The position numbers and the translations under genes are program-made. DNA of 61,420 nucleotides from Candidatus Gastranaerophilales bacterium (GTDB taxonomy: Bacteria > Cyanobacteriota > Vampirovibrionia > Gastranaerophilales > Gastranaerophilaceae). This document shows positions 1-61,420 of the stretch, piece by piece (the stretch's first letter is position 1; each line of letters starts with the position of its first letter). Location: positions 1 to 61,420 of the forward strand of contig CALUSG010000017.1 in NCBI GenBank assembly GCA_944323365.1, in the 5' to 3' direction. The notes beneath the pieces are model-generated. The model had not been told where the DNA came from, made no database searches, and saw only the letters and a program-made list of their open reading frames with translations.

Positions 1-779
1 GATTCGGTTTTACTTTGGCCGAGGTATTAATTACCTTGGGTATCATCGGTGTAGTTGCCGCAATGACAATTCCTACATTGATTTCAAACACAAACGGTGC
101 ACAATTTAAATCAGCTTACAAAAAAGCTCTTTCAAGCTTGAACCAGGCTGTTTTAATGAACGTTGCAATGGAAGACACAGATTTTTCAACATTGAAAGAT
201 GACTCAGCATCAGTAGGCGGAAACCACGTAGCAGGTTCATTAGCTGCAATGTTGACAAATCGTTTACAATCAGCAACAGATGTATCTTCAACTTACTTCA
301 CAGAAGTAACTACAAACAGCGGTGCATTGCCAACTTCTACAATCGAAGTTACTGTTTCTTGTACACAAGACGACATTGATGACGCTGATGCAGCAGGTGA
401 TACAGCAGACGGTACATCATTAGGATTATGCGAAGGTCAAACAATCACACCGCCTGATACAACAGTTGAAGTTACAGGTGACATCAACTTTGCACCAACA
501 GCAACTGATTACTTTGTATATGCTTTAGCTGACGGTACATACTTCGGATTCAAAAAAGCTGCAGTTAACTGCTCAACAAAAGCTAACGAAGATTGTATGG
601 GATTCATCGATGTAAACGGTTCTACTAACCCGAATACAATTATCGAATGTGATGATCCTGCAGCTGCAACTTGCGAAGTATCAAATTCAAACATCAAAGA
701 TATTTATCCGGTTTATTTCTACGGACAAACTGTTGAACCTGCTTCTGAAGCAGCTAGAACTGTATTGTTCGGTAAATAA
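1..779 (+). CDS. Type IV prepilin-like protein, 5' end cut by window edge
   Basis: The visible reading frame opens with FGFTLAEVLITLGIIGVV, the class III signal of type IV prepilins and type II secretion pseudopilins: Phe at mature position 1 (cleavage before F), Glu at +5, then a hydrophobic helix. By family knowledge the leader is cut and the Phe methylated by a PilD-type peptidase before assembly. The start codon and basic leader lie left of the window. About 258 residues are visible. The mature part is rich in Ala/Thr/Asp and has several Cys that could form a disulfide-bonded C-terminal loop. A strong terminator follows the stop. Prepilin identity is firm; whether it is a major pilin, minor pilin or pseudopilin cannot be told. 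Confidence 0.9.
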   Translation, partial: FGFTLAEVLITLGIIGVVAAMTIPTLISNTNGAQFKSAYKKALSSLNQAVLMNVAMEDTDFSTLKDDSASVGGNHVAGSLAAMLTNRLQSATDVSSTYFTEVTTNSGALPTSTIEVTVSCTQDDIDDADAAGDTADGTSLGLCEGQTITPPDTTVEVTGDINFAPTATDYFVYALADGTYFGFKKAAVNCSTKANEDCMGFIDVNGSTNPNTIIECDDPAAATCEVSNSNIKDIYPVYFYGQTVEPASEAARTVLFGK

Positions 780-796
780 TCGAAATATTTTTAGGC

Positions 797-824
797 AAAA
801 AAGACAGCGAAAGCTGTCTTTTTT
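797..824 (+). terminator. Rho-independent terminator after prepilin
   Basis: Perfect stem AAGACAGC / GCTGTCTT around a GAAA tetraloop, followed by a T run. It also has an A run on the left, so it could work in both directions and end the convergent GNAT-like gene on the minus strand. Confidence 0.85.
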
Positions 825-838
825 GTTGTATTTACGGC

Positions 839-1546
839 TTAAATTTCATAATCAATGCAGTGCTTTTTTAATAAGTTATTATAATAATTTTTGTTAGCAA
901 TAATCATATTTTTGTCTAAAACCATGTCGCTTCCGTATTCAAATTCATCCAGCAGCTCGAGTTTATTTTTTTGACTAAGAATTGTTTGTAAATAATCATA
1001 CATTATTTTATTTCCGATAGCGGCTTTTTCGGTTAACGGAATATCCCTGGCAAGTAAAACGGCAGCACGTTTTGAATAATTATTGTAGAGCGGATTTTTT
1101 TGTTTAGCCAGTTTTACAATATTATTATATAGTCCTTCTTCCCACATTTCATCAGGGTAAAATCCGAATTTTGCATGAAAAGGGAGTGCTGTTGCCGTTG
1201 CAAATAAATTGACGCTTCCGAGATTGTTTTCAAGCATTTCAATAATGTTTGCCAAATGTAAAATTGTGCCTAAGCCTTTTTCCTGAAAAGAATTTTTGGT
1301 GGCCATATTGTTTACTATGAGCCTGTTATTGTATATTTGGATTTCTTCTTTTGATGATTGGTCAAAGATATCTTCGTCATTGATTGTTATATTTAGTTTA
1401 TCATTATCAATTTTATTAATATTTACTGTGTAGACCTGATAATTTTTGTCCCTGCAGCTAAAATCATCAAAAAGGTTTAAGTCGTCATTTTTTATGGTTT
1501 TGAGCTTTTGAAAGTTGATATTAGGATGTAAGTTTTCTATTTTCAT
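839..1546 (-). CDS. GNAT-like N-acetyltransferase paralogue A (motif-bearing N-terminus)
   Basis: 235 residues. The centre carries GNAT hallmarks: EKGLGT at the acetyl-CoA pyrophosphate loop, a long helix (LHLANIIEMLENN) and FHAKFGF, the usual FYxKxGF-type motif of the last conserved strand. Substrate unknown. It is a tandem paralogue of the next gene (same motif order and same IDYEI C-terminus). I chose ATG at 1546, giving MKIENLHPNINFQ, because a TTG six bases upstream adds only two residues and the paralogue starts at the matching place. The N-terminus resembles the short motif (basic start, then an S/N-x-F core) found in many proteins of this window. No signal peptide is visible. Confidence 0.75.
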   Translation of the reverse strand: MKIENLHPNINFQKLKTIKNDDLNLFDDFSCRDKNYQVYTVNINKIDNDKLNITINDEDIFDQSSKEEIQIYNNRLIVNNMATKNSFQEKGLGTILHLANIIEMLENNLGSVNLFATATALPFHAKFGFYPDEMWEEGLYNNIVKLAKQKNPLYNNYSKRAAVLLARDIPLTEKAAIGNKIMYDYLQTILSQKNKLELLDEFEYGSDMVLDKNMIIANKNYYNNLLKKHCIDYEI

Positions 1547-1601
1547 AATCAAACCTGTAAATGTTGAAATTTGCTTTTAAAATTTTGGCAAATTTAGTAA
1601 C

Positions 1602-2303
1602 TTAAATTTCATAATCAATGTTGTATTTTTTGAATAATTTGTTGTAATAATCTTTGTTTTCAATAACTGTTTTTTGCTCCAAAAACATATCAATACCGTT
1701 TGAAAATTCACCGGTAAGGTCTTGTTTATTTTTAATTGTGAGTTTAAGGTAATCATTCATGATACTGTTGCCAAGTGTTGTTTTTTCTTCCCAGGAAAGC
1801 TCCTGTTGCCGGTATAATAAAAGTTTTGCCTTCTGAGCCAGCCATTTGGGAGATTTTAAAGATGCAATTTTTTCAATGTTTGAACATAGACTTCCGTCCC
1901 AAATTCCGTTTGTTGAAAATCCGTTTTTAGCATGAAATGGTATAGCTGTGGACATTGAATAACCTTTTATCATTTTTATATTTTTGTTTTCAAGCATTTC
2001 AATAATGTTTGCCAAATTTAAAATAGTCCCAAGTCCTTGTTTTTGTTTAGAAATGTTCGTTGAGATTAAGTCTAAGTTAATTGAATCTTCATTAAAACGT
2101 ATATCGGCAGCTGATACCGGGGTGTGAGTATTTAAGGGTTTAGCTGATATTTCATATCTTAGCTCAGCAACTTTATTGATATTAACATTATACAATTGGG
2201 AATTTCTATCCCGGCATTTAAATCCTTTGAATAATTTTAAACCGTCACTGTTAATAATTTTTAAGCTTTGAAATGATATATTAGGTTTTATATTTATTTC
2301 CAT
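1602..2303 (-). CDS. GNAT-like N-acetyltransferase paralogue B (motif-bearing N-terminus)
   Basis: 233 residues, upstream tandem paralogue of the 839-1546 protein. It shares KQGLGTILNLANIIEMLENK (acetyl-CoA binding loop and following helix) and FHAKNGF. The start MEINIKPNISFQ matches the paralogue. Both C-termini end in IDYEI. A 55-bp gap separates the two genes; each has an AGCAAATTT element upstream (here 2329-2338, minus strand), so they may be transcribed separately under common control. The substrate is unknown. The second half (about residues 150-233) is helical and lysine-rich and may be a family-specific domain. Confidence 0.75.
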   Translation of the reverse strand: MEINIKPNISFQSLKIINSDGLKLFKGFKCRDRNSQLYNVNINKVAELRYEISAKPLNTHTPVSAADIRFNEDSINLDLISTNISKQKQGLGTILNLANIIEMLENKNIKMIKGYSMSTAIPFHAKNGFSTNGIWDGSLCSNIEKIASLKSPKWLAQKAKLLLYRQQELSWEEKTTLGNSIMNDYLKLTIKNKQDLTGEFSNGIDMFLEQKTVIENKDYYNKLFKKYNIDYEI

Positions 2304-2328
2304 ACTTTTTTAAAATACAAAAATGTTA

Positions 2329-2338
2329 AAATTTGCTA
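2329..2338 (-). promoter_or_regulatory. TAGCAAATTT element upstream of GNAT-like paralogue B
   Basis: On the minus strand, TAGCAAATTT followed by TAACATTT. The same core (AGCAAATTT then a pyrimidine and AACATTT) occurs upstream of paralogue A at 1567-1576, and TAGCAAATTT recurs upstream of other lineage-specific genes (11254-11263 minus, 18352-18361 plus). The -10 box is not clear here. Candidate regulatory element only. Confidence 0.4.
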
Positions 2339-2343
2339 CTTTT

Positions 2344-2373
2344 TTGAAATGATTTATTTTTTTGATATATAAT
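2344..2373 (+). promoter_or_regulatory. Promoter of the accD operon
   Basis: TTGAAA at 2344-2349, 18-nt spacer and TATAAT at 2368-2373 form a good sigma70-type promoter. The predicted transcript starts near 2380, just before the AAAGGGA ribosome binding site. The ATG inside the -10 box (2372) therefore cannot be the accD start. Confidence 0.65.
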
Positions 2374-2392
2374 GATAAAAAAGGGATATATT

Positions 2393-3256
2393 ATGACAGT
2401 TCAAGATTGGTTTGAAAAGCGAAAAGAAGCACAAATACAAAGACGTGCACTGGAAGCAAAAGCAGCGGTAGTAGAAAATCCTGATTTGTGGACAAAATGT
2501 GTGCATTGCGAAGCTCAACTTTTAAAATCAGATATAGAAGACAATATGTATGTGTGTCCGATATGTGATTATCATTTTAGAATAAATGCAAGAACCCGCA
2601 TCAAACAGCTGTTTGATGAAGGTTCATTTGAAGAAATGTTTTCGGAAATAAAACCGACAGATCCGTTGGAATTTGTAGACACAGAACCGTATGTGTCAAG
2701 ATTGGAAAAGGCACATCAAAAAACAGGATTGGATGACGCTGTAATTACCGGAATAGGAACAATAGACGGCCATAAAACAGCGGTAGCCGTAATGGATTTT
2801 GATTTTATGGGCGGTTCAATGGGCAGCGTTGTGGGTGAAAAGGTCACAAGTATAATAGAAAAAGCAATAGAACAAAGGCTTCCCGTAATAACAGTTACGT
2901 CATCAGGCGGAGCAAGAATGCAGGAAAGTGCTTTGAGCCTTATGCAAATGGCAAAAACAGCTTGTGCGTGCTCAAGACTTGATGAGGCAGGATTATTATA
3001 TATAAATTTATTAACAGAACCGACTTTCGGCGGTGTAACGGCAAGTTTCGGCACTTTAGGCGATATTATTATTGCTGAACAGGGGGCTAGAATCGGATTT
3101 GCAGGAAGACGTGTTATCGAACAGACTATCAGAAAAAAACTGCCGTCTGATTTCCAAACTGCCGAATATCTGTTAAAATATGGTCAGGTAGATATAGTAT
3201 CTTCCCGTAAAGATTTGAAAAAAACATTGGCAAATGTCTTGTCAATGCATGAATAG
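2393..3256 (+). CDS. accD: Acetyl-CoA carboxylase carboxyltransferase subunit beta
   Basis: 287 residues. AccD pairs with AccA to move the carboxyl group from carboxybiotin to acetyl-CoA, giving malonyl-CoA for fatty acid synthesis. The N-terminus MTVQDWFEKRKEAQ is typical. A zinc ribbon is visible (CVHC then CPIC), followed by the crotonase-fold core with SSGGARMQES and TEPTFGGVTASFG. I start at 2393 because AAAGGGA lies just upstream, while the in-frame ATG at 2372 falls in the -10 box. First gene of accD-accA-prmA-kdsB. Confidence 0.95.
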   Translation: MTVQDWFEKRKEAQIQRRALEAKAAVVENPDLWTKCVHCEAQLLKSDIEDNMYVCPICDYHFRINARTRIKQLFDEGSFEEMFSEIKPTDPLEFVDTEPYVSRLEKAHQKTGLDDAVITGIGTIDGHKTAVAVMDFDFMGGSMGSVVGEKVTSIIEKAIEQRLPVITVTSSGGARMQESALSLMQMAKTACACSRLDEAGLLYINLLTEPTFGGVTASFGTLGDIIIAEQGARIGFAGRRVIEQTIRKKLPSDFQTAEYLLKYGQVDIVSSRKDLKKTLANVLSMHE

Positions 3257-3265
3257 AGGTTTAAG

Positions 3266-4222
3266 ATGACAAGTTTATTGGATTTTGAAAAGCCGATTAT
3301 GGAAATTCAGGAAAAGATTGAGGAACTGAAAAAAATAAGTTTGGAGTCCGGCATGGATTTAAATAAAGAAATAGAAACATTTGAACAACAGGCAGATGAC
3401 TACAGAAAAGAACTGTATTCAAATTTACGGCCTTCACAAAAAATGCAGATAGCAAGACATCCCGAAAGACCTAATTTTATGGATTATGTAAGCCGTATAT
3501 GCGAGGATTTTGTGGAATTACACGGCGATAGAGAAGGTATGGATGACAGAGCCATTATCGGCGGACTGGCAAAGATAAACGGTCGTCCTGTAATGATTAT
3601 AGGCACAATGAAAGGTAAATCTACCAAAGAAAACTTAGAATATAACTTTGGCATGCCTCAACCTGAGGGTTATAGAAAAGCATTAAGATTATTCAAACAC
3701 GCAGATAAATTTAATTTGCCGATAGTTACAATAATAGACACTCCCGGAGCATATCCCGGAATTAGTGCGGAAGAAAAAGGCCAGGGTTCGGCTATTGCCG
3801 TAAACCTGCGGGAAATGGCTAAGCTTAAGGTTCCTGTTATTGCAATAATCTCAGGTGAAGGCTGTTCCGGCGGTGCTTTAGGTCTTGCCGTTGCAAATAA
3901 AGTATTTTTGTTGGAACACGCTTATTATACAGTTATTTCACCGGAAGGCTGTGCCTCTATACTTTGGCGGGATGCCTCTAAAAATAATGAAGCAGCTGAT
4001 GCTTTAAAAATTACGGCTCCTGATTTGATGAAATTTAATATTATAGACGGTGATATAAAAGAGCCTGTTGGCGGAGCTCATAAAGATTACGATACGGCTG
4101 CACAAGAATTAAAACAGACCGTTATTTCAAGCCTCAACGAACTTGACAGGCTGTCAGGTGATGAATTAAAATCTCAGCGTTACGAAAAATTCAGAAAAAT
4201 GGGTGCTTTCTTAACATGTTAA
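3266..4222 (+). CDS. accA: Acetyl-CoA carboxylase carboxyltransferase subunit alpha
   Basis: 318 residues, the usual AccA length. The N-terminal helical part (IEELKKISLESGMDLNKEI) is followed by the carboxyltransferase core: QIARHPERPNFMDYV, FGMPQPEGYRKALR, TPGAYPGISAEEKGQ and SGEGCSGGALGLAVAN, the oxyanion-hole glycine pairs of the family. It starts 9 bp after accD behind GAGG and overlaps or abuts prmA at its stop (TAATG). AccA and AccD form a heterotetramer, so operon pairing fits. The biotin carboxylase and BCCP genes are not in this window. Confidence 0.96.
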   Translation: MTSLLDFEKPIMEIQEKIEELKKISLESGMDLNKEIETFEQQADDYRKELYSNLRPSQKMQIARHPERPNFMDYVSRICEDFVELHGDREGMDDRAIIGGLAKINGRPVMIIGTMKGKSTKENLEYNFGMPQPEGYRKALRLFKHADKFNLPIVTIIDTPGAYPGISAEEKGQGSAIAVNLREMAKLKVPVIAIISGEGCSGGALGLAVANKVFLLEHAYYTVISPEGCASILWRDASKNNEAADALKITAPDLMKFNIIDGDIKEPVGGAHKDYDTAAQELKQTVISSLNELDRLSGDELKSQRYEKFRKMGAFLTC

Positions 4223-5127
4223 TGACAAAATATTACGAATTGTCTATTAAGATTAACCCTGAATTAGCAGACGTTATGAGCGATTTTTGCTTTGAAAAAT
4301 TTCCCTGCGAAGGCGTTATTTTGGCAGAAGAAGCCTATAAAGATCTTGAAATGATATCCAGCACAGAAGGGACATTAAAAGTGTTTTTGACAGAAAACGT
4401 GCCGGATATAGAAAATATTTTGTCTGCTCAAAAAAATTTGCTAAAATCCCGTGGTTTGTCTGATGAAGAAATCGGAAGTTTTGAATTTTCCGTTGAAGAA
4501 AAGGAAAATAAAGACTGGTCAGAAAAATGGAAAGAAAAATGGGATATAACACGTATAACTGATAAAATTGTGGTTGTGCCCGACTGGATTGAATATACAC
4601 CGCAACAAAATGAGGCGGTTATAAAACTTGAGCCCGGCTGTGCATTCGGTACGGGAACTCATCCGACAACACAGCTTTGCATGAAAATGATTGAAAAATA
4701 TATGCAAAAAAATTCAGATGTGGCGGATATAGGTACAGGGTCGGGAATTTTAGCTATTTGTGCCAAAAAGTTCGGAGCAAATTTCGTCTATGGCTGCGAT
4801 AATGACGAAACAGTTATTGATGTTGCGAGCCAAAATGCTCTGAAAAATAATGTTCAATGCTTATTTGAGCTTAATACCGCCGATAAAGTTAATAAAAAAT
4901 TCGACTTTGTGTTGGCGAATATTTTGCATAATGTGCTGGCAGATATTATGGCTGATTTGAAAAATCTGCTGAAAGACGATGGAATCCTCGTTTTAAGCGG
5001 GATTTTAAACGAAAAGAAACAAATAGTGTTGAATGCAGTGGAAAAGTGTGATTTAATGTTATTGGAAGAAGTTAACCAAAACCAGTGGACGGCTTTGGTA
5101 GTGAGGAAAATATGTCAACAGCAGTAA
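4222..5127 (+). CDS. prmA: Ribosomal protein L11 methyltransferase
   Basis: 301 residues. PrmA uses S-adenosylmethionine to trimethylate ribosomal protein L11. Visible signatures are CAFGTGTHPTT (about residue 138), the SAM-binding motif DIGTGSGILAICAKKFGA, the acidic GCDND strand end, and VLANILHNVLADIM with the usual N-x4-L segment. The start at 4222 shares its A with the accA stop (TAATG coupling); an ATG at 4216 in the same frame would add two residues. Its 3' end overlaps kdsB by 16 bp. Fourth-position methylase in a lipid operon is a matter of genome packing rather than shared pathway. Confidence 0.93.
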   Translation: MTKYYELSIKINPELADVMSDFCFEKFPCEGVILAEEAYKDLEMISSTEGTLKVFLTENVPDIENILSAQKNLLKSRGLSDEEIGSFEFSVEEKENKDWSEKWKEKWDITRITDKIVVVPDWIEYTPQQNEAVIKLEPGCAFGTGTHPTTQLCMKMIEKYMQKNSDVADIGTGSGILAICAKKFGANFVYGCDNDETVIDVASQNALKNNVQCLFELNTADKVNKKFDFVLANILHNVLADIMADLKNLLKDDGILVLSGILNEKKQIVLNAVEKCDLMLLEEVNQNQWTALVVRKICQQQ

Positions 5128-5843
5128 TAATTCCGGCAAGATACGGATCAAGCAGATTAAAAGGTAAACCGTTAATAGAAGTTAACGGAAAACCAATTAT
5201 TCAGTGGGTATTTGAAAAAGCAGTAAAAGCATCTTTGGCAGACAGAGTTATCGTAGCAACAGATAACGAAGAAATCTTACAAACCTGTTTGTTATTCGGT
5301 GCAGAGGCGGAAATGACCTCAGAAGCACATAATTGCGGCAGCGAAAGAATTATGGAAGTTGTTCAAAGACATCCCGAAATCGATTATATCGTTAATCTTC
5401 AAGGTGATGAGCCGCTAATCCGCCCCGAAAGCATCGACGATGTTATAAGAAGCCTTAAAAATGATGCGAACGCTGATATATCAACTCTTATAAGAGTCTT
5501 GAAAGATAAAAAAGAAATCGAAAACCCTAATGTTGTTAAGTGCGTCGTTGATAACAACGGCTATGCTCTTTATTTTTCACGATCTAAAATCCCTTACGAA
5601 AGAAATGAAGGGCATGCAACTTTTTACGGACATTTAGGTATTTACGGGTATAAAAGAGAGGCTTTGGCTAAAATGACTAATTTGCCTCAAACAAGTTTAG
5701 AACTTTCAGAAAGTTTGGAACAGCTGCGAGCCCTGCAGTACGGAATGAAAATTAAAACCAGTGTTGTCGATTTTATACCTGTTGGTATTGATACTGTCGA
5801 AGACTTAGAAAGATTCAGAGAAATTATCTCAGCTCAATCTTAA
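5112..5843 (+). CDS. kdsB: 3-deoxy-manno-octulosonate cytidylyltransferase
   Basis: 243 residues. KdsB joins Kdo to CMP for insertion into the LPS inner core, so it signals a Gram-negative outer membrane with LPS. Family motifs: IIPARYGSSRLKGKPL at the N-terminus (CTP binding), ATDNEEI, NCGSERI and NLQGDEPLI (metal-binding Asp). The start at 5112 follows GAGGA by a short gap and gives the canonical MSTAVIIPAR; a longer upstream reading into prmA adds non-family residues. Last gene of the accD operon. Confidence 0.95.
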   Translation: MSTAVIIPARYGSSRLKGKPLIEVNGKPIIQWVFEKAVKASLADRVIVATDNEEILQTCLLFGAEAEMTSEAHNCGSERIMEVVQRHPEIDYIVNLQGDEPLIRPESIDDVIRSLKNDANADISTLIRVLKDKKEIENPNVVKCVVDNNGYALYFSRSKIPYERNEGHATFYGHLGIYGYKREALAKMTNLPQTSLELSESLEQLRALQYGMKIKTSVVDFIPVGIDTVEDLERFREIISAQS

Positions 5844-5851
5844 AAAAGTAC

Positions 5852-5880
5852 TTGCAATTTTTCTTTACTTAGGTTAATAT
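5852..5880 (+). promoter_or_regulatory. Promoter of the RpaB-like regulator gene
   Basis: TTGCAA (5852-5857), 17-nt spacer, TAATAT (5875-5880). The 5' leader would be about 70 nt and very AT-rich with repeated AAAT units. The same TTGCAA -35 occurs before the GltD-like gene at 28183. Confidence 0.55.
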
Positions 5881-5956
5881 ATCGTTATAAAAATATAAAT
5901 AAATAAATAATTTGTAATAATTTTTAATGGTGTAAGATTTTTATAAGGAAATGACT

Positions 5957-6706
5957 ATGACAGAAAATGCTGAAATGCCAAATGAAACAGAAGATCGTCA
6001 ACGTATACTTTTGGCTGACGATGAAGCAAGTATCAGACGTATATTGGAAACTAGATTAAAAATGGCCGGATATGACGTTTATACAGCACAAGACGGAGAA
6101 GAAGCCGTTAACGCATTTAACAAATACAATCCTGATTTGGTAGTGTTAGATGTAATGATGCCAAAAATGGATGGTTATGGTGTAACACGAGAAATAAGAA
6201 GAACTTCAGATGTACCTATAATTATATTGACAGCATTGGGCGATGTTTCAGAAAGAATTACAGGTTTGGAACTTGGTGCTGATGACTATGTGATTAAACC
6301 ATTTAGCCCGAAAGAATTGGAAGCTCGTGTAAAAGCCGTGTTAAGACGTACAAATAACCGTGAAATAGTTGCTAATACCGGCAAAGTTACCAAAAATGTT
6401 ATTACAACCGGTAATATAAAAATAGATACAGCACGTCGTCAAGTGTTTAGAAAAAATGAACGTATCAGATTGACCGGCATGGAATTTAGCTTGTTAGAAT
6501 TGTTAGTAAACAATTCAGGTCAGGCCTTTTCAAGAAACGAAATATTGCAGCACGTGTGGGCATACCCGCCTGATCACAGAATAGATACTCGAGTAGTAGA
6601 TGTACATATATCAAGATTAAGATCTAAATTGGAATCAGATCCGGCTAATCCTGAATTAATATTAACCGCAAGAGGAATCGGATATATGTTTCAAAGAATA
6701 AGTTAA
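5957..6706 (+). CDS. rpaB: OmpR-family response regulator, RpaB/Ycf27-like
   Basis: 249 residues: receiver domain followed by an OmpR-type winged helix. The string DDEASIRRILETRLKMAGYD and DVMMPKMDGYG, TALGDVSERITGLELGADDY and IKPFSPKELEARVKAVLRR closely match what I know of cyanobacterial RpaB (Ycf27). The phospho-acceptor Asp (DVMMP), the Thr (LTA) and the Lys (IKPF) are all present, so it should be phosphorylatable. In cyanobacteria RpaB governs light and redox genes; here there is no photosynthesis, so its regulon must have changed. Start at 5957 fits AAGGA at 5945-5949; ATG at 5951 sits too close to it. Monocistronic between its own promoter and terminator; no cognate kinase adjacent. 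Confidence 0.92.
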   Translation: MTENAEMPNETEDRQRILLADDEASIRRILETRLKMAGYDVYTAQDGEEAVNAFNKYNPDLVVLDVMMPKMDGYGVTREIRRTSDVPIIILTALGDVSERITGLELGADDYVIKPFSPKELEARVKAVLRRTNNREIVANTGKVTKNVITTGNIKIDTARRQVFRKNERIRLTGMEFSLLELLVNNSGQAFSRNEILQHVWAYPPDHRIDTRVVDVHISRLRSKLESDPANPELILTARGIGYMFQRIS

Positions 6707-6729
6707 TCCCGTAAAAAACGGGATTTTTC
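6706..6729 (+). terminator. Rho-independent terminator of the RpaB-like gene
   Basis: Stem ATCCCGT / ACGGGAT around an A-rich loop, then five T. The 5' arm begins at the last base of the stop codon. Confidence 0.85.
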
Positions 6730-6745
6730 TTTATCTATAAAAGTC

Positions 6746-6773
6746 TTGATTTAGAGAATGTTTATGATAAGAT
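6746..6773 (+). promoter_or_regulatory. Likely tRNA-His promoter
   Basis: TTGATT (6746-6751), 16-nt spacer, TAAGAT (6768-6773); transcription would start a few bases before the mature tRNA 5' end. Confidence 0.4.
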
Positions 6774-6781
6774 AAAGATAT

Positions 6782-6858
6782 GGCGTCTGTCGTCAAGCGG
6801 TTAAGACCTCGGATTGTGGTTCCGATATGCATGGGTTCGAATCCCATCAGACGCCCCA
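6782..6858 (+). tRNA. trnH: tRNA-His (GTG)
   Basis: Full cloverleaf: acceptor GCGTCTG pairs with CAGACGC; anticodon stem TCGGA/TCCGA encloses loop TTGTGGT with anticodon GTG (His); T arm ATGGG/CCCAT with GTTCGAA. The extra 5' G at -1 pairs with C73, the identity element of tRNA-His, and both -1G and the 3' CCA are encoded. It is followed at once by a small terminator. Confidence 0.97.
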
Positions 6859-6865
6859 TTTTTAA

Positions 6866-6890
6866 GGCTCTCCATAAGGAGAGTTTTTTA
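6866..6890 (+). terminator. Rho-independent terminator after tRNA-His
   Basis: CTCTCC (6868-6873), ATAA loop, GGAGAG (6878-6883), six T. Confidence 0.8.
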
Positions 6891-7032
6891 ATGCGTATGA
6901 TGAGGGTGAGAACCCATCAAAGGCGAAGCCTTTAAAGGAGTTCGAACGTGAGCGAGCTGAGGGCGTAGGGATTTACGTATGTCAATCCCGCAGACCCGTT
7001 AGAGCAAGAAGACAATCCGATGCCCCATTTTT
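6891..7032 (+). other. Hairpin-rich, GC-richer non-coding element downstream of tRNA-His
   Basis: No plausible gene in the 385 bp between the tRNA and 7245. This part is clearly more GC-rich than its surroundings and holds three short perfect hairpins: GGGT-GAGA-ACCC (6904-6915, GNRA-type loop), AAAGGC-GAA-GCCTTT (6919-6933) and GGGATT/AATCCC (6968-6989). It also repeats pieces of the tRNA: GTTCGAA at 6940, CCCATCA at 6913, and GATGCCCCATTTTTAA at 7019-7034, which copies the tRNA 3' end and flank (GACGCCCCATTTTTAA, 6850-6865) with one mismatch. It may be a structured RNA or a relic of a tRNA-targeted insertion. The remainder, 7083-7230, is AT-rich with nothing recognisable. Confidence 0.5.
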
Positions 7033-7082
7033 AAAAGCTTTATTTTATGAGAGCCGTATAGACCTCCTAAAGCTTTTTATTT
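7033..7082 (+). terminator. Terminator-like hairpin with anti-Shine-Dalgarno sequence in the loop
   Basis: AAAAGCTTT (7033-7041) pairs with AAAGCTTTT (7069-7077), followed by a T-rich tail. The 27-nt loop contains GACCTCCT (7061-7068), complementary to the ribosome binding site core AGGAGGT. It would end any transcript running through the element to its left. Confidence 0.5.
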
Positions 7083-7244
7083 ATTTTAGCATATGTATAA
7101 AAGGCCTTAATACTTCTTAATAATTATTAGTTTTTTATTGAAAAGTATTATAGTTTGTTATACCTTGATAAAAAAGTTTAAAATAAATAAATTTATTATG
7201 AATTTTAAAATTATTAGAATGGTCTTGATTATTAGGAGTAAAAA

Positions 7245-8462
7245 ATGAAAATTGCATCAGTTCAAAATTATCAATGTAAACCTTATACTCAATTATGTAG
7301 TAATCAATACGGCATATCGCCAGCATTTAAAGGTTCAGGAGATTCATTTACTCAATCAGTAAAAGATGAGTCAATAGAAGATACGATGAAATCATTGATG
7401 GATGAAGTTCAAGATACGATTAAAAAAGCAAAAGAACCTGTGTTTTTTGAATATTATCCTGATAAACCAAATATTAAACAAAAAATTGGTATAAGATTAG
7501 GAGCATACAAAAATATATCTCAATTAACCGAAGAATTTTATGAAAAATATCTCAAAAATTCAATCAAAGATTTAAGAAATTTTGCATTTACACTAGAGTG
7601 GGAAAAGGAGGGTATTCCTGTAGAATATCCGAATTGTATATTAATAGAGGATCCATCAGATAAAATAGCGGATGATCTTATTAAAATGACAAAAGATATG
7701 TCGGATATAGATTATGCGGAGGTAAAGGGAGAACAAGGTTTGACGTTGTTGAAGAAAATGTCTGAAGTAATGGATGAATCGAAAATAAAATATGAAAAGA
7801 CAGGTCGCAGGACATTATTATATGCGGAAAATTTTGACAAATTATGCTTTGAAGGTATCCCATTTCATATAGGAGAATACATGAAGTCATTGATGACATC
7901 TTGTGCTGATTTATGCGGAACAACAATAATTTTTAAAACAAAAAGCAGTTATAACTTTTTAGGAGAGTTAACAGAACCTCATCGCTGCGGTATAATTAGC
8001 AGACCTCATGGAAAAATAAATGAAGAGATGGAAAAAATAGCAAAAGAGGAATTATCCAGGGAGTTAAAACCAATAACGGATATAATAGAGGCAGAACAAG
8101 AGTCGCTGGATAAATATCATAAATTGCCATATGAATTAGAAGTATCAAAAGCAGCGGAGGTCCCGAAAGAATTGGAGGCTCCGAAAGAAAAAATTGAGGT
8201 GCCGGAGAAAATAGAAACCCCCGAAAAAGTAATAAAAGAAGAAATAAAAGAAACGGCCGCAAGGTTGGAGGCTGCGGCAAAACGAGAGTTAGAGAATACT
8301 AAAAAAGAGATTAATGTATCAAAAAGTCGTGGTCCAATAAAAAAAGTAGTCATAATATTGGCATCTATAGGTGCTCTTGTAGCAGGGGTGAAAAATAAAG
8401 AAAAGATATTAAAAGTATTGAAAGGACAAAAAGATGAGAATACAGGCAGTACAAAGTTATAG
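7245..8462 (+). CDS. Degenerate AAA-like protein with coiled-coil and C-terminal membrane segment
   Basis: 405 residues, not a named family to me. N-terminus MKIASVQNY then SPAFKG (residues 25-30) is the motif shared across this island. Residues about 120-245 align by eye with the core of the next two proteins: GRRTLLYAENFDKL sits where the AAA+ Walker B strand lies, and MKSLMTSCADL then TTIIFKT and EPHR match the 9596-10576 protein nearly word for word. No Walker A or catalytic DE is present, so it is a probable pseudo-ATPase. Residues about 285-370 are a charged Glu/Lys/Pro stretch predicted to be helical, followed by a single hydrophobic segment (VVIILASIGALVAG) and a basic tail. AGGAG precedes the ATG. 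Overlaps the next gene by 29 bp, so the three genes are an operon. Confidence 0.7.
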   Translation: MKIASVQNYQCKPYTQLCSNQYGISPAFKGSGDSFTQSVKDESIEDTMKSLMDEVQDTIKKAKEPVFFEYYPDKPNIKQKIGIRLGAYKNISQLTEEFYEKYLKNSIKDLRNFAFTLEWEKEGIPVEYPNCILIEDPSDKIADDLIKMTKDMSDIDYAEVKGEQGLTLLKKMSEVMDESKIKYEKTGRRTLLYAENFDKLCFEGIPFHIGEYMKSLMTSCADLCGTTIIFKTKSSYNFLGELTEPHRCGIISRPHGKINEEMEKIAKEELSRELKPITDIIEAEQESLDKYHKLPYELEVSKAAEVPKELEAPKEKIEVPEKIETPEKVIKEEIKETAARLEAAAKRELENTKKEINVSKSRGPIKKVVIILASIGALVAGVKNKEKILKVLKGQKDENTGSTKL

Positions 8463-9582
8463 TAACAATATGTATACTCAAAAAAATGCATCGCCAGCAT
8501 TTGGTGCGGTTAAAGGTTTGGGGGATACCGGCGAAAACCTTTTGTTAATGCTTGATGAGTTTATTAAAAAAAACGGTGCTCAAAATAATATTTTTGGTAC
8601 AAAATTTAATGAATTAAAATCTTTGTATGATAGTATTGCTACTTCTAAAATAGAGAAAAATAAATTGGCTGTTATTGCAAAATTAAAAGAATTAAAAATG
8701 CAAATTTTAGACTTTTATCTTAATACAAAAACTGAAAGTAGTATATTAACACACAAAGTTAATTTAGCCAGTCAAGAAGACGAAATAAAACCTTCAATTA
8801 TCCAGGGGTTTGGTTTTGGAAAGATTGCCGGCTATGATGATATAAAAAATATATTAAACCGGGAGTTTATAAGCAAAATAAAACAAGAAAAGGAAGGTAA
8901 AAAAGTAAAAATACCGGGAGTATTTGCGTTTTTTGGCCCGAGAGGTAATGGTAAAACTACATCAGCTCTTGCTATTGCAGAGGAAACCGGATGTGCTATC
9001 GAAAGATTGGATGCTAGACCTTTTGATGAACCTAAAATTGTCATTGAACGTTTAAGAAAAGTTTTTCAGCAATGTAGTGATAAATTTGATCAAAAAGGTC
9101 GTCATATTATTTTTATGGATGAATTTACCAAATTTAGCAGAGAGGCTGAAGGTAGAAAAATGTTTGCAGATTTATTAAAAGATTGCAGTGAAAAATACCA
9201 CTCTACTTTTTTTGGTGCAACGAATAATCTTTCACAAGCAGGCGAGGAGTTTATGGCAATTAACCCTGTTCTCGTCGCTTTTGAACCACCTTCTAAATAT
9301 AATACTATTCAAATTTTAAAATATTACTTGCAGGATAGTGCTAATAACAATATTAATTATAGTGAGGCGGCTGATAAAATATTAGAATTGGCAAAACAAA
9401 GTGGCGGATTAATAAATAATTCTAGATTAAGGGAGATGTCAAAGCTCATAAAATCACAGACAAAAAAAGTCGATACGAAAGATATTATTGAAACTGCAAC
9501 TCAGTATATAAATAATAAAACTATTATTCCGCCCGATTATTTGAAAAATTTTAAATCGGATTATGAAAAATATATGAATTAG
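8434..9582 (+). CDS. AAA+ ATPase with motif-bearing N-terminus
   Basis: 382 residues. Motif N-terminus MRIQAVQSY then SPAFG (20-24). A helical linker (30-120) leads to a classical AAA module: FGFGKIAGYDDIKNIL, Walker A FGPRGNGKTTSA, Walker B HIIFMDEF, sensor 1 FFGATNN, and a C-terminal lid with GGLINNSRLREM. The second region of homology is odd: the usual RPGRFD arginine finger is replaced by NPVLVAFEPP, so trans-activation in a ring may use other residues or a partner. Substrate and role unknown. It lies between two paralogues that have lost the ATPase motifs, and starts inside the first (ATG at 8434, GGA upstream). No signal peptide, so presumably cytosolic unless the N-motif is a targeting signal. 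Confidence 0.85.
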   Translation: MRIQAVQSYSNNMYTQKNASPAFGAVKGLGDTGENLLLMLDEFIKKNGAQNNIFGTKFNELKSLYDSIATSKIEKNKLAVIAKLKELKMQILDFYLNTKTESSILTHKVNLASQEDEIKPSIIQGFGFGKIAGYDDIKNILNREFISKIKQEKEGKKVKIPGVFAFFGPRGNGKTTSALAIAEETGCAIERLDARPFDEPKIVIERLRKVFQQCSDKFDQKGRHIIFMDEFTKFSREAEGRKMFADLLKDCSEKYHSTFFGATNNLSQAGEEFMAINPVLVAFEPPSKYNTIQILKYYLQDSANNNINYSEAADKILELAKQSGGLINNSRLREMSKLIKSQTKKVDTKDIIETATQYINNKTIIPPDYLKNFKSDYEKYMN

Positions 9583-9595
9583 AAAGGGGAAAAAG

Positions 9596-10576
9596 ATGAG
9601 AATTTCTGCAATTACAAACTCAATGGCTTTTCGTAACAATACTGTTAAGCCATCATTTAGAGGAACGGATTATCCTTCAGGAGATTACAGTGATGAAGAA
9701 ATTGAAATGGCAAAGAAATTTATTAATCAAAGCGGGCCAAATTGGAGAAAACAATATAAAAGGGACAACAGGAGCTCATTTAAAGAATTGTATGATGCTA
9801 ATAATGGATTAAATCGTATTTTAGCTCCCACTATCAGGCCATTTTGTGATGATATGGAAGAAGCTAAAAGTTTAATAAGAGTATTCGTAGATGCCGGAAC
9901 AGTTTTTCTGTGGGAAGTGGTAAATTCACCTTTTGTCAGTGCCGAAACTCTTGTCAAAAAATTAATGCAAAATAATAAATTGAATAAAGAAACTCAACGA
10001 CTTGCATTATTAATCTGCGATTTAAAGGCAAAACAGGAAAAAGACCAAATAGATGCTCATATCAAAAATGTTAATTCAATTATAGAAAATACAGAAAAAT
10101 CTAACAGATTGATGCAATATCAAAAAGCCTTGAAGAATGGATTTATTATACCTGTTGAAGATGAAAAATTTGGGAAACCGGCTGAAATACCTAATGTTAT
10201 TATGATTGTGGGCCAAGATGATTATCTGAATAAGGATTTGATTAATTTTGTCAGAAAAAATTCTCCAACTTATTATGCATTTATTCAAGACGAAGATGAT
10301 GTTGATATGATGAAAAAATTGGATGACAAGTTAGATTTAGCAAAAAATGAGTATAATAAAAATGGTACTAGAATGTTGATTGAGGTTGATAATTTTGGTA
10401 AATTAATTCAAAAAGACAACCCGTTTGATTATCTCGAATGGATGAAAAGTCTTATGACATCTTGTGCTGATTATAATAAAGCTACAATTATTTTCAAAAC
10501 AGATGATTCATCAAATTATTCAGACGAAGCAATTGAGCCGCACAGGATTGGTTTAAAAGTAAATACTAATAAATAA
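9596..10576 (+). CDS. Degenerate AAA-like protein, third member of the AAA trio
   Basis: 326 residues. Motif N-terminus MRISAITNS then KPSFRG (18-23). After a helical region, residues about 200-322 resemble an AAA core without its catalytic motifs: PNVIMIVGQDD where Walker A should be (no GxxGxGK), GTRMLIEVDNFGKL in place of Walker B, and MKSLMTSCADY-ATIIFKT-EPHRIG shared with the 7245-8462 protein. It ends right after this strand, so the lid domain is missing. GAAAGGGG precedes the start, 13 bp after the active ATPase gene. It probably works with the active subunit as an adaptor or regulatory subunit; that is inference. Confidence 0.7.
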   Translation: MRISAITNSMAFRNNTVKPSFRGTDYPSGDYSDEEIEMAKKFINQSGPNWRKQYKRDNRSSFKELYDANNGLNRILAPTIRPFCDDMEEAKSLIRVFVDAGTVFLWEVVNSPFVSAETLVKKLMQNNKLNKETQRLALLICDLKAKQEKDQIDAHIKNVNSIIENTEKSNRLMQYQKALKNGFIIPVEDEKFGKPAEIPNVIMIVGQDDYLNKDLINFVRKNSPTYYAFIQDEDDVDMMKKLDDKLDLAKNEYNKNGTRMLIEVDNFGKLIQKDNPFDYLEWMKSLMTSCADYNKATIIFKTDDSSNYSDEAIEPHRIGLKVNTNK

Positions 10577-10580
10577 TTAA

Positions 10581-10626
10581 CTCAAACAGCCTGGCGAAAG
10601 GAGGTCCCGCCAGGCTTTAGTTTGAG
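10581..10626. terminator. Long hairpin with perfect Shine-Dalgarno sequence in the loop, end of the AAA operon
   Basis: CTCAAAC/GTTTGAG (7 bp) and AGCCTGGCG/CGCCAGGCT (9 bp) stack with a 3-nt bulge (TTA). The 11-nt loop is AAAGGAGGTCC. Read on the plus strand it displays AAAGGAGGT; read on the minus strand, ACCTCCTTT, the 16S 3'-end sequence. There is no T run, so it is a poor classical terminator. It sits between convergent genes. Confidence 0.55.
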
Positions 10627-10646
10627 TCGCTCAGGTTGTACCCGGG

Positions 10647-10964
10647 CTATAAATCTTCTGCTTCTAATTTTTTACTGTCGTGTATGCATTCGCCCTGTTC
10701 ATTGTATAACTGTAATTCTTGTATATATTTGCCGTCTACTTCTGCTTCATGATAATGTGTCTTTAATTTCCCGTTATCATAAAAAATTTTATGATCAAAC
10801 CAGCTTGGTTCCGCTGCATTCTCTCTTCTGATTCGCTCTACTAATACTCCGTCTTTTCTCTTTTCAAATATGTCTTCGCCATTTTCTATGTAGCGACGGC
10901 TTTCAATTTTTCCTCGTTTGTTGTTTGCATTAAAGCTTAAGCTGTTTACCGGTAAAATTCTCAT
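10647..10964 (-). CDS. Small repeat-type protein, MORN/YwqK-like
   Basis: 105 residues. Motif N-terminus MRILPVNSLSFNA. The rest has short strand-turn units such as NGEDIFEKRKDGVLVER and IFYDNGKLKTHYHE, reminiscent of MORN or YwqK-type repeats (F/YxNGxL). Clear paralogue of the neighbouring 78-residue protein (shared RKNGVLV/RKDGVLV and GKLK). The two lie 13 bp apart on the minus strand and are probably co-transcribed. Function unknown. Confidence 0.65.
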   Translation of the reverse strand: MRILPVNSLSFNANNKRGKIESRRYIENGEDIFEKRKDGVLVERIRRENAAEPSWFDHKIFYDNGKLKTHYHEAEVDGKYIQELQLYNEQGECIHDSKKLEAEDL

Positions 10965-10977
10965 ATCCTAATCCTTT

Positions 10978-11211
10978 CTATACATCAAAAGTTTTTATTT
11001 TTTCTTCATATATCACTTTTAACTTCCCATAATCTGTATATTCTTTGATTAGTGTATGTCGATAATTTTTGTCCTTATACTCTTTTCGTTCATACACTAA
11101 AACCCCATTTTTTCTTTCTTGCATTACTTCGTAATTATCCTCTTTGTAGCGTTTAGTTTGTATATTCTTTCCTGCGAAATTTGAATATACTGAGATAGGT
11201 GCAATCCTCAT
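10978..11211 (-). CDS. Small repeat-type protein, paralogue of the 10647-10964 protein
   Basis: 77 residues from the second of two adjacent ATGs (the first, at 11214, adds one Met). MRIAPISVYSNFAG carries the island motif (MRIxPI then F-A-G). The body (RYKEDNYEVMQERKNGVLV, YTDYGKLKVIYEEK) matches the longer paralogue downstream. Ribosome binding site GAAAGGGG is well placed for either ATG. A TAGCAAATTT element lies upstream at 11254-11263. Function unknown. Confidence 0.6.
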   Translation of the reverse strand: MRIAPISVYSNFAGKNIQTKRYKEDNYEVMQERKNGVLVYERKEYKDKNYRHTLIKEYTDYGKLKVIYEEKIKTFDV

Positions 11212-11253
11212 CATTTATACCCCTTTCTTATCTATTTAAACCCAAACAAAAAT

Positions 11254-11263
11254 AAATTTGCTA
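11254..11263 (-). promoter_or_regulatory. TAGCAAATTT element upstream of the small repeat-protein pair
   Basis: Minus-strand TAGCAAATTT followed by ATTTTTGTTTGGG and TTTAAATAGATAAG. The order resembles the 18352 promoter (TAGCAAATTT, TTGTTT, TATAAT) but with a longer spacer to any -10-like box. Confidence 0.35.
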
Positions 11264-11286
11264 CTTTCTTAATAAAAATTTATATT

Positions 11287-11841
11287 TTATTTCTTTTCAG
11301 CTGCTTGTTGTTTTTTTTGTAATTTTGTGAAATTTTTAAATGCTGAGTGCTTTTTGCTGGAAAACGGGTAATTGCTATATGTTTGGGGGTCTTCTTGTTT
11401 AAAAAATTTCTTTTCGATTTTAGCGGCTACCGGTGTGGCTATTAATGGTACTAAAACTCTTTCAGTTATTACACCTGAGCCGATTAAGGCAACTATTGTT
11501 GCAAAACTTTTTTTCGCCAGTGATATGTTTTTAAATTCTATACCTTTGAACAGTTTATCCCATAGTTTATTTTGGAATTTTGGATTAGCAATGGCAAATC
11601 CTACTACTATTTGGGCTATTGCTGTTACTGCTCCTGAGGCCAAGTCCATTGCAGCTACAAACGGACGCCTTTTTTCAGGAATTTTTTTATTTTCCATTGT
11701 TGTTTTATATCTTACCGAATATGCGAATACGTCTTTTAATACTGAACATACAACTATTGTTTTCGCCGCAAAGGTATCGTCTGATATTACACGCTTAAAA
11801 TGATTATTTATTATTTTTGATTCTGTTATTGGTTTTATCAT
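11287..11841 (-). CDS. Hypothetical membrane protein, second of a related pair
   Basis: 184 residues with two or three hydrophobic segments: about 25-42 (weak), 67-90 (LASGAVTAIAQIVVGFAIA) and 115-140 (SFATIVALIGSGVITERVLVPLIA), then a basic tail rich in Lys and Gln. It aligns loosely with its upstream neighbour (IPEKRRPF then VxxIAQxV, versus WAAIKQP then VTILAQLV), so the two look like distant paralogues. Start overlaps the neighbour's stop by 4 bp (ATGA), so they are translationally coupled. Family not recognised. Confidence 0.65.
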   Translation of the reverse strand: MIKPITESKIINNHFKRVISDDTFAAKTIVVCSVLKDVFAYSVRYKTTMENKKIPEKRRPFVAAMDLASGAVTAIAQIVVGFAIANPKFQNKLWDKLFKGIEFKNISLAKKSFATIVALIGSGVITERVLVPLIATPVAAKIEKKFFKQEDPQTYSNYPFSSKKHSAFKNFTKLQKKQQAAEKK

Positions 11842-12365
11842 TTTTCGTCGTTATCCTTTACTAATATGTCAGCGATTTTTGGGAATATTCTGTTTGACAA
11901 CGCTAAAACCGGTACAAACATTGCTATAGTAAGTATTGTGCCTATTCGGTCTTTAAATATACCGACACAGGTTTCATCCAGTAATTTGAGTGCTTTTTCT
12001 GTATTATTGCCGGCTGTTTCCATTATTGAGGCCGGAATTTTTGAATTATCTTTTATGGCATCTTTTACAAGTTGAAATTGCAATTTACCTTTTTCAGCTA
12101 ATTTGTCAACGCCTTTATAAAGTACGTTAAGTGATACAAGCTGGGCTAAGATTGTTACTACTGCTTCTACCGGTTGTTTTATCGCAGCCCATTTTTTATT
12201 TTCTTTTGATTCTTTTGTGAACGGGTTGTACAATATCATAAGCGGGGCTATTGCAAATTTTCCCGCTGCATTTATGTAATTGGCTATTTTCTCGCCGCCT
12301 TGATCTGAAAATTTTTCTAAGGAGCGTGCCATTCGTTGATTAAATTTTACTGGTTGTACTCTCAT
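11838..12365 (-). CDS. Hypothetical membrane protein, first of a related pair (motif-like N-terminus)
   Basis: 175 residues. N-terminus MRVQPVKFNQR resembles the MRIxP[VI] start of the island. Hydrophobic segments at about 33-46 (FAIAPLMILYNPF), 70-90 (VEAVVTILAQLVSLNVLY) and 143-162 (ILTIAMFVPVLALSNRIF). No signal peptide. Its promoter region is nearly the same as that of the kinase-like gene at 18386. No ribosome binding site is visible before the ATG. Confidence 0.65.
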   Translation of the reverse strand: MRVQPVKFNQRMARSLEKFSDQGGEKIANYINAAGKFAIAPLMILYNPFTKESKENKKWAAIKQPVEAVVTILAQLVSLNVLYKGVDKLAEKGKLQFQLVKDAIKDNSKIPASIMETAGNNTEKALKLLDETCVGIFKDRIGTILTIAMFVPVLALSNRIFPKIADILVKDNDEK

Positions 12366-12375
12366 TTGTCTATAT

Positions 12376-12401
12376 AAAATTTATAATAAATAATTTTGCT
12401 A
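12376..12401 (-). promoter_or_regulatory. AGCAA-type promoter of the membrane protein pair
   Basis: Minus strand: TAGCAAAATT (12401-12392), 6 nt, TATAAA (12385-12380), then TTTTATATAGAC and ATG. The 18386 gene has TAGCAAATTT, 6 nt, TATAAT, TTTTTATATAGAC and ATG. Spacing and downstream sequence are both conserved, which argues for a shared promoter type. Confidence 0.55.
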
Positions 12402-12416
12402 TTATCTTTATAATTT

Positions 12417-13097
12417 TTAACAATTGTAATTTTTACACGGAATATCAAAAATGTTTTTATCTATTTGGCTAAAGTTTGTTATTATTTTATACAAACCTTT
12501 GATATCTTTGTAAAACTCTTCAGGTTCTCTTGAGGCGATTGCTATAACTTTGCCTATACCTGCTTTTTGTGCTGCTTCTATCCCTGACAGTGCATCTTCT
12601 ATAACAATACAGTCTGACGGATTCAGATTAAGATTTTTTGCTGCTATTAAATATATATCAGGAGCGGGTTTGCCTGGAATTTTCCCGTTTGAATATACTA
12701 TTTTATCAAGCTCAAACCATCTTTCCAATTTGAAATTTTCTATATAAAACTCAACGTTGCACCATTCGGACATTGTGGCTATTGTTCTCGGAATATTGTT
12801 TTCCTTAAGGTAATCTAAGAATTCTTCGGCTCCGGGGGCCAGTTTTATATCTTTGCACATGTTTCTATAATACGCTTCTTTTTCTTGTGCATATTTTTCT
12901 ACTAACTCCGGCGATGGGTCTTTACCTATTGCATATCTTATTATGTCTTCATTTGTTCTGCCGAACATGTATTTCAGCATTTCTTCATCTGTAAAAGCTT
13001 CGCCCCTTAACTTTTTGGAATACTCTCTCCACGCATCCAGATGCAGTTGTGAATCCCAAAAAAGTGTCCCGTTAAAATCAAATATTATCCCTTTCAT
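12417..13097 (-). CDS. HAD-superfamily hydrolase, beta-phosphoglucomutase/phosphatase-like
   Basis: 226 residues. HAD motifs: FDFNGTL (nucleophile Asp7), the helical cap (residues about 15-85), TMSEW (motif II Thr), KPAPDIYLIAAKNL (motif III Lys) and VIEDALSGIEAAQKAG (motif IV acids). The second acid of motif I is Asn (DxN instead of DxD), unusual for the beta-phosphoglucomutase/phosphatase branch, where that Asp acts as general acid; activity may differ. Start overlaps the upstream TPR gene by 4 bp (ATGA), so the two form an operon. Substrate unknown. Confidence 0.85.
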   Translation of the reverse strand: MKGIIFDFNGTLFWDSQLHLDAWREYSKKLRGEAFTDEEMLKYMFGRTNEDIIRYAIGKDPSPELVEKYAQEKEAYYRNMCKDIKLAPGAEEFLDYLKENNIPRTIATMSEWCNVEFYIENFKLERWFELDKIVYSNGKIPGKPAPDIYLIAAKNLNLNPSDCIVIEDALSGIEAAQKAGIGKVIAIASREPEEFYKDIKGLYKIITNFSQIDKNIFDIPCKNYNC

Positions 13098-13663
13098 TGG
13101 TTTCCTCGTTCGGTCATTTTGTTATAAATATCTAAATATTCTCTTGCCTGCTTTTCTTTGTTTAGTGTCTTAAAGGTATAGGCAAGGTTATAGTAAAAAT
13201 CTGCCTCTTGATTGTTTAAGTCTATTGCTTTATAAAATTCCCATTTGGCGGATTTGGGCTTTTGTGCTTTTAAATACGCACAGCCTAAATTATAGTAGCC
13301 GTATGAAAATTCAGGATTGTATTTTACGGCTTTTTTATACTGTTGAATTGCCATATTGGGCTTGTTTTGCAGCATATATATGTTGCCTAAATTGTAATAT
13401 GCCTTATAATATTTTATGTCTGCAGCAATTGACCTGTTATACATAAAAATAGCTTCATCATTTTTGCCTTCATCTTGCAAAATATTACCCATCAATAGCC
13501 AGTGTTGGGCATTTCTTTGCTCTTCAGGAATGCTTAAAAGCAGTGTGAATGCTTCTTTTATGTTGTTTTCCGCATAAAGAATTTTTATTTTGTCGTCCAA
13601 TTCATTTGCAAAACTCAGATTGGATATCCCTAATATCGCTAAAATAACTAATAATTTCTTCAT
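13094..13663 (-). CDS. Secreted TPR-repeat protein
   Basis: 189 residues. N-terminal signal peptide (MKKLLVILAILGISNLSFA, cleavage likely after residue 19). Three to four TPR units follow, for example AYYNLGNIYMLQNKPNMAIQ and YYNLGCAYLKAQKPKSAKWE, a protein-protein interaction scaffold likely in the periplasm. The strong promoter (TTGATG, 17 nt, TATAAT) ends 6 nt before the ATG and there is no ribosome binding site, so the mRNA is predicted to be leaderless. Confidence 0.85.
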   Translation of the reverse strand: MKKLLVILAILGISNLSFANELDDKIKILYAENNIKEAFTLLLSIPEEQRNAQHWLLMGNILQDEGKNDEAIFMYNRSIAADIKYYKAYYNLGNIYMLQNKPNMAIQQYKKAVKYNPEFSYGYYNLGCAYLKAQKPKSAKWEFYKAIDLNNQEADFYYNLAYTFKTLNKEKQAREYLDIYNKMTERGNQ

Positions 13664-13669
13664 AATAGG

Positions 13670-13698
13670 ATTATATACTAAAAATTTTTCATCATCAA
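13670..13698 (-). promoter_or_regulatory. Leaderless-type promoter of the secreted TPR gene
   Basis: Minus strand TTGATG (13698-13693), 17-nt spacer, TATAAT (13675-13670), 6 nt, ATG at 13663. The transcript should start at or next to the start codon. Diverges from a plus-strand promoter at 13700. Confidence 0.65.
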
Positions 13699-13699
13699 T

Positions 13700-13788
13700 T
13701 TGACTTTTAAAAAACGTAATCCATAATGTTATAGATGTCTCTTTTACTGGTACCCCGGGCTTACTCCTTTGCCCCGGGGATTTTTTTT
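13700..13788 (+). ncRNA. Candidate small RNA with anti-Shine-Dalgarno terminator loop (promoter included)
   Basis: Intergenic. Promoter TTGACT (13700-13705), 16-nt spacer, CATAAT (13722-13727); predicted 5' end near 13734. A very strong terminator follows: CCCCGGG (13753-13759) pairs with CCCGGGG (13773-13779), then eight T. The transcript would be about 55 nt with no ORF. Its 13-nt loop, CTTACTCCTTTGC, contains ACTCCTTT, which could pair with AAAGGAGT-type ribosome binding sites, like the C-rich loops of some sRNAs. No gene lies upstream on this strand for the terminator to serve. Not matched to a known family. Confidence 0.45.
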
Positions 13789-13792
13789 ACAA

Positions 13793-13816
13793 AAAAAAGG
13801 CTGATTACATCAGCCT
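13793..13816 (-). terminator. Rho-independent terminator of the Met-rich protein gene
   Basis: Minus strand AGGCTGA / TCAGCCT with a TGTAA loop, then eight T; it lies about 25 bp after the stop at 13839. Confidence 0.85.
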
Positions 13817-13838
13817 GCTACACACTATTACACACTAT

Positions 13839-14594
13839 TTAAGGGGTCCTTATATTTCTTAAACCGGTAATGCTTGCTGCTAAACCTCCGGCAATCATTC
13901 CGAGTACAGCCCATTTACCTTTTAAACATTTCAGCCATTTTAATTGACTTAGAGCCAGTACGGCACCACCGCCCATCAAAGCTCCGCCTGTTGCTCTGCC
14001 TAGAGCTTTTTCTATTTTTGAACTTTTAGCTTCAGGCTGACCTGTTAATGCGGCTATATTTTCTTCAGCCGTTACATTGTTTGCCAAACCAAAGCTTAGT
14101 ACTTGATACAAACCTTGTTTAAATGAACCGTTTCCGTTTGCTCTTATGTCGTTATTTATACTTGTATCGTAGATTGATTGATAACTTGATTTTGCACGGT
14201 TTATTATATCTTTCTCGGTTTCTCCCGGATATTTTCTTGCAACCGCATTGACTAAATTCTCAAATGCTCCAAGAATTTGTTCTTGTTCATTTGCTTTTAT
14301 TTTATCGTTAAGAACGCTTGCTGCACTTCTTATTCCTTCATCTACCGCATTTATTCTTAACTCGTTTCGACGTTGGTTTTCAACCAATTGTAAATTATAG
14401 TCAGAAGTGAAATTTAAATAATTTTTCATATTATTAAAATATGAATCGTAATTCATTCCCGTAAATGACGGCATCATTCCAAATATACTGCCTCCATTGT
14501 ACATATCGTATAAACCAGCTTGTGTCATATAGCTGTTGTACATCGGATTCATCATCGGATACATCATTGGATTCATCATTGCGTTAATTGACAT
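13839..14594 (-). CDS. Met/Tyr-rich hypothetical protein with C-terminal hydrophobic hairpin
   Basis: 251 residues, no family recognised. The first 50 residues are extremely rich in Met, Tyr, Asn and Pro (MSINAMMNPMMYPMMNPM start) and include PSFTGM (44-49), similar to the PSF-R/K-G motif of the island. The middle is helical and charged (about 60-160). The C-terminus has two Gly/Ala-rich hydrophobic stretches (GGALMGGGAVLALSQL and AVLGMIAGGLAASITGL), which look like a membrane hairpin. Own ribosome binding site (AAAGG) and own terminator. Confidence 0.6.
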   Translation of the reverse strand: MSINAMMNPMMYPMMNPMYNSYMTQAGLYDMYNGGSIFGMMPSFTGMNYDSYFNNMKNYLNFTSDYNLQLVENQRRNELRINAVDEGIRSAASVLNDKIKANEQEQILGAFENLVNAVARKYPGETEKDIINRAKSSYQSIYDTSINNDIRANGNGSFKQGLYQVLSFGLANNVTAEENIAALTGQPEAKSSKIEKALGRATGGALMGGGAVLALSQLKWLKCLKGKWAVLGMIAGGLAASITGLRNIRTP

Positions 14595-14709
14595 AATTAC
14601 TAACCTTTCTACCTACCTTACTTATATTAAAAATTTTTCTTGTGCAAAATTGCTTTATTTAATATTTTATCTTAACATTTGTTAATAATTATTCTAAACG
14701 TTAACAAAT

Positions 14710-14738
14710 TTGCCATAATTAATCAGTAATTGTATGAT
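14710..14738 (+). promoter_or_regulatory. Promoter of the TPR protein gene at 14749
   Basis: TTGCCA (14710-14715), 17 nt, TATGAT (14733-14738), ending 10 nt before ATG 14749. The ATG at 14734 falls inside the -10 box, which argues for the later start. No ribosome binding site is seen. Confidence 0.5.
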
Positions 14739-14748
14739 TTATATTGAA

Positions 14749-15792
14749 ATGATAAAGATAAAGGTCTATAAATTTTTTATAATAGTATTAACATTATTTA
14801 TCGGGATTATTGTCTATTTTAACCAGGAATGGTTTATGAAGCAGTATGATAAGCTATGCAGTATGTATTATATTTATAAAGGCGACAAAGCATATTCAAA
14901 GCTGAAATTACAGAGGGCAATAGATAATTACAATACAGCATTAAGGTTATATCCGGAGCATTACAGTGCGTGGTTTAATTTAGGGAACATATATGTAGTA
15001 TATGAAGATTATTTTTCAGCGGTAGATGCGTATGAGCAGGCGATAAAGTATAATCCCAAAATGATGATAGCCCGTATGAATTACGGAATAGTATCAGCGG
15101 AAAAGTTAGGAGATTTTGACGGGGCAATAGACCAGTATAAGGCAATAATTGACACAAAAAGACATTTAATATCAATACCTTTTGTCTACAGTAACAGAAA
15201 GAGTTATAAAGTGAACAAGGGTTTAGCTTATTACAATATGGGAATAGCTTACAGACAAAAATCCTTATACACCGGATTTGATATACTATTGCAGCGGGAA
15301 TATCTTCAAAAAGCCTTAGAATCGTATAAAAATGCCGTAAAAATATTGAAAAAGGATTACGATGCAAGATATAATTTAGCGTTAACATATCATTTGCTTG
15401 GAGATTATAACAACGCCGGTTTGACATATTGTAAGGCGATATCTTTAGCTCCGATGAATTACGAGGCACATTATAATTTAGCGATATTATTAATGCACAT
15501 GAAATATTATAAAGAATCGTTGGATGAACTGGAGAAGGCGACTGCTTTGATAACGGAGTCTGATGGAATTACTAATCGTCAGCGATATATATTTGATGTA
15601 ATGAATGATGTAACAAAGATAATTTTAATGGATACAGAGAAGAAATATTTGCTGGATAGGGTTAGTGATGAAAAAGATACAGGGCAGGTAACGTATATTC
15701 ATGGCAAACTGGTAGCCACGGACGAGTTGGATAAGGCAATATTGAAGAATTTTCAAACCTGCGGGTCAAAAGAGTTATTTATGGAAGATTAA
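14749..15792 (+). CDS. Membrane-anchored TPR-repeat protein
   Basis: 347 residues from ATG 14749. One N-terminal transmembrane anchor (FFIIVLTLFIGIIVYF) without a cleavage site, then about six TPR units, for example AWFNLGNIYVVYEDYFSAVD, ARYNLALTYHLLGDYNNAG and AHYNLAILLMHMKYYKESLD. The TPR part is probably periplasmic and serves as a scaffold. The stop codon overlaps that of the convergent sugar permease gene by 4 bp with no terminator between them. Ile codons are mostly ATA. Confidence 0.85.
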   Translation: MIKIKVYKFFIIVLTLFIGIIVYFNQEWFMKQYDKLCSMYYIYKGDKAYSKLKLQRAIDNYNTALRLYPEHYSAWFNLGNIYVVYEDYFSAVDAYEQAIKYNPKMMIARMNYGIVSAEKLGDFDGAIDQYKAIIDTKRHLISIPFVYSNRKSYKVNKGLAYYNMGIAYRQKSLYTGFDILLQREYLQKALESYKNAVKILKKDYDARYNLALTYHLLGDYNNAGLTYCKAISLAPMNYEAHYNLAILLMHMKYYKESLDELEKATALITESDGITNRQRYIFDVMNDVTKIILMDTEKKYLLDRVSDEKDTGQVTYIHGKLVATDELDKAILKNFQTCGSKELFMED

Positions 15793-16631
15793 CCTTTAAC
15801 GGCACCTTCGTTTTCGCCTGATATAAAGTATCTTTGCATAGCTAAAAAGAATACAATTATAGGTATTATGGAAATAATAGAGCCGGCCGCAATGTATCGC
15901 CAGTTGGCACTAAACATTCCCTGAAGATTATTGACCCCGACAGGTAATGTATAAAGACTTTCTTTTGTTAAAACAATGCTCGGCCACAAAAATTCGCCCC
16001 AGGAACCTATAAATGTAAATATAGCAAGTACAGCCAAAGACGGTTTAACCATAGGTAATAAAACCCGCCAAAATACCTGAAACGCATTACAGCCGTCTAT
16101 TATAGCCGCTTCTTCCATTTCTTTTGGTATTCCGAGAAATGCCTGACGCATTAAAAATATTCCGAACGCACTTACGGCAAAAGGCATTATTAATCCGGTA
16201 TATCCGGCTATATTATTTACGCTGTCTATTAAATGTAATTTTATTGTTATAAGGTAAACAGGCAGCATTATAGCCTGAAACGGTATCATTATTGTCGCTA
16301 ATATTGCAAAAAATGTTATTTTTTTACCCCGAAATTCCATCCGGGCAAGCGGATATGCTGCAAGCGAAGATAAAATAAGATTTAATAAAACCGTTCCGGC
16401 TGCAACTATTGTGCTGTTTAAAAAATATCCAAGTAAATTTACTCTTTTCCATACCCCTATATAATTATCAAAAGTTATGTCTTTTGGTATTAAAACCGGC
16501 GGATACGCAAATATGTTTTCTCCTGCTCCTTTTAAAGATGTTGATATCAGCCATATAAACGGGAATATTGACAATATTGATATTAAAATTAATATTAAAT
16601 GTGAAGAAAATTTACTGATAAAATTTTTCAT
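15789..16631 (-). CDS. ABC sugar transporter permease, MalG/UgpE type
   Basis: 280 residues, six predicted membrane segments. The EAA loop that docks the ATPase is clear: EEAAIIDGCNAFQVFWRVLLPMVKPSLA. The N-terminal ISTSLKGAGENIFAYPPVLIPKDITFDNY pattern is typical of CUT1 carbohydrate permeases. Overlaps its partner permease by 4 bp (ATGA). No substrate-binding protein or ATPase is nearby, so a shared MsmK-type ATPase elsewhere is likely. Sugar specificity cannot be told. Confidence 0.92.
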   Translation of the reverse strand: MKNFISKFSSHLILILISILSIFPFIWLISTSLKGAGENIFAYPPVLIPKDITFDNYIGVWKRVNLLGYFLNSTIVAAGTVLLNLILSSLAAYPLARMEFRGKKITFFAILATIMIPFQAIMLPVYLITIKLHLIDSVNNIAGYTGLIMPFAVSAFGIFLMRQAFLGIPKEMEEAAIIDGCNAFQVFWRVLLPMVKPSLAVLAIFTFIGSWGEFLWPSIVLTKESLYTLPVGVNNLQGMFSANWRYIAAGSIISIIPIIVFFLAMQRYFISGENEGAVKG

Positions 16632-17488
16632 AACTGATATTTATTCCTTTCAAAGCAGAAAATATTAATCAAAGAGAATACCATAACAATTAAAAGCAGA
16701 ACAACTGCCATAGCAGAGGCATATCCCAAATCGAGGTTTTCGAAAGCACGTTCATATATGTAGTAAACAATGGTTTTGCTGGAATCAAGCGGGCCGCCTT
16801 TTGTCATTACATAAATTTCAGCGAAAACTTTCATTGCTGAAATAGAGCTTATGGTAACAACAAGAGCAATGGTCGGCATAATATGAGGAATAGTAACCGT
16901 AAGATGCTTAGTTAAAAAATTTGCACCATCAATATCACAGGCCTCGTAAAGTTCTTTAGGCACACTCATCAAAGCAGCTAAATAAATCATCATATAATAC
17001 CCTATACCTTTCCATATAGTTACTATAATTACGGAATATAAAGCCCATTTGGGGTCAGTAAGCCAACCTATAGAGTTTAGTCCGATTGATGTTACAAGAT
17101 AGTTTAATATCCCTTGATCTGCGTATAACCATTTGAATGCTATTGCTGCCACAACTATTGAAACGATTACCGGTAAATAAATTAAAATTTTATATAAAGT
17201 TATCCCACGGAGTTTTTGGTTTAATAAAATGGCCAAAAATAACGGCACTATTGCCAAAATGGGAACTGCAACAATCAAATAAATAAATGTGTTTAACAAT
17301 ACTTTATAAAATATCGGATTTTTTAAAAGTTCAACGTAGTTTTCTAGTCCGGCAAAACTCGCATGATAAATACTGTTTGAATAATCTTGAAAACTTAAAA
17401 TTATTGTGTGAAAAAAAGGAATAAAAAAGAATATTATAAGTACAATTCCTGCCGGTAGTAAAAATAAATACGGTGTAGACTTTTGCAT
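16628..17488 (-). CDS. ABC sugar transporter permease, MalF/UgpA type
   Basis: 286 residues, six predicted membrane helices. EAA loop ELYEACDIDGANFLTKHLTVTIPHIMPT. With the downstream MalG-type gene it forms a CUT1 heterodimeric import channel. TATAAT (minus strand, 17500-17495) ends 6 nt before ATG 17488 and there is no ribosome binding site, so the mRNA is likely leaderless. The gene lies 22 bp downstream of the lytic transglycosylase stop. Confidence 0.92.
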   Translation of the reverse strand: MQKSTPYLFLLPAGIVLIIFFFIPFFHTIILSFQDYSNSIYHASFAGLENYVELLKNPIFYKVLLNTFIYLIVAVPILAIVPLFLAILLNQKLRGITLYKILIYLPVIVSIVVAAIAFKWLYADQGILNYLVTSIGLNSIGWLTDPKWALYSVIIVTIWKGIGYYMMIYLAALMSVPKELYEACDIDGANFLTKHLTVTIPHIMPTIALVVTISSISAMKVFAEIYVMTKGGPLDSSKTIVYYIYERAFENLDLGYASAMAVVLLLIVMVFSLINIFCFERNKYQL

Positions 17489-17494
17489 AAATTT

Positions 17495-17500
17495 ATTATA
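17495..17500 (-). promoter_or_regulatory. -10 box 6 nt before the MalF-type permease start
   Basis: Minus-strand TATAAT with a preceding TGC (TATGCTATAAT); the -35 is weak. Suggests a leaderless permease mRNA. Confidence 0.4.
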
Positions 17501-17510
17501 GCATAAAATC

Positions 17511-18278
17511 TTACAAATAATTTGCTAAGATATTTCGGACATAATTTTGTGTTTCTTTATAAGGCGGCACACCATCATATTTATCAACAGCACCCGGCCC
17601 CGCATTGTAAGCCGCTAAAGCTAAAATAACATTTCCATTATATTTTTCGAGCATTGATTTTAAATATTTAACACCGCCTTCAACATTTTGAACAGGATTG
17701 TAAGCGTCAACTACTCCTAACCCTTTGGCTGTTGCCGGCATTAATTGCATTAAACCCATCGCTCCGGCTTTTGATTTGGCTTTGGGGTTAAAGCCGGATT
17801 CCTGCTTAATGAGTGCTTTTACCAGTTTCTCGTCTACTCCGTGTTTTTCTGATATCTGTTCTATCATACTCATTAACTGGGTTTTTGATGGGGTTACGCC
17901 AGCTGCTATATTATTATCTGTTTTAATGTTATTAATATTTTTATCAATACTGCTAACATTATTATCAATATTGTTGATATGATTTTTAATATCATTATTA
18001 ATATTATTAAGTGCAAAATTTAAACTGTCAGCGGGATTGGTTTTAGCGAGTTCAGCCTTAACCTGTAAGGATTCGGGGTTAAGCAGTAAACTGCCGAAAT
18101 TGACCTTTTGAGTTGAAGATAAAACTTTTTCGAAAGATTGCACATTAGGATTGACAGGCGGTTGAATGGCTGTGTTTTTGTAGAAATTATCAACGTATCT
18201 GTTCATTTGAGCGGCACGTTGTATTGCCGCTGCCTGTCCTGAACTGTTTAACATTTTTTGTAACATTTCTGAAAACAT
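17511..18278 (-). CDS. Lytic transglycosylase (SLT domain) without signal peptide
   Basis: 255 residues. The C-terminal 120 are an SLT/goose-lysozyme-like domain that cleaves peptidoglycan glycan strands: [12 protein letters not shown] (catalytic Glu in QES), [15 protein letters not shown] and [13 protein letters not shown]. The N-terminal half has no hydrophobic signal; it is polar, with QKVNFGSLL (about 60-68) and a low-complexity Asn/Ile/Asp run ([18 protein letters not shown]) that may be a flexible or coiled linker. Export must use another route (for example a specialised secretion system), or the enzyme acts on lysis. GAGGTG ribosome binding site. Confidence 0.88.
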
Positions 18279-18351
18279 AACACCTCAATTTTACACATTT
18301 AGCCCTGTTTTGTTATCATATAAATTAAGGATTTTTAACATTATGTCAAAC

Positions 18352-18373
18352 TAGCAAATTTTTGTTTTATAAT
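18352..18373 (+). promoter_or_regulatory. AGCAA-type promoter of the kinase-like gene
   Basis: TAGCAAATTT (18352-18361), 6 nt, TATAAT (18368-18373), then TTTTTATATAGAC to the ATG at 18386. The same arrangement precedes the gene starting at 12365 (minus); AGCAA to -10 spacing is 15 nt in both and also before 43835. The leader would be only about six nt. Confidence 0.55.
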
Positions 18374-18385
18374 TTTTATATAGAC

Positions 18386-19792
18386 ATGAAAGTTACGTTA
18401 AACATTATCCCAACAAAACCTATTAAAAAAGGCTTTAAAATTTGCAAAGAATTTCTGAAAGAGGAAACATTCTCTAAGTACGAAATGCTTCATCATAGAG
18501 CGTTGACAGGTTATTTAAAGAAAAATTTTTGTACGCCGAAACAAGTTGAGGAGATTTTGAAAAAATGTCCGAACACAAGCAGCTTTATAGGAGCATTGCC
18601 GGATAAATGGTTTGAACATGTTCCAAAAGCAGAACGCCATCTTTATTCAAATAAAGTAATGTGGCTGTTTACAAATTTTGCTCAAAAAGTTTCACTTCCT
18701 CTAAAAGTTGCAGAGCCTCAAAAAACTCAAACTGCAGTACATAAAAGTAAATTTATCGGTAAAATAAAAGATTTAGGCCAGGATATTTTGGGTAAAAAAA
18801 CTGAAAAAATTGAACAAAATCCGGCTGAAGTTGTCGAAGAAGGCATGAAAACTCTTGTAGAAAAGTTTAAAGCTCTTACAGGGAAAGACGCTAAAATTTC
18901 ATGTTTAGGAAAAGGCAGTATAGGCCGTACATACAAATTTGATACAGACGGTGATAGCTTTGTTATAAAAACTTTTTACCCGAATCCTCAAAGATTTGGC
19001 TACTATTCCAACCACGGTAAAGGTGCTGAAATTTTAAGTGCCGTATATGCCTCTAAAAATGCCCCTAAATCCGATTATGCAAAATTTTATTTTGGTAAAT
19101 TTGCCAGAAAAACGGATAATAACGGGTTTATGGTAACAAAATATATGGATTTTTATAATGCAAATTTAAGTAATATTAAAAACCCGATATTAAGAGAGAT
19201 GGGTCTAAAATTATATTGCGGCGATAAAATCGGCGGCAATAACATGGTTTTGGATACTATTTATGATTATGGAGCCATAACGCTTAATAATTTTAAAAAC
19301 AGCACCCAATTTAAAATTAAAAGACAGATTGTTAACGCAGTTGATAGCTCAGATTATAAAAAATTTCAATCAATATTCAAAAAATATGATAGTGATGACA
19401 TAGCCAAATCATTAGAAGAGTTCAAAAACGAAGTTGAAGATATGGCAAATTACGGAAACTATTTTGAACGCTATCAGTATTATAAGCTTACAAAACATTT
19501 AGATCCGACAGGTGTAAAGGATTCTTATATTCAGGTTGCCGAAAGCAATGAAAAATATAAATATTACAGGTTGCTAAATCGTGCAATAAAAACTAATTCC
19601 CATCAGGCTTATGATGATATAATTTCAACATATAAGGGCAATAAAATTTTTGAAGAAGTACTGAAGGTTTACAACAAAGATACGTGTACCCCTTATTATA
19701 TAAGAGTATTTGACGAATATATGGAAATGTATCAATTTGAAAAACTAATGGATACGCTTAAAAAATTTGGTTTTAATATAGCTAATCAATAA
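18386..19792 (+). CDS. Divergent protein-kinase-like protein
   Basis: 468 residues, no named family recognised, but kinase landmarks appear in order: glycine-rich loop LGKGSIG (174-180), FVIK with Lys195, Glu215 in a following helix, GDKIGGNN (Asp280 with Asn at +5, as in HRDxxxxN) and YDYG (Asp294, DFG-like). All residues needed for phosphotransfer seem kept, so I infer an active kinase of a divergent APH/eukaryote-like type. Residues 1-160 are basic and helical; the C-terminal 150 are helical and Tyr/Lys-rich. Start at ATG 18386 (a TTG at 18362 lies before the -10). No ribosome binding site. The 3' end overlaps queA by 11 bp. Confidence 0.6.
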   Translation: MKVTLNIIPTKPIKKGFKICKEFLKEETFSKYEMLHHRALTGYLKKNFCTPKQVEEILKKCPNTSSFIGALPDKWFEHVPKAERHLYSNKVMWLFTNFAQKVSLPLKVAEPQKTQTAVHKSKFIGKIKDLGQDILGKKTEKIEQNPAEVVEEGMKTLVEKFKALTGKDAKISCLGKGSIGRTYKFDTDGDSFVIKTFYPNPQRFGYYSNHGKGAEILSAVYASKNAPKSDYAKFYFGKFARKTDNNGFMVTKYMDFYNANLSNIKNPILREMGLKLYCGDKIGGNNMVLDTIYDYGAITLNNFKNSTQFKIKRQIVNAVDSSDYKKFQSIFKKYDSDDIAKSLEEFKNEVEDMANYGNYFERYQYYKLTKHLDPTGVKDSYIQVAESNEKYKYYRLLNRAIKTNSHQAYDDIISTYKGNKIFEEVLKVYNKDTCTPYYIRVFDEYMEMYQFEKLMDTLKKFGFNIANQ

Positions 19793-20819
19793 ACATGCAG
19801 TCGCCATAGCTAAAAAACCGGTACTTATTTTCAATAGCGTTTTTGTAAGCCTCAAATACAAAATCTTTGCCTGCAAATGCGGAAATAAGCATTAAAAGAG
19901 TTGATTTAGGTAAATGAAAATTAGTTAAAAGTGCGTCAACGACTTTGAACTCATACGGCGGATAAATAAAAAGCTCGGAACTATCCCGGCATGCTGTGAT
20001 TTGTCCGTATTTTATGAAAGCTGTTTCAAGTGTACGAACAGTTGTTGTTCCGACAGCAACGAGTTTTTTGCCTGATTTTTTGGCATTATTAATTTTATCA
20101 GCCGTGTCCTGAGTTATTTCAAAAGTTTCCGAATGCATTTTATGCTCGGTAATATTCTCGCATTTAACCGGTTTGAATGTACCCAGTCCTACGTTCAGTG
20201 TAACGTAAGCTATTTCAACACCTTTTTTCTCAAGCTTATTTAAAATATCTTTAGTAAAATGTAACCCTGCGGTAGGTGCGGCAACAGAACCTTCGTCTTT
20301 TGCGTAGACTGTTTGATACCTGTTCATATCAAAATTTTTTATTTCATCTGACTGAATTTTTCTTTCAATATATGGCGGAAGCGGTATATTGCCGATTCTG
20401 TGGAGTATGTCGTATAAATTCCCGCTATAAATAAGTTCAATCAGCCATTCTTCATCAAGTTTTTCAAGAACTTTAGCTGATAAATCATCGCTAATGGTTA
20501 TTATTGTGCCGGGTTTAACCCGCTTTGACGGTTTTATAAGACATTTCCAAATATTATCCTTAACCGGATTGAGTAAAAATACTTCAATCCTGGCTCCGGT
20601 TTCTTTTGAACCGTAAAGCCTTGCCGGAAGTACTTTTGTATTGTTTAAAACTAAAATAGTATTGTTATCAAGTAAATCTACAATGTCATAAAAATGTTTA
20701 TGCTCAATTAATTGAGCTTGTCTTTTTAAGACCATCATGCGGGAATTTTCCCTTTTATCCGCCGGCATTTGTGCGATTAATTCTTTCGGCAGGTCATAGT
20801 CAAAATCCTTGAGCTGCAA
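19782..20819 (-). CDS. queA: S-adenosylmethionine:tRNA ribosyltransferase-isomerase
   Basis: 345 residues. QueA turns preQ1 in tRNA into epoxyqueuosine. Motifs: DFDYDLPKELIAQMPADKRE at the N-terminus, NNTKVLPARLYG, NVGLGTFKPV and AAPTAGLHFT. I place the start at TTG 20819, with AAGGAG seven bases upstream (20827-20832), which gives MQLKDFDYDLP as in the family; a longer reading from 20852 would run into yidC and lacks a site. Lies 4 bp after yidC and is co-transcribed with it. It overlaps the convergent kinase-like gene at its 3' end. Confidence 0.94.
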   Translation of the reverse strand: MQLKDFDYDLPKELIAQMPADKRENSRMMVLKRQAQLIEHKHFYDIVDLLDNNTILVLNNTKVLPARLYGSKETGARIEVFLLNPVKDNIWKCLIKPSKRVKPGTIITISDDLSAKVLEKLDEEWLIELIYSGNLYDILHRIGNIPLPPYIERKIQSDEIKNFDMNRYQTVYAKDEGSVAAPTAGLHFTKDILNKLEKKGVEIAYVTLNVGLGTFKPVKCENITEHKMHSETFEITQDTADKINNAKKSGKKLVAVGTTTVRTLETAFIKYGQITACRDSSELFIYPPYEFKVVDALLTNFHLPKSTLLMLISAFAGKDFVFEAYKNAIENKYRFFSYGDCMFID

Positions 20820-20823
20820 TTGG

Positions 20824-21909
20824 CTACTCCTTATTATCGACTTTTTTTGCATTATTTAATTCAATGTCATCTATTTTAGCTCGTTTTTTTGCATCTTCAA
20901 TGTCCATTTGTTTATTAACGACAACAGATTGAATTATCTGAATAACATTGCTGGTAACAAGATACAAAAGAACTCCGGCAGGAATAGGAATTATGACAAA
21001 AGTAGCAATAATCATAATGGGCATAAAAGTACCCATTGATTTTTGGATAGCAGCCTGAGTCGGATCCTGATCTTTTGTATTGTTGTTTGTTGCCATCATA
21101 ACTTTTTGAGAAATAAACATAGTTAATGCAAACAAAGCGATTAATACCAGTATGTCAAAGTGGAAAGACTGTTTAACCTCAATAGACGGAACAGAGGCAG
21201 CCAGGATTTCTCCCTGACGATTGAAAGTAACTTTTTCAGTTTCTTTAGTATTTACATCAGTAATAATAACATCTGCTTTTTCAATTTTTTGCAGCTGAGA
21301 AAATTTCAGATTAAGGTTATCCAGGCTTATTTTAAAATCAATATTTTCTCCGGGGATAAGTTCACCCTGTATTTCGAGAGCCTGATTAGGCTTAGTTATT
21401 TTAACATTTTCAAGAGTTTCATCAGGCAGATAAACAGTAGCTGATTTGCCTAAAATAAATCTGTCGAACTTAGATGTACCCATAACACCGTCATTTGATA
21501 TTCCAGCGGAAGCCCTGAGAGTGGTATCCATGCGGTTTATAAATAAAAAGCTTGAATTACCGGCAGTTTGAATAAATTGCGGACTCATTAAAGCAGAATA
21601 TAAAAGTATAAAAATAGGCATTTGGATTAATAAAGGCATGCAGCCGCCCATAGGGTTAAATTTATGTTCTTTGTAGAACTCCATCATTTTTTGCTGCATA
21701 ACTTGCGGATTATTTTTATACCGGTCTTGAATAGCTTTAAGTTTAGGCTGTAATGTCTGCATCATACGCATAGAACGCTGCTGAGAAACATTTAAAGGCC
21801 ATAAACAAAGCCTTACTATTATTGTTAAAACTATAATTGCCCAGCCGTAATTCCCGACTACAGACGCTAATTTGCTTAAAAACTCTATTGTTAATGTTGT
21901 AAAATCCAA
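20824..21909 (-). CDS. yidC: YidC/Oxa1 membrane protein insertase
   Basis: 361 residues, TTG start. Helps insert and fold inner-membrane proteins. The core is clear: [19 protein letters not shown] (with the conserved Arg in the groove), [37 protein letters not shown], and a C-terminal [20 protein letters not shown]. There is no large N-terminal periplasmic P1 domain; instead about 125 residues, strand-rich and polar (roughly 135-235), are inserted between the PLLIQMP helix and the next helix. As I recall, cyanobacterial YidC carries an insertion at the same place. Co-transcribed with queA. Confidence 0.93.
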   Translation of the reverse strand: [361 protein letters not shown]

Positions 21910-22001
21910 TTCCCTAATCCTCTATTATGTGTTCATAAATTAATTTTATGTGCTCAAAGACGCAAGTCAATAAGGGCTATAAAATAATATAAAACTACTT
22001 C

Positions 22002-22030
22002 TTGAATGTTTTTATGTTTTGTTATATAAT
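22002..22030 (+). promoter_or_regulatory. clpC promoter
   Basis: TTGAAT (22002-22007), 17 nt, TATAAT (22025-22030). Near-consensus sigma70 type; no CIRCE or CtsR-like operator is seen. GAAGGGAG follows as the ribosome binding site. Confidence 0.75.
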
Positions 22031-22054
22031 TTTTAATAAAAGAAGGGAGAAACA

Positions 22055-24559
22055 ATGTTTGAACGTTTTACCGAAAAAGCGATAAAAGTAATAATGCTGG
22101 CACAAGAAGAGGCACGCAGATTAGGACATAACTTTGTAGGAACGGAACAGGTGCTTTTGGGGCTTATAGGCGAAGGTACGGGAGTAGCTGCAAAGACCTT
22201 AAAAGCCATGGGAGTAAACTTAAAAGATGCAAGAGCGGAAGTAGAAAAAATAATAGGCCGCGGGTCAGGTTTTGTAGCAGTAGAAATTCCTTTTACCCCA
22301 CGAGCAAAACGTGTTTTGGAATTATCGTGGGATGAGGCAAGACAATTAGGACATAATTATATAGGAACGGAACACTTGCTTTTAGGCCTTATAAGAGAAG
22401 GTGAAGGTGTAGCGGCAAGAGTTTTAGAGAATTTAGGCATAGATTTAAATAAAGTAAGAAGTAACGTAATAAAAATGCTTGGAGAGGCAAAACCGCAGAC
22501 ATCATCGTCATCATCTTCAAGTTCAACAGGTTCATCAGGCGGAAAAACAAAGACTCCGAGCCTTGATGAATTCGGCCGTGACTTAACTTTGGCCGCTCAA
22601 GAATTAAGACTTGATCCTGTAGTAGGCAGAGAAAAAGAAATAGAGCGTGTAATCCAAATTTTAGCAAGACGAACAAAAAATAATCCGGTATTAATAGGAG
22701 AGCCTGGTGTTGGTAAAACAGCTGTGGCTGAAGGACTTGCAATAAGAATAGTAAATGCGGAAGTTCCTGATATTTTAGACGGTAAAAAAGTAATCCAGCT
22801 GGATATGGGGCTTTTGGTAGCCGGAACAAAATACAGAGGTGAATTTGAAGAACGCCTTAAAAAAATAATGGATGAAATAAGACAGGCAGGAAATATAATA
22901 CTGGTAATAGATGAAATGCATACACTCATCGGAGCCGGAGCAGCCGAAGGAGCAATTGATGCGGCAAATATATTAAAACCTGCATTGTCCCGTGGCGAAA
23001 TTCAGGTAATCGGAGCTACAACTCTTGATGAATACAGAAAATATGTAGAAAAAGATTCAGCATTGGAAAGACGTTTTCAGCCGGTAATGATTGATGAGCC
23101 GACAGAAGACGAATCAATAGAAATTATTAAAGGTATTAAAGGAAAATACGAAGAACACCATAATTTGATTATTTCTGATGATGCTGTAATCGCAGCGGTT
23201 AAGCTTTCCAATAAATATATAACAGACAGATTTTTACCTGATAAAGCAATTGATGTACTTGATGAGGCAAGCTCAAAAGTTCGTTTAAAAGTTTCAACGC
23301 TTTCACCTGAAGGTAAACAAATGGAAAAAGAGCTTAGAGTACTAATCAAAGAAAAAGAAGATGCAATAAGAAATCAAGAATTTGAAAAAGCCTCACAATT
23401 GCGTGATGAAGAAGCAGATATGAAGGATAAAATAAGAGAAATGTCTGCAAAATGGAGAGAAGAGCATGACGCAAATAAACCAACAGTGACAGCCGAAAAT
23501 GTTGCTGAGGTTATTGCTACAATGACAGGCGTTCCGGTAACAAAATTGACAGAAGGCGAAAGTGAAAGACTTTTAAAACTGGAAGATACGCTTCACGCAA
23601 GAGTTATAGGTCAAAATGATGCAGTTATAGCTATTTCAAAAGCAATAAGACGTGCAAGAGTAGGCTTAAAATCACCAAACAGACCTATCGGAAGCTTTAT
23701 TTTCTGCGGGCCGACCGGTGTAGGTAAAACAGAACTTGCAAAAGCACTTGCAGAAGCCGTATTTGGTTCGGAAGATAATATGATAAGAGTTGATATGTCA
23801 GAGTTTATGGAAAAACATTCAACCGCCAAACTTATCGGCTCACCTCCGGGCTATGTAGGATACGATGACGGCGGTCATTTGACAGAATTAATTCGTAAAA
23901 AACCTTACTCTGTCGTGCTTTTTGATGAAATTGAAAAAGCACATCCGGATGTATTTAATATTATGCTTCAAATTTTAGATGACGGCAGATTGACAGATTC
24001 TAAAGGACGCCATATTAATTTCAAAAATACTATTATAATTATGACGTCTAACGTTGGTGCAAGTATGATTACAAACACTGCAAAACTAGGTTTTTCAACC
24101 GGAGATGATGAATCCAAGGATAAGTACGAAAAACTTAAAGAAACAGTTACGGAAGAAATGAAAAAGGCATTCAGACCTGAATTTTTGAACCGTATAGACG
24201 AAACAATCGTGTTTGCTCATTTGACAAAAGAAGAAATAAGACAAATCGTAGATTTGATGCTAAAAGACTTATTCAAACGTCTGCAAGAACGTGAATTGTC
24301 TGTAGAGGTTACGGATGAAGTAAAAGATCATTTGGCCGAAAACGGATATTCGGAAGCATACGGTGCAAGACCTTTGAGAAGATTAATACAGCGTAAAATC
24401 GAAGATGAGCTGGCTGAAGAAATCCTTTCAGGTAAATACGCTAACGGCGATACCGTTAAAATTGTAATGAATGACGGTAAAATAGCTTTTGAAAAGACGG
24501 TGCCAAAAGAAAAACCAGGGAAAAAGAAGCAGAAGTTCAATCATAAAAAAAGGGCCTAA
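22055..24559 (+). CDS. clpC: ATP-dependent Clp protease ATPase subunit ClpC
   Basis: 834 residues. HSP100 unfoldase that feeds proteins to ClpP. Two Clp N repeats (1-145), a Ser-rich linker (about 150-168), AAA domain 1 (Walker A GEPGVGKT, Walker [13 protein letters not shown]), the M/UVR-like coiled coil ([20 protein letters not shown]), AAA domain 2 (Walker [22 protein letters not shown]) and the C-terminal lid with YGARPLRR. The N-terminus [20 protein letters not shown] is that of cyanobacterial and plastid ClpC. ClpP is not in the window. Its stop codon lies inside the terminator loop. Ile codons drift from ATA-rich to ATT-rich along the gene. Confidence 0.97.
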
Positions 24560-24572
24560 GCCCTTTTTTTTA
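24545..24572. terminator. Bidirectional terminator between clpC and the peptidase gene
   Basis: AAAAAAAGGGC pairs with GCCCTTTTTTT around a CTAA loop that holds the clpC stop codon. A and T runs on both sides let it end both convergent genes. Confidence 0.9.
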
Positions 24573-24577
24573 ACAAT

Positions 24578-25741
24578 TTAATTATTAAATGCGGTAAAGA
24601 AAGCTTTTAAAAGCTCTTGTCCTTTAAGCATTGTATTGTAGTCAACGAATTCTTTATCAGAATGCATATTGCAAACAGTAGCAAGGCCTACAAGATAAGG
24701 TACGAATTTTTCACCTTTGGAGTTAAACTTGTTTGCATAAATATGGGTTTCAGCTCCTGCGTGGAAAGATGAAATTTCGGGTGTAATACCTGTTTTTTGA
24801 GCAACTGTTTCAAATAGTATAGGAATATATTCATCGTTAACTTTTTCAAAAGCCGGCATATGTTCTTTAAAAGTAAGAGTTGCTTCAGCAAGGCCTTCAT
24901 ATTCTTCGTTAAATTCATTAACGAAAAATTCCATTAAATCTTTAAGCTCATCTTCTTTTTCTTTACTTGAGCTTCTAATTGAATAAGTAGCAACTCCGTA
25001 AGTATTGATAACATTAGTTACATCAATATTTCCTGAAGATATTCCTCCTATATTGCAGGAAGTAACAATTTGATTGTTTTCATCAGAATAAAAAACGCCC
25101 TGCGGCATTTGAGCAATCAGATCAGCGATTAATTTAGCAGCGTTTTCTCTGGTTTTATCGCCGATATCAATACCTGAATGACCGCCTTTGAACGAATTAA
25201 CTTCAACTTTGGCTAAAGTATAGCCGGCACCTGATGTTAAAAGTTGTCCTAAAGTATCACTATCAAGCACAAGAACGTATTTAGAATTTATTTTAGAAAA
25301 ATCAACGTGTTTAATTCCGCTCATACCGGATTCTTCATCACGGGTAAATATAATTTCCAATCCGCCGTGTTTAATATCGGATTTAGCCAGGTTAACAGCG
25401 AAAAATAAAGCATTAGCAACACCTGCTTTATCATCAGCTCCAAGTGTTCTGCCTTTAGCCTTTAACAAATCACCGTCCAAATAAATTTCAACCGGCGAAT
25501 CATCTCCTATTACATCCAGGTGTGCTGATAATAGCAAAGATTCTTTTGAAGTATCTGTTGCATCTACTTTTATATGAATATTTTTGTAATCATCAGTTTC
25601 GCAATTAAGGTTGTTAATTTTACAGTATTGTACAATCCAGTTAATCAAATTCTCTTCGCCTAAAGAAGGTGAAGGTATTTGAGCAATACTGCAGAATAAG
25701 TCAATTAATGGATTGTTTTCTCTTAGTTCATTTAAATTCAT
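24578..25741 (-). CDS. M20 family metallopeptidase, tripeptidase T-like
   Basis: 387 residues. Zinc-dependent aminopeptidase of the PepT-like branch: SAHLDVIG (first metal His/Asp), LGADDKAGVA (bridging Asp), IIFTRDEESGMSGI (catalytic Glu pair), SFHAGAETHIY and NMHSDKEFV (last metal His). Between them a lid/dimerisation domain (about 190-300). No signal peptide; cytosolic peptide turnover is likely. AGGAG ribosome binding site. Substrate range cannot be told from sequence. Confidence 0.9.
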   Translation of the reverse strand: MNLNELRENNPLIDLFCSIAQIPSPSLGEENLINWIVQYCKINNLNCETDDYKNIHIKVDATDTSKESLLLSAHLDVIGDDSPVEIYLDGDLLKAKGRTLGADDKAGVANALFFAVNLAKSDIKHGGLEIIFTRDEESGMSGIKHVDFSKINSKYVLVLDSDTLGQLLTSGAGYTLAKVEVNSFKGGHSGIDIGDKTRENAAKLIADLIAQMPQGVFYSDENNQIVTSCNIGGISSGNIDVTNVINTYGVATYSIRSSSKEKEDELKDLMEFFVNEFNEEYEGLAEATLTFKEHMPAFEKVNDEYIPILFETVAQKTGITPEISSFHAGAETHIYANKFNSKGEKFVPYLVGLATVCNMHSDKEFVDYNTMLKGQELLKAFFTAFNN

Positions 25742-25792
25742 ATCATTTCTCCTAAAATGATTTTAACATATAAATCATATAATGTAAATATG

Positions 25793-28153
25793 CTAATTAA
25801 TATCAACGATACTAACGCCGTCGCCGCCTTCAGAGTCTTCTCCGGGGCGGAATTTTGCTACATAAGGCGATGTAGACAGAAAATCTCTGACAGCTGATTT
25901 AAGTGCTCCTGTACCGTGACCGTGAATAATGTTGACGGGTGATAAGTTTGCAAGACTTGCTTTATCCAGGTAGAATTCTAAGCTGTCTAAAGCGTCTTCA
26001 ACCCGGTATCCCCGTAAATCAAGAGTATTTGACAGGTTTATTCTTTTTAGCTCAAATTTTTCAAAGTTACTCGGGGTATAGATTTTTGGAGGTTCTTTAT
26101 AATTTTCATCGACGACAGCGAGTTTATCGGTTTTAATTTTAGTTTTAATATTGCCCATTTGAACGAAAACATTACCGTGTTTGTCGGGTTTTGAAAGGAC
26201 AGTGACCGGTTGATGTAGTTCTTTGAGCATGACAATGTCAGAGGGGCGGACTTTATCCCAATCAATTTCGAGGTATTTATTTTTTTCGTTATGTTCGTCG
26301 AGTTTTCCTCTGAAATTTTGTTCGAGTTTTGCGAGCCTTGCATAAGAGCGTCTTGCGATTTTTTCAGATTTTTCACGTCTTAATTCGTCCAGTATGTCTT
26401 TTATTTCGCCTTTTGCCTCAAGGAGTTCCCGGTCAAATTTGTCTTTTAGTAATTTTATGGTCTTTTTCTTGTCTTTTTTGATATTTAATAAATTTTCTTC
26501 GTATTCTTTTTTAACATTTAAGGAAGTTTCTTTTAGTTCTTCGGCTTCTTCAAGGTTTTTGGAGAGCCGCTGCTGTGTTTCTTGAAGTTTCTCAACGACT
26601 AGAATAGAAGGGTCTTTTTGAGAAACAAGTATATTTTTAGCTTTTTCAACAATATTTTTGTCCAATCCGAGATTAGCAGAGATTAATATGGCGTTGCTGA
26701 GTCCGGGAATACCCAAAAGAAGTTTGTATGTCGGCTTTAGACTTTTTGTATCAAACTCAACAGATGCATTTTTAAAATAGGGGTTAACGTATTCTAAAGA
26801 TTTTAATTCTCCGAAATGGGTCGTAATAGTTGAATAAACACCTTTTTCAGCGAGGTTTTCCAAAATAACCTGTGCCAGTACGGCACCTTCGAGAGGGTCT
26901 GTTCCTGCACAAATTTCGTCTATTAACACAAAAGTTTCATCATCTGAATTTTTAACTATATTAATAATATTTGTCATGTGAGAAGAAAAAGTGGAAAGGC
27001 TTTGTTCAATGCTTTGAGCATCGCCGATATCTGCAAAAATTTGCCGGAAAGGATAGATTTTAGCCATTGTACAGGGTACAAAAAATCCTGATTTTGCCAT
27101 AAGTATAAGCAAGCCGATAGTTTTTAATGCTACTGTTTTGCCGCCTGTGTTTGAACCGGTTATTATGACTGATTTGTAGCCTTTACCTATAGAAAAATTG
27201 TTAGCAACGACATTTTCAGACATTTCTATTAAAAGCGGATGTTTCATATTTTCAAAAACAAGTTCCTTATCCTGACTTATTTCGGGTTCAACAGCCTTAA
27301 GCTTAACGGCATAGCGTGCTTTTGCAAAATGAAAATCAATTTCGGCAAGAATTTTTTCATCTGACTTCAATTCTTCAAAAATATTTTTGATAAGTTTTGT
27401 AAGTTCAACAAGAATTTTTATCAATTCTGCATGAATTTTAGATTTCAGTTCTCTTATTTTGTTGTTAATGGGAACAATTTGTTCGGGTTCAATGTAAAAA
27501 GTTTTGTTGGAAGCAGAAACATCGTGGACAATTCCCGGAACTTTACTTTTTGAAGAGGCCATCACCTGAAAAACTATTCTGTCATCACGTGTTGTGTAGA
27601 TATTTTCCTGCAAATGTTTGGAAAAATCAGTTGATGACATTAGTTCATTAACTTTTGAGCGTAAGTTTTTTTCGGTATCTTTTAATGACGCAAATAAGCC
27701 TTTTAATTCTAATGTTGCATCTTGTTTTATATTAAGATTATCGTCAAAAGTCCCAAAGATTTTGTCTTCAATAGTCTTATCAACAAAAAGATTTAAAGCT
27801 AAATTATGCAGAACGGTTTCTTTAATTGTGTTTTCAGCTAAAAAACGTTTTACAAGCCTTGCTGTTCTTAATGTTTTGGCTGCATCATACAATTCCTGTT
27901 CGCTAAGATAACTTCCTGATAATTTTTTTTCAAGCATTTCAAAATCCGCAACATATTCAATAGGAAGCTCTAAGGCGTTATCAAGAATTCGTTTTGCCTC
28001 TTTTGTATATGCAAGCTGCTCGTTTATCACATCTCTGTCGTTGAACGTCAGGGCATTTAAACAGAGTTTTTCGCTCTGTTTTGTTCTTGCAAATTTTGCT
28101 AATTGCTTCAAAATCTTATCAAATTCCAAAGATTTTATTGATACAATATCCAT
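25793..28153 (-). CDS. mutS2: Endonuclease MutS2
   Basis: 786 residues. MutS homologue lacking the mismatch-recognition domain, linked in other bacteria to suppression of recombination or to rescue of stalled ribosomes. N-terminal clamp/lever region, ATPase with Walker A TGSNTGGKT and Walker B FVLIDEICAGTDP, a long coiled coil (about 510-640), and a C-terminal Smr nuclease domain with LDLRGYR and HGHGTGAL. I use ATG 28153 (MDIVSIKSLEFDKI); a TTG 18 bases upstream adds only MFFNNI. No ribosome binding site is visible. Divergent from the GltD-like gene. Confidence 0.95.
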   Translation of the reverse strand: MDIVSIKSLEFDKILKQLAKFARTKQSEKLCLNALTFNDRDVINEQLAYTKEAKRILDNALELPIEYVADFEMLEKKLSGSYLSEQELYDAAKTLRTARLVKRFLAENTIKETVLHNLALNLFVDKTIEDKIFGTFDDNLNIKQDATLELKGLFASLKDTEKNLRSKVNELMSSTDFSKHLQENIYTTRDDRIVFQVMASSKSKVPGIVHDVSASNKTFYIEPEQIVPINNKIRELKSKIHAELIKILVELTKLIKNIFEELKSDEKILAEIDFHFAKARYAVKLKAVEPEISQDKELVFENMKHPLLIEMSENVVANNFSIGKGYKSVIITGSNTGGKTVALKTIGLLILMAKSGFFVPCTMAKIYPFRQIFADIGDAQSIEQSLSTFSSHMTNIINIVKNSDDETFVLIDEICAGTDPLEGAVLAQVILENLAEKGVYSTITTHFGELKSLEYVNPYFKNASVEFDTKSLKPTYKLLLGIPGLSNAILISANLGLDKNIVEKAKNILVSQKDPSILVVEKLQETQQRLSKNLEEAEELKETSLNVKKEYEENLLNIKKDKKKTIKLLKDKFDRELLEAKGEIKDILDELRREKSEKIARRSYARLAKLEQNFRGKLDEHNEKNKYLEIDWDKVRPSDIVMLKELHQPVTVLSKPDKHGNVFVQMGNIKTKIKTDKLAVVDENYKEPPKIYTPSNFEKFELKRINLSNTLDLRGYRVEDALDSLEFYLDKASLANLSPVNIIHGHGTGALKSAVRDFLSTSPYVAKFRPGEDSEGGDGVSIVDIN

Positions 28154-28182
28154 AATATTATTAAAAAACAAGCAAAAATTAT

Positions 28183-28210
28183 TTGCAATTGTTATTTTTT
28201 CCTGTACAAT
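28183..28210 (+). promoter_or_regulatory. Promoter of the GltD-like oxidoreductase gene
   Basis: TTGCAA (28183-28188), 16 nt, TACAAT (28205-28210) with a preceding TG (extended -10). GAGGAG follows at a normal distance before ATG 28236. Confidence 0.65.
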
Positions 28211-28235
28211 AATAATTATAAAAGAGGAGAAGAAA

Positions 28236-29603
28236 ATGGCTGTAGAAAGACAAAAAGTAGCAGAACAGGATAAGATAAAAAGACGTTCAAATTTTGACCC
28301 TGTAGAGAGTAATTTAACAGAAGAACAGGCACATTTAGAAGCTTCAAGATGCTTAAACTGTAAAAACCCGAGATGTGTACAGGGCTGTCCTGTAAATATA
28401 CAGATACCGCAGTTTATACAGGCGGTAAAAGAGGGGAATTTAGATAAAGCAGGAGAAATAATCAGGGAAACAAGTATGCTTCCGTCAGTCTGCGGCCGTG
28501 TTTGTCCTCAGGAAAGACAATGTGAAGGCAATTGTGTTTTAGGAATAAAAGGCTCTCCGGTGGCAATAGGTGCGTTAGAAAGATATGTAGGGGATAATAC
28601 AAGTGCAGAAATCCCTGAAATTAAGCCATCAGGCAAAAAGGTAGCCGTAGTAGGTTCAGGCTGTGCCGGTATAACAGCAGCTGCAGATTTAAGAAAAGCC
28701 GGTCATGAAGTTGTAGTATTTGAGGCATTACATGAACTCGGCGGGGTATTAAGATACGGAATTCCTCCGTTCAGACTTCCACGTGTTGTTTTGGACAGAG
28801 AAATAACAAATCTTAAGAAAATGGGTGTTGAATTCAAAAAGAATGTTGTTGTAGGTAAATCAATAACTCTTAAACAATTAAAAGATGACGGATTTGACGC
28901 AATATTTATTTGTTCGGGAGCAGGACTTCCAAAAATGTTGCATGTTCCAGGTGAAAATTTAAACGGAGTATTTTCGGCAAACGAATTTTTAACCCGTGTA
29001 AATTTAATGCATGCCGGACAATCAAACAGCGTAACACCGTTGAAAGTAGGTAAAAAAGTTGCCGTATTCGGCGGCGGAAATGTTGCTATGGACGCAGCAA
29101 GAACTGCCGTTCGAGTAGGATTTGAAGAAGTTTATATCATATACAGACGTACGGAAAAAGAGCTTCCTGCAAGATTGGAAGAAATAAGACACGCTAAAGA
29201 AGAAGGTGTTGTATTTAAATTTTTATATGCACCAAAAGAGATAGTCGGAGAAGATGGTTATGTAAAAGCCGTAGAGCTTGAAGTAATGGAGCTTGGAGAA
29301 CCTGATGAAAGCGGAAGAAGACGACCTGTTTCTACCGGAAAAATAGAAACAATGGAGCTTGATACAGTAATCGTAGCACTAGGTACAGGCCCGAATCCTA
29401 TTATCCAAAAATCTGCACAGGCAGAAGGTTTAGAAATTTTAACCGATAAAAAAGGTTACATAACTGTAGATGATGCAAGGGAAACAAATATCCCGACAAT
29501 TTATGCAGGGGGAGATGTCGCTCCTGTCGGAGAATCCAATGCGATAAACGCTATGGGTGCCGGTAAAAAAGCGGCTAAAGCCATAAATGAATTACTTAAA
29601 TAA
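28236..29603 (+). CDS. NADPH-dependent glutamate synthase small subunit-like oxidoreductase (GltD/NfnB family)
   Basis: 455 residues. N-terminal iron-sulfur part with CLNCKNPRCVQGCPVNI and CGRVCPQERQCEGNC; then FAD-binding VVGSGCAGITAAADL, LRYGIPPFRLP, and the NAD(P) motif VFGGGNVAMDAARTAVR, ending TIYAGGDVAPVGESNAINAMGAGKKAA. No GltB large subunit is adjacent. By sequence alone it could be the lone glutamate synthase type or the large subunit of the Nfn electron-bifurcating transhydrogenase, but no NfnA-like partner lies next to it. Start at 28236 follows GAGGAG; an upstream in-frame extension lies within mutS2 and lacks family sequence. Confidence 0.9.
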   Translation: MAVERQKVAEQDKIKRRSNFDPVESNLTEEQAHLEASRCLNCKNPRCVQGCPVNIQIPQFIQAVKEGNLDKAGEIIRETSMLPSVCGRVCPQERQCEGNCVLGIKGSPVAIGALERYVGDNTSAEIPEIKPSGKKVAVVGSGCAGITAAADLRKAGHEVVVFEALHELGGVLRYGIPPFRLPRVVLDREITNLKKMGVEFKKNVVVGKSITLKQLKDDGFDAIFICSGAGLPKMLHVPGENLNGVFSANEFLTRVNLMHAGQSNSVTPLKVGKKVAVFGGGNVAMDAARTAVRVGFEEVYIIYRRTEKELPARLEEIRHAKEEGVVFKFLYAPKEIVGEDGYVKAVELEVMELGEPDESGRRRPVSTGKIETMELDTVIVALGTGPNPIIQKSAQAEGLEILTDKKGYITVDDARETNIPTIYAGGDVAPVGESNAINAMGAGKKAAKAINELLK

Positions 29604-30426
29604 ATTATTAATTATATTAATATCATTAAATCTTACTCTAATGCCGGTTTTTGCGTTAGAGTTTGATTTGTCTGTAGACGAAGAAATAAGGAAAAATTAT
29701 AATCCTTCAAAGCTGGAGCTGGAAGGTTTGCCGCCTTTACCCGATGTAAAGCCGAATGTTCCGCCGCCTAAAAATATTCAGGAGGTTAACAAACTGCCTA
29801 ATTTATCGCCGCCTGAACACAAACCCGTTATCACTAAAATTGATAAATCTACGGCAATAAGGATTAAAAAAGGTACTAAATTTAAAGTTAAATCAAATCA
29901 AGCAGTATCAGATGCAACACCAATAGGCACAAGACTGTCTTTTACTTCTCAGATGCCTGTAACCAAAAGATATATAACAATACCTCAGGGAACTGTTTTT
30001 AAAGGCGAAGTGGCCAATTCTCATTTGCCGCAAATGTCAGGAAACGGCGGACTGCTGGTTTTATCTGTTGATAGTATGGTGGTTAAGGGTAAAACGGTCG
30101 GTATCGAAGCTAAAATTACAAAGGCAAACCATAAAAAAATATTCTTGAATAATATAAAAGGTAAAAGACAATACTGGAAAGGTACTAAAAATTCTTTAAA
30201 ACCGGGTACAAAGTTTTATAAAAAAATGATGAGAGCAACGTCAAAACTGGCAGACGGGCCTGTAACGGTTATATTAACCCCGTTTACGGTTGTAGCCGGC
30301 GTTGCTGTTTATGCTGTTAATTTTGTCGGCTCGCCTTTGTTCGGGCTGTTTTCAAAAGGCGGCAGAATTAGCATCCCTCAGGGAAGCGAGTTCGAAATAA
30401 AATTGCTTGAAGATGTTTATTTGTAA
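29587..30426 (+). CDS. Secreted hypothetical protein, proline-rich linker and beta-rich domain
   Basis: 279 residues. Signal peptide (LLIILISLNLTLMPVFA, cut near residue 23), then a Pro-rich linker (about 45-85, LPPLPDVKPNVPPP) and a beta-rich region with TFKVKSNQ-type strands, IPQGTVFKGEVANSH and LLVLSVDSMVVKGKTVGIEA. This strand pattern recalls the TrbI/VirB10 C-terminal barrel, but that is a weak resemblance. A hydrophobic stretch (VTVILTPFTVVAGVAVYAVNFVG) near 225-250 could span a membrane. Overlaps the upstream gene by 17 bp. Function unknown. Confidence 0.75.
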   Translation: MNYLNKLLIILISLNLTLMPVFALEFDLSVDEEIRKNYNPSKLELEGLPPLPDVKPNVPPPKNIQEVNKLPNLSPPEHKPVITKIDKSTAIRIKKGTKFKVKSNQAVSDATPIGTRLSFTSQMPVTKRYITIPQGTVFKGEVANSHLPQMSGNGGLLVLSVDSMVVKGKTVGIEAKITKANHKKIFLNNIKGKRQYWKGTKNSLKPGTKFYKKMMRATSKLADGPVTVILTPFTVVAGVAVYAVNFVGSPLFGLFSKGGRISIPQGSEFEIKLLEDVYL

Positions 30427-30491
30427 ATAATCATAACATTCAAGACTATTATGTATTTTAGTATTATAATTGATTGGGAAGGTAGAGAAAA

Positions 30492-31844
30492 TTGAAAGAA
30501 AAATATTATTTTATTGCAATAGGCGGAATAGGAATGAGCGGGCTGGCCAAATATCTTTTGGAAAACGGCTATGAAGTTTTAGGCTCTGATATTTGTGACA
30601 GCAAGTATATTGATAAATTGAGAACACTCGGAGCAAAAGTATTTATCGGACATGACGAAAATAATTTGCCTGATGACTGTATTGTAGTTGCAAGTACTGC
30701 TATAAAAGAAGATAATCCCGAAATGCAAAAAGCAAAACGTTTGGGCTTGACAATTTACCACAGATCAGATGTGTTGGCAAAATTGTCAAATATGGGGAAA
30801 TTTTTTATAGGTTATTCGGGAACCCACGGTAAAACAACAACCAGCGGGCTTTGTGCATATGTTTTAGAAAAGGCCGGATTAAAACCTTCTTATGTTGTAG
30901 GCGGAATTTTACCTGATATAGGTACAAATGCCCATTCTCAAGACGGCAAATTTTTCTGTGCTGAACTCGACGAAAGTGATGGAACTATTGTTAAATACTC
31001 ACCAAATACCGTTGTCGTAAATAATTTGGAAGCTGATCATTTGGATTTCTATAAAAACGGGCTTGATTCTATTGTTGAAACTTTTAATAAGTTTTTGTCC
31101 AATCAGAACGCAAATATCCTGCTTAACACAGATTGCAGCGGTGTAAGACGTTTGGCATGTCAGAATTTTATTTCTTATGGACTTAACGATGCCGATTATA
31201 CCGCTAAAAATATCGTCTATAACGAAGATTTTACAACTTATGACATTTATTATAAAGGTGAATTTTTATCAGATATGAAAATTTGTCTTAAAGGTGTTCA
31301 TAATGTCTATAATTCATTGGCAGTATTTGCAAGCCTGCACGTTTCAGGTGTGGATATTGAGCTCGTTAAACCGCATTTTGCAACTTTTACAGGCATGGGC
31401 AGAAGGTTTGAAAAAGTTTGTGAGTTTAACGGGATATCTGTTTATGACGATTATGCTCACCACCCGACCGAGATTAAGGCTACTCTGTCTTGTGCCGAGT
31501 CGTTTAAAAACAGAAATGTAATTGCTGTTTTTCAACCTCACAGATTTTCAAGACTTGCTAATTTGTGGGATGATTTCAAAGAAGCGTTTAAAAATGTTTC
31601 AAGACTTGTTGTTACTGATGTTTATGCAGCAAGTGAACAGCCCATTGAAAACGTTAATTCAGAAAGATTCGCTCAGGAAATGTCCTGCGAATATTTTTCA
31701 GGGTCAATTAAATCTGTTGCCCAAAAGCTCTATCCTACTTTAAAATCAGGTGATATAGTTATCGGCCTTGGTGCCGGTACTATTACTAATCTCGGTAAAG
31801 AACTTTTGGCCTTAAGCAAGGAGTATGCCGGTGTTGGAAAATGA
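30492..31844 (+). CDS. murC: UDP-N-acetylmuramate--L-alanine ligase
   Basis: 450 residues. Adds L-Ala to UDP-MurNAc in the cytosol. FIAIGGIGMSGLAKYLLENG (N-terminal nucleotide fold), SGTHGKTTTSG (ATP loop), DESDGT and YDDYAHHPTEIKATL (Mur ligase C-terminal His motif). TTG start at 30492 follows GGAAGGTAGAG. First gene of murC-murB-ddl-ftsQ-nadE-folC; a TATAAT (30465-30470) gives a likely promoter though its -35 is weak. Confidence 0.96.
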   Translation: MKEKYYFIAIGGIGMSGLAKYLLENGYEVLGSDICDSKYIDKLRTLGAKVFIGHDENNLPDDCIVVASTAIKEDNPEMQKAKRLGLTIYHRSDVLAKLSNMGKFFIGYSGTHGKTTTSGLCAYVLEKAGLKPSYVVGGILPDIGTNAHSQDGKFFCAELDESDGTIVKYSPNTVVVNNLEADHLDFYKNGLDSIVETFNKFLSNQNANILLNTDCSGVRRLACQNFISYGLNDADYTAKNIVYNEDFTTYDIYYKGEFLSDMKICLKGVHNVYNSLAVFASLHVSGVDIELVKPHFATFTGMGRRFEKVCEFNGISVYDDYAHHPTEIKATLSCAESFKNRNVIAVFQPHRFSRLANLWDDFKEAFKNVSRLVVTDVYAASEQPIENVNSERFAQEMSCEYFSGSIKSVAQKLYPTLKSGDIVIGLGAGTITNLGKELLALSKEYAGVGK

Positions 31845-32721
31845 TTTTGATATATCAAAATTAACTTCTTTTAAAATCGGCGGCAAAATTAAAAAAGTTT
31901 ATTTGCCCGAAACAGTTGATGAATTTATTGAAATTTTGGAAAAAGAACCCGATGCTAAAGTCTTGGGGAATTTATCAAATACGCTTGTTTCATCTTTTGG
32001 CTATGACGGCACGGTTATTATTACAACTAAAATGCAAAATGTTTGTGTTGAAGATACAAAAATAACTGCAGAATGCGGAATAAAAGGCCCAAAATTGTCT
32101 AAAATTGCACTGGGAAATGGTTTGAGCGGATTTGAATTTATGATAGGCTTCCCCGGCTCATTAGGCGGTAATATTTTTATGAATGCCTCTGCAAATAACC
32201 AGTGCATAAGTGACAAATTATGCTCTGTTAAATGTTTTGACGGGTTAAACATTAAGGATTATTCAAAAGATGAAATGGAATTTTCATATAGACACTCAAT
32301 TTGTTCGGAAAAGCGAATGATTGTGTTGAGTGCGGTTTTTGAGCTTGAAAAAATTGACCGGAGCATTATTGAAGAAAAAATGAATGATATACTGACGTTT
32401 AGGAAAACACATCAGCCGTCTTTGGCATTGCCTAATTGCGGAAGCGTTTTTAAAAATCCCGAAAATAATTCTGCAGGAAGACTTTTAGAATCTATAGGTG
32501 CTAAAAATATGCAGCAGGGCGGTGTACATGTTTGGGAAAATCATGCAAATTTTATAATTAATGAAGGGTCAGGAACGTCGCTTGATGTTTTGATGCTTAT
32601 GTATAAAATGTCAGGTGCCGTTGAACAAAAATACGGTATAAAACTTATGCCGGAGGTAAGATTTTTGGGTGGTAATAATAAAGATGAGGTAGAATTATGC
32701 GGGAAATTAGGAATAAAATAG
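31831..32721 (+). CDS. murB: UDP-N-acetylmuramate dehydrogenase
   Basis: 296 residues, FAD enzyme that reduces UDP-GlcNAc-enolpyruvate. TSFKIGGK (N-terminal FAD region), LGNLSNTLVSS, GFPGSLGGNIFMNAS, EFSYRHS with the active-site Tyr/Arg, LPNCGSVFKNP (catalytic Ser) and MPEVRFLG (Glu). A type II-like short form. I prefer the GTG at 31831, seven bases after AAGGAG (31818-31823); the ATG at 31825 is only one base from that site. Overlaps murC by 14 bp. Confidence 0.94.
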   Translation: MLENDFDISKLTSFKIGGKIKKVYLPETVDEFIEILEKEPDAKVLGNLSNTLVSSFGYDGTVIITTKMQNVCVEDTKITAECGIKGPKLSKIALGNGLSGFEFMIGFPGSLGGNIFMNASANNQCISDKLCSVKCFDGLNIKDYSKDEMEFSYRHSICSEKRMIVLSAVFELEKIDRSIIEEKMNDILTFRKTHQPSLALPNCGSVFKNPENNSAGRLLESIGAKNMQQGGVHVWENHANFIINEGSGTSLDVLMLMYKMSGAVEQKYGIKLMPEVRFLGGNNKDEVELCGKLGIK

Positions 32722-33650
32722 ATAAAAATGCCAGAATAGCCGTGCTTTGCGGCGGAATGTCCACAGAACGAGAAATTTCTTTGAGATCAGGCAAAGGCTG
32801 TTTTGAAGCTCTTAAAAACCTGGGATTTAACAATGCGGAAATGGTTATAGTTGATGAAAATATTGCCGAAGTCTTGAAAAACGGCCGCTTTGATTATGCC
32901 TATAATGCTTTGCACGGTAAGTACGGTGAAGACGGTTGTATTCAGGGATTGTTGGAAATTTTAAAAATCCCGTACACAGGCTGCGGCGTTATGGCAAGTG
33001 CTATCTGCATGAATAAAGAGTACACAAAAAGAATTCTTTCAACTACTGATATCCCGCTTATTAAGTCTGTTTATATTGAAAACGGCGACGATGTTATTGA
33101 GAAAACCAAATCATTAAAATATCCTTTGATAACAAAACCTGTTTGTGAAGGGTCAAGTTTTGGCATGACAAAAGTAAATTCGCCGGATGAATTGATTTCA
33201 GCTTATAATGAAGCAGCTAAATTTAATCAAAATGTGTTAATAGAAGAATATTTGACCGGAATTGGATGCACTGTGGGGGTTTTGGAATATGAAGGCAAGG
33301 CTTTTGCTACTGAAATTCTTGAATTACGTCCGAAAAACGAATGGTATGATTACGAAGCAAAATATACAAAAGGTATGACAGAATTTATTTTACCTGCTGA
33401 ATTGTCAGAGAAAATGACACAAAAAGTTAAGGAATTTGCTGTTAAAGCACATATGACAGCCGGATGCAGCGGTGTATCAAGGGTTGATTTTTTGATTGTG
33501 GATGATATACCTTATTGTCTTGAAATTAATACTTCTCCAGGAATGACTGAAACCAGTGATTTACCTGCTCAGGCTGATGTTATGGGTATTGATTATAATC
33601 ATTTGGTATTGTTAATATTAAATAGTGCAGGGTTACACAATGGAAGATGA
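32697..33650 (+). CDS. ddl: D-alanine--D-alanine ligase
   Basis: 317 residues, ATP-grasp. VLCGGMSTEREISLRSG (N-terminal), ALHGKYGEDGCIQGLLE, IPYTGCGVMASAICMNK, KPVCEGSSFGM, LIEEYLTGI and CLEINTSPGMTETSD (Mg-binding Glu/Asn). Supplies D-Ala-D-Ala for MurF. Overlaps murB by 25 bp and runs into ftsQ. Confidence 0.95.
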   Translation: MREIRNKIDKNARIAVLCGGMSTEREISLRSGKGCFEALKNLGFNNAEMVIVDENIAEVLKNGRFDYAYNALHGKYGEDGCIQGLLEILKIPYTGCGVMASAICMNKEYTKRILSTTDIPLIKSVYIENGDDVIEKTKSLKYPLITKPVCEGSSFGMTKVNSPDELISAYNEAAKFNQNVLIEEYLTGIGCTVGVLEYEGKAFATEILELRPKNEWYDYEAKYTKGMTEFILPAELSEKMTQKVKEFAVKAHMTAGCSGVSRVDFLIVDDIPYCLEINTSPGMTETSDLPAQADVMGIDYNHLVLLILNSAGLHNGR

Positions 33651-34488
33651 AATTTTTGAAAGTCCTCAAGAACTTTTAAAAGCTAAACAGCTTGAACGAC
33701 AAATTAGAAAAGGTAAAAAGAAACGCAGTTTTTTTAAGGCTTTGCAGAGATTTTGTCTTGGCGTTTTGGTTTTGTTCGGAATGTATTATTTTTGTTCAAT
33801 GGACGGCTGGTATCTTCCGAAAGATACATTTAAGAACTTTGATCCTGCCCGTATTCAAGTTGTTGACAATAAAATAGTTAAAACAGACAAAATCAAGTCT
33901 ATTGTCAAAGATTTTGAAGTTGAGCGTAAACCTGTTTTTATGACTAATTTAGATGAATTAGAAAATAAAATTAAGTCGCTCGCTCCTGTAAAAAGTGTTT
34001 ATATAAGGCGTTATGCTTTCCCTGCAAGAGTTTTAATAATAATACGGGAAGCAACACCGGTTATAACGGTTTCGCCTGATGCTAAAGTAAAGCCCGTTGC
34101 AGCGTTTACCAAAGGCGGCCGGCTTATTGAAGGGGCTGATTATCTGCCTTTGCCTGATGATTTTAAAACCACTTTGGTTCTTTCTTACGGCAATAAAGGC
34201 GATGATTACAGAAAATGGGATGCTGATAAAATCCTGAATATCTTAAAAGTTACTAAATATGTTGAAACATTTTCACACGAACGTGTTGAATACGTTGATT
34301 TGAAAAATCCTAAAGATATTTACGTTAAAATTGAATCAACCACTATCAGATTAGGCCAGTTTGATGATAAAATATTTGACAGAATTCGCAGAATTCCTAC
34401 TATTTTACCCGAAGTTCAGAAAATTAAGGGCAAAGTCAAATATGTTGATTTGAGCTGGGAAAAAGTTAATTACTTAAAGTTGGAATAA
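33640..34488 (+). CDS. ftsQ: Cell division protein FtsQ/DivIB
   Basis: 282 residues. Basic cytosolic tail (RKGKKKRSFFKALQR), one membrane helix (LGVLVLFGMYYF, about 38-55), then a POTRA domain (VYIRRYAFPARVLIIIREATPV) and a beta domain (about 130-280). Position after ddl in a mur cluster is canonical. Start at 33640 gives MEDEIFESPQEL with AGGG upstream; the in-frame start at 33625 is less well placed. Bridges early and late divisome proteins. Confidence 0.88.
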   Translation: MEDEIFESPQELLKAKQLERQIRKGKKKRSFFKALQRFCLGVLVLFGMYYFCSMDGWYLPKDTFKNFDPARIQVVDNKIVKTDKIKSIVKDFEVERKPVFMTNLDELENKIKSLAPVKSVYIRRYAFPARVLIIIREATPVITVSPDAKVKPVAAFTKGGRLIEGADYLPLPDDFKTTLVLSYGNKGDDYRKWDADKILNILKVTKYVETFSHERVEYVDLKNPKDIYVKIESTTIRLGQFDDKIFDRIRRIPTILPEVQKIKGKVKYVDLSWEKVNYLKLE

Positions 34489-34498
34489 AGGAGAAAAT

Positions 34499-35911
34499 AT
34501 GAATATAGTTTTGGCACAAGTCAAATATAAAACAGGCGATTTCGAGTTTAATTATAATCAAATAATTGAGCAAATTAAAAATAATGAGTGTGATTTGATA
34601 ATATTCCCTTCTTGCGATATTGAAGATTTGGGAGGAAAAGAACTGGTTTATGATGAATTATGTCAGAATGCTCAGATGAATTTTTACCAAAAAATATTAG
34701 AAAATTCTGATAATAAAGCTGTTTTAGTAGGTGATGTTTTAATTCATAACAACGAGATTTTACTTTCGGATGACGGATTTTTTGTTATTTTCGGAAAAAC
34801 TGTTTATGTGGATGAATTGTATAGAGATGATGTGATTTGTGATTTATACGTTCTATCAAAGAATAAGTATTTTGCTATGGATACGTATAGAGATTTTGTA
34901 GACAGCATAAGCACAAGAAACGATTTTGTTTACGTAAATGCAGTAATGATGGCAGATGAGAATGTTTATGCAGGCGGAAGTTTTGCTAAGAATAAGGAAA
35001 ATGAACTGGTTCTGCAGATGCCGGTATGTGAATGTGCAGCTAAAGCTATTGATTTTAATCAAGTAATAGAATTCAAGGAACAATCGTTAGAAGAAGTTGT
35101 TTATAAGGTTATTACTTTTGGATTAAAAGAATACTGTGAAAATACAGGATTCAGTAAGGTGGTATTAGGTTTATCGGGCGGAATAGACAGTGCGGTGACG
35201 GCTGTTTTGGCAGCGGATGCTATCGGCAAAGAAAATGTACTGGCTGTTATGATGCCCAGTATGTATTCTTCTGAAGGCAGTGTTACTGATTCGGTTAAAT
35301 TAGCTCAAAATATCGGTATAAAAACCGAAAAACACTCGATTACACCTTTATTTGATAATTTTATGGATAAAATTGCTCATGAGAAAAAAGGTGATTTGGC
35401 TGAAGAAAATTTGCAGGCACGATTAAGAGGTTTGATACTTATGTTTTTCTCAAATCGTGATAACAGGCTGTTGCTTTCTACCGGCAATAAGTCTGAAATA
35501 GCTATGGGATTTGGTACGTTATACGGTGATATGGCCGGAGGCCTTAATTTGATTGCTGATTTGACTAAAACCAATGTTTACAGGCTGGCTAATTATATTA
35601 ACCGTGAAAAAGAAGTCATACCTGTTGAAATTATAGAAAAAGCTCCGTCAGCAGAGCTTCATCCGGGACAAAAAGATCAGGATAGACTTCCTGAATACGA
35701 GATTTTGGATGATATTATTGAAATGTATATTGAACAAAATAAATCTGTTGATGAAATAGCTCAAAAATACGGATGTGTGCTTGTTAAAGATACCGTAAAA
35801 AAGATTTATCGTGCTCAGTTTAAACGTAAACAGGCATGTCTTGGTATAAGACTTTGTGAAAGATCTTTTTTGAATAATGTCAATATACCTGTTATGCAAA
35901 GGTTTTATTAA
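34499..35911 (+). CDS. nadE: NAD+ synthetase with degenerate glutaminase domain
   Basis: 470 residues, shorter than the usual 540-570 of glutamine-dependent NadE. The C-terminal synthetase is intact: LGLSGGIDSAVTAVLAAD (P-loop, 223-240), STGNKSEIAMGFGTLYGDMAGG and PSAELHPGQKDQD. The N-terminal nitrilase-fold domain (1-205) keeps YVNAVMMADEN and GGSF but seems to have lost the Glu-Lys-Cys triad: FPE is FPS (36-38), the CED of the nucleophile region is AMD (126-128), and DEKR is DELY. So it should use free ammonia or a partner. GGAG ribosome binding site. Confidence 0.92.
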   Translation: MNIVLAQVKYKTGDFEFNYNQIIEQIKNNECDLIIFPSCDIEDLGGKELVYDELCQNAQMNFYQKILENSDNKAVLVGDVLIHNNEILLSDDGFFVIFGKTVYVDELYRDDVICDLYVLSKNKYFAMDTYRDFVDSISTRNDFVYVNAVMMADENVYAGGSFAKNKENELVLQMPVCECAAKAIDFNQVIEFKEQSLEEVVYKVITFGLKEYCENTGFSKVVLGLSGGIDSAVTAVLAADAIGKENVLAVMMPSMYSSEGSVTDSVKLAQNIGIKTEKHSITPLFDNFMDKIAHEKKGDLAEENLQARLRGLILMFFSNRDNRLLLSTGNKSEIAMGFGTLYGDMAGGLNLIADLTKTNVYRLANYINREKEVIPVEIIEKAPSAELHPGQKDQDRLPEYEILDDIIEMYIEQNKSVDEIAQKYGCVLVKDTVKKIYRAQFKRKQACLGIRLCERSFLNNVNIPVMQRFY

Positions 35912-35913
35912 TT

Positions 35914-37059
35914 ATGAATTATGAAGAGGCTGTTAAACTTTTAACTAGCCGGGGAAAATTTTATATAAAACTCGGCTTGGAAAGAATTCAGGCGGTATTG
36001 GAACTCTTAGACCGTCCTCAGGATAAGTTAAAATGCATACATGTTGCGGGAACAAACGGCAAGGGCTCTGTATGTGCCATTATTAATTCTGTTTTAATCG
36101 AAGCCGGATTTAAAACAGGATTATATACAAGTCCGCATGTGTTTGAATATACTGAAAGAATTAAGATTAACGGTGTTGATATTCCAAAATTCGATTTTGC
36201 TTTTTATGTTCAAAAAATCTGTAATCTTGCAGAAAAAAACAATATTAAGCTCACTGAATTTGAAATTTTAACAGCAGTTATGTTCGATTATTTTGCCGAT
36301 AATAATGTAGAAGTTGTTGTATTGGAAACAGGACTCGGCGGACGGTTTGATGCTACAAATGTTATAAAATCCAATTTGTGTTCTATTATTACCCATATAG
36401 ATTTAGATCATACGGAACGCCTGGGCAAAACTCTTTCCGAAATAGCTTTTGAAAAAGCCGGTATTATAAAGCCCGATTGTCCTGTGTTTGTTTTTGAAGG
36501 ATACGAGGTTTTTAAGGATACGGCGGACAGGCTGAATTCCATGTTAATTATGGTTTTTCCGAATGAAAATACTCAAAATCTTTCTTTAAAAGGTGTTTAC
36601 CAGATAGAAAATCTGTCGCTGGCACTTAGTGCTGTAAGATTTTTGTTTCCAAAAATTCCCGAAAGCGTCATTCAAACCGGTTTGGCAAAAGTTAATCATC
36701 CTTTTAGATTTCAATATTTCTCCGAAAGAAATACGATTGTGGATGCGGCTCACAATCCTAACGGTGCGGCGGCTTTAAGACAAAGTTTAGATTTTTATTT
36801 TCCCAATACGCAGCGTAGATTTGTTTTTGGCTGCTTAAAAAATAAAGATTACAAAAATATGATGCTAAATTTGTTTAAATCCGACGATGAAATTTATTTT
36901 TATCATTTTAATTATCCAAATTCAGCTGAAGTTGATGAGTTAATGTCTGCGTGTCCTTATCCTTCTTATGAATTTAAGCAAAAATTTGATGACGGAAAAC
37001 TTACGGTTGTTTGCGGTTCTTTTTATATGCTTAAAGAAGTTTTGCCGTTAGTTTTCTGA
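35914..37059 (+). CDS. folC: Folylpolyglutamate/dihydrofolate synthase
   Basis: 381 residues, Mur-ligase fold. AGTNGKGSVCAIIN (ATP loop), YTSPHVFEYTERIKING, ETGLGGRFDATN and DAAHNPNGAAAL. Adds glutamate to folates; bifunctional or monofunctional cannot be decided. Rather short C-terminal domain. Starts 2 bp after nadE, same operon. Its 3' end overlaps the convergent glycosyltransferase by 12 bp with no terminator. Confidence 0.92.
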   Translation: MNYEEAVKLLTSRGKFYIKLGLERIQAVLELLDRPQDKLKCIHVAGTNGKGSVCAIINSVLIEAGFKTGLYTSPHVFEYTERIKINGVDIPKFDFAFYVQKICNLAEKNNIKLTEFEILTAVMFDYFADNNVEVVVLETGLGGRFDATNVIKSNLCSIITHIDLDHTERLGKTLSEIAFEKAGIIKPDCPVFVFEGYEVFKDTADRLNSMLIMVFPNENTQNLSLKGVYQIENLSLALSAVRFLFPKIPESVIQTGLAKVNHPFRFQYFSERNTIVDAAHNPNGAAALRQSLDFYFPNTQRRFVFGCLKNKDYKNMMLNLFKSDDEIYFYHFNYPNSAEVDELMSACPYPSYEFKQKFDDGKLTVVCGSFYMLKEVLPLVF

Positions 37060-38592
37060 GCCTTTAGCAACCATTTCTTCGATAAGACTGTTAAGTTTTG
37101 CCGGTGAAAATTTTGTACAACTGTTCCAAATTAACGTTGGCTTTGGTTCTTTTAAAGAAGGACTCGGGTAATCACAGTTGCAAAAACCTTTCAACATATT
37201 TGTTGACCCGTCTACGCAAGACTTAAAATGCGAGCAGCAGCTGCAGATTTTTAGGATAAATCCATAGTCGTCAAGCTTGGATTTCAATTCCTGTAATGCA
37301 TCTATCATTCTTAAATGTCCGCCGGTCGTGTATTTTTTGTTCTTGAATATAAATCTTACTTTTGAAAGCTCTTTGTCTGAGATAAATTCAAGTTTGCATG
37401 GTAAATCGCTCTTGCCTGTTGACACGATTACGTCTATTGACAGTTTATCTTTGTCGTTTGTGTTATCTGATATTCTTTGGATAAAATTCCTTAACGGCGG
37501 CATATTTTTTATTATGTGCCCTATTGAGTAAACAGGATAAAATATTAAAAGAGCTATTTCTTTTAAATTTAACTTTGCATTTATAAGGCTTATGCCAAAA
37601 CCTGCCGCTAAAATTATAAATGAAAACAGCACAATTTTGAAATCAACAAAGAAATAATATTTGTAAGAGTGCTTCATTAAGCCCAAATACGAAATTACCA
37701 AAATCCAAAAGTTTGGAGCAATTAAGGACAAAACTTGTTCTGAAAATACAAAATTCTTTGTCCAAAGCCCTTTGAAACAGTTTGCAAACAGTTTAATCCG
37801 CTGTGATAATCTTGGACGACGGAATATGTAGCTTTCCGTATTTACAAATGTTTGAATATTAGGATTGTAAGTACATTTATAACCTATTTGGGAAAGTATA
37901 AGACTGTATCTTAATTCAGAATCAATATTTTTGAATTCAATTTTGCCGATTTTATCTAAAATGTCTTTTCTGATTACGAAAAGCCCTGAATCGGCAAGGT
38001 TTGCCAAACCAAAAAGCGAGCGTGCTTTTTTTATAAAATTCATATGATATTTTAAATAAACTGACTTTATTTGGTCAATAATATCGGAATTTCCGGGCAA
38101 AATAACCGTTTCTCCGCATAATACCGAATTTTTTACTAACCCTGAATTGATTGTTGACAGAAATTCGTTTGTTATTCCTCTTGTTGCATCTATAAATATA
38201 TATGAATCTATCCATTGATCAGCGGCAAGCTGTTCCGTTAACAGTGATACGGCTCTGTCTTTTCCTTGTGTTTCCTGAAATACTATCGGGCTAACAAATC
38301 TTTCTCGCTCAAATAATCCTTCTGAGCCGTCATTACAGTTGTCCAGTATTGCAAATACCCTGAAACTGTCTACAGGATAATCCTGCTGTTTTAGTTGATT
38401 TATTAGATTCTCAAGTGTTTGTTTGTTGTTATGTGAATATATTACAACTGCTAAATGCTCTTTTTCTTCGTATTTTGAATATCTTTTTTCTATTTGAAAA
38501 GGTTTGTCATTAAGGTTTCTTAGTGCTAATGCAAGAAAATATACAGAATAAACAGCTATATATATGTATAATAAATCTAAAATGTATTCCAT
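37048..38592 (-). CDS. Membrane glycosyltransferase family 2 protein with C-terminal Cys-rich domain
   Basis: 514 residues. An N-terminal helix (YILDLLYIYIAVYSVYFLALAL), a GT-A domain with AVVIYSHNNKQTLENLINQL, ILDNCNDGSEG and FIDATRGI (DxD-like), LADSGLFVIRKDIL, and two or three membrane helices near 315-385. The last 65 residues hold seven Cys (C450, C452, C453, C459, C471, C473, C492), which could bind metal or an iron-sulfur cluster, an addition I do not know from GT2 enzymes. Acceptor sugar or lipid unknown. GGAAGG ribosome binding site. Confidence 0.82.
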   Translation of the reverse strand: MEYILDLLYIYIAVYSVYFLALALRNLNDKPFQIEKRYSKYEEKEHLAVVIYSHNNKQTLENLINQLKQQDYPVDSFRVFAILDNCNDGSEGLFERERFVSPIVFQETQGKDRAVSLLTEQLAADQWIDSYIFIDATRGITNEFLSTINSGLVKNSVLCGETVILPGNSDIIDQIKSVYLKYHMNFIKKARSLFGLANLADSGLFVIRKDILDKIGKIEFKNIDSELRYSLILSQIGYKCTYNPNIQTFVNTESYIFRRPRLSQRIKLFANCFKGLWTKNFVFSEQVLSLIAPNFWILVISYLGLMKHSYKYYFFVDFKIVLFSFIILAAGFGISLINAKLNLKEIALLIFYPVYSIGHIIKNMPPLRNFIQRISDNTNDKDKLSIDVIVSTGKSDLPCKLEFISDKELSKVRFIFKNKKYTTGGHLRMIDALQELKSKLDDYGFILKICSCCSHFKSCVDGSTNMLKGFCNCDYPSPSLKEPKPTLIWNSCTKFSPAKLNSLIEEMVAKGSEN

Positions 38593-38666
38593 AATTCTAT
38601 CCTTCCTTGATTAACATTTTATTTAAAAATAAAAAAATTTTCCATTACATGTAAATAAATGTGTAA

Positions 38667-38692
38667 TAAAAAAGGCGGATATTAATCCGCCT
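38667..38692 (-). terminator. Rho-independent terminator of the Ycf23-like gene
   Basis: Minus strand GGCGGAT / ATCCGCC with a TAAT loop, followed by six to seven T. Confidence 0.85.
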
Positions 38693-38712
38693 CGATAATT
38701 ATTCAATTAAGA

Positions 38713-39465
38713 TTAAACTAATTGTAAAGTTTTTTGAGCATTTTTTTCAGCTATTTCAACAAGGCTGTTTACGGTTGCCATCATAGAAATAGTTGAATCC
38801 ATTTTGTTAATGCAAGAGCCAACACCTATTGCTGATGCTCCTGCTGCAAATGCAAACGGAGCTGTTGTCGGATTAATTCCTGTTGCTGTCATTATAGGAA
38901 TTTCAACATTTCTTGCAAGTTCTATTGTATTTGAAATAGTTAATTCTGCTCTTTCCATCAATCCTCTAACTCCGTCTGATTGAGTGTCTTTTGAGTAATG
39001 TCCTTCTGTCTGAATTAAGTCTGCTCCTAATGCTTCAAGTTCTCTTGCTAATTCAATTTGTTCTGATATTGCAATTTCACCCGGAATTGTTACTGAGAAA
39101 TAGTATTCTCTGTCTCCCATAAGTTCAATTGTTTCTTTCGCAAGTTTTAAAACTTCTTCTGCTGTAAATGACATACCTTTTTTGTATAATACGTCAAAAT
39201 TACCCAATTCTACTGCGTCAGCTCCTAAATCTATTGCTCTTACCAATTCTTCAGGTTTGATTGATGATACAAATAATGGAAGTTCAGTCATTGAACGTAC
39301 TTCTTTAACTATTTCTTCTTTTGCACATATATCTATTGCACTTGCGTTTTGAGCTGATGTAACTACCTTTTTAATATTTTCAATGTCAAAATTGTCAATT
39401 CCGGCAATAACTTTTACCGCTCTTTTTTCTTGTAAGTGTTGTTTAAATAAATCAATTCTTGTCAT
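38713..39465 (-). CDS. Ycf23-like (DUF561) TIM-barrel protein
   Basis: 250 residues. EKRAVKVIAGIDNFDIENIKKVV at the N-terminus and a TIM-barrel rhythm (ADAVELGNFD, ADLIQTEGHY, IPIMTATGINPTTAPFAFAAGASAIGVGS) match the DUF561/Ycf23 family known from cyanobacteria and algal plastids. The PIMTATGI and GASAIGVGS segments resemble phosphate-binding loops of such barrels. Function not established in the family. Start at 39465 follows AAAGGAG; upstream in-frame codons are not needed. Monocistronic. Confidence 0.85.
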   Translation of the reverse strand: MTRIDLFKQHLQEKRAVKVIAGIDNFDIENIKKVVTSAQNASAIDICAKEEIVKEVRSMTELPLFVSSIKPEELVRAIDLGADAVELGNFDVLYKKGMSFTAEEVLKLAKETIELMGDREYYFSVTIPGEIAISEQIELARELEALGADLIQTEGHYSKDTQSDGVRGLMERAELTISNTIELARNVEIPIMTATGINPTTAPFAFAAGASAIGVGSCINKMDSTISMMATVNSLVEIAEKNAQKTLQLV

Positions 39466-39585
39466 AATAGTTTTCTCCTTTTGTTTGCAATTATACATTA
39501 AAATGTTAATAATTTCAAGAACCCGTCTTCGGGCTATCTAATTATGGGAATATTTTAAGTGTTTTTACATAATAATAATTGTATT

Positions 39586-40236
39586 ATGAGAATGATTTTT
39601 TTAACGTTAATTCTGTTGATGACTTCAATTCCTGTATTTGCAATAAACTACGAACCTGATGAAAAGATTAATATATCGGTTTATGAAAAAATCAATCCTG
39701 CAATTGTAGCGATAGACGGGACGTTGGAAGATGGAGTTTCTGCGGGTACAGGATGTATAGTATCCAGTGACGGGGTTATATTAACAGGGTTTCATGTAGT
39801 TGAAGACTGTAATGATATTGATGTTACAACTTCAAACGGACAGGTCTACAAGGCAAAAGTTATTGCCAAAGTAAAAAAAGATTTGGCGTTATTGAAAATA
39901 GAACCCGAAAAACCGTTAAAAACAGTTTCTTTCGGAAATTCGGAAGATGTAAAAGTAGGGCAAAAAGTACTTGCTATCGGCAACCCGTTTGGCTTTACCG
40001 GAACGCTTACGCAGGGAATTGTTTCAAGAATTGATTATACAAAAAACAGAATTCAAACAGATGCCGCAATTAATCCGGGATGTTCCGGCGGCCCGTTGCT
40101 AAATTCTTCCGGTGAGGTTATTGGTATTAACCAGTCTATTTATAATCCTGATAATAATATTTCCAATATTGGTATCGGGTTTGCTATTCCTGTTAATGAG
40201 GCCAAAAGTTTTATACGGGAAGCTCAAAAAAAATAG
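39586..40236 (+). CDS. Secreted trypsin-like serine protease, HtrA/Deg-type without PDZ
   Basis: 216 residues. Signal peptide (MIFLTLILLMTSIPVFA), then a chymotrypsin-fold domain with the triad His in ILTGFHVVED, Asp in KKDLALLKIE and Ser in NPGCSGGPLLNSSG, all present. LAIGNPFGFTGTLTQGIVS is typical of Deg proteases. There is no PDZ domain; the protein ends right after the barrel, so substrate choice must differ from DegP. Periplasmic quality control is likely. No ribosome binding site; an AATAAT lies 9 nt before ATG 39586. Confidence 0.88.
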   Translation: MRMIFLTLILLMTSIPVFAINYEPDEKINISVYEKINPAIVAIDGTLEDGVSAGTGCIVSSDGVILTGFHVVEDCNDIDVTTSNGQVYKAKVIAKVKKDLALLKIEPEKPLKTVSFGNSEDVKVGQKVLAIGNPFGFTGTLTQGIVSRIDYTKNRIQTDAAINPGCSGGPLLNSSGEVIGINQSIYNPDNNISNIGIGFAIPVNEAKSFIREAQKK

Positions 40237-40263
40237 TAAACTTTTGATTATAATTTTTTCGTG

Positions 40264-40278
40264 CTATATTTAATATAG
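40264..40278. repeat. Palindrome over the ilvE promoter region
   Basis: CTATATT-T-AATATAG, a perfect 7-bp inverted repeat just upstream of the AAGGAGG ribosome binding site, with TTGATT (40244-40249) as a possible -35. Could be an operator overlapping the -10, or simply AT-rich chance. Confidence 0.35.
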
Positions 40279-40290
40279 TAAGGAGGAATT

Positions 40291-41205
40291 ATGACAGAAT
40301 TTTATTACATGGATGGAAAATTCGTAGAGGCTGAAAAAGCTTTTATTCCTGTCAGAACACACGCTTTTTTGTACGGAACGGCCGTATTCGAAGGTATTAG
40401 AGCTTATTGGAATGAAGAAGAAAAACAGTTGTACGTGTTTAGAGCTCCTGAACACTATGAAAGATTAGTACGCAGCGGTAAAATTATGTATATGGAAAGC
40501 CCGCATAGTGTTGAAGAGTATTGCAAAATCACTCAAGAATTACTAAAGAAAAACGGTTACAAAGAAGATGCTTATCTGCGTCCGACTTTGTATAAATCAG
40601 CACAAAAAGTAGGCCCGGGACTTTATGATAATCCTGATTCTTTTATGATTATTGTTAATAAAATGGGTGACTATATTGATACATCAAAAGGTTTAAAGGT
40701 TTGTGTTTCAAGCTGGAGAAGAAACAGTGATAACGCTATACCTCCACGTGCTAAAGTTGCCGGTTCTTATGCTAATGCGGCTTTAATTAAAACCGATGCA
40801 CATAATGCAGGATTTGATGACGCTGTTGTTTTGGATGAACAGGGCAATGTTACTGAAGGTTCTGCTATGAATCTTTTCTTATTGTTCAAAAATAAATTGG
40901 TTACAACAACTAAAGCTGATAACATTTTAGTAGGTATTACAAGAAATACTGTTATGGAACTTGCAAAAGACCTCGGATTGGAAGTTGAAGAACGTAATGT
41001 TGACAGAACAGAACTTTACATTGCGGATGAAGCTTTCTACTGTGGTACAGGTGCACAAATCAGCCCGATTGTCAGCATTGATAACAGAAAATTGGGTGAC
41101 GGTAAAGTCGGCCCTGTTTCTAAAGAATTACAAAATCTTTACTTTGATGTTGTTAAGGGTAAAGTTCCTAAATATAAAAAATGGTGTATGCCTGTTTATA
41201 TTTAA
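40291..41205 (+). CDS. ilvE: Branched-chain amino acid aminotransferase
   Basis: 304 residues, PLP fold type IV. YGTAVFEGIRAYW, YLRPTLYKSAQKVG, PPRAKVAGSYANAALIKTDA (PLP Lys in RAKVAG), VLDEQGNVTEGSAMNLFLL and YCGTGAQISPI. Last step of Leu/Ile/Val synthesis, or first of their breakdown. Preceded by a perfect AAGGAGG. mlaE follows 9 bp later, though the two have no shared pathway. ilvC is 10 kb away. Confidence 0.94.
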   Translation: MTEFYYMDGKFVEAEKAFIPVRTHAFLYGTAVFEGIRAYWNEEEKQLYVFRAPEHYERLVRSGKIMYMESPHSVEEYCKITQELLKKNGYKEDAYLRPTLYKSAQKVGPGLYDNPDSFMIIVNKMGDYIDTSKGLKVCVSSWRRNSDNAIPPRAKVAGSYANAALIKTDAHNAGFDDAVVLDEQGNVTEGSAMNLFLLFKNKLVTTTKADNILVGITRNTVMELAKDLGLEVEERNVDRTELYIADEAFYCGTGAQISPIVSIDNRKLGDGKVGPVSKELQNLYFDVVKGKVPKYKKWCMPVYI

Positions 41206-41214
41206 GAGGTAAAA

Positions 41215-41952
41215 ATGATAAATTTTTTGGGACTATGCGTCCAAAATTTAATTAAATGTATAAAATATTTACTGCAAGGACAGGTGAGATTTAAAAGTGT
41301 CATAAGCCAGGCAGCAGCGATAAGCTATGACTCTTTAACTATCTCACTTGTAATTGCATTTATATCAGCGGCGGTTATTGCAATACAGGTTGCAAAACAG
41401 TTTTTGATGACGGGTGCAGAAACATATATTGGCGGAACAATCGCAATAGTTATGATACGTGAAATAGCTCCCGGGTTTGTAGCCCTTGCCATAGGTGCAA
41501 GAGCGGGCACTGCAATTTCTGCGGAAATAGCAAATATGCAGGTTACATCTCAGGTTGATGCGATTAAGACGCTTAAAGTTGATCCTGTAGGGTATTATTT
41601 TACTCCGAGAATTATCGGGGCTATGATTACTGTTCCTATGGTGGTGCTGATTGCAGAAGTCGTTGGAATTTTGGGCGGAATGTTCGTGTCGCATGCGACT
41701 ATTGATTTGCATCCTCAACGGTATATGAATTCTGTTTGGGCCTGGCTTGCCACTAAAGATATTTATATCAGCCTTTTAAAAGCCTCTGTTTTTGGCGGCT
41801 TAATCGCTCTTGTTTGTGCGACTCAAGGTTATGAAACTAAAGGCGGGGCAAAGGAGGTCGGTATCTCTACAACTCAGGCTGCTATTTTATCTACTCTTTA
41901 TCTGCTTATTGCTGATTTCTTGATTAATTTGGTGTTTTATATCGCTAAATAA
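41215..41952 (+). CDS. mlaE: MlaE/YrbE-type ABC permease
   Basis: 245 residues, five or six membrane helices. MlaE family signatures: ISLVIAFISAAVIAIQVAKQF, MIREIAPGFVALAIGARAGTAISAEIANMQVTSQVDAI and VDPVGYYFTPRIIG. In Gram-negatives this permease moves phospholipids between inner and outer membrane. The ATPase (MlaF) and MCE protein (MlaD) are not next to it. The stop abuts the stop of the convergent PilB-like gene with no spacer. Confidence 0.9.
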   Translation: MINFLGLCVQNLIKCIKYLLQGQVRFKSVISQAAAISYDSLTISLVIAFISAAVIAIQVAKQFLMTGAETYIGGTIAIVMIREIAPGFVALAIGARAGTAISAEIANMQVTSQVDAIKTLKVDPVGYYFTPRIIGAMITVPMVVLIAEVVGILGGMFVSHATIDLHPQRYMNSVWAWLATKDIYISLLKASVFGGLIALVCATQGYETKGGAKEVGISTTQAAILSTLYLLIADFLINLVFYIAK

Positions 41953-43335
41953 TTATGCTAAATATTTTTGGATGGTTTCTTTGTCAAAAACTTCTATGCT
42001 GTCTTTTGAATGTATAAATATCATACAGCTTATTAAAGCTTTTAATGTTTCAAAGTCTGAAAAGTCCATCTTGTGACGCATGTCTTCCATATTATTGGCT
42101 AAAAATTCCATTATAATAGTTTTACCTTCAAAAACAAGCCCTGCAAAATAATCAAACGACTCCTTTGTTTTTATTCCTTCTAAATATATTAAGTCAGGCG
42201 ATTGAAATTCAATAAAACGTGAGGCTTTATCCATATTGAAACCGACGTTTTCATTTAATTCGCATTGATTAACACCTTTTAAACTGTATTTTGCAATGCT
42301 TTCAAGCGTCATGATATTTTTTGAGCCTGATTTAGCGGCTTCTAACAGCAGCGAATATATAACATGAGTTTTTCCGCTCAAAGGTGAGCCGCAAACCAGT
42401 ATTATTCCCGGCTCTTTTAATGATTTCCTAATCAGTTTAAGCTGTTTATCTGATTCAATAATTTTATTTAAAGCTTTAGGTGGTTTGTAGATTTTTAAAA
42501 ATATTCTTTCTCCCATTATCGTCGGGAAAGTTGAAATACTTGCAACTAAAAGAACGTCATCTACTTTGAAATTTAATTTGCCAAGCTGTGGAACTTCTGA
42601 AACTGATGGGTCAAGCTCTGATAGGGTTTTTAATTTTGCAACAAACGAGGATATCAGTACTTTTGGAATTAAACCTTTATTTATTAATTCACCGTTCTTT
42701 TTAAAATTTACGCCAAATCCATTGTCTTCGCCCTGAAAAGTTACTTCGTGAACATTCTCCATAATGGCCTGCTTTAGTATTGCACGAATAATTTTTTGGA
42801 TATGATTGTCGCTTAAGTCTTCGCTGTGAAGTTCATCTCTCCAGTCAAACCCCAAATTTACATCTGTAAATATCTCTCCTACTGTACTGCTTGATTTATA
42901 ACATTCATCAATTTTTTTGTTAATCGCAGTTTCAGATGCAATTACCGGCTCTATTGAACATTCTGCGGATTCTATAATCCTGTCTATTGCAAATAAATCT
43001 AAAGGATCTGCCATTGCTACCGTTAAAGTGTCCTCGATTTTAAATAAAGGTATAATTCTGTACCTTTTGGCATCAGAAAAATTTATATACTTTAAACAAT
43101 TTATGTCCAAAGAGTAATCCTCAAGATTAACATATGGAATATGAAGCTTGGATTCTAAAAATTTTAACAGAGTTTCTTCTGTAATAACCCCTGAATTAAT
43201 CAGTGCCTGACCAATGTTAATATTTTGAGCAACAGATATTTCCTCGGCCTGTTCAACTACTTCATATTGTACAAGCCCTGCACGCACTAAATCATATTTA
43301 AGTTTTTCCAATGTTTTATTAGTTACTGTTTCCAT
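41953..43335 (-). CDS. Degenerate PilB/GspE-like secretion ATPase
   Basis: 460 residues. N-terminal MshEN-like domain (IGQALINSGVITEETLLKFL; AMADPLDLFAIDRI at 108-120), then a GspE-type ATPase core. Walker A GSPLSGKT (316-323) is intact, but the Asp box reads TLESIAK (usual TIEDPIE), Walker B reads PDLIYLEGIKTKES (usual PDIIMVGEIRDxET, with G and E swapped), and the zinc-binding Cys cluster is absent. So ATP binding may remain while hydrolysis is doubtful. It lies 2 bp behind a REC-only regulator. Probably a regulatory relative of the pilus motor rather than the motor itself. Confidence 0.8.
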   Translation of the reverse strand: METVTNKTLEKLKYDLVRAGLVQYEVVEQAEEISVAQNINIGQALINSGVITEETLLKFLESKLHIPYVNLEDYSLDINCLKYINFSDAKRYRIIPLFKIEDTLTVAMADPLDLFAIDRIIESAECSIEPVIASETAINKKIDECYKSSSTVGEIFTDVNLGFDWRDELHSEDLSDNHIQKIIRAILKQAIMENVHEVTFQGEDNGFGVNFKKNGELINKGLIPKVLISSFVAKLKTLSELDPSVSEVPQLGKLNFKVDDVLLVASISTFPTIMGERIFLKIYKPPKALNKIIESDKQLKLIRKSLKEPGIILVCGSPLSGKTHVIYSLLLEAAKSGSKNIMTLESIAKYSLKGVNQCELNENVGFNMDKASRFIEFQSPDLIYLEGIKTKESFDYFAGLVFEGKTIIMEFLANNMEDMRHKMDFSDFETLKALISCMIFIHSKDSIEVFDKETIQKYLA

Positions 43336-43337
43336 AT

Positions 43338-43700
43338 TTAGCTTAAATATTTTTTTACTATATTAACTACTTCACTTAAATCAAACGGTTTTGTTATGTA
43401 TTCATCAGCCCCGGTTTCTTCGCCTATAAGCTTGTCTTCTTCCTGCGAACGTGCTGTTATCATTAAAATAGGAATATCTTTATATTTTTTATCATATTTT
43501 AATAATCGGCTTATTTTGTAACCGTTAATTTTCGGCATCATAACATCCAGTATAATTAAATCAGGCATAATTTCTTTGGCAAGTCTTAAACCGTCTTCTC
43601 CGTTATATGCACAATAACAGGTAAAATCAGAGGCCTCAAGTACAAACTTAAGACTTTCTACTATATCCTGTTCATCATCAACTATAAGTATTTTTTTCAT
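43338..43700 (-). CDS. Single-domain response regulator (CheY/PilH-like)
   Basis: 120 residues, receiver domain only. DDE acidic pair (VDDEQDIV), phospho-acceptor Asp in ILDVMMPKINGY, Thr in ITARS and Lys in ITKPFD are all present. No output domain, so it acts by protein contact. Directly upstream of, and 2 bp from, the PilB-like gene; the pair suggests control of a type IV pilus or secretion step. The GGGG ribosome binding site is good. Confidence 0.92.
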   Translation of the reverse strand: MKKILIVDDEQDIVESLKFVLEASDFTCYCAYNGEDGLRLAKEIMPDLIILDVMMPKINGYKISRLLKYDKKYKDIPILMITARSQEEDKLIGEETGADEYITKPFDLSEVVNIVKKYLS

Positions 43701-43780
43701 ACAAATTCCCCTACTTTTAATTATAACATATTTTATATAGTTTAAAATTAATGTAACATTTCGTAAAAATTATTCAGGAA

Positions 43781-43803
43781 AAAGCAACTTTTATTTTTAT
43801 AAT
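43781..43803 (+). promoter_or_regulatory. AGCAA-type promoter of the 43835 gene
   Basis: AAAGCAACTT at 43781-43790 and TATAAT at 43798-43803; the AGCAA start lies 15 nt before the -10, the same spacing as at 18352 and 12401. Confidence 0.45.
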
Positions 43804-43834
43804 AGTTATAAGAAGTGAAAAGGAGAAAACAGGT

Positions 43835-44632
43835 ATGTTAAACAGGATTTTATTATCAGCACCAAAATTACGATTTGACAAAGGTTGGAATACACTTGGA
43901 GCTGTTAAACATCCAAAAGATCAACGTAATGTCAGTGAACTGGTTACGACTATAGAATATTTGTCACATAAAGCAGGGCTAAGACAACCGATTGATTTGA
44001 AAAATATTGATCCTAAACATTTACCGTTATTTGCTGATACTCTTGAAATCGCAACCACGAAAATGATGAATTTAAAAGATATTAATTTAAATAAAAAACT
44101 TCCCGATGGAAAGACTTTATTAGAAAATTTATTGGATAAAATGGCAAAAGCATCTAAAAATAGACATAAGGCAATGGATTTTACATATGACGTAATTAAT
44201 AATTCTGATATAGTAGCTTCAAAAAGATTTTTGGAAGAACTTTCTAAGTCTGATGTTTTGGATATATCTAAATCAAGCGAAAAATTTCAAGCCGCAAGAG
44301 CAATGGTTCCTGATATAGCTGAAAGCACTCTCAAACCTCCTTATTTGTTTAATAAATCATTGGATAATTTTATGTTTTTTATAAAAACATTAGTTTCTCC
44401 AAAATCAAAAATAGATAAGGTCGAAATGTTAAAAGGTTTTGGTGATACCGTAAATAAGGCATTTACTAAAGATAAATCAATAGATGTTGTTAAATTTGTA
44501 ACTTCTGACGCCCCGCAGCAAAAAGTTGCAGAAAACTTTAAAGTGTTAGAGCAACTTGCCCCTATATGGGAAAAACAAAATTCAAATGTGGATATAACAG
44601 ATTTTGTGTTAAAAAATACTAATTTGCAATAA
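43835..44632 (+). CDS. Hypothetical helical protein
   Basis: 265 residues, no family recognised. Mostly helical and Lys-rich, no membrane segment or signal peptide. N-terminus MLNRILLSAPKLRFDKG contains an aromatic-basic pattern (P-x-L-R-F-D-K-G) loosely like the FKG/FRG motif of the island. AAAAGGAG ribosome binding site. An AGCAA-type promoter precedes it. Overlaps the convergent histidine kinase gene by 14 bp. Function unknown. Confidence 0.6.
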   Translation: MLNRILLSAPKLRFDKGWNTLGAVKHPKDQRNVSELVTTIEYLSHKAGLRQPIDLKNIDPKHLPLFADTLEIATTKMMNLKDINLNKKLPDGKTLLENLLDKMAKASKNRHKAMDFTYDVINNSDIVASKRFLEELSKSDVLDISKSSEKFQAARAMVPDIAESTLKPPYLFNKSLDNFMFFIKTLVSPKSKIDKVEMLKGFGDTVNKAFTKDKSIDVVKFVTSDAPQQKVAENFKVLEQLAPIWEKQNSNVDITDFVLKNTNLQ

Positions 44633-46298
44633 GAATTTTTTCAGAAGGAATTTGGCTTACGGGTAATGCAAAATAGAACCGTGAGCCTTTATTCACTTCG
44701 CTGTCACACCAAATAATTCCGTTATGAGCTTCAAGTAATTGTTTTGCAATGGGCAGCCCTAATCCTGAACCGCCTGCTTTTCTTGAAAGCGAATTTTCTA
44801 TTTGTGCAAATTTATCAAAAGCACGCAATAAATCTTTTTCAGCAATACCGATACCTTGGTCTTCAACGCAGACTACAATATATTTTCCGCTTAATTTTTC
44901 AATGTCCTGTTTAAAACATTCGTTTGCAACAATCTGGGCAGCATCTGCTATATGAGAGCGGATAGTAATGGTTTTACCCGAAGGCGTAAATTTTATAGCA
45001 TTTGATACTAGATTTGTTAATACTTGTTCAAGCCGTTGTGAATCAGCATAAATTTCCGGCAAATCAGGCGTTTCTTCTGCTATTAAGTTGAGTCCTTTTT
45101 CTTTTGCAAGTCCGTTCAATGATGTTTTTACATAATCTATTACCGCATGAATGTTCATATTTGCGAAATGATAATCCATTTTGCCTGCTTCAATTTTAGA
45201 AAGATCTAGAAGGTCATTTATTATGCCGGAGAGTCTTTCTACATTTCTTTGAGCCATTGACAAAAATTTTATTCCGGACTCGTTTATTTCACCGCATTTG
45301 CCGCAGGATAATATGTCCAGTGAATTTTTTATGGCTGTGAGCGGTGTTCTTAATTCATGTGATACTATTGATATAAATTCTGATTTTAATCTTTCCAATT
45401 TTTCGAGTTTATGGTTAGTTTCTTTAATTTCCTGGTAAAGAGTTGCACTTTTTAATGGCAAAGAAACCTGCTGAGCTATTGTTTGAAAGCAGGTTGCATC
45501 ATCCGATGTAAACGGTGTTTCCTTAAATATTTCAATACAGCCGAAAAAGTTATCGCCAAGGCTTATCGGGGCAAACATATTATCATATTCAAAAAGATTA
45601 AATGTAAAGTGCTTTGCAGGATATTTTACGGTTTTAACTACTTTTATATCTTCGATTTTGAACGGCGGATTATCAAATAAGGATTTGTAATTCAGTATTG
45701 TCCTTAATTTTATTGCACTTAAAAGTTCATCTGAAATTTCATACAATGAATTTAACATTAAAACGGGTTTGTCTTCTGTACAAAATGCAAGCGTACAGGT
45801 TAAGTCAAAGCTCAAGGATTTATCCATTCCTTCAATCATGTAGTTTAAAAGCTTTTCTTTATCCAGAGAGCCGGCAAATTTTGAACTTGTACTGTATAAT
45901 ACATTAAGCCTGTACAGGCTGTCCGCAAGATTTTTGTTTGTTTCAGACAGCTGCTCAAGTGATTTTTGCGTTTTTAAATTGAGATTAATTGCCGAAATTA
46001 TAAGTGATGCCGGCATGTTATCAGTTAAAAATGCATTTATGTACTTTTCATTCTCTATTTTGTCATCGGCGGTCAGAAGGATAAATGAAGGTTTATTAGT
46101 AATAGATTTTACTTTTTTCATAATATTTTTGCAATTATTTATAGCATTGTCAAAAATTATTATATCAAATTGATTTAGTTCAACAGTTTCAATTGTTGAT
46201 GCCTCATTGTCCACAGCCAAAAATTCATGTTGCTTGAGAATGTCGCTGTATTGCTTAATTTTATCTATTCTGTCCGATACGAATAAAATCTTTCCCAT
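44619..46298 (-). CDS. Histidine kinase: degenerate receiver, GAF, HisKA, HATPase
   Basis: 559 residues. Residues 1-115 resemble a receiver domain with the phospho-acceptor region IIIFDNAINN and Thr (LLTADD), but the N-terminal acidic pair and the Lys are missing, so it is likely non-phosphorylatable. A short coiled coil leads to a GAF domain (about 145-290), then HisKA (SEFISIVSHELRTPLTAIKNSLD, His in SHELRTP) and HATPase (N box QVLTNLVSNAIKF, G1 VEDQGIGI, F box AFDKFAQIE, G2 GGSGLGLPIAKQL). No membrane segment: a soluble sensor. Its partner regulator is unknown; the single REC protein at 43338 is nearby. Confidence 0.9.
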   Translation of the reverse strand: MGKILFVSDRIDKIKQYSDILKQHEFLAVDNEASTIETVELNQFDIIIFDNAINNCKNIMKKVKSITNKPSFILLTADDKIENEKYINAFLTDNMPASLIISAINLNLKTQKSLEQLSETNKNLADSLYRLNVLYSTSSKFAGSLDKEKLLNYMIEGMDKSLSFDLTCTLAFCTEDKPVLMLNSLYEISDELLSAIKLRTILNYKSLFDNPPFKIEDIKVVKTVKYPAKHFTFNLFEYDNMFAPISLGDNFFGCIEIFKETPFTSDDATCFQTIAQQVSLPLKSATLYQEIKETNHKLEKLERLKSEFISIVSHELRTPLTAIKNSLDILSCGKCGEINESGIKFLSMAQRNVERLSGIINDLLDLSKIEAGKMDYHFANMNIHAVIDYVKTSLNGLAKEKGLNLIAEETPDLPEIYADSQRLEQVLTNLVSNAIKFTPSGKTITIRSHIADAAQIVANECFKQDIEKLSGKYIVVCVEDQGIGIAEKDLLRAFDKFAQIENSLSRKAGGSGLGLPIAKQLLEAHNGIIWCDSEVNKGSRFYFALPVSQIPSEKILIAN

Positions 46299-46360
46299 AA
46301 TATTATGTTAGCAGTGGAGTGTTTTTTTTGCAAATAAGTTAAAAGAGTTTAATATAGCTA

Positions 46361-46388
46361 AAAAAAAACTCCCCTGAGGGAGTTTTTT
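46361..46388. terminator. Bidirectional terminator beside the winged-helix gene
   Basis: ACTCCC / GGGAGT with CTGA loop, flanked by A8 on the left and T6 on the right. On the minus strand it ends the winged-helix gene, whose stop lies in the arm's tail. Confidence 0.85.
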
Positions 46389-46929
46389 ATAAAGATAGAA
46401 TAAATCCGCCCTTGTCGGCATTTTTAAGATTATCGCCTTCAATTTTGGCTCTCAAATTTTTTATATATTTGTAAACATAATCCCTGGGCAGTTCCAACAA
46501 TTCCGCCAAATCTTTAGCATAAACAACTTTATTACTGTTTTGTGCAAAATAATCAAATACTTTTTGTTCTCTGTCAGTAAGAGATTTTTTGAAAATAATA
46601 TTGACATCTTCAGATTTTGGTTTTTCTTTTTTTGGAGCTTTTTTAGCCGGTTTTTCCACATTAGCGGCCAAAAAAGGAGATGGAGCAATTTCTTTTTCAC
46701 GTTCGTAAGCTCTTTCAGCAATTGAGCTAAGTCTTTCGACTTTAGATTGCTGCCAATCATCTTCTGTTGAAATAACAGGCTGACCTTTAAGGACAATATC
46801 TACAATATCATTTGTATGTTTGTCGTGTTCTAATTTTTTCCCCAATCTGGCAGCGAATTCCTCTAATGTAATCTTTTCTAATGAGCTTCTCCATTGCTTA
46901 ATCTCTTCCTTGCTCAAATATTCAGACAT
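46387..46929 (-). CDS. Protein with C-terminal winged-helix DNA-binding domain
   Basis: 180 residues. The C-terminal 65 (SLTDREQKVFDYFAQ, VYAKDLAELLELPRDYVYKYIKNLRAKIEG, GGFILSL) look like an OmpR-type winged helix. The N-terminal 75 are helical (EEIKQWRSSLEKITLEEFAARLGKKL), followed by a Lys/Pro/Ala-rich linker (about 92-108). No receiver domain, so this is not a classic response regulator. Family not recognised; likely a transcription factor. An inverted repeat lies upstream at 46975. Confidence 0.7.
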   Translation of the reverse strand: MSEYLSKEEIKQWRSSLEKITLEEFAARLGKKLEHDKHTNDIVDIVLKGQPVISTEDDWQQSKVERLSSIAERAYEREKEIAPSPFLAANVEKPAKKAPKKEKPKSEDVNIIFKKSLTDREQKVFDYFAQNSNKVVYAKDLAELLELPRDYVYKYIKNLRAKIEGDNLKNADKGGFILSL

Positions 46930-46974
46930 TCATTAATCTCCTTAACATTCTACATTTATTAACTTATCACAAAC

Positions 46975-46995
46975 CATTTTGCATGTCGCAAAATG
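46975..46995. repeat. Inverted repeat, possible operator between divergent genes
   Basis: CATTTTGC-ATGTC-GCAAAATG, 8-bp perfect arms with a 5-bp spacer. It sits 46 bp upstream of the winged-helix gene and 130 bp upstream of the small plus-strand gene. No T run follows, so it is not a terminator; a binding site for the winged-helix protein is possible. Confidence 0.4.
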
Positions 46996-47124
46996 TTTCA
47001 TAACGTAAATTTTTGTGTTGATTTTTTTACAATTGCAACATTGTTAATCTTTGTTACAAATCAGAATTTGAGATTAAAGTTTTCGGAAAAAAATCCGATA
47101 TAGAATTATGTAAGGAGTAATGCA

Positions 47125-47280
47125 ATGCTAAAAAAGATTTCACAACCTTCGTGTAATATAAGCGATAGTGTTGAATTTATATTAAGAGGAGCGAGAAAAC
47201 GCCGCTCTATGGCGTTAATGCATGCAAATATGATAAATGCACAGGCCGGTATTCAAAGAACCTTGAAGCTGGTAAGATGA
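47125..47280 (+). CDS. Small basic protein, 51 residues
   Basis: ATG at 47125 with AAGGAG seven bases upstream and a strong terminator right after TGA. The sequence begins MLKKISQPSCNISDSVEFI, followed by a basic patch (RGARKRRS) and a helical C-terminus ending LKLVR. No family recognised. The clean ribosome binding site, terminator and lack of overlap with other genes support it as a real small gene. The basic patch could bind nucleic acid. Confidence 0.6.
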   Translation: MLKKISQPSCNISDSVEFILRGARKRRSMALMHANMINAQAGIQRTLKLVR

Positions 47281-47287
47281 GAGATTT

Positions 47288-47315
47288 AAAAAAGGGCTGA
47301 TATCAGCCCTTTTTA
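47288..47315. terminator. Bidirectional terminator between small gene and prepilin gene
   Basis: AAAAAGGGCTGATATCAGCCCTTTTT, a fully palindromic stem with A and T runs on the two sides. Serves the 51-residue gene (+) and the convergent prepilin gene (-). Confidence 0.85.
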
Positions 47316-47324
47316 ATTAACCTT

Positions 47325-48047
47325 TTAATAATTCATTTTCCAACCGTCAAGAACAATTTTTGCAAAGCAAGCTTCACCCATGATAGCCCCTTTACATTCT
47401 GTTGCAACTTTATCCATATCAAATTCATCAGTGCCATATCCATCTATGACTTTCCCGTTCGACAATAAATTTAGATTGAAAAAGTCTCTGCCACCGATGT
47501 TCGGAGGTTCAGGACCGTTGACATCTACTGATATATAAGACGCCCCCTGATTCATTTTCACAATACAAACGCTTGCTCCAGTTGATAAGATAGCACAGTT
47601 TGGATATATACCTAAATAAGGTTCCTCACTTTTTGATTTATCTAATGACCTGTATTTAGTTGCAAAACATGTGCTATCACTTGATGTTACAAGTTTTTTT
47701 GTACCTTCAGCACAAGATGGGTTTGTTAAAACATTACAGGTAGGATCAATAATTGTTTCTTCTGTGGTCGCAATAGAGCACATTTTAGTGATATTAAAAT
47801 AGTTTTGTAAAAATGCAGCAGCGCCTGCGTCTGAAGAAAGAGAAGATTCAGCTAAACTGTCTACCTGTTCATCCGTCTTCAATTGTGCTGCGGCATTTGT
47901 AATCAAATTGTAAGTTGTTTGCAGTTGTGTAACAAACGTTTTTTCCTGATAGTTTGTCATCAGCCCGGGAAGTGTCAAGGCAGATACAACACCTATAATA
48001 GCGAGAGCTATCAGGATTTCTGTTAAGGTAAAACCGTATCTTTTCAT
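47325..48047 (-). CDS. Type IV prepilin-like protein
   Basis: 240 residues. Leader MKRYG, cleavage before FTLTEILIALAIIGVV, with Glu at +5 and the hydrophobic stalk helix. About eight Cys in the globular part suggest disulfides. The pattern resembles the first prepilin of the window, so these may be parts of a multi-pilin system. AAGGAG ribosome binding site and own terminator. Pilin or pseudopilin cannot be decided. Confidence 0.9.
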   Translation of the reverse strand: MKRYGFTLTEILIALAIIGVVSALTLPGLMTNYQEKTFVTQLQTTYNLITNAAAQLKTDEQVDSLAESSLSSDAGAAAFLQNYFNITKMCSIATTEETIIDPTCNVLTNPSCAEGTKKLVTSSDSTCFATKYRSLDKSKSEEPYLGIYPNCAILSTGASVCIVKMNQGASYISVDVNGPEPPNIGGRDFFNLNLLSNGKVIDGYGTDEFDMDKVATECKGAIMGEACFAKIVLDGWKMNY

Positions 48048-48104
48048 GTAAAACTCTCCTTTTTAATATAATAATATAATTTGTTTTTAGATTTGGCAAT
48101 AATA

Positions 48105-49136
48105 TTAAGGTTTTATTAAAAATTTAATAGCTTTTCCGTCTATGTGCTGCTGCATTGCGTATTCTACTTTTTCTAGAGGCAGGGTATCTGTTATTAATTT
48201 TTCAACTTCGACCTCACCTGATGCAATATAATCAAGAGCCATTCTAAAGTATTTAGGTGTATGGTGAAAAACGCTCATCATTGTGATATCGCCGTAATGC
48301 ATTTTAGTGGTGTCAAAAGTTACCGTAGACCCTGATTTACATCCGCCAAAAAAGTGGACTTTACCGCCCGGACGGACGCAGGCAAATATTCTTTCCCATA
48401 TTTCGGGCAGACCGACGCATTCAACGGCTACATCAAGTCCTTTACCTTCCTGAGAAAAAGATGTAAAGATTTTTTCAGGGTTCGGGTATTTTTTTAAGTC
48501 AACTATTTCGTCCGCATGGGCAAATTCTTCTGCCATTTTTAATTTTAACGGATTTCTGCCTGCTGCAATAACTTTTGCCCCTTTTAATTTGGCCAGTCTT
48601 GCAAACATTAACCCGATAGGGCCTATACCGATAATCCCGACCGTGTCACCTTCTTTTATATCTGTTCTTTCAACACCGTGAACTACATTTGCTAAAGGTT
48701 CACAAAATGCTGCACGTTCAAAACTTAAATTTTCGGGCAAAATAAGCATGTTTTTTTCGACAATTCTTGCCGGAACTGTTATATATTCTGCATAAGCTCC
48801 GTTAAGTAAGTCTAAATTTTCACAAAGGTTAAATTCTTCTTTTCTGCAATAAAAACAATGCCCGCAGGGAGCTGAATTCGCTGCGACTACTCTGTCATTT
48901 GGCTTGAATTTTTCAACACCTTTGCCGACTTTTTCAATAACACCTGAAAATTCGTGTCCAAAACCTGACGGAATATTCTTTATTAATACCGGATGGCCTC
49001 GTCTGAATGTTTTTACATCTGTTCCGCAGGTCAAGGCGGCCTCTATTTTTACGACTACTTCACCTTCTTCAGGCGGTTTAACCATTACTTCTTCCAGTTT
49101 GATGTTTTGAGGTCCGTAATATTGTATTGCTCTCAT
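48105..49136 (-). CDS. Zinc-dependent alcohol/polyol dehydrogenase (MDR family)
   Basis: 343 residues. Catalytic zinc ligands in TCGTDVKTFRRGH and GHEFSG; structural zinc Cys cluster CGHCFYCRKEEFNLC; NAD-binding GIIGIGPIGLMFARLAKLKGAKV. Closest in style to sorbitol/threonine dehydrogenases. It lies 4 bp behind a second, distinct MDR dehydrogenase, so the two likely work on one polyol or sugar route. TAAGGA ribosome binding site. Substrate unknown. Confidence 0.87.
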   Translation of the reverse strand: MRAIQYYGPQNIKLEEVMVKPPEEGEVVVKIEAALTCGTDVKTFRRGHPVLIKNIPSGFGHEFSGVIEKVGKGVEKFKPNDRVVAANSAPCGHCFYCRKEEFNLCENLDLLNGAYAEYITVPARIVEKNMLILPENLSFERAAFCEPLANVVHGVERTDIKEGDTVGIIGIGPIGLMFARLAKLKGAKVIAAGRNPLKLKMAEEFAHADEIVDLKKYPNPEKIFTSFSQEGKGLDVAVECVGLPEIWERIFACVRPGGKVHFFGGCKSGSTVTFDTTKMHYGDITMMSVFHHTPKYFRMALDYIASGEVEVEKLITDTLPLEKVEYAMQQHIDGKAIKFLIKP

Positions 49137-49140
49137 TGTT

Positions 49141-50124
49141 TTATTCCTTAATTTTTATGTAAGCCTTCATAATTCGGTTATTTATTGTGTCATCAAAGGC
49201 TTTTTGTATATCTTCCAGTTTATAAACAGTTGAGAGTCCGTCGACTTTAACCTGTTTTGAACGTAAAAGATTAAGCGAGTCCGCCAAATCAACAGGAGCC
49301 GGTGAATAACTTCCTAAAACTGTCAGCTCTCTATAGTAAATTTCATTATTTGCATAACCCCAGTTGTTGGGAGTACTTGAAAATACCAGAATCTTTCCGC
49401 CGTTTCTTACGTATTTCAGAGCTGTATTAATAGCTTTATCGGCACCTGAGGTCATAAAAACTCCATCGGCTTTAAAATTCGGGTCTAATTCTTTTACACT
49501 GCAGGCTGCTATGCCGAGATTATGAAGGATTTTAACTCTCTCGGGAATTAAATCGCATCCTATAACGTCCATACCAAAAGCTTTTAGTGCCTGTGCCATA
49601 ATAATCCCGATAGTACCAAGCCCGATTACAAGTGCGGTGGAATTCCCTCTGAGGTTTGCTCGTTTTATCCCTCTGACACAGCAGCCTAAAGGTTCATAGT
49701 ATGAGGCTTCTATGTCGGTCAGGTTCTCGGGTTTCAGATGTGCAACGTTTTGTAAATGCTCTTCTGTTAAATATACGTATTCGCTGAAACCGCCGGGTTT
49801 TAAGTTGGTCGATTTGAAATGCTCGCACATTGATACATTCCCGTTTTTGCAATAAACACATTCTCCGCAGGGAATATGATGTGAGGTGACTATTATATCG
49901 CCTTGTTTAAAATTCGTTTTTGAATTTATTTCAACTATTTCGGCTACTATTTCATGACCCAAAACTGTTCCGTCTTTTGAAATTTTATGTATAAATTTAA
50001 CTATATCAGAACCGCATAATCCGCAGCCTAAAACACGAACTACAGCTCCTTCACGTTCTGATAACTCCATATCCGGAACTTCTTTTATTATTATTTTTCC
50101 TTTATTTATTACTGCTGTTCTCAT
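49141..50124 (-). CDS. Zinc-dependent alcohol dehydrogenase-like protein (MDR family)
   Basis: 327 residues. CGLCGSDIVKF and GHEIVA (catalytic zinc), structural cluster CGECVYCKNGNVSMC, and cofactor-binding VIGLGTIGIIMAQALKAFGMDV. Only moderately similar to its partner downstream. Divergent from the GNAT gene at 50183. No ribosome binding site; TAAAAT (minus, 50139-50134) ends 9 nt before the ATG, so the mRNA may be leaderless. Confidence 0.87.
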   Translation of the reverse strand: MRTAVINKGKIIIKEVPDMELSEREGAVVRVLGCGLCGSDIVKFIHKISKDGTVLGHEIVAEIVEINSKTNFKQGDIIVTSHHIPCGECVYCKNGNVSMCEHFKSTNLKPGGFSEYVYLTEEHLQNVAHLKPENLTDIEASYYEPLGCCVRGIKRANLRGNSTALVIGLGTIGIIMAQALKAFGMDVIGCDLIPERVKILHNLGIAACSVKELDPNFKADGVFMTSGADKAINTALKYVRNGGKILVFSSTPNNWGYANNEIYYRELTVLGSYSPAPVDLADSLNLLRSKQVKVDGLSTVYKLEDIQKAFDDTINNRIMKAYIKIKE

Positions 50125-50168
50125 TTGATTAATATTTTATCACAAACTTGCATAATTAACAGAACTAT

Positions 50169-50174
50169 TATAAA
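50169..50174 (+). promoter_or_regulatory. -10 box 8 nt before the two-domain GNAT start
   Basis: TATAAA at 50169-50174, ATG at 50183, no ribosome binding site between them. TTGCAT (50148-50153) could be a -35 with a short 15-nt spacer. Suggests a leaderless transcript. Confidence 0.4.
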
Positions 50175-50182
50175 ATGTTGAT

Positions 50183-52218
<2,036 letters not shown>

Positions 52219-52227
52219 AGGTTAAGT

Positions 52228-53079
52228 ATGTTTAGTACAGAAGTTACATATGAAGTTGTTTTATTTTCCGTAGGCGATACAAAAGCCGGAACTAAAATGG
52301 GCAAGTTACAGCTAAAAGATACAACTAACGATTCACTTCTTAATTGTATTTTGTGGGAAGAAACCTTAAACAGACTGGACAGTAAGCTTTTCAGACCGGG
52401 AAATTTGGTCAGAATTGTTTCGGCAAGTTTTAACGAAAAATTTAATAACTGCCTTGTTTCATCTCTTGAGCTGATTAAAGAGGCTAAAGCCGGGCTGGAT
52501 GCAAAAGAACGTGATGAAACCTTTAGAAAATTGGTTGGATATTTTGACAAAATTAATGACGAAAAAATTAAAAATTTTTTGAATAATTTTTTTGAAGAAC
52601 ATAAAGAGCAAATAAAAATTTCACCTGCTGCAAAAGTTATGCACCATAATTATATAGGCGGTTTAATGGTTCATACTATTGAGTGTGTGGATTTTGCTGA
52701 AAAAAATTTGGAGTTATTTACTCTTAAATTAAATAAAGATGTTATGCTCGCTGCTTGTATTTTGCATGACATAGGTAAAATTTTTGAATATACAGTTGAT
52801 TTGGAAACAGGACTAATTGACTATGATGAAAATTTCCGCAATGAATGGATTAGTCATTCACAATACGGATTTTCATTGTGTATGATGAACGGCTTTAAAC
52901 GTATTGCCAAAATGATTGCAGCTCATCACGGTCGTGAAGAGTGGGGGGCTATTATTGATTTGGATCAAAAAGATTTGGAGCCGGAGTTATACTTCTTGCA
53001 TTTGATGGATAATTTGTCTGCTAAATTCGGAAGAGTTAACGTTGCAATGATAGAAAGAGGCTTGAATTGGCAAAATTAA
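52228..53079 (+). CDS. YhaM-like 3'-5' exoribonuclease (OB fold plus HD domain)
   Basis: 283 residues. N-terminal OB fold (TKMGKLQLKDTTNDSLLNCILWEE, NLVRIVSASFNEKFN) followed by an HD domain: MHHNYIGGLMVHTIEC, ACILHDIGKIFEY (HD metal pair), HSQYGF and AAHHGREEWGA. The OB-HD order is that of the YhaM family, which trims RNA or DNA 3' ends. AGAGG ribosome binding site. Overlaps the first thymidylate-kinase-like gene by 13 bp. Confidence 0.88.
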   Translation: MFSTEVTYEVVLFSVGDTKAGTKMGKLQLKDTTNDSLLNCILWEETLNRLDSKLFRPGNLVRIVSASFNEKFNNCLVSSLELIKEAKAGLDAKERDETFRKLVGYFDKINDEKIKNFLNNFFEEHKEQIKISPAAKVMHHNYIGGLMVHTIECVDFAEKNLELFTLKLNKDVMLAACILHDIGKIFEYTVDLETGLIDYDENFRNEWISHSQYGFSLCMMNGFKRIAKMIAAHHGREEWGAIIDLDQKDLEPELYFLHLMDNLSAKFGRVNVAMIERGLNWQN

Positions 53080-53741
53080 CCGAAAAACATAACTATGACG
53101 GTACTTTAATTTGTGTTGAAGGTATTGACGGCTCAGGAAAATCAACTCAGCTTGCTTTGCTTAGAGATTGGCTTAAATCTTGCGGCAAAGATGTTATTTA
53201 TACTGAATGGAATTCTTCGCCTTTAATCTGTCAAACAACTAAACTAGCTAAGAAAAAAAATATGCTTTCTCCAAGGACTTTTAGTCTTTTGCATGCTGTT
53301 GATTTTGCAGATAGATTACAACAGGTTATTGCTCCGGCTCTTAAAGCTGGATTTATTGTGCTTGCTGACAGATATGCTTACACTGCTTTTGCCAGAGATG
53401 TCGCAAGAGGTGTTGAGCCTAAATGGGTTAGACAGGTCTACGATTTTGCTATCAGGCCGGATTTGACTCTGTATTTCGATATTGACCCGAAAACTTCCAT
53501 GGAAAGAATTTGTTTTAATAGAACTCCTAAATTCTATGAGGCCGGCATGGATTTGAAATTAAGTAATGATCCGTTTGAAAGCTATATTCTTTTTCAATCA
53601 CGTGTTATTAAGGAATATAAAAAAATGCTTTCCGAATACGATATTGTTAAACTTGATGCTAACGATTCAATTCATAAAAAACAGGTTAAAATCAGAGAGT
53701 TACTCCAGCAAATACTGGCTGAAAAAGGGGTCGCAATATGA
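53067..53741 (+). CDS. tmk: Thymidylate kinase-like protein, copy 1
   Basis: 224 residues, TTG start with AGAGG six bases upstream. P-loop VEGIDGSGKSTQLALL, then TEWNSS where classic Tmk has TREPGG, FADRLQQVIAPALKAG, VLADRYAYTAFARDVARG (DRY) and PDLTLYFDIDP. It keeps the Tmk fold but differs at the nucleotide-binding loop, so dTMP specificity is likely but not proven. Translationally coupled (ATGA) to a second copy that is about 40 percent alike by eye. Confidence 0.8.
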   Translation: MAKLTEKHNYDGTLICVEGIDGSGKSTQLALLRDWLKSCGKDVIYTEWNSSPLICQTTKLAKKKNMLSPRTFSLLHAVDFADRLQQVIAPALKAGFIVLADRYAYTAFARDVARGVEPKWVRQVYDFAIRPDLTLYFDIDPKTSMERICFNRTPKFYEAGMDLKLSNDPFESYILFQSRVIKEYKKMLSEYDIVKLDANDSIHKKQVKIRELLQQILAEKGVAI

Positions 53742-54412
53742 AAAAAGAATATAAAACAAAACACGGCTACGAAGGATTACTTGTTGTAATTGAGGGTACT
53801 GACGGCTCAGGTAAGTCAACTCAGCTGCAGCTTTTGAAAAAATCTTTGCAGGATAAATCATATGGTGTTATGGTTTCTGAGTGGAAAACCTCAAGGCTTA
53901 TTGCTGATGTGATTGATGATGCTAAAGAACGTAACCTCTTAAATGCCACTACATATAGCCTCTTATATGCGGCAGATTTCGCTGACAGACTCGAAAACCA
54001 AATTATTCCCGCTTTAAAATCAGGGTTTATTGTGCTTTTGGACAGATATTATTATACTGCTCTTGCTCGTGATGTTGTCAGAGGGCAGGATATTGAGTGG
54101 GTTAAAAACCTTTATGATTATGCTCCTGAGCCTGATTTGGTCTTTTATCTCGATATGCCGGTGGATGTCCTTTTGAAAAGAATTATCGGTACGACAGGTT
54201 TGGATTTCTATGAAAGCGGCAGAGATGTCGGGTTTTCTACAGATTTTTATAACAGCTTTGAAATTTATCAAAATAAATGTCTTGAACAATATGAAAAAAT
54301 GAAAAAAGAATACGGTTTTATCAGTATTGACGGTACTAAATCAATCCCTGAAATTCATAAAGTTATGAATAATGCTGTATTGGAAATTTTAAATTCAGGA
54401 GTTTTAAATTAA
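53738..54412 (+). CDS. tmk: Thymidylate kinase-like protein, copy 2
   Basis: 224 residues, same length and layout as copy 1: VIEGTDGSGKSTQLQLL, SEWKTS, FADRLENQIIPALKSG, VLLDRYYYTALARDVVRG and PDLVFYLDMP. Overlaps copy 1 by 4 bp (ATGA). Two adjacent paralogues suggest either different substrates or a heterodimer; which one is the essential dTMP kinase cannot be told. Followed by a shared terminator. Confidence 0.8.
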   Translation: MKKEYKTKHGYEGLLVVIEGTDGSGKSTQLQLLKKSLQDKSYGVMVSEWKTSRLIADVIDDAKERNLLNATTYSLLYAADFADRLENQIIPALKSGFIVLLDRYYYTALARDVVRGQDIEWVKNLYDYAPEPDLVFYLDMPVDVLLKRIIGTTGLDFYESGRDVGFSTDFYNSFEIYQNKCLEQYEKMKKEYGFISIDGTKSIPEIHKVMNNAVLEILNSGVLN

Positions 54413-54416
54413 GTTA

Positions 54417-54450
54417 AAAAAAAAAAGAGGACTTAGTCCTCTTTTTTTAT
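54417..54450. terminator. Bidirectional terminator between tmk copy 2 and rpmA
   Basis: AAGAGGA / TCCTCTT with a CTTAG loop, a run of about ten A on the left and seven T on the right. Confidence 0.88.
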
Positions 54451-54463
54451 TTGAGTTTTTTAG

Positions 54464-54721
54464 TTAGTTAGCAGCATAAACGCTTACTTGTTTTCTATCT
54501 CGTCTATGAGCTTCAAATTTAACTTGACCGTCAATTAAAGCGAACAAAGTATCATCAGAACCTATTCCAACGTTATTACCCGGATGGATTTTAGTTCCTC
54601 TTTGACGTACAAGAATATTTCCGGCTTTAACTGTTTCGCCGCCGAATTTTTTTACGCCTAAACGTTTCGCTTCTGAGTCACGTCCGTTACGGGTTGATCC
54701 CATACCTTTCTTATGTGCCAT
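54464..54721 (-). CDS. rpmA: 50S ribosomal protein L27
   Basis: 85 residues. [20 protein letters not shown] and [11 protein letters not shown] are diagnostic. The protein starts at MAHKKG without the cleavable extension seen in Firmicutes. Two bp after rplU, the conserved L21-L27 pair. Confidence 0.97.
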
Positions 54722-54723
54722 TT

Positions 54724-55089
54724 TTATTCTCCTTGTTTTTCAGTTGTTTCTTCGGCTGCTGCGGCTTTTTTCTGAGCTGATGTTCTGATTTTGTTAATCA
54801 TTACTCTTGTAAAGCCTTGTCTGTGGCCTTGTTTTTTTCTATAACCTTTTTTAGGTCTTTGTTTAAATACTATGATTTTTTTAGCTTTATCATGAGCCAA
54901 AACAGTACCTTCTGCTGAGGCTCCTGTTACATACGGTTGTCCTACTTTGGATTTTTTACCGTTTACTATCATAACTACTTTGTCAAAAACTATTTTTGAA
55001 TCTTTTTCTGCATCAAGCAATTCAACTTCTACGTAGCGGCCTTCTTCTACTTGATACTGTTTACCGCCTGTTTCAACTATTGCGTACAT
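54724..55089 (-). CDS. rplU: 50S ribosomal protein L21
   Basis: 121 residues. [28 protein letters not shown] and [16 protein letters not shown]-like end ([15 protein letters not shown]) are typical. An Ala/Glu-rich C-terminal tail (about 105-121) extends past the usual end. AAAGGA ribosome binding site; a TTGACA promoter and a leader hairpin lie upstream. Confidence 0.97.
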
Positions 55090-55118
55090 TTTCGTTTCCT
55101 TTCATTCTTGGTTTCGTA

Positions 55119-55130
55119 CCCCTTTTGGGG
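55119..55130 (-). promoter_or_regulatory. rplU 5' leader hairpin
   Basis: CCCC-AAAA-GGGG in the roughly 65-nt leader of the rplU-rpmA transcript. It could be part of an autoregulatory L21 leader, but I see no match to a named leader family. Confidence 0.35.
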
Positions 55131-55157
55131 ATTTACTAAACGAGTTACCGTAAAAAT

Positions 55158-55186
55158 ATTATCTTCTGCTGAAAAACACTTGTCAA
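55158..55186 (-). promoter_or_regulatory. rplU-rpmA promoter
   Basis: Minus strand TTGACA (55186-55181, consensus), 17-nt spacer, GATAAT (55163-55158). Confidence 0.8.
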
Positions 55187-55234
55187 GTAGTTTTAATATT
55201 TGTTAACTTTGTGATTTTTGACTTATTTTTGCAG

Positions 55235-55240
55235 TATGAT
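55235..55240 (+). promoter_or_regulatory. -10 box 7 nt before the murF start
   Basis: TATGAT at 55235-55240, ATG at 55248, no ribosome binding site. The -35 is not clear (TGATTT at the right distance). Suggests a leaderless mRNA for the second mur block. Confidence 0.35.
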
Positions 55241-55247
55241 TATTTAT

Positions 55248-56570
55248 ATGAGAGAAGATGAGATAATAAAAGCTTGCGGGGCAAAACTTCTTAAATCAGC
55301 TGGAAATGATCGGGAATATTCAATTTCTACTGATACTAGAACTATAAAAAACAATGATTTATATTTACCGTTAAAAGGGGCAAATTTTGATGGTGAAAAT
55401 TTTATACAGGAAGCTCTTAATAAAGGTGCATCCGGATATTTTACCGCTAAAAATACTGTTTTTGAAAACGCAAAATGTATTTTTAAGGTTGATAATGCTT
55501 TAAAAGCCTATTTGCAGCTTGCGGGTTATTTAAGAGAAAAGGTTAATCCTAAAACAATCATGATTACCGGAAGCAGCGGCAAGACTACCGTTAAAGAAAT
55601 GGTTTATTCTGTTGTAAGTCAAAAATATAAGACCGTTAAAACTTTTTTAAACCACAACAATGAAATTGGTTTTTGTCAAACAGTTTTTGAAATGTCTGAT
55701 GATACTGAAGTTTTGATTGTAGAAGCCGGTATGAGGGGATTCGGTGAAATTGAATTAATTTCAAAATATGCGAAACCTGATTTCGCCGTAATTACAAATG
55801 TAGGAACTGCACATATTGGCCGGCTCGGAAGCGAAGAAAATATTGCCAAAGCCAAATGCGAGATATCCAAAGGGTTAAAGGAAAACGGTACTTTTGTTGC
55901 TTTAAATCAAAAACTTATTAAAGACAATATTCATTTTAGCGGCGAAAAGATATTTTATTCGCTTAATAATGTGAAAATTATTGATAAAAGCAACAGCTGT
56001 ACAAAATTTATTTACAAAAATAAAGAGTATGAGCTGAGTGTTTCGGGTGATTTTAATGTTGAGAATTCTCTTTGTGCAATTGAAATCGGCGAAAAACTTA
56101 ATATTCCTTACGAAATGATAAGAGAGGGATTAAAATTATACAGGCCGATTGAAAAAAGGTGGGAAATTGAAAAAGTCGGCAGTTTTAAGATTATAAATGA
56201 CAGTTATAATGCAAATCCCGATTCAATGAAAGCAGCCGTAAAGACTTTTATAGAACTTAATGAAAACCCTGTAGTTATTTTGGGAGATATGGGTGAACTG
56301 GGAGATAATGCAGAGTTATATCACAGAGAAGTGGGCAAATATTTATCAAAGTTTAAAAATGTTAAATTTTTGTTAGTGGGCGGTTTAGCAGGCGAAATTG
56401 GTGTAGAGCTTGAAAAAACCGGATGTTTTGTAAAATATTTTGACAGCAATAAAGATGTATCTTGTTACATTCTTGCTAATTCAAATTTGGGTAATACAAT
56501 ATTTTTAAAGGCATCAAGATCTATGAAATTTGAAGAAATAATAGAAAATATAAAAAGGGGAATAATATGA
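55248..56570 (+). CDS. murF: UDP-N-acetylmuramoyl-tripeptide--D-Ala-D-Ala ligase
   Basis: 440 residues. STDTRTIKNNDLYLPLKG (N-terminal substrate domain), ITGSSGKTTVKEMV (ATP loop), NHNNEIG, EAGMRGFGEIE, and NDSYNANPDSMKAAVKTF. Completes the UDP-MurNAc-pentapeptide. I start at ATG 55248 (MREDEI), 7 nt after a TATGAT; earlier in-frame codons fall in the promoter. Ile codons are mainly ATT, in contrast to the next gene. Overlaps mraY by 4 bp. Confidence 0.94.
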   Translation: MREDEIIKACGAKLLKSAGNDREYSISTDTRTIKNNDLYLPLKGANFDGENFIQEALNKGASGYFTAKNTVFENAKCIFKVDNALKAYLQLAGYLREKVNPKTIMITGSSGKTTVKEMVYSVVSQKYKTVKTFLNHNNEIGFCQTVFEMSDDTEVLIVEAGMRGFGEIELISKYAKPDFAVITNVGTAHIGRLGSEENIAKAKCEISKGLKENGTFVALNQKLIKDNIHFSGEKIFYSLNNVKIIDKSNSCTKFIYKNKEYELSVSGDFNVENSLCAIEIGEKLNIPYEMIREGLKLYRPIEKRWEIEKVGSFKIINDSYNANPDSMKAAVKTFIELNENPVVILGDMGELGDNAELYHREVGKYLSKFKNVKFLLVGGLAGEIGVELEKTGCFVKYFDSNKDVSCYILANSNLGNTIFLKASRSMKFEEIIENIKRGII

Positions 56571-57547
56571 TAATGATAGCTGTGGCATTTTTGTTGGGAA
56601 TGATATTATGCCTGCTGTTTGGAGTGCCATATATAGAGTTTTTAAAGAAAAAAATGATAGGTCAGTATGTAAAGGAGCTGGCCCCTGAAACACATGCGAA
56701 GAAACAGGGTACACCGACAACCGGCGGAGTATTCATAATTTTAGCATTAATATCAGCTTCAGTAGTCACATTAATGTTAGCACAAAGGCTTACGACAGAT
56801 GCTTTTATAATAATAATGACATTGATATTTTACACCTTTGCGGGATTTCAGGATGATTATATAAAAATAAAAGGCAAGGGTAATGACGGATTAACTCCGA
56901 GAGGGAAATTTTTAAGACAGGTAGCCATAGCATTGCTGCCGACAATATATGTTATGATGGTAAAACCGTTCGGAACATATTTTTCAATAGGTCACTGGTC
57001 AGTGAATTTAGGATGGTTTTATCCGTTATTATCAGTATTTATAATAACCGGAGCATCAAACGCATATAATTTAACGGACGGGCTGGACGGGCTGGCAGCG
57101 TCAACTGGTGTATTTTCATTTATGGCTTGTGCATTAATAGCGTTATTTAGCGGATATTCGGAGGTAGCAATAATATCAGCGGCTGCAGCCGGTGCATTGA
57201 CAGGGTTTTTAAAATATAATAAACCTAAAGCACAGGTTTTTATGGGAGATACAGGGTCTTTAGCCATAGGCGGTATGATGGGAACACTTGCTGTTTTAGG
57301 TAAATTTGAATTTTTGCTTATATTTATAGCTATAGTATTTGTTTGTGAAACTTTATCGGTAATAATTCAGGTTACAAGCTACAAATTAACGAAAAAGCGT
57401 GTATTTAAAATGGCTCCGGTGCATCATCATTTTGAGTTATGCAATTGGAGCGAGAAAAAGATAGTGACGGTATTTGCGACAGTATCATTAATCTTTTCGG
57501 CATTAGCGGTTGTGTTATTTTTAATGTTTTCAAGAGGGATATTATGA
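56567..57547 (+). CDS. mraY: Phospho-N-acetylmuramoyl-pentapeptide transferase
   Basis: 326 residues, about ten membrane helices. Transfers the pentapeptide to undecaprenyl phosphate, forming lipid I. GTPTTGGVF, FQDDYIKIK (Mg-binding DD), NLTDGLDGLA, FMGDTGSLAIGG and APVHHHFE are the family signatures. Overlaps murF and murD by 4 bp each. By eye about 30 Ile codons are ATA against two ATT, an extreme bias. Confidence 0.97.
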   Translation: MIMIAVAFLLGMILCLLFGVPYIEFLKKKMIGQYVKELAPETHAKKQGTPTTGGVFIILALISASVVTLMLAQRLTTDAFIIIMTLIFYTFAGFQDDYIKIKGKGNDGLTPRGKFLRQVAIALLPTIYVMMVKPFGTYFSIGHWSVNLGWFYPLLSVFIITGASNAYNLTDGLDGLAASTGVFSFMACALIALFSGYSEVAIISAAAAGALTGFLKYNKPKAQVFMGDTGSLAIGGMMGTLAVLGKFEFLLIFIAIVFVCETLSVIIQVTSYKLTKKRVFKMAPVHHHFELCNWSEKKIVTVFATVSLIFSALAVVLFLMFSRGIL

Positions 57548-58854
57548 AGAAGGTATTAGTATTAGGGTTATCAAAGAGCGGAATAGCTGCGGCAAAATTT
57601 TTAAAGCATCACGGTTATGATGTGTATTTAACTGAGAGTAAAGCTGTTGAACCTGATAAAGAACTTGAAGACATGGGAATTCATATAGAAACCGGCGGGC
57701 ATTCATTAAAGTTTGTAGACGGCTCGGAATTTGCGGTTACAAGTCCGGGAATACCGCCATATAGTATAATCATAGAGCTTTTGCGGCTTAAAAATATTCC
57801 TGTTATTTCAGAAATTGAACTTGCTTACAGAATGAGCGACACACCTTTTATAGCAATAACAGGGACTAACGGAAAGACGACAACAACAGCTTTGACAGCA
57901 CATATTTTTGAAAAACGATTTAAATCAAAGGCTTGCGGAAACATTGGTCAGCCGCCTTGCGATTATGCGGATGATAAACTGGATTATTATGTTTGCGAGA
58001 TGAGTTCTTATCAAATAGCAATGAGTCCGACCTTAACTCCTTACATATCAGTATGGACAAATTTTACACCTGATCATATTGACTGGCACCAGGGGATTGA
58101 GAATTATTTTGCTGCAAAAGCCAAAATTTTTAAATCGCCGCAGGCTCCGAAATATGCTGTTTTAAACGCTTGTGACGAACGTTTAAAAGATTTTAAAGCA
58201 GATGGCGAAGTGTTTTATTTTGGTAAAAGACTAACAGGCAACTGTTGTTATACAAAAGATGATGAATTTATCTATGAAAAAAACGGTGTAGTAGAGTTTG
58301 TAATGCCTTTAAGCGATTGTCCGCTGGTAGGAGAACATAATTATCAAAATGCAGAATGTGCAATAATTTGTTCAAAATTAGCCGGAATAGATAATGATAC
58401 AATAAGAGAGGCGATAAAAGAGTTCAAATCCCCTGCTCATAGGCTGGAATTTGTGGCGAAATCGGGAAATACGGAATATTATAACGATTCAAAGGCAACA
58501 AATCCTGAGGCTGCAATTGTTGCGATAAAATCATTTAATAATAAAAATGTTTTGTTAATAGCAGGGGGCAGGGACAAAAATACAGGATTAAAAGAATTTT
58601 GCGACGAAGTAAAAAAACACATCAAGACAGTAATTTTGATAGGGGAAGCAGCGGACAGATTTGAAAAAAATCTTAAAAACAGCGGATTTGAAAATATCAT
58701 AATAGAGGACAGTTTAGAAAAAGCAATAGACAGAGCAAATGAATTAAAGCCGGATGTGGTATTGTTATCACCGGCATGTGCAAGTTTTGATATGTTCAAA
58801 AGTTACGAGGAAAGGGGGGACGTTTTCAAGCGTTATGTCAGAGAAAAAATCTAG
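57544..58854 (+). CDS. murD: UDP-N-acetylmuramoylalanine--D-glutamate ligase
   Basis: 436 residues. VLVLGLSKSGIAAAKFL (N-terminal fold), SPGIPP, ITGTNGKTTTTALTAH (ATP loop), EMSSYQI, NFTPDHIDWH and NDSKATNPEAA. Start at 57544 overlaps the mraY stop (ATGA). MurE, the next ligase in the pathway, is not in this window. Confidence 0.96.
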   Translation: MKKVLVLGLSKSGIAAAKFLKHHGYDVYLTESKAVEPDKELEDMGIHIETGGHSLKFVDGSEFAVTSPGIPPYSIIIELLRLKNIPVISEIELAYRMSDTPFIAITGTNGKTTTTALTAHIFEKRFKSKACGNIGQPPCDYADDKLDYYVCEMSSYQIAMSPTLTPYISVWTNFTPDHIDWHQGIENYFAAKAKIFKSPQAPKYAVLNACDERLKDFKADGEVFYFGKRLTGNCCYTKDDEFIYEKNGVVEFVMPLSDCPLVGEHNYQNAECAIICSKLAGIDNDTIREAIKEFKSPAHRLEFVAKSGNTEYYNDSKATNPEAAIVAIKSFNNKNVLLIAGGRDKNTGLKEFCDEVKKHIKTVILIGEAADRFEKNLKNSGFENIIIEDSLEKAIDRANELKPDVVLLSPACASFDMFKSYEERGDVFKRYVREKI

Positions 58855-59992
58855 AAAACAGCCTTTTCAAAGTTTAATAATATCAGCACCTGATAAGACA
58901 TTGCTGGTAGTCGTAACATTTTTGGTAATAATAGGATTTATGGCGATATTTTCGGCAACAGCCCCGAAGTGTTTGGATGAGGGCGGGAATCCTGCACAGT
59001 TTTTGATAAAACAGGTTTTAGCATTTGTTGTCGGATTTATAGGTTTAAAGTTTTTTTCTAACTATGACTACAAAAAACTTGCACAATGGAATACGATATT
59101 TATGATAGTAATCATAATATCCTTATTATTGGTTGATTTTACACCGTTAGGAGTAATGGTAAACGGGGCAAAAAGATGGATAAATATAGCAGGATTTCAG
59201 CTTCAGCCGTCCGAGTTTGCAAAGCCTGCCGTAGTAATGCTTTTGGCATCAGCGTTTAAAAATAATGCGGATTTATTTGATCAAAGCAAGTGGGTATTTG
59301 CGTTTATACCAATAATAGCAATGCTCGGATTTATATTTGCCCAGCCGAATTTAAGTATGGTAATATTACTATTAGCGACATCAGTTGTAATGTTTTTATG
59401 TGCCGGCGGGTCAATGAAATTATTTTTAAGCCTGGTTGCGGCCGGCGTAACGGGAATTGTAATCGCCGCAACGACTGTAATAAAGCCATATCAATTGCAG
59501 CGGTTAAGAATTTGGCGTCATCCTGAAACCGATCCGCAGGGAGCGGGGTATAATATAATCCAATCATTAATAGCCTTTGCATCAGGCGGATTCAGCGGAG
59601 TAGGATACGGCGGATCAATCCAAAAACTTTACTATTTACCTGAATGTCATACGGACTTTATTTTTGCGGTAATAGCAGAGGAGATGGGATTTATAGGATG
59701 TTTACTGGTAATCGGGTTATTTTTCACATTTGTACAGCGTGGTTTTTTGATAGCAGGAAAATGCCCTGATATGTACGGAAAGCTTTTAGCAGTAGGCTTA
59801 ACATTTTCGATAGGATTTCAAGCGTTTTTAAATATGAGCGTAGCAAGTTCATTTTTACCGACAACGGGTGTTCCTTTACCGTTCATAAGTTATGGCGGAT
59901 CATCGTTAATTGTTTCATTGTGGATGGTTGGAATACTTTTGAATATATCAAAGAAAAGAATTAAGAAAATAAGGAATACGGAAGGTGAGTAG
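58835..59992 (+). CDS. ftsW: Peptidoglycan glycosyltransferase FtsW (SEDS family)
   Basis: 385 residues, ten predicted membrane helices. FSATAPK start region, NGAKRWINIAGFQLQPSEFAK, the HPETDPQGAGYNIIQS loop, and PLPFISYGGSSLIVSL. Polymerises lipid II at the septum; position between murD and murG marks it as FtsW rather than RodA. Start at 58835 overlaps murD by 20 bp. The ribosome binding site (GGGGGGA) is rather far away. Confidence 0.94.
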   Translation: MSEKKSRKQPFQSLIISAPDKTLLVVVTFLVIIGFMAIFSATAPKCLDEGGNPAQFLIKQVLAFVVGFIGLKFFSNYDYKKLAQWNTIFMIVIIISLLLVDFTPLGVMVNGAKRWINIAGFQLQPSEFAKPAVVMLLASAFKNNADLFDQSKWVFAFIPIIAMLGFIFAQPNLSMVILLLATSVVMFLCAGGSMKLFLSLVAAGVTGIVIAATTVIKPYQLQRLRIWRHPETDPQGAGYNIIQSLIAFASGGFSGVGYGGSIQKLYYLPECHTDFIFAVIAEEMGFIGCLLVIGLFFTFVQRGFLIAGKCPDMYGKLLAVGLTFSIGFQAFLNMSVASSFLPTTGVPLPFISYGGSSLIVSLWMVGILLNISKKRIKKIRNTEGE

Positions 59993-61082
59993 GTATTTTA
60001 TAACCGGCGGCGGTACAGGCGGTCATATATATCCGGCAATAGCAGTAGCGGATTACTTAAATGATGAAGGTGAAACGATTTTTTATGTCGGGAATCCTAA
60101 AAATTTGGAATATGATATTGTAACCAAAAGGGGTTATAAATTTTTACCGGTAAATGTAAGCGGTTTGCCAAGGAAAGCGTGTTTAGAGCTGTTTAAATGG
60201 GGATTTAAATTATTTTTTGCGGTTATTCAATCTGTTTTTTATATAATAAAATACAAACCTGATGTTGTTTTTGGCACAGGCGGATATGTTTCGGCACCGG
60301 CACTGATGGCTGCGAATATTTTAAAAACGCCTTATGTAATGCATGACTGTGATGCAAAGCCGGGGCTTGTTACAAGGTTTCTGTCAAAGAATGCGGCCAG
60401 TGTTTCTTTAGCATTTGAATGTGCTGCGGATTATATTAGAAATGAAAACTGCTATGTTAACGGAAATCCTATAAGAATGGAATTTAAAACGTTAACCAAG
60501 GAAAAAGCACGGTTAAATTTAGGGCTTGAGAATAAGCTTACAATATGTATAATGGGCGGTTCTCAGGGGGCAAGATCTATTAACGAGGCGGCTGTCGGTA
60601 TTTTAAAAACCCTTTCAAACGATTACAATGTACAGGTTATTTTTCAAACCGGCAAGCGTAAATTCAGAACGGTCGAAGAACATTTGTCAGCAAAATATTC
60701 AGAGTATCAATCAGATAAAAATTTAATCGTTAAACCGTATTTCGATGACATGATATCTGTATTAAAAGCCTCTGATATAGCGGTTTCAAGGGCTGGTTCG
60801 TTGAGTATATCCGAATTATGTGCATCATCTGTTGCAACAATTTTTGTGCCGTATCCGTTTGCGGCAGCCGATCATCAGCGTAAAAACGCCCGCTATATGG
60901 AAAATCAATGTGCAGGAATTTATTTGGAGGATAGCGAAGTTTCTTCAGATAGATTACTTGAGCTGATTTTGGACTTGATAAAAAATCCTGATAAACTTCA
61001 CCAATTACAAAATAATGCATTCAAACTGGCAAAATTCGACGGGGTTTTGTCTATTGTTAAACAAATTAACGAAAATACTTGA
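59985..61082 (+). CDS. murG: UDP-GlcNAc--undecaprenyl-pyrophosphoryl-MurNAc-pentapeptide transferase
   Basis: 365 residues, GTG start overlapping ftsW by 8 bp. GGGTGGHIYPAIAVA, FGTGGYVSAPALMAA, MGGSQGARSIN and SRAGSLSISELCA (donor sugar site). Converts lipid I to lipid II on the inner face of the membrane. Ends the mur/fts block; no terminator seen before the prepilin gene. Confidence 0.96.
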   Translation: MSRYFITGGGTGGHIYPAIAVADYLNDEGETIFYVGNPKNLEYDIVTKRGYKFLPVNVSGLPRKACLELFKWGFKLFFAVIQSVFYIIKYKPDVVFGTGGYVSAPALMAANILKTPYVMHDCDAKPGLVTRFLSKNAASVSLAFECAADYIRNENCYVNGNPIRMEFKTLTKEKARLNLGLENKLTICIMGGSQGARSINEAAVGILKTLSNDYNVQVIFQTGKRKFRTVEEHLSAKYSEYQSDKNLIVKPYFDDMISVLKASDIAVSRAGSLSISELCASSVATIFVPYPFAAADHQRKNARYMENQCAGIYLEDSEVSSDRLLELILDLIKNPDKLHQLQNNAFKLAKFDGVLSIVKQINENT

Positions 61083-61134
61083 TTATTAAACTTAGTTATG
61101 TTATGTTAAGTAGCAGGTAACAAATGGGGGAAAG

Positions 61135-61420
61135 ATGGCTAGAAAAAGAAGTGTAACAAGGATTTCAGACCTCAGGGGGGGGGCGGGTCGACCTTCCTTA
61201 GGGCTTTTAAAGGATTTTAACGGTTTTACATTAGCTGAAATGATGGTAGTAATGCTGGTATTGACAATAATACTGGCGGCATTTGCACCGTTGATGACAA
61301 AAAGACGAATAGTAGACACCTCATCACCGTGGAGATATTCAACAAACAATCAGGATATATATTTTGGCTTAGCGAATAAACAAACAGCGATGATAGGTCA
61401 GGATGAGGAAGCAAGCGGAG
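61135..61420 (+). CDS. Prepilin-like protein with long basic leader, 3' end cut by window edge
   Basis: ATG at 61135 behind GGGGGAAAG. The leader of about 29 residues (MARKRSVTRISDLRGGAGRP...) precedes FNGFTLAEMMVVMLVLTIILAAFAP, the type IV prepilin signal, with cleavage between G and F and Glu at +5. At least 95 residues visible. The leader codons include a run of nine G (61175-61183), remarkable in AT-rich DNA and placed where length changes would switch the gene off. Reads on past 61420. It lies 52 bp after murG. Confidence 0.85.
   Translation, partial: MARKRSVTRISDLRGGAGRPSLGLLKDFNGFTLAEMMVVMLVLTIILAAFAPLMTKRRIVDTSSPWRYSTNNQDIYFGLANKQTAMIGQDEEASG

Follow-up and report, generated by a model that had tools for sequence, protein, structure and literature searches.

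Three adjacent open reading frames, referred to as P1, P2 and P3, lie on the forward strand of the window (the whole stretch of 61,420 nt that was analysed, from a gut bacterium). P1 and P2 overlap by 29 nt, a purine-rich Shine-Dalgarno-like site is found at all three starts, and a 22-nt repeat that ends in AAAAAGATGAGAAT is common to the starts of P2 and P3. In the following, dead refers to AAA paralogues that have lost the catalytic motifs and active to those that retain them. The features of the locus are:

6935–11397, strand not assigned: accessory stretch with the trio, just 3' of tRNA-His and absent from sister genome G008
7245–8462, + strand: P1, 405 aa, predicted tail-anchored dead AAA paralogue (core at ~82–279, E/K-rich tail 256–363, hydrophobic segment 364–382)
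7983–7985, + strand: Arg247 of P1 (in EPHR), putative arginine-finger equivalent; the column holds R in 77 of 82 dead subunits
8334–8390, + strand: C-terminal hydrophobic, putative membrane segment of P1, residues 364–382 (Kyte-Doolittle 1.94; architecture conserved in relatives)
8434–9582, + strand: P2, 382 aa, predicted active AAA ATPase (disordered N-terminal motif, helical N-domain 33–109, core at ~126–286, four-helix lid 288–381)
8935–8958, + strand: Walker A of P2, GPRGNGKT, residues 168–175 (G173 and K174 invariant in 31 relatives)
9118–9123, + strand: Walker B of P2, D229 and E230 (invariant in 31 relatives)
9223–9225, + strand: sensor 1 of P2, N264 (invariant in 31 relatives)
9259–9261, + strand: I276 of P2 at the arginine-finger position, arginine lost (paired with R317 of P3 by hhalign)
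9596–10576, + strand: P3, 326 aa, predicted untethered dead AAA paralogue (long helical N-domain, core at ~155–326, no lid)
10445–10447, + strand: K284 of P3; K in 78 of 82 dead subunits, in 22 of 26 actives with a finger and in 5 of 53 actives without one
10544–10546, + strand: R317 of P3 (in EPHR), putative arginine-finger equivalent falling on p97 R362, as judged from fold, spacing and the column (R in 77 of 82 dead subunits)

The trio of the window is accessory: in sister genome G008 (L158) the same flanks lie ~160 bp apart without it. The 3' side of tRNA-His (6783–6858 and 6859–11400) looks like an integration hotspot, which is empty in G008. At the same site the sister genomes G012 (L156) and G002 (L159) have recombinase-bearing elements with serine-recombinase-like genes, identified by their sequence starts rather than by profile search. 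A near-repeat of the tRNA-His end is found at 7008–7034. A conserved neighbour gene was considered and rejected, as the flanking genes vary from locus to locus, and the genomic context therefore gives no function. Elsewhere in the window, two adjacent similar genes on the minus strand (839–1552 and 1602–2303; 237 and 233 aa) have a related N-terminal start, N.SFQ.

AAA cores of the three proteins

The translation of P2 contains Walker A (GPRGNGKT), Walker B (IIFMDE) and sensor-1 (GATN) motifs, and the AF2 model adds a C-terminal helical lid (helices 288–381). This agrees with the preliminary description, which had also noted the loss of the arginine finger; I276 stands at that position. P2 matches Pfam AAA with an E-value of 1.6e-11, and a search of the PDB with its family profile brings up p97, CdvC/Vps4 and proteins of the Msp1 type. 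Archaeal Vps4 is the structure nearest to the model, and the match takes in the lid (Z 23.0, 241 residues; residues 126–380 aligned). P2 is thus a classical-clade AAA ATPase, with enzymatic activity predicted from sequence and model. The N-domain (33–109) is predicted to be helical with pLDDT 58–74, and the MIT domain that Vps4 has at its N-terminus was not found in P2 with Pfam up to an E-value of 1. The aromatic-hydrophobic-glycine motif of pore loop 1 is absent from P2 and present in the genome's own FtsH, which served as positive control. No HEXXH protease motif is found in the sequences of P1, P2 or P3. When the three proteins of the trio were searched with PADLOC, P2 gave a weak match to IetA (E 8e-5) and P1 and P3 gave none.

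P1 and P3 are 42% identical over 152 aa (BLASTP, E 1e-32). Both were described earlier as lacking GxxGxGK and the DE of Walker B, and the sensor-1 N is missing as well. The earlier alignment of these flanking proteins with the P2 core also holds, although pairwise BLASTP finds no core similarity between P2 and P1 or P3: profiles built from 20 active and 23 dead relatives align across the core with hhalign (probability 99.4%, E 2.2e-21), and a dead-only profile picks out P2 in its own genome (E 6.9e-5). Because the dead profile matches nothing among the PDB sequences, the fold of P1 and P3 rests on AF2 and the profile comparison. The P3 core is modelled with pLDDT ~95, and residues 170–326 superpose on residues 207–371 of p97 D1 (Z 16.4, 2.6 Å, 152 residues). 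By this model P3 has the AAA large-domain fold; P1 has the AAA fold as judged from its identity to P3, and both are, on sequence and model evidence, true AAA paralogues. The preliminary description, which depended on the flanking proteins sharing this fold, is borne out on this point by hhalign, the P3 model and the p97 D1 match. P3 ends directly after the last core strand and therefore has no lid, as reported before; without a lid, P3 would be unable to propagate a ring in the usual manner.

P1 has a single hydrophobic segment (364–382), 23 residues before the C-terminus. Of the two features previously assigned to this part of the protein, the membrane segment was recovered, whereas the coiled coil was not confirmed by a heptad test; residues 256–363 are rich in E/K.

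All three proteins start with the motif M(K/R)I..I...SF(K/R)G/A (7245, 8434 and 9596), as had been claimed, and it is also seen at 10647–10964 and 10978–11214. A regular expression for the motif matches 5 of 63 ORFs in the window, P1–P3 included, against an internal background of 5%. It is found in 53 of 119 family members compared with 22 of 248 other genes of the same loci. In P2 it is predicted to be disordered, and it is possibly a sorting or docking signal.

The trio and its membrane anchor in relatives

Complete loci of the type seen in the window (window-type loci) nearly always encode an active protein, a dead protein with a C-terminal TM segment and a dead protein without one (18 of 19). 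In the exception, L057, one dead partner is seen. Gene order varies between TM-dead, active, dead; active, TM-dead, dead; and dead, active, TM-dead. The trio is in this sense conserved among relatives, as the earlier proposal requires, and so is the TM-bearing dead member, in line with the earlier suggestion that a dead subunit gives membrane anchoring. Its hydrophobic segment lies 8–56 residues from the C-terminus, an architecture shared by only 6 of 228 other genes of the loci, 2 of which are themselves dead-family members. Accordingly, membrane anchoring of one dead subunit is predicted from sequence and conserved. Elsewhere in the family, a TM segment that precedes the dead core, or a separate small TM protein, is found in its place. 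In L076, two tandem 480-aa tail-anchored dead genes (8815–10257 and 10270–11712) do not differ in start sequence or scores.

Of 383 Gastranaerophilales genomes, 126 have a match to the dead profile, and in a phylum sample of 386 genomes every match falls inside this order. Named relatives are nearly all Candidatus Gastranaerophilales. A contig binned as Clostridia (L095) has an AAA protein that agrees in start and length with one on a Gastranaerophilales contig (L098), which is probably due to mis-binning. A phage or plasmid origin of the family was considered and rejected, since no relatives were found in viral contigs or PLSDB.

The arginine finger in dead and active subunits

Alignment of the cores of 166 family sequences shows that the proteins with an intact Walker A also keep the Walker B E and the sensor-1 N, apart from two truncated exceptions, and that Walker A, Walker B and sensor 1 are mostly gone from the dead proteins. 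The arginine of the finger is distributed the opposite way, being present in 77 of 82 dead subunits versus 25 of 77 active ones (Fisher test 5e-17, which ignores relatedness). Window-type actives have V, I, L or A at this position while keeping Walker A/B and sensor 1, and no R or K is conserved there. This is the pattern expected from the earlier proposal that dead subunits supply the missing contacts; the preliminary description had missed that the EPHR shared by the flanking proteins holds the finger arginine itself. The most conserved positions of the dead group are K284 (78/82) and the arginine of R317/R247 (77/82). Without any alignment, [HNQS]R is found near the end of the core in 84% of dead and 13% of active proteins, compared with 18% of random background segments. 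Covariation of K284 and R317 is strong in counts and not significant in independent tree pairs (4 pairs), so that the link between them is a pattern only.

In canonical AAA proteins the finger follows sensor 1 at a distance of 15 residues (TNRPDxLDPALLRPGR), and R317 of P3 comes 15 residues after the sensor-1 threonine. Residue 326 of P3 pairs with p97 371 in the structural alignment, which places R317 on R362 if the last ten residues align without a gap. Only the second of the two finger arginines of p97 is conserved, the first corresponding to E314 in P3. In p97, R359 and R362 belong to the trans-acting neighbour, and it is toward them that the leaving phosphate moves (PMC10914628).

A maximum-likelihood tree built from 140 cores with the trait columns removed requires 3 changes of the catalytic state, and the finger state changed at least 8 times. 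In the main dead group (67 rows) R is kept through deep divergence. Small actives in other lineages (e.g., L064–L066, L068, L079 and L085) retain their own finger, and the split is therefore not universal in the family. The two dead partners are 58% alike within a locus and 34% between loci in the a3-b4-finger part, compared with 27% and 21% in the N half. The within-locus likeness thus peaks in the finger stretch, as expected if both dead partners present a finger to the same active subunit. Between active and dead subunits the distance matrices are correlated (r 0.77–0.88), which is also expected from plain joint inheritance. The arginine of the dead subunits could have been retained for another reason, such as fold stability or contact with lipid or nucleic acid.

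A putative split active site

We consider it likely that the trio forms an AAA machine that is obligately hetero-oligomeric, with its active site split between subunits and one partner tail-anchored, as sequences and models suggest, and P1, P2 and P3 probably work only as a team. Comparative evidence supports the hetero-oligomeric reading of the preliminary description, and from it we infer composite sites, physical assembly and ATPase dependence. P2 would bind ATP with its Walker A/B, sensor 1 and lid. Because its finger arginine is gone, one P2 would be unable to complete the site of another. P1 and P3 would lack the usual ATP binding and would present R247 and R317 into the P2 site, so that turnover would be expected only at interfaces between P2 and a dead subunit, with P2–P2 contacts unproductive. 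The C-terminal anchor of P1 would tether the assembly to the membrane and thereby license hydrolysis there, and P3 may act as an untethered activator with its own helical domain. That hydrolysis is possible only when the soluble finger-less ATPase is docked on a finger-only, tail-anchored pseudo-ATPase at the membrane is a stricter claim, to which we give an even chance.

P1 and P3 might instead be adaptors that dock on a P2 assembly; P2 would then use its own cryptic finger, and the arginine conserved in the dead subunits would be structural. Finger placement can vary among AAA+ proteins, and the role given here to the dead arginine is deduced from sequence and fold. Yet no R or K is conserved at the finger position of window-type actives, and the dead subunits kept the arginine while losing Walker A, Walker B and sensor 1, which makes adaptors unlikely. 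Slightly less probable still is a membrane-bound heteromeric motor like Ycf2-FtsHi, in which active and degenerate AAA subunits pull on proteins and thread them. P1 is predicted to be membrane-anchored, and Ycf2-FtsHi chains (8xqw) are among the top Foldseek matches of P2 and P3; in the chloroplast, FtsH12 is joined with proteolytically inactive FtsHi subunits and Ycf2 at the envelope (PMC8042743). Against this, 67 of 75 actives, P2 included, lack the aromatic-(x)-Gly of pore loop 1, P2 has no HEXXH and P3 has no lid. Within the composite-site model, a membrane-tethered ATP-driven switch or remodeller is favoured over threading because P2 lacks the pore-loop motif and P3 the lid.

The patchy distribution and fast divergence, the tRNA-His hotspot with its recombinase-bearing elements in sister genomes and the weak IetA match of P2 would also fit a cargo of an integration hotspot that acts against mobile elements or in conflict between bacteria. 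We regard this as improbable, since neither a toxin nor a nuclease could be recognised as a partner in the operons, P1 and P3 have no PADLOC match, and searches of viral contigs and plasmids gave no relatives. Finally, P1 and P3 lack all cis catalytic motifs, as decaying, functionless duplicates of an AAA gene would. Their frames are open, however, trio and anchor are conserved, and R and K are near-invariant across a long-branched clade; decay is very hard to reconcile with this conservation of non-catalytic features across relatives and was rejected.

P2 shares the core and lid fold, Walker A/B and sensor 1 with Vps4/CdvC, the meiotic AAA clade (spastin, katanin and fidgetin) and p97, but differs in lacking the finger arginine and the aromatic motif of pore loop 1 and in being accompanied by two dead paralogues, one tail-anchored. 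To our knowledge, the members of these groups are homo-oligomers with complete sites. Clamp loaders are hetero-oligomers with ATPase-incompetent AAA subunits in which catalysis depends on an arginine finger given in trans (PMC3331839). The bacterial DnaX complex, RFC and T4 gp44/62 resemble the proposed trio in these respects, whereas the trio belongs to a different AAA clade and has a membrane-anchored subunit, no collar domain and no DNA-replication context. The chloroplast Ycf2-FtsHi/FtsH12 complex is likewise membrane-associated and heteromeric with degenerate AAA subunits, but is of FtsH descent with FtsH protease-like domains. We know of no clean reciprocal Walker/finger split in it. Pex1/Pex6 have degenerate first ATPase domains. 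They form a heteromeric classical AAA complex (PMC4490564). Unlike the trio, they are tandem-AAA proteins and a threading unfoldase. In IetAS an AAA protein is paired with a subtilase; beside the trio no subtilase gene was recognised, and dead AAA partners are found instead.

Incompetent subunits and trans fingers in hetero-oligomeric AAA complexes are thus known from clamp loaders, and heteromeric membrane complexes with degenerate AAA proteins from FtsH12-FtsHi-Ycf2. In the literature searched we found neither a description of the family nor such a split with a tail-anchored pseudo-ATPase in a bacterial Vps4-like clade. If true, the model would represent a natural, deeply conserved reciprocal split of an AAA active site in about a third of the Gastranaerophilales sampled, a little-studied group of non-photosynthetic relatives of cyanobacteria. 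It would also point to membrane tethering as a way to gate an ATPase and to a finger state that changed repeatedly inside a single family, and its three small genes would allow direct tests of trans-activation and of the function of pseudo-ATPases.

Larger arrangements are seen in some relatives. A second AAA gene of 700–820 aa lies in opposite orientation beside the cluster in L064, L065, L066, L068, L074, L077, L108, L112 and L123, with Walker motifs and without the finger residue. The operons of L073, L075, L082 and L114 combine two dead paralogues with three AAA genes whose Walker motifs are intact, one of them finger-bearing, and are a larger version of the trio design.
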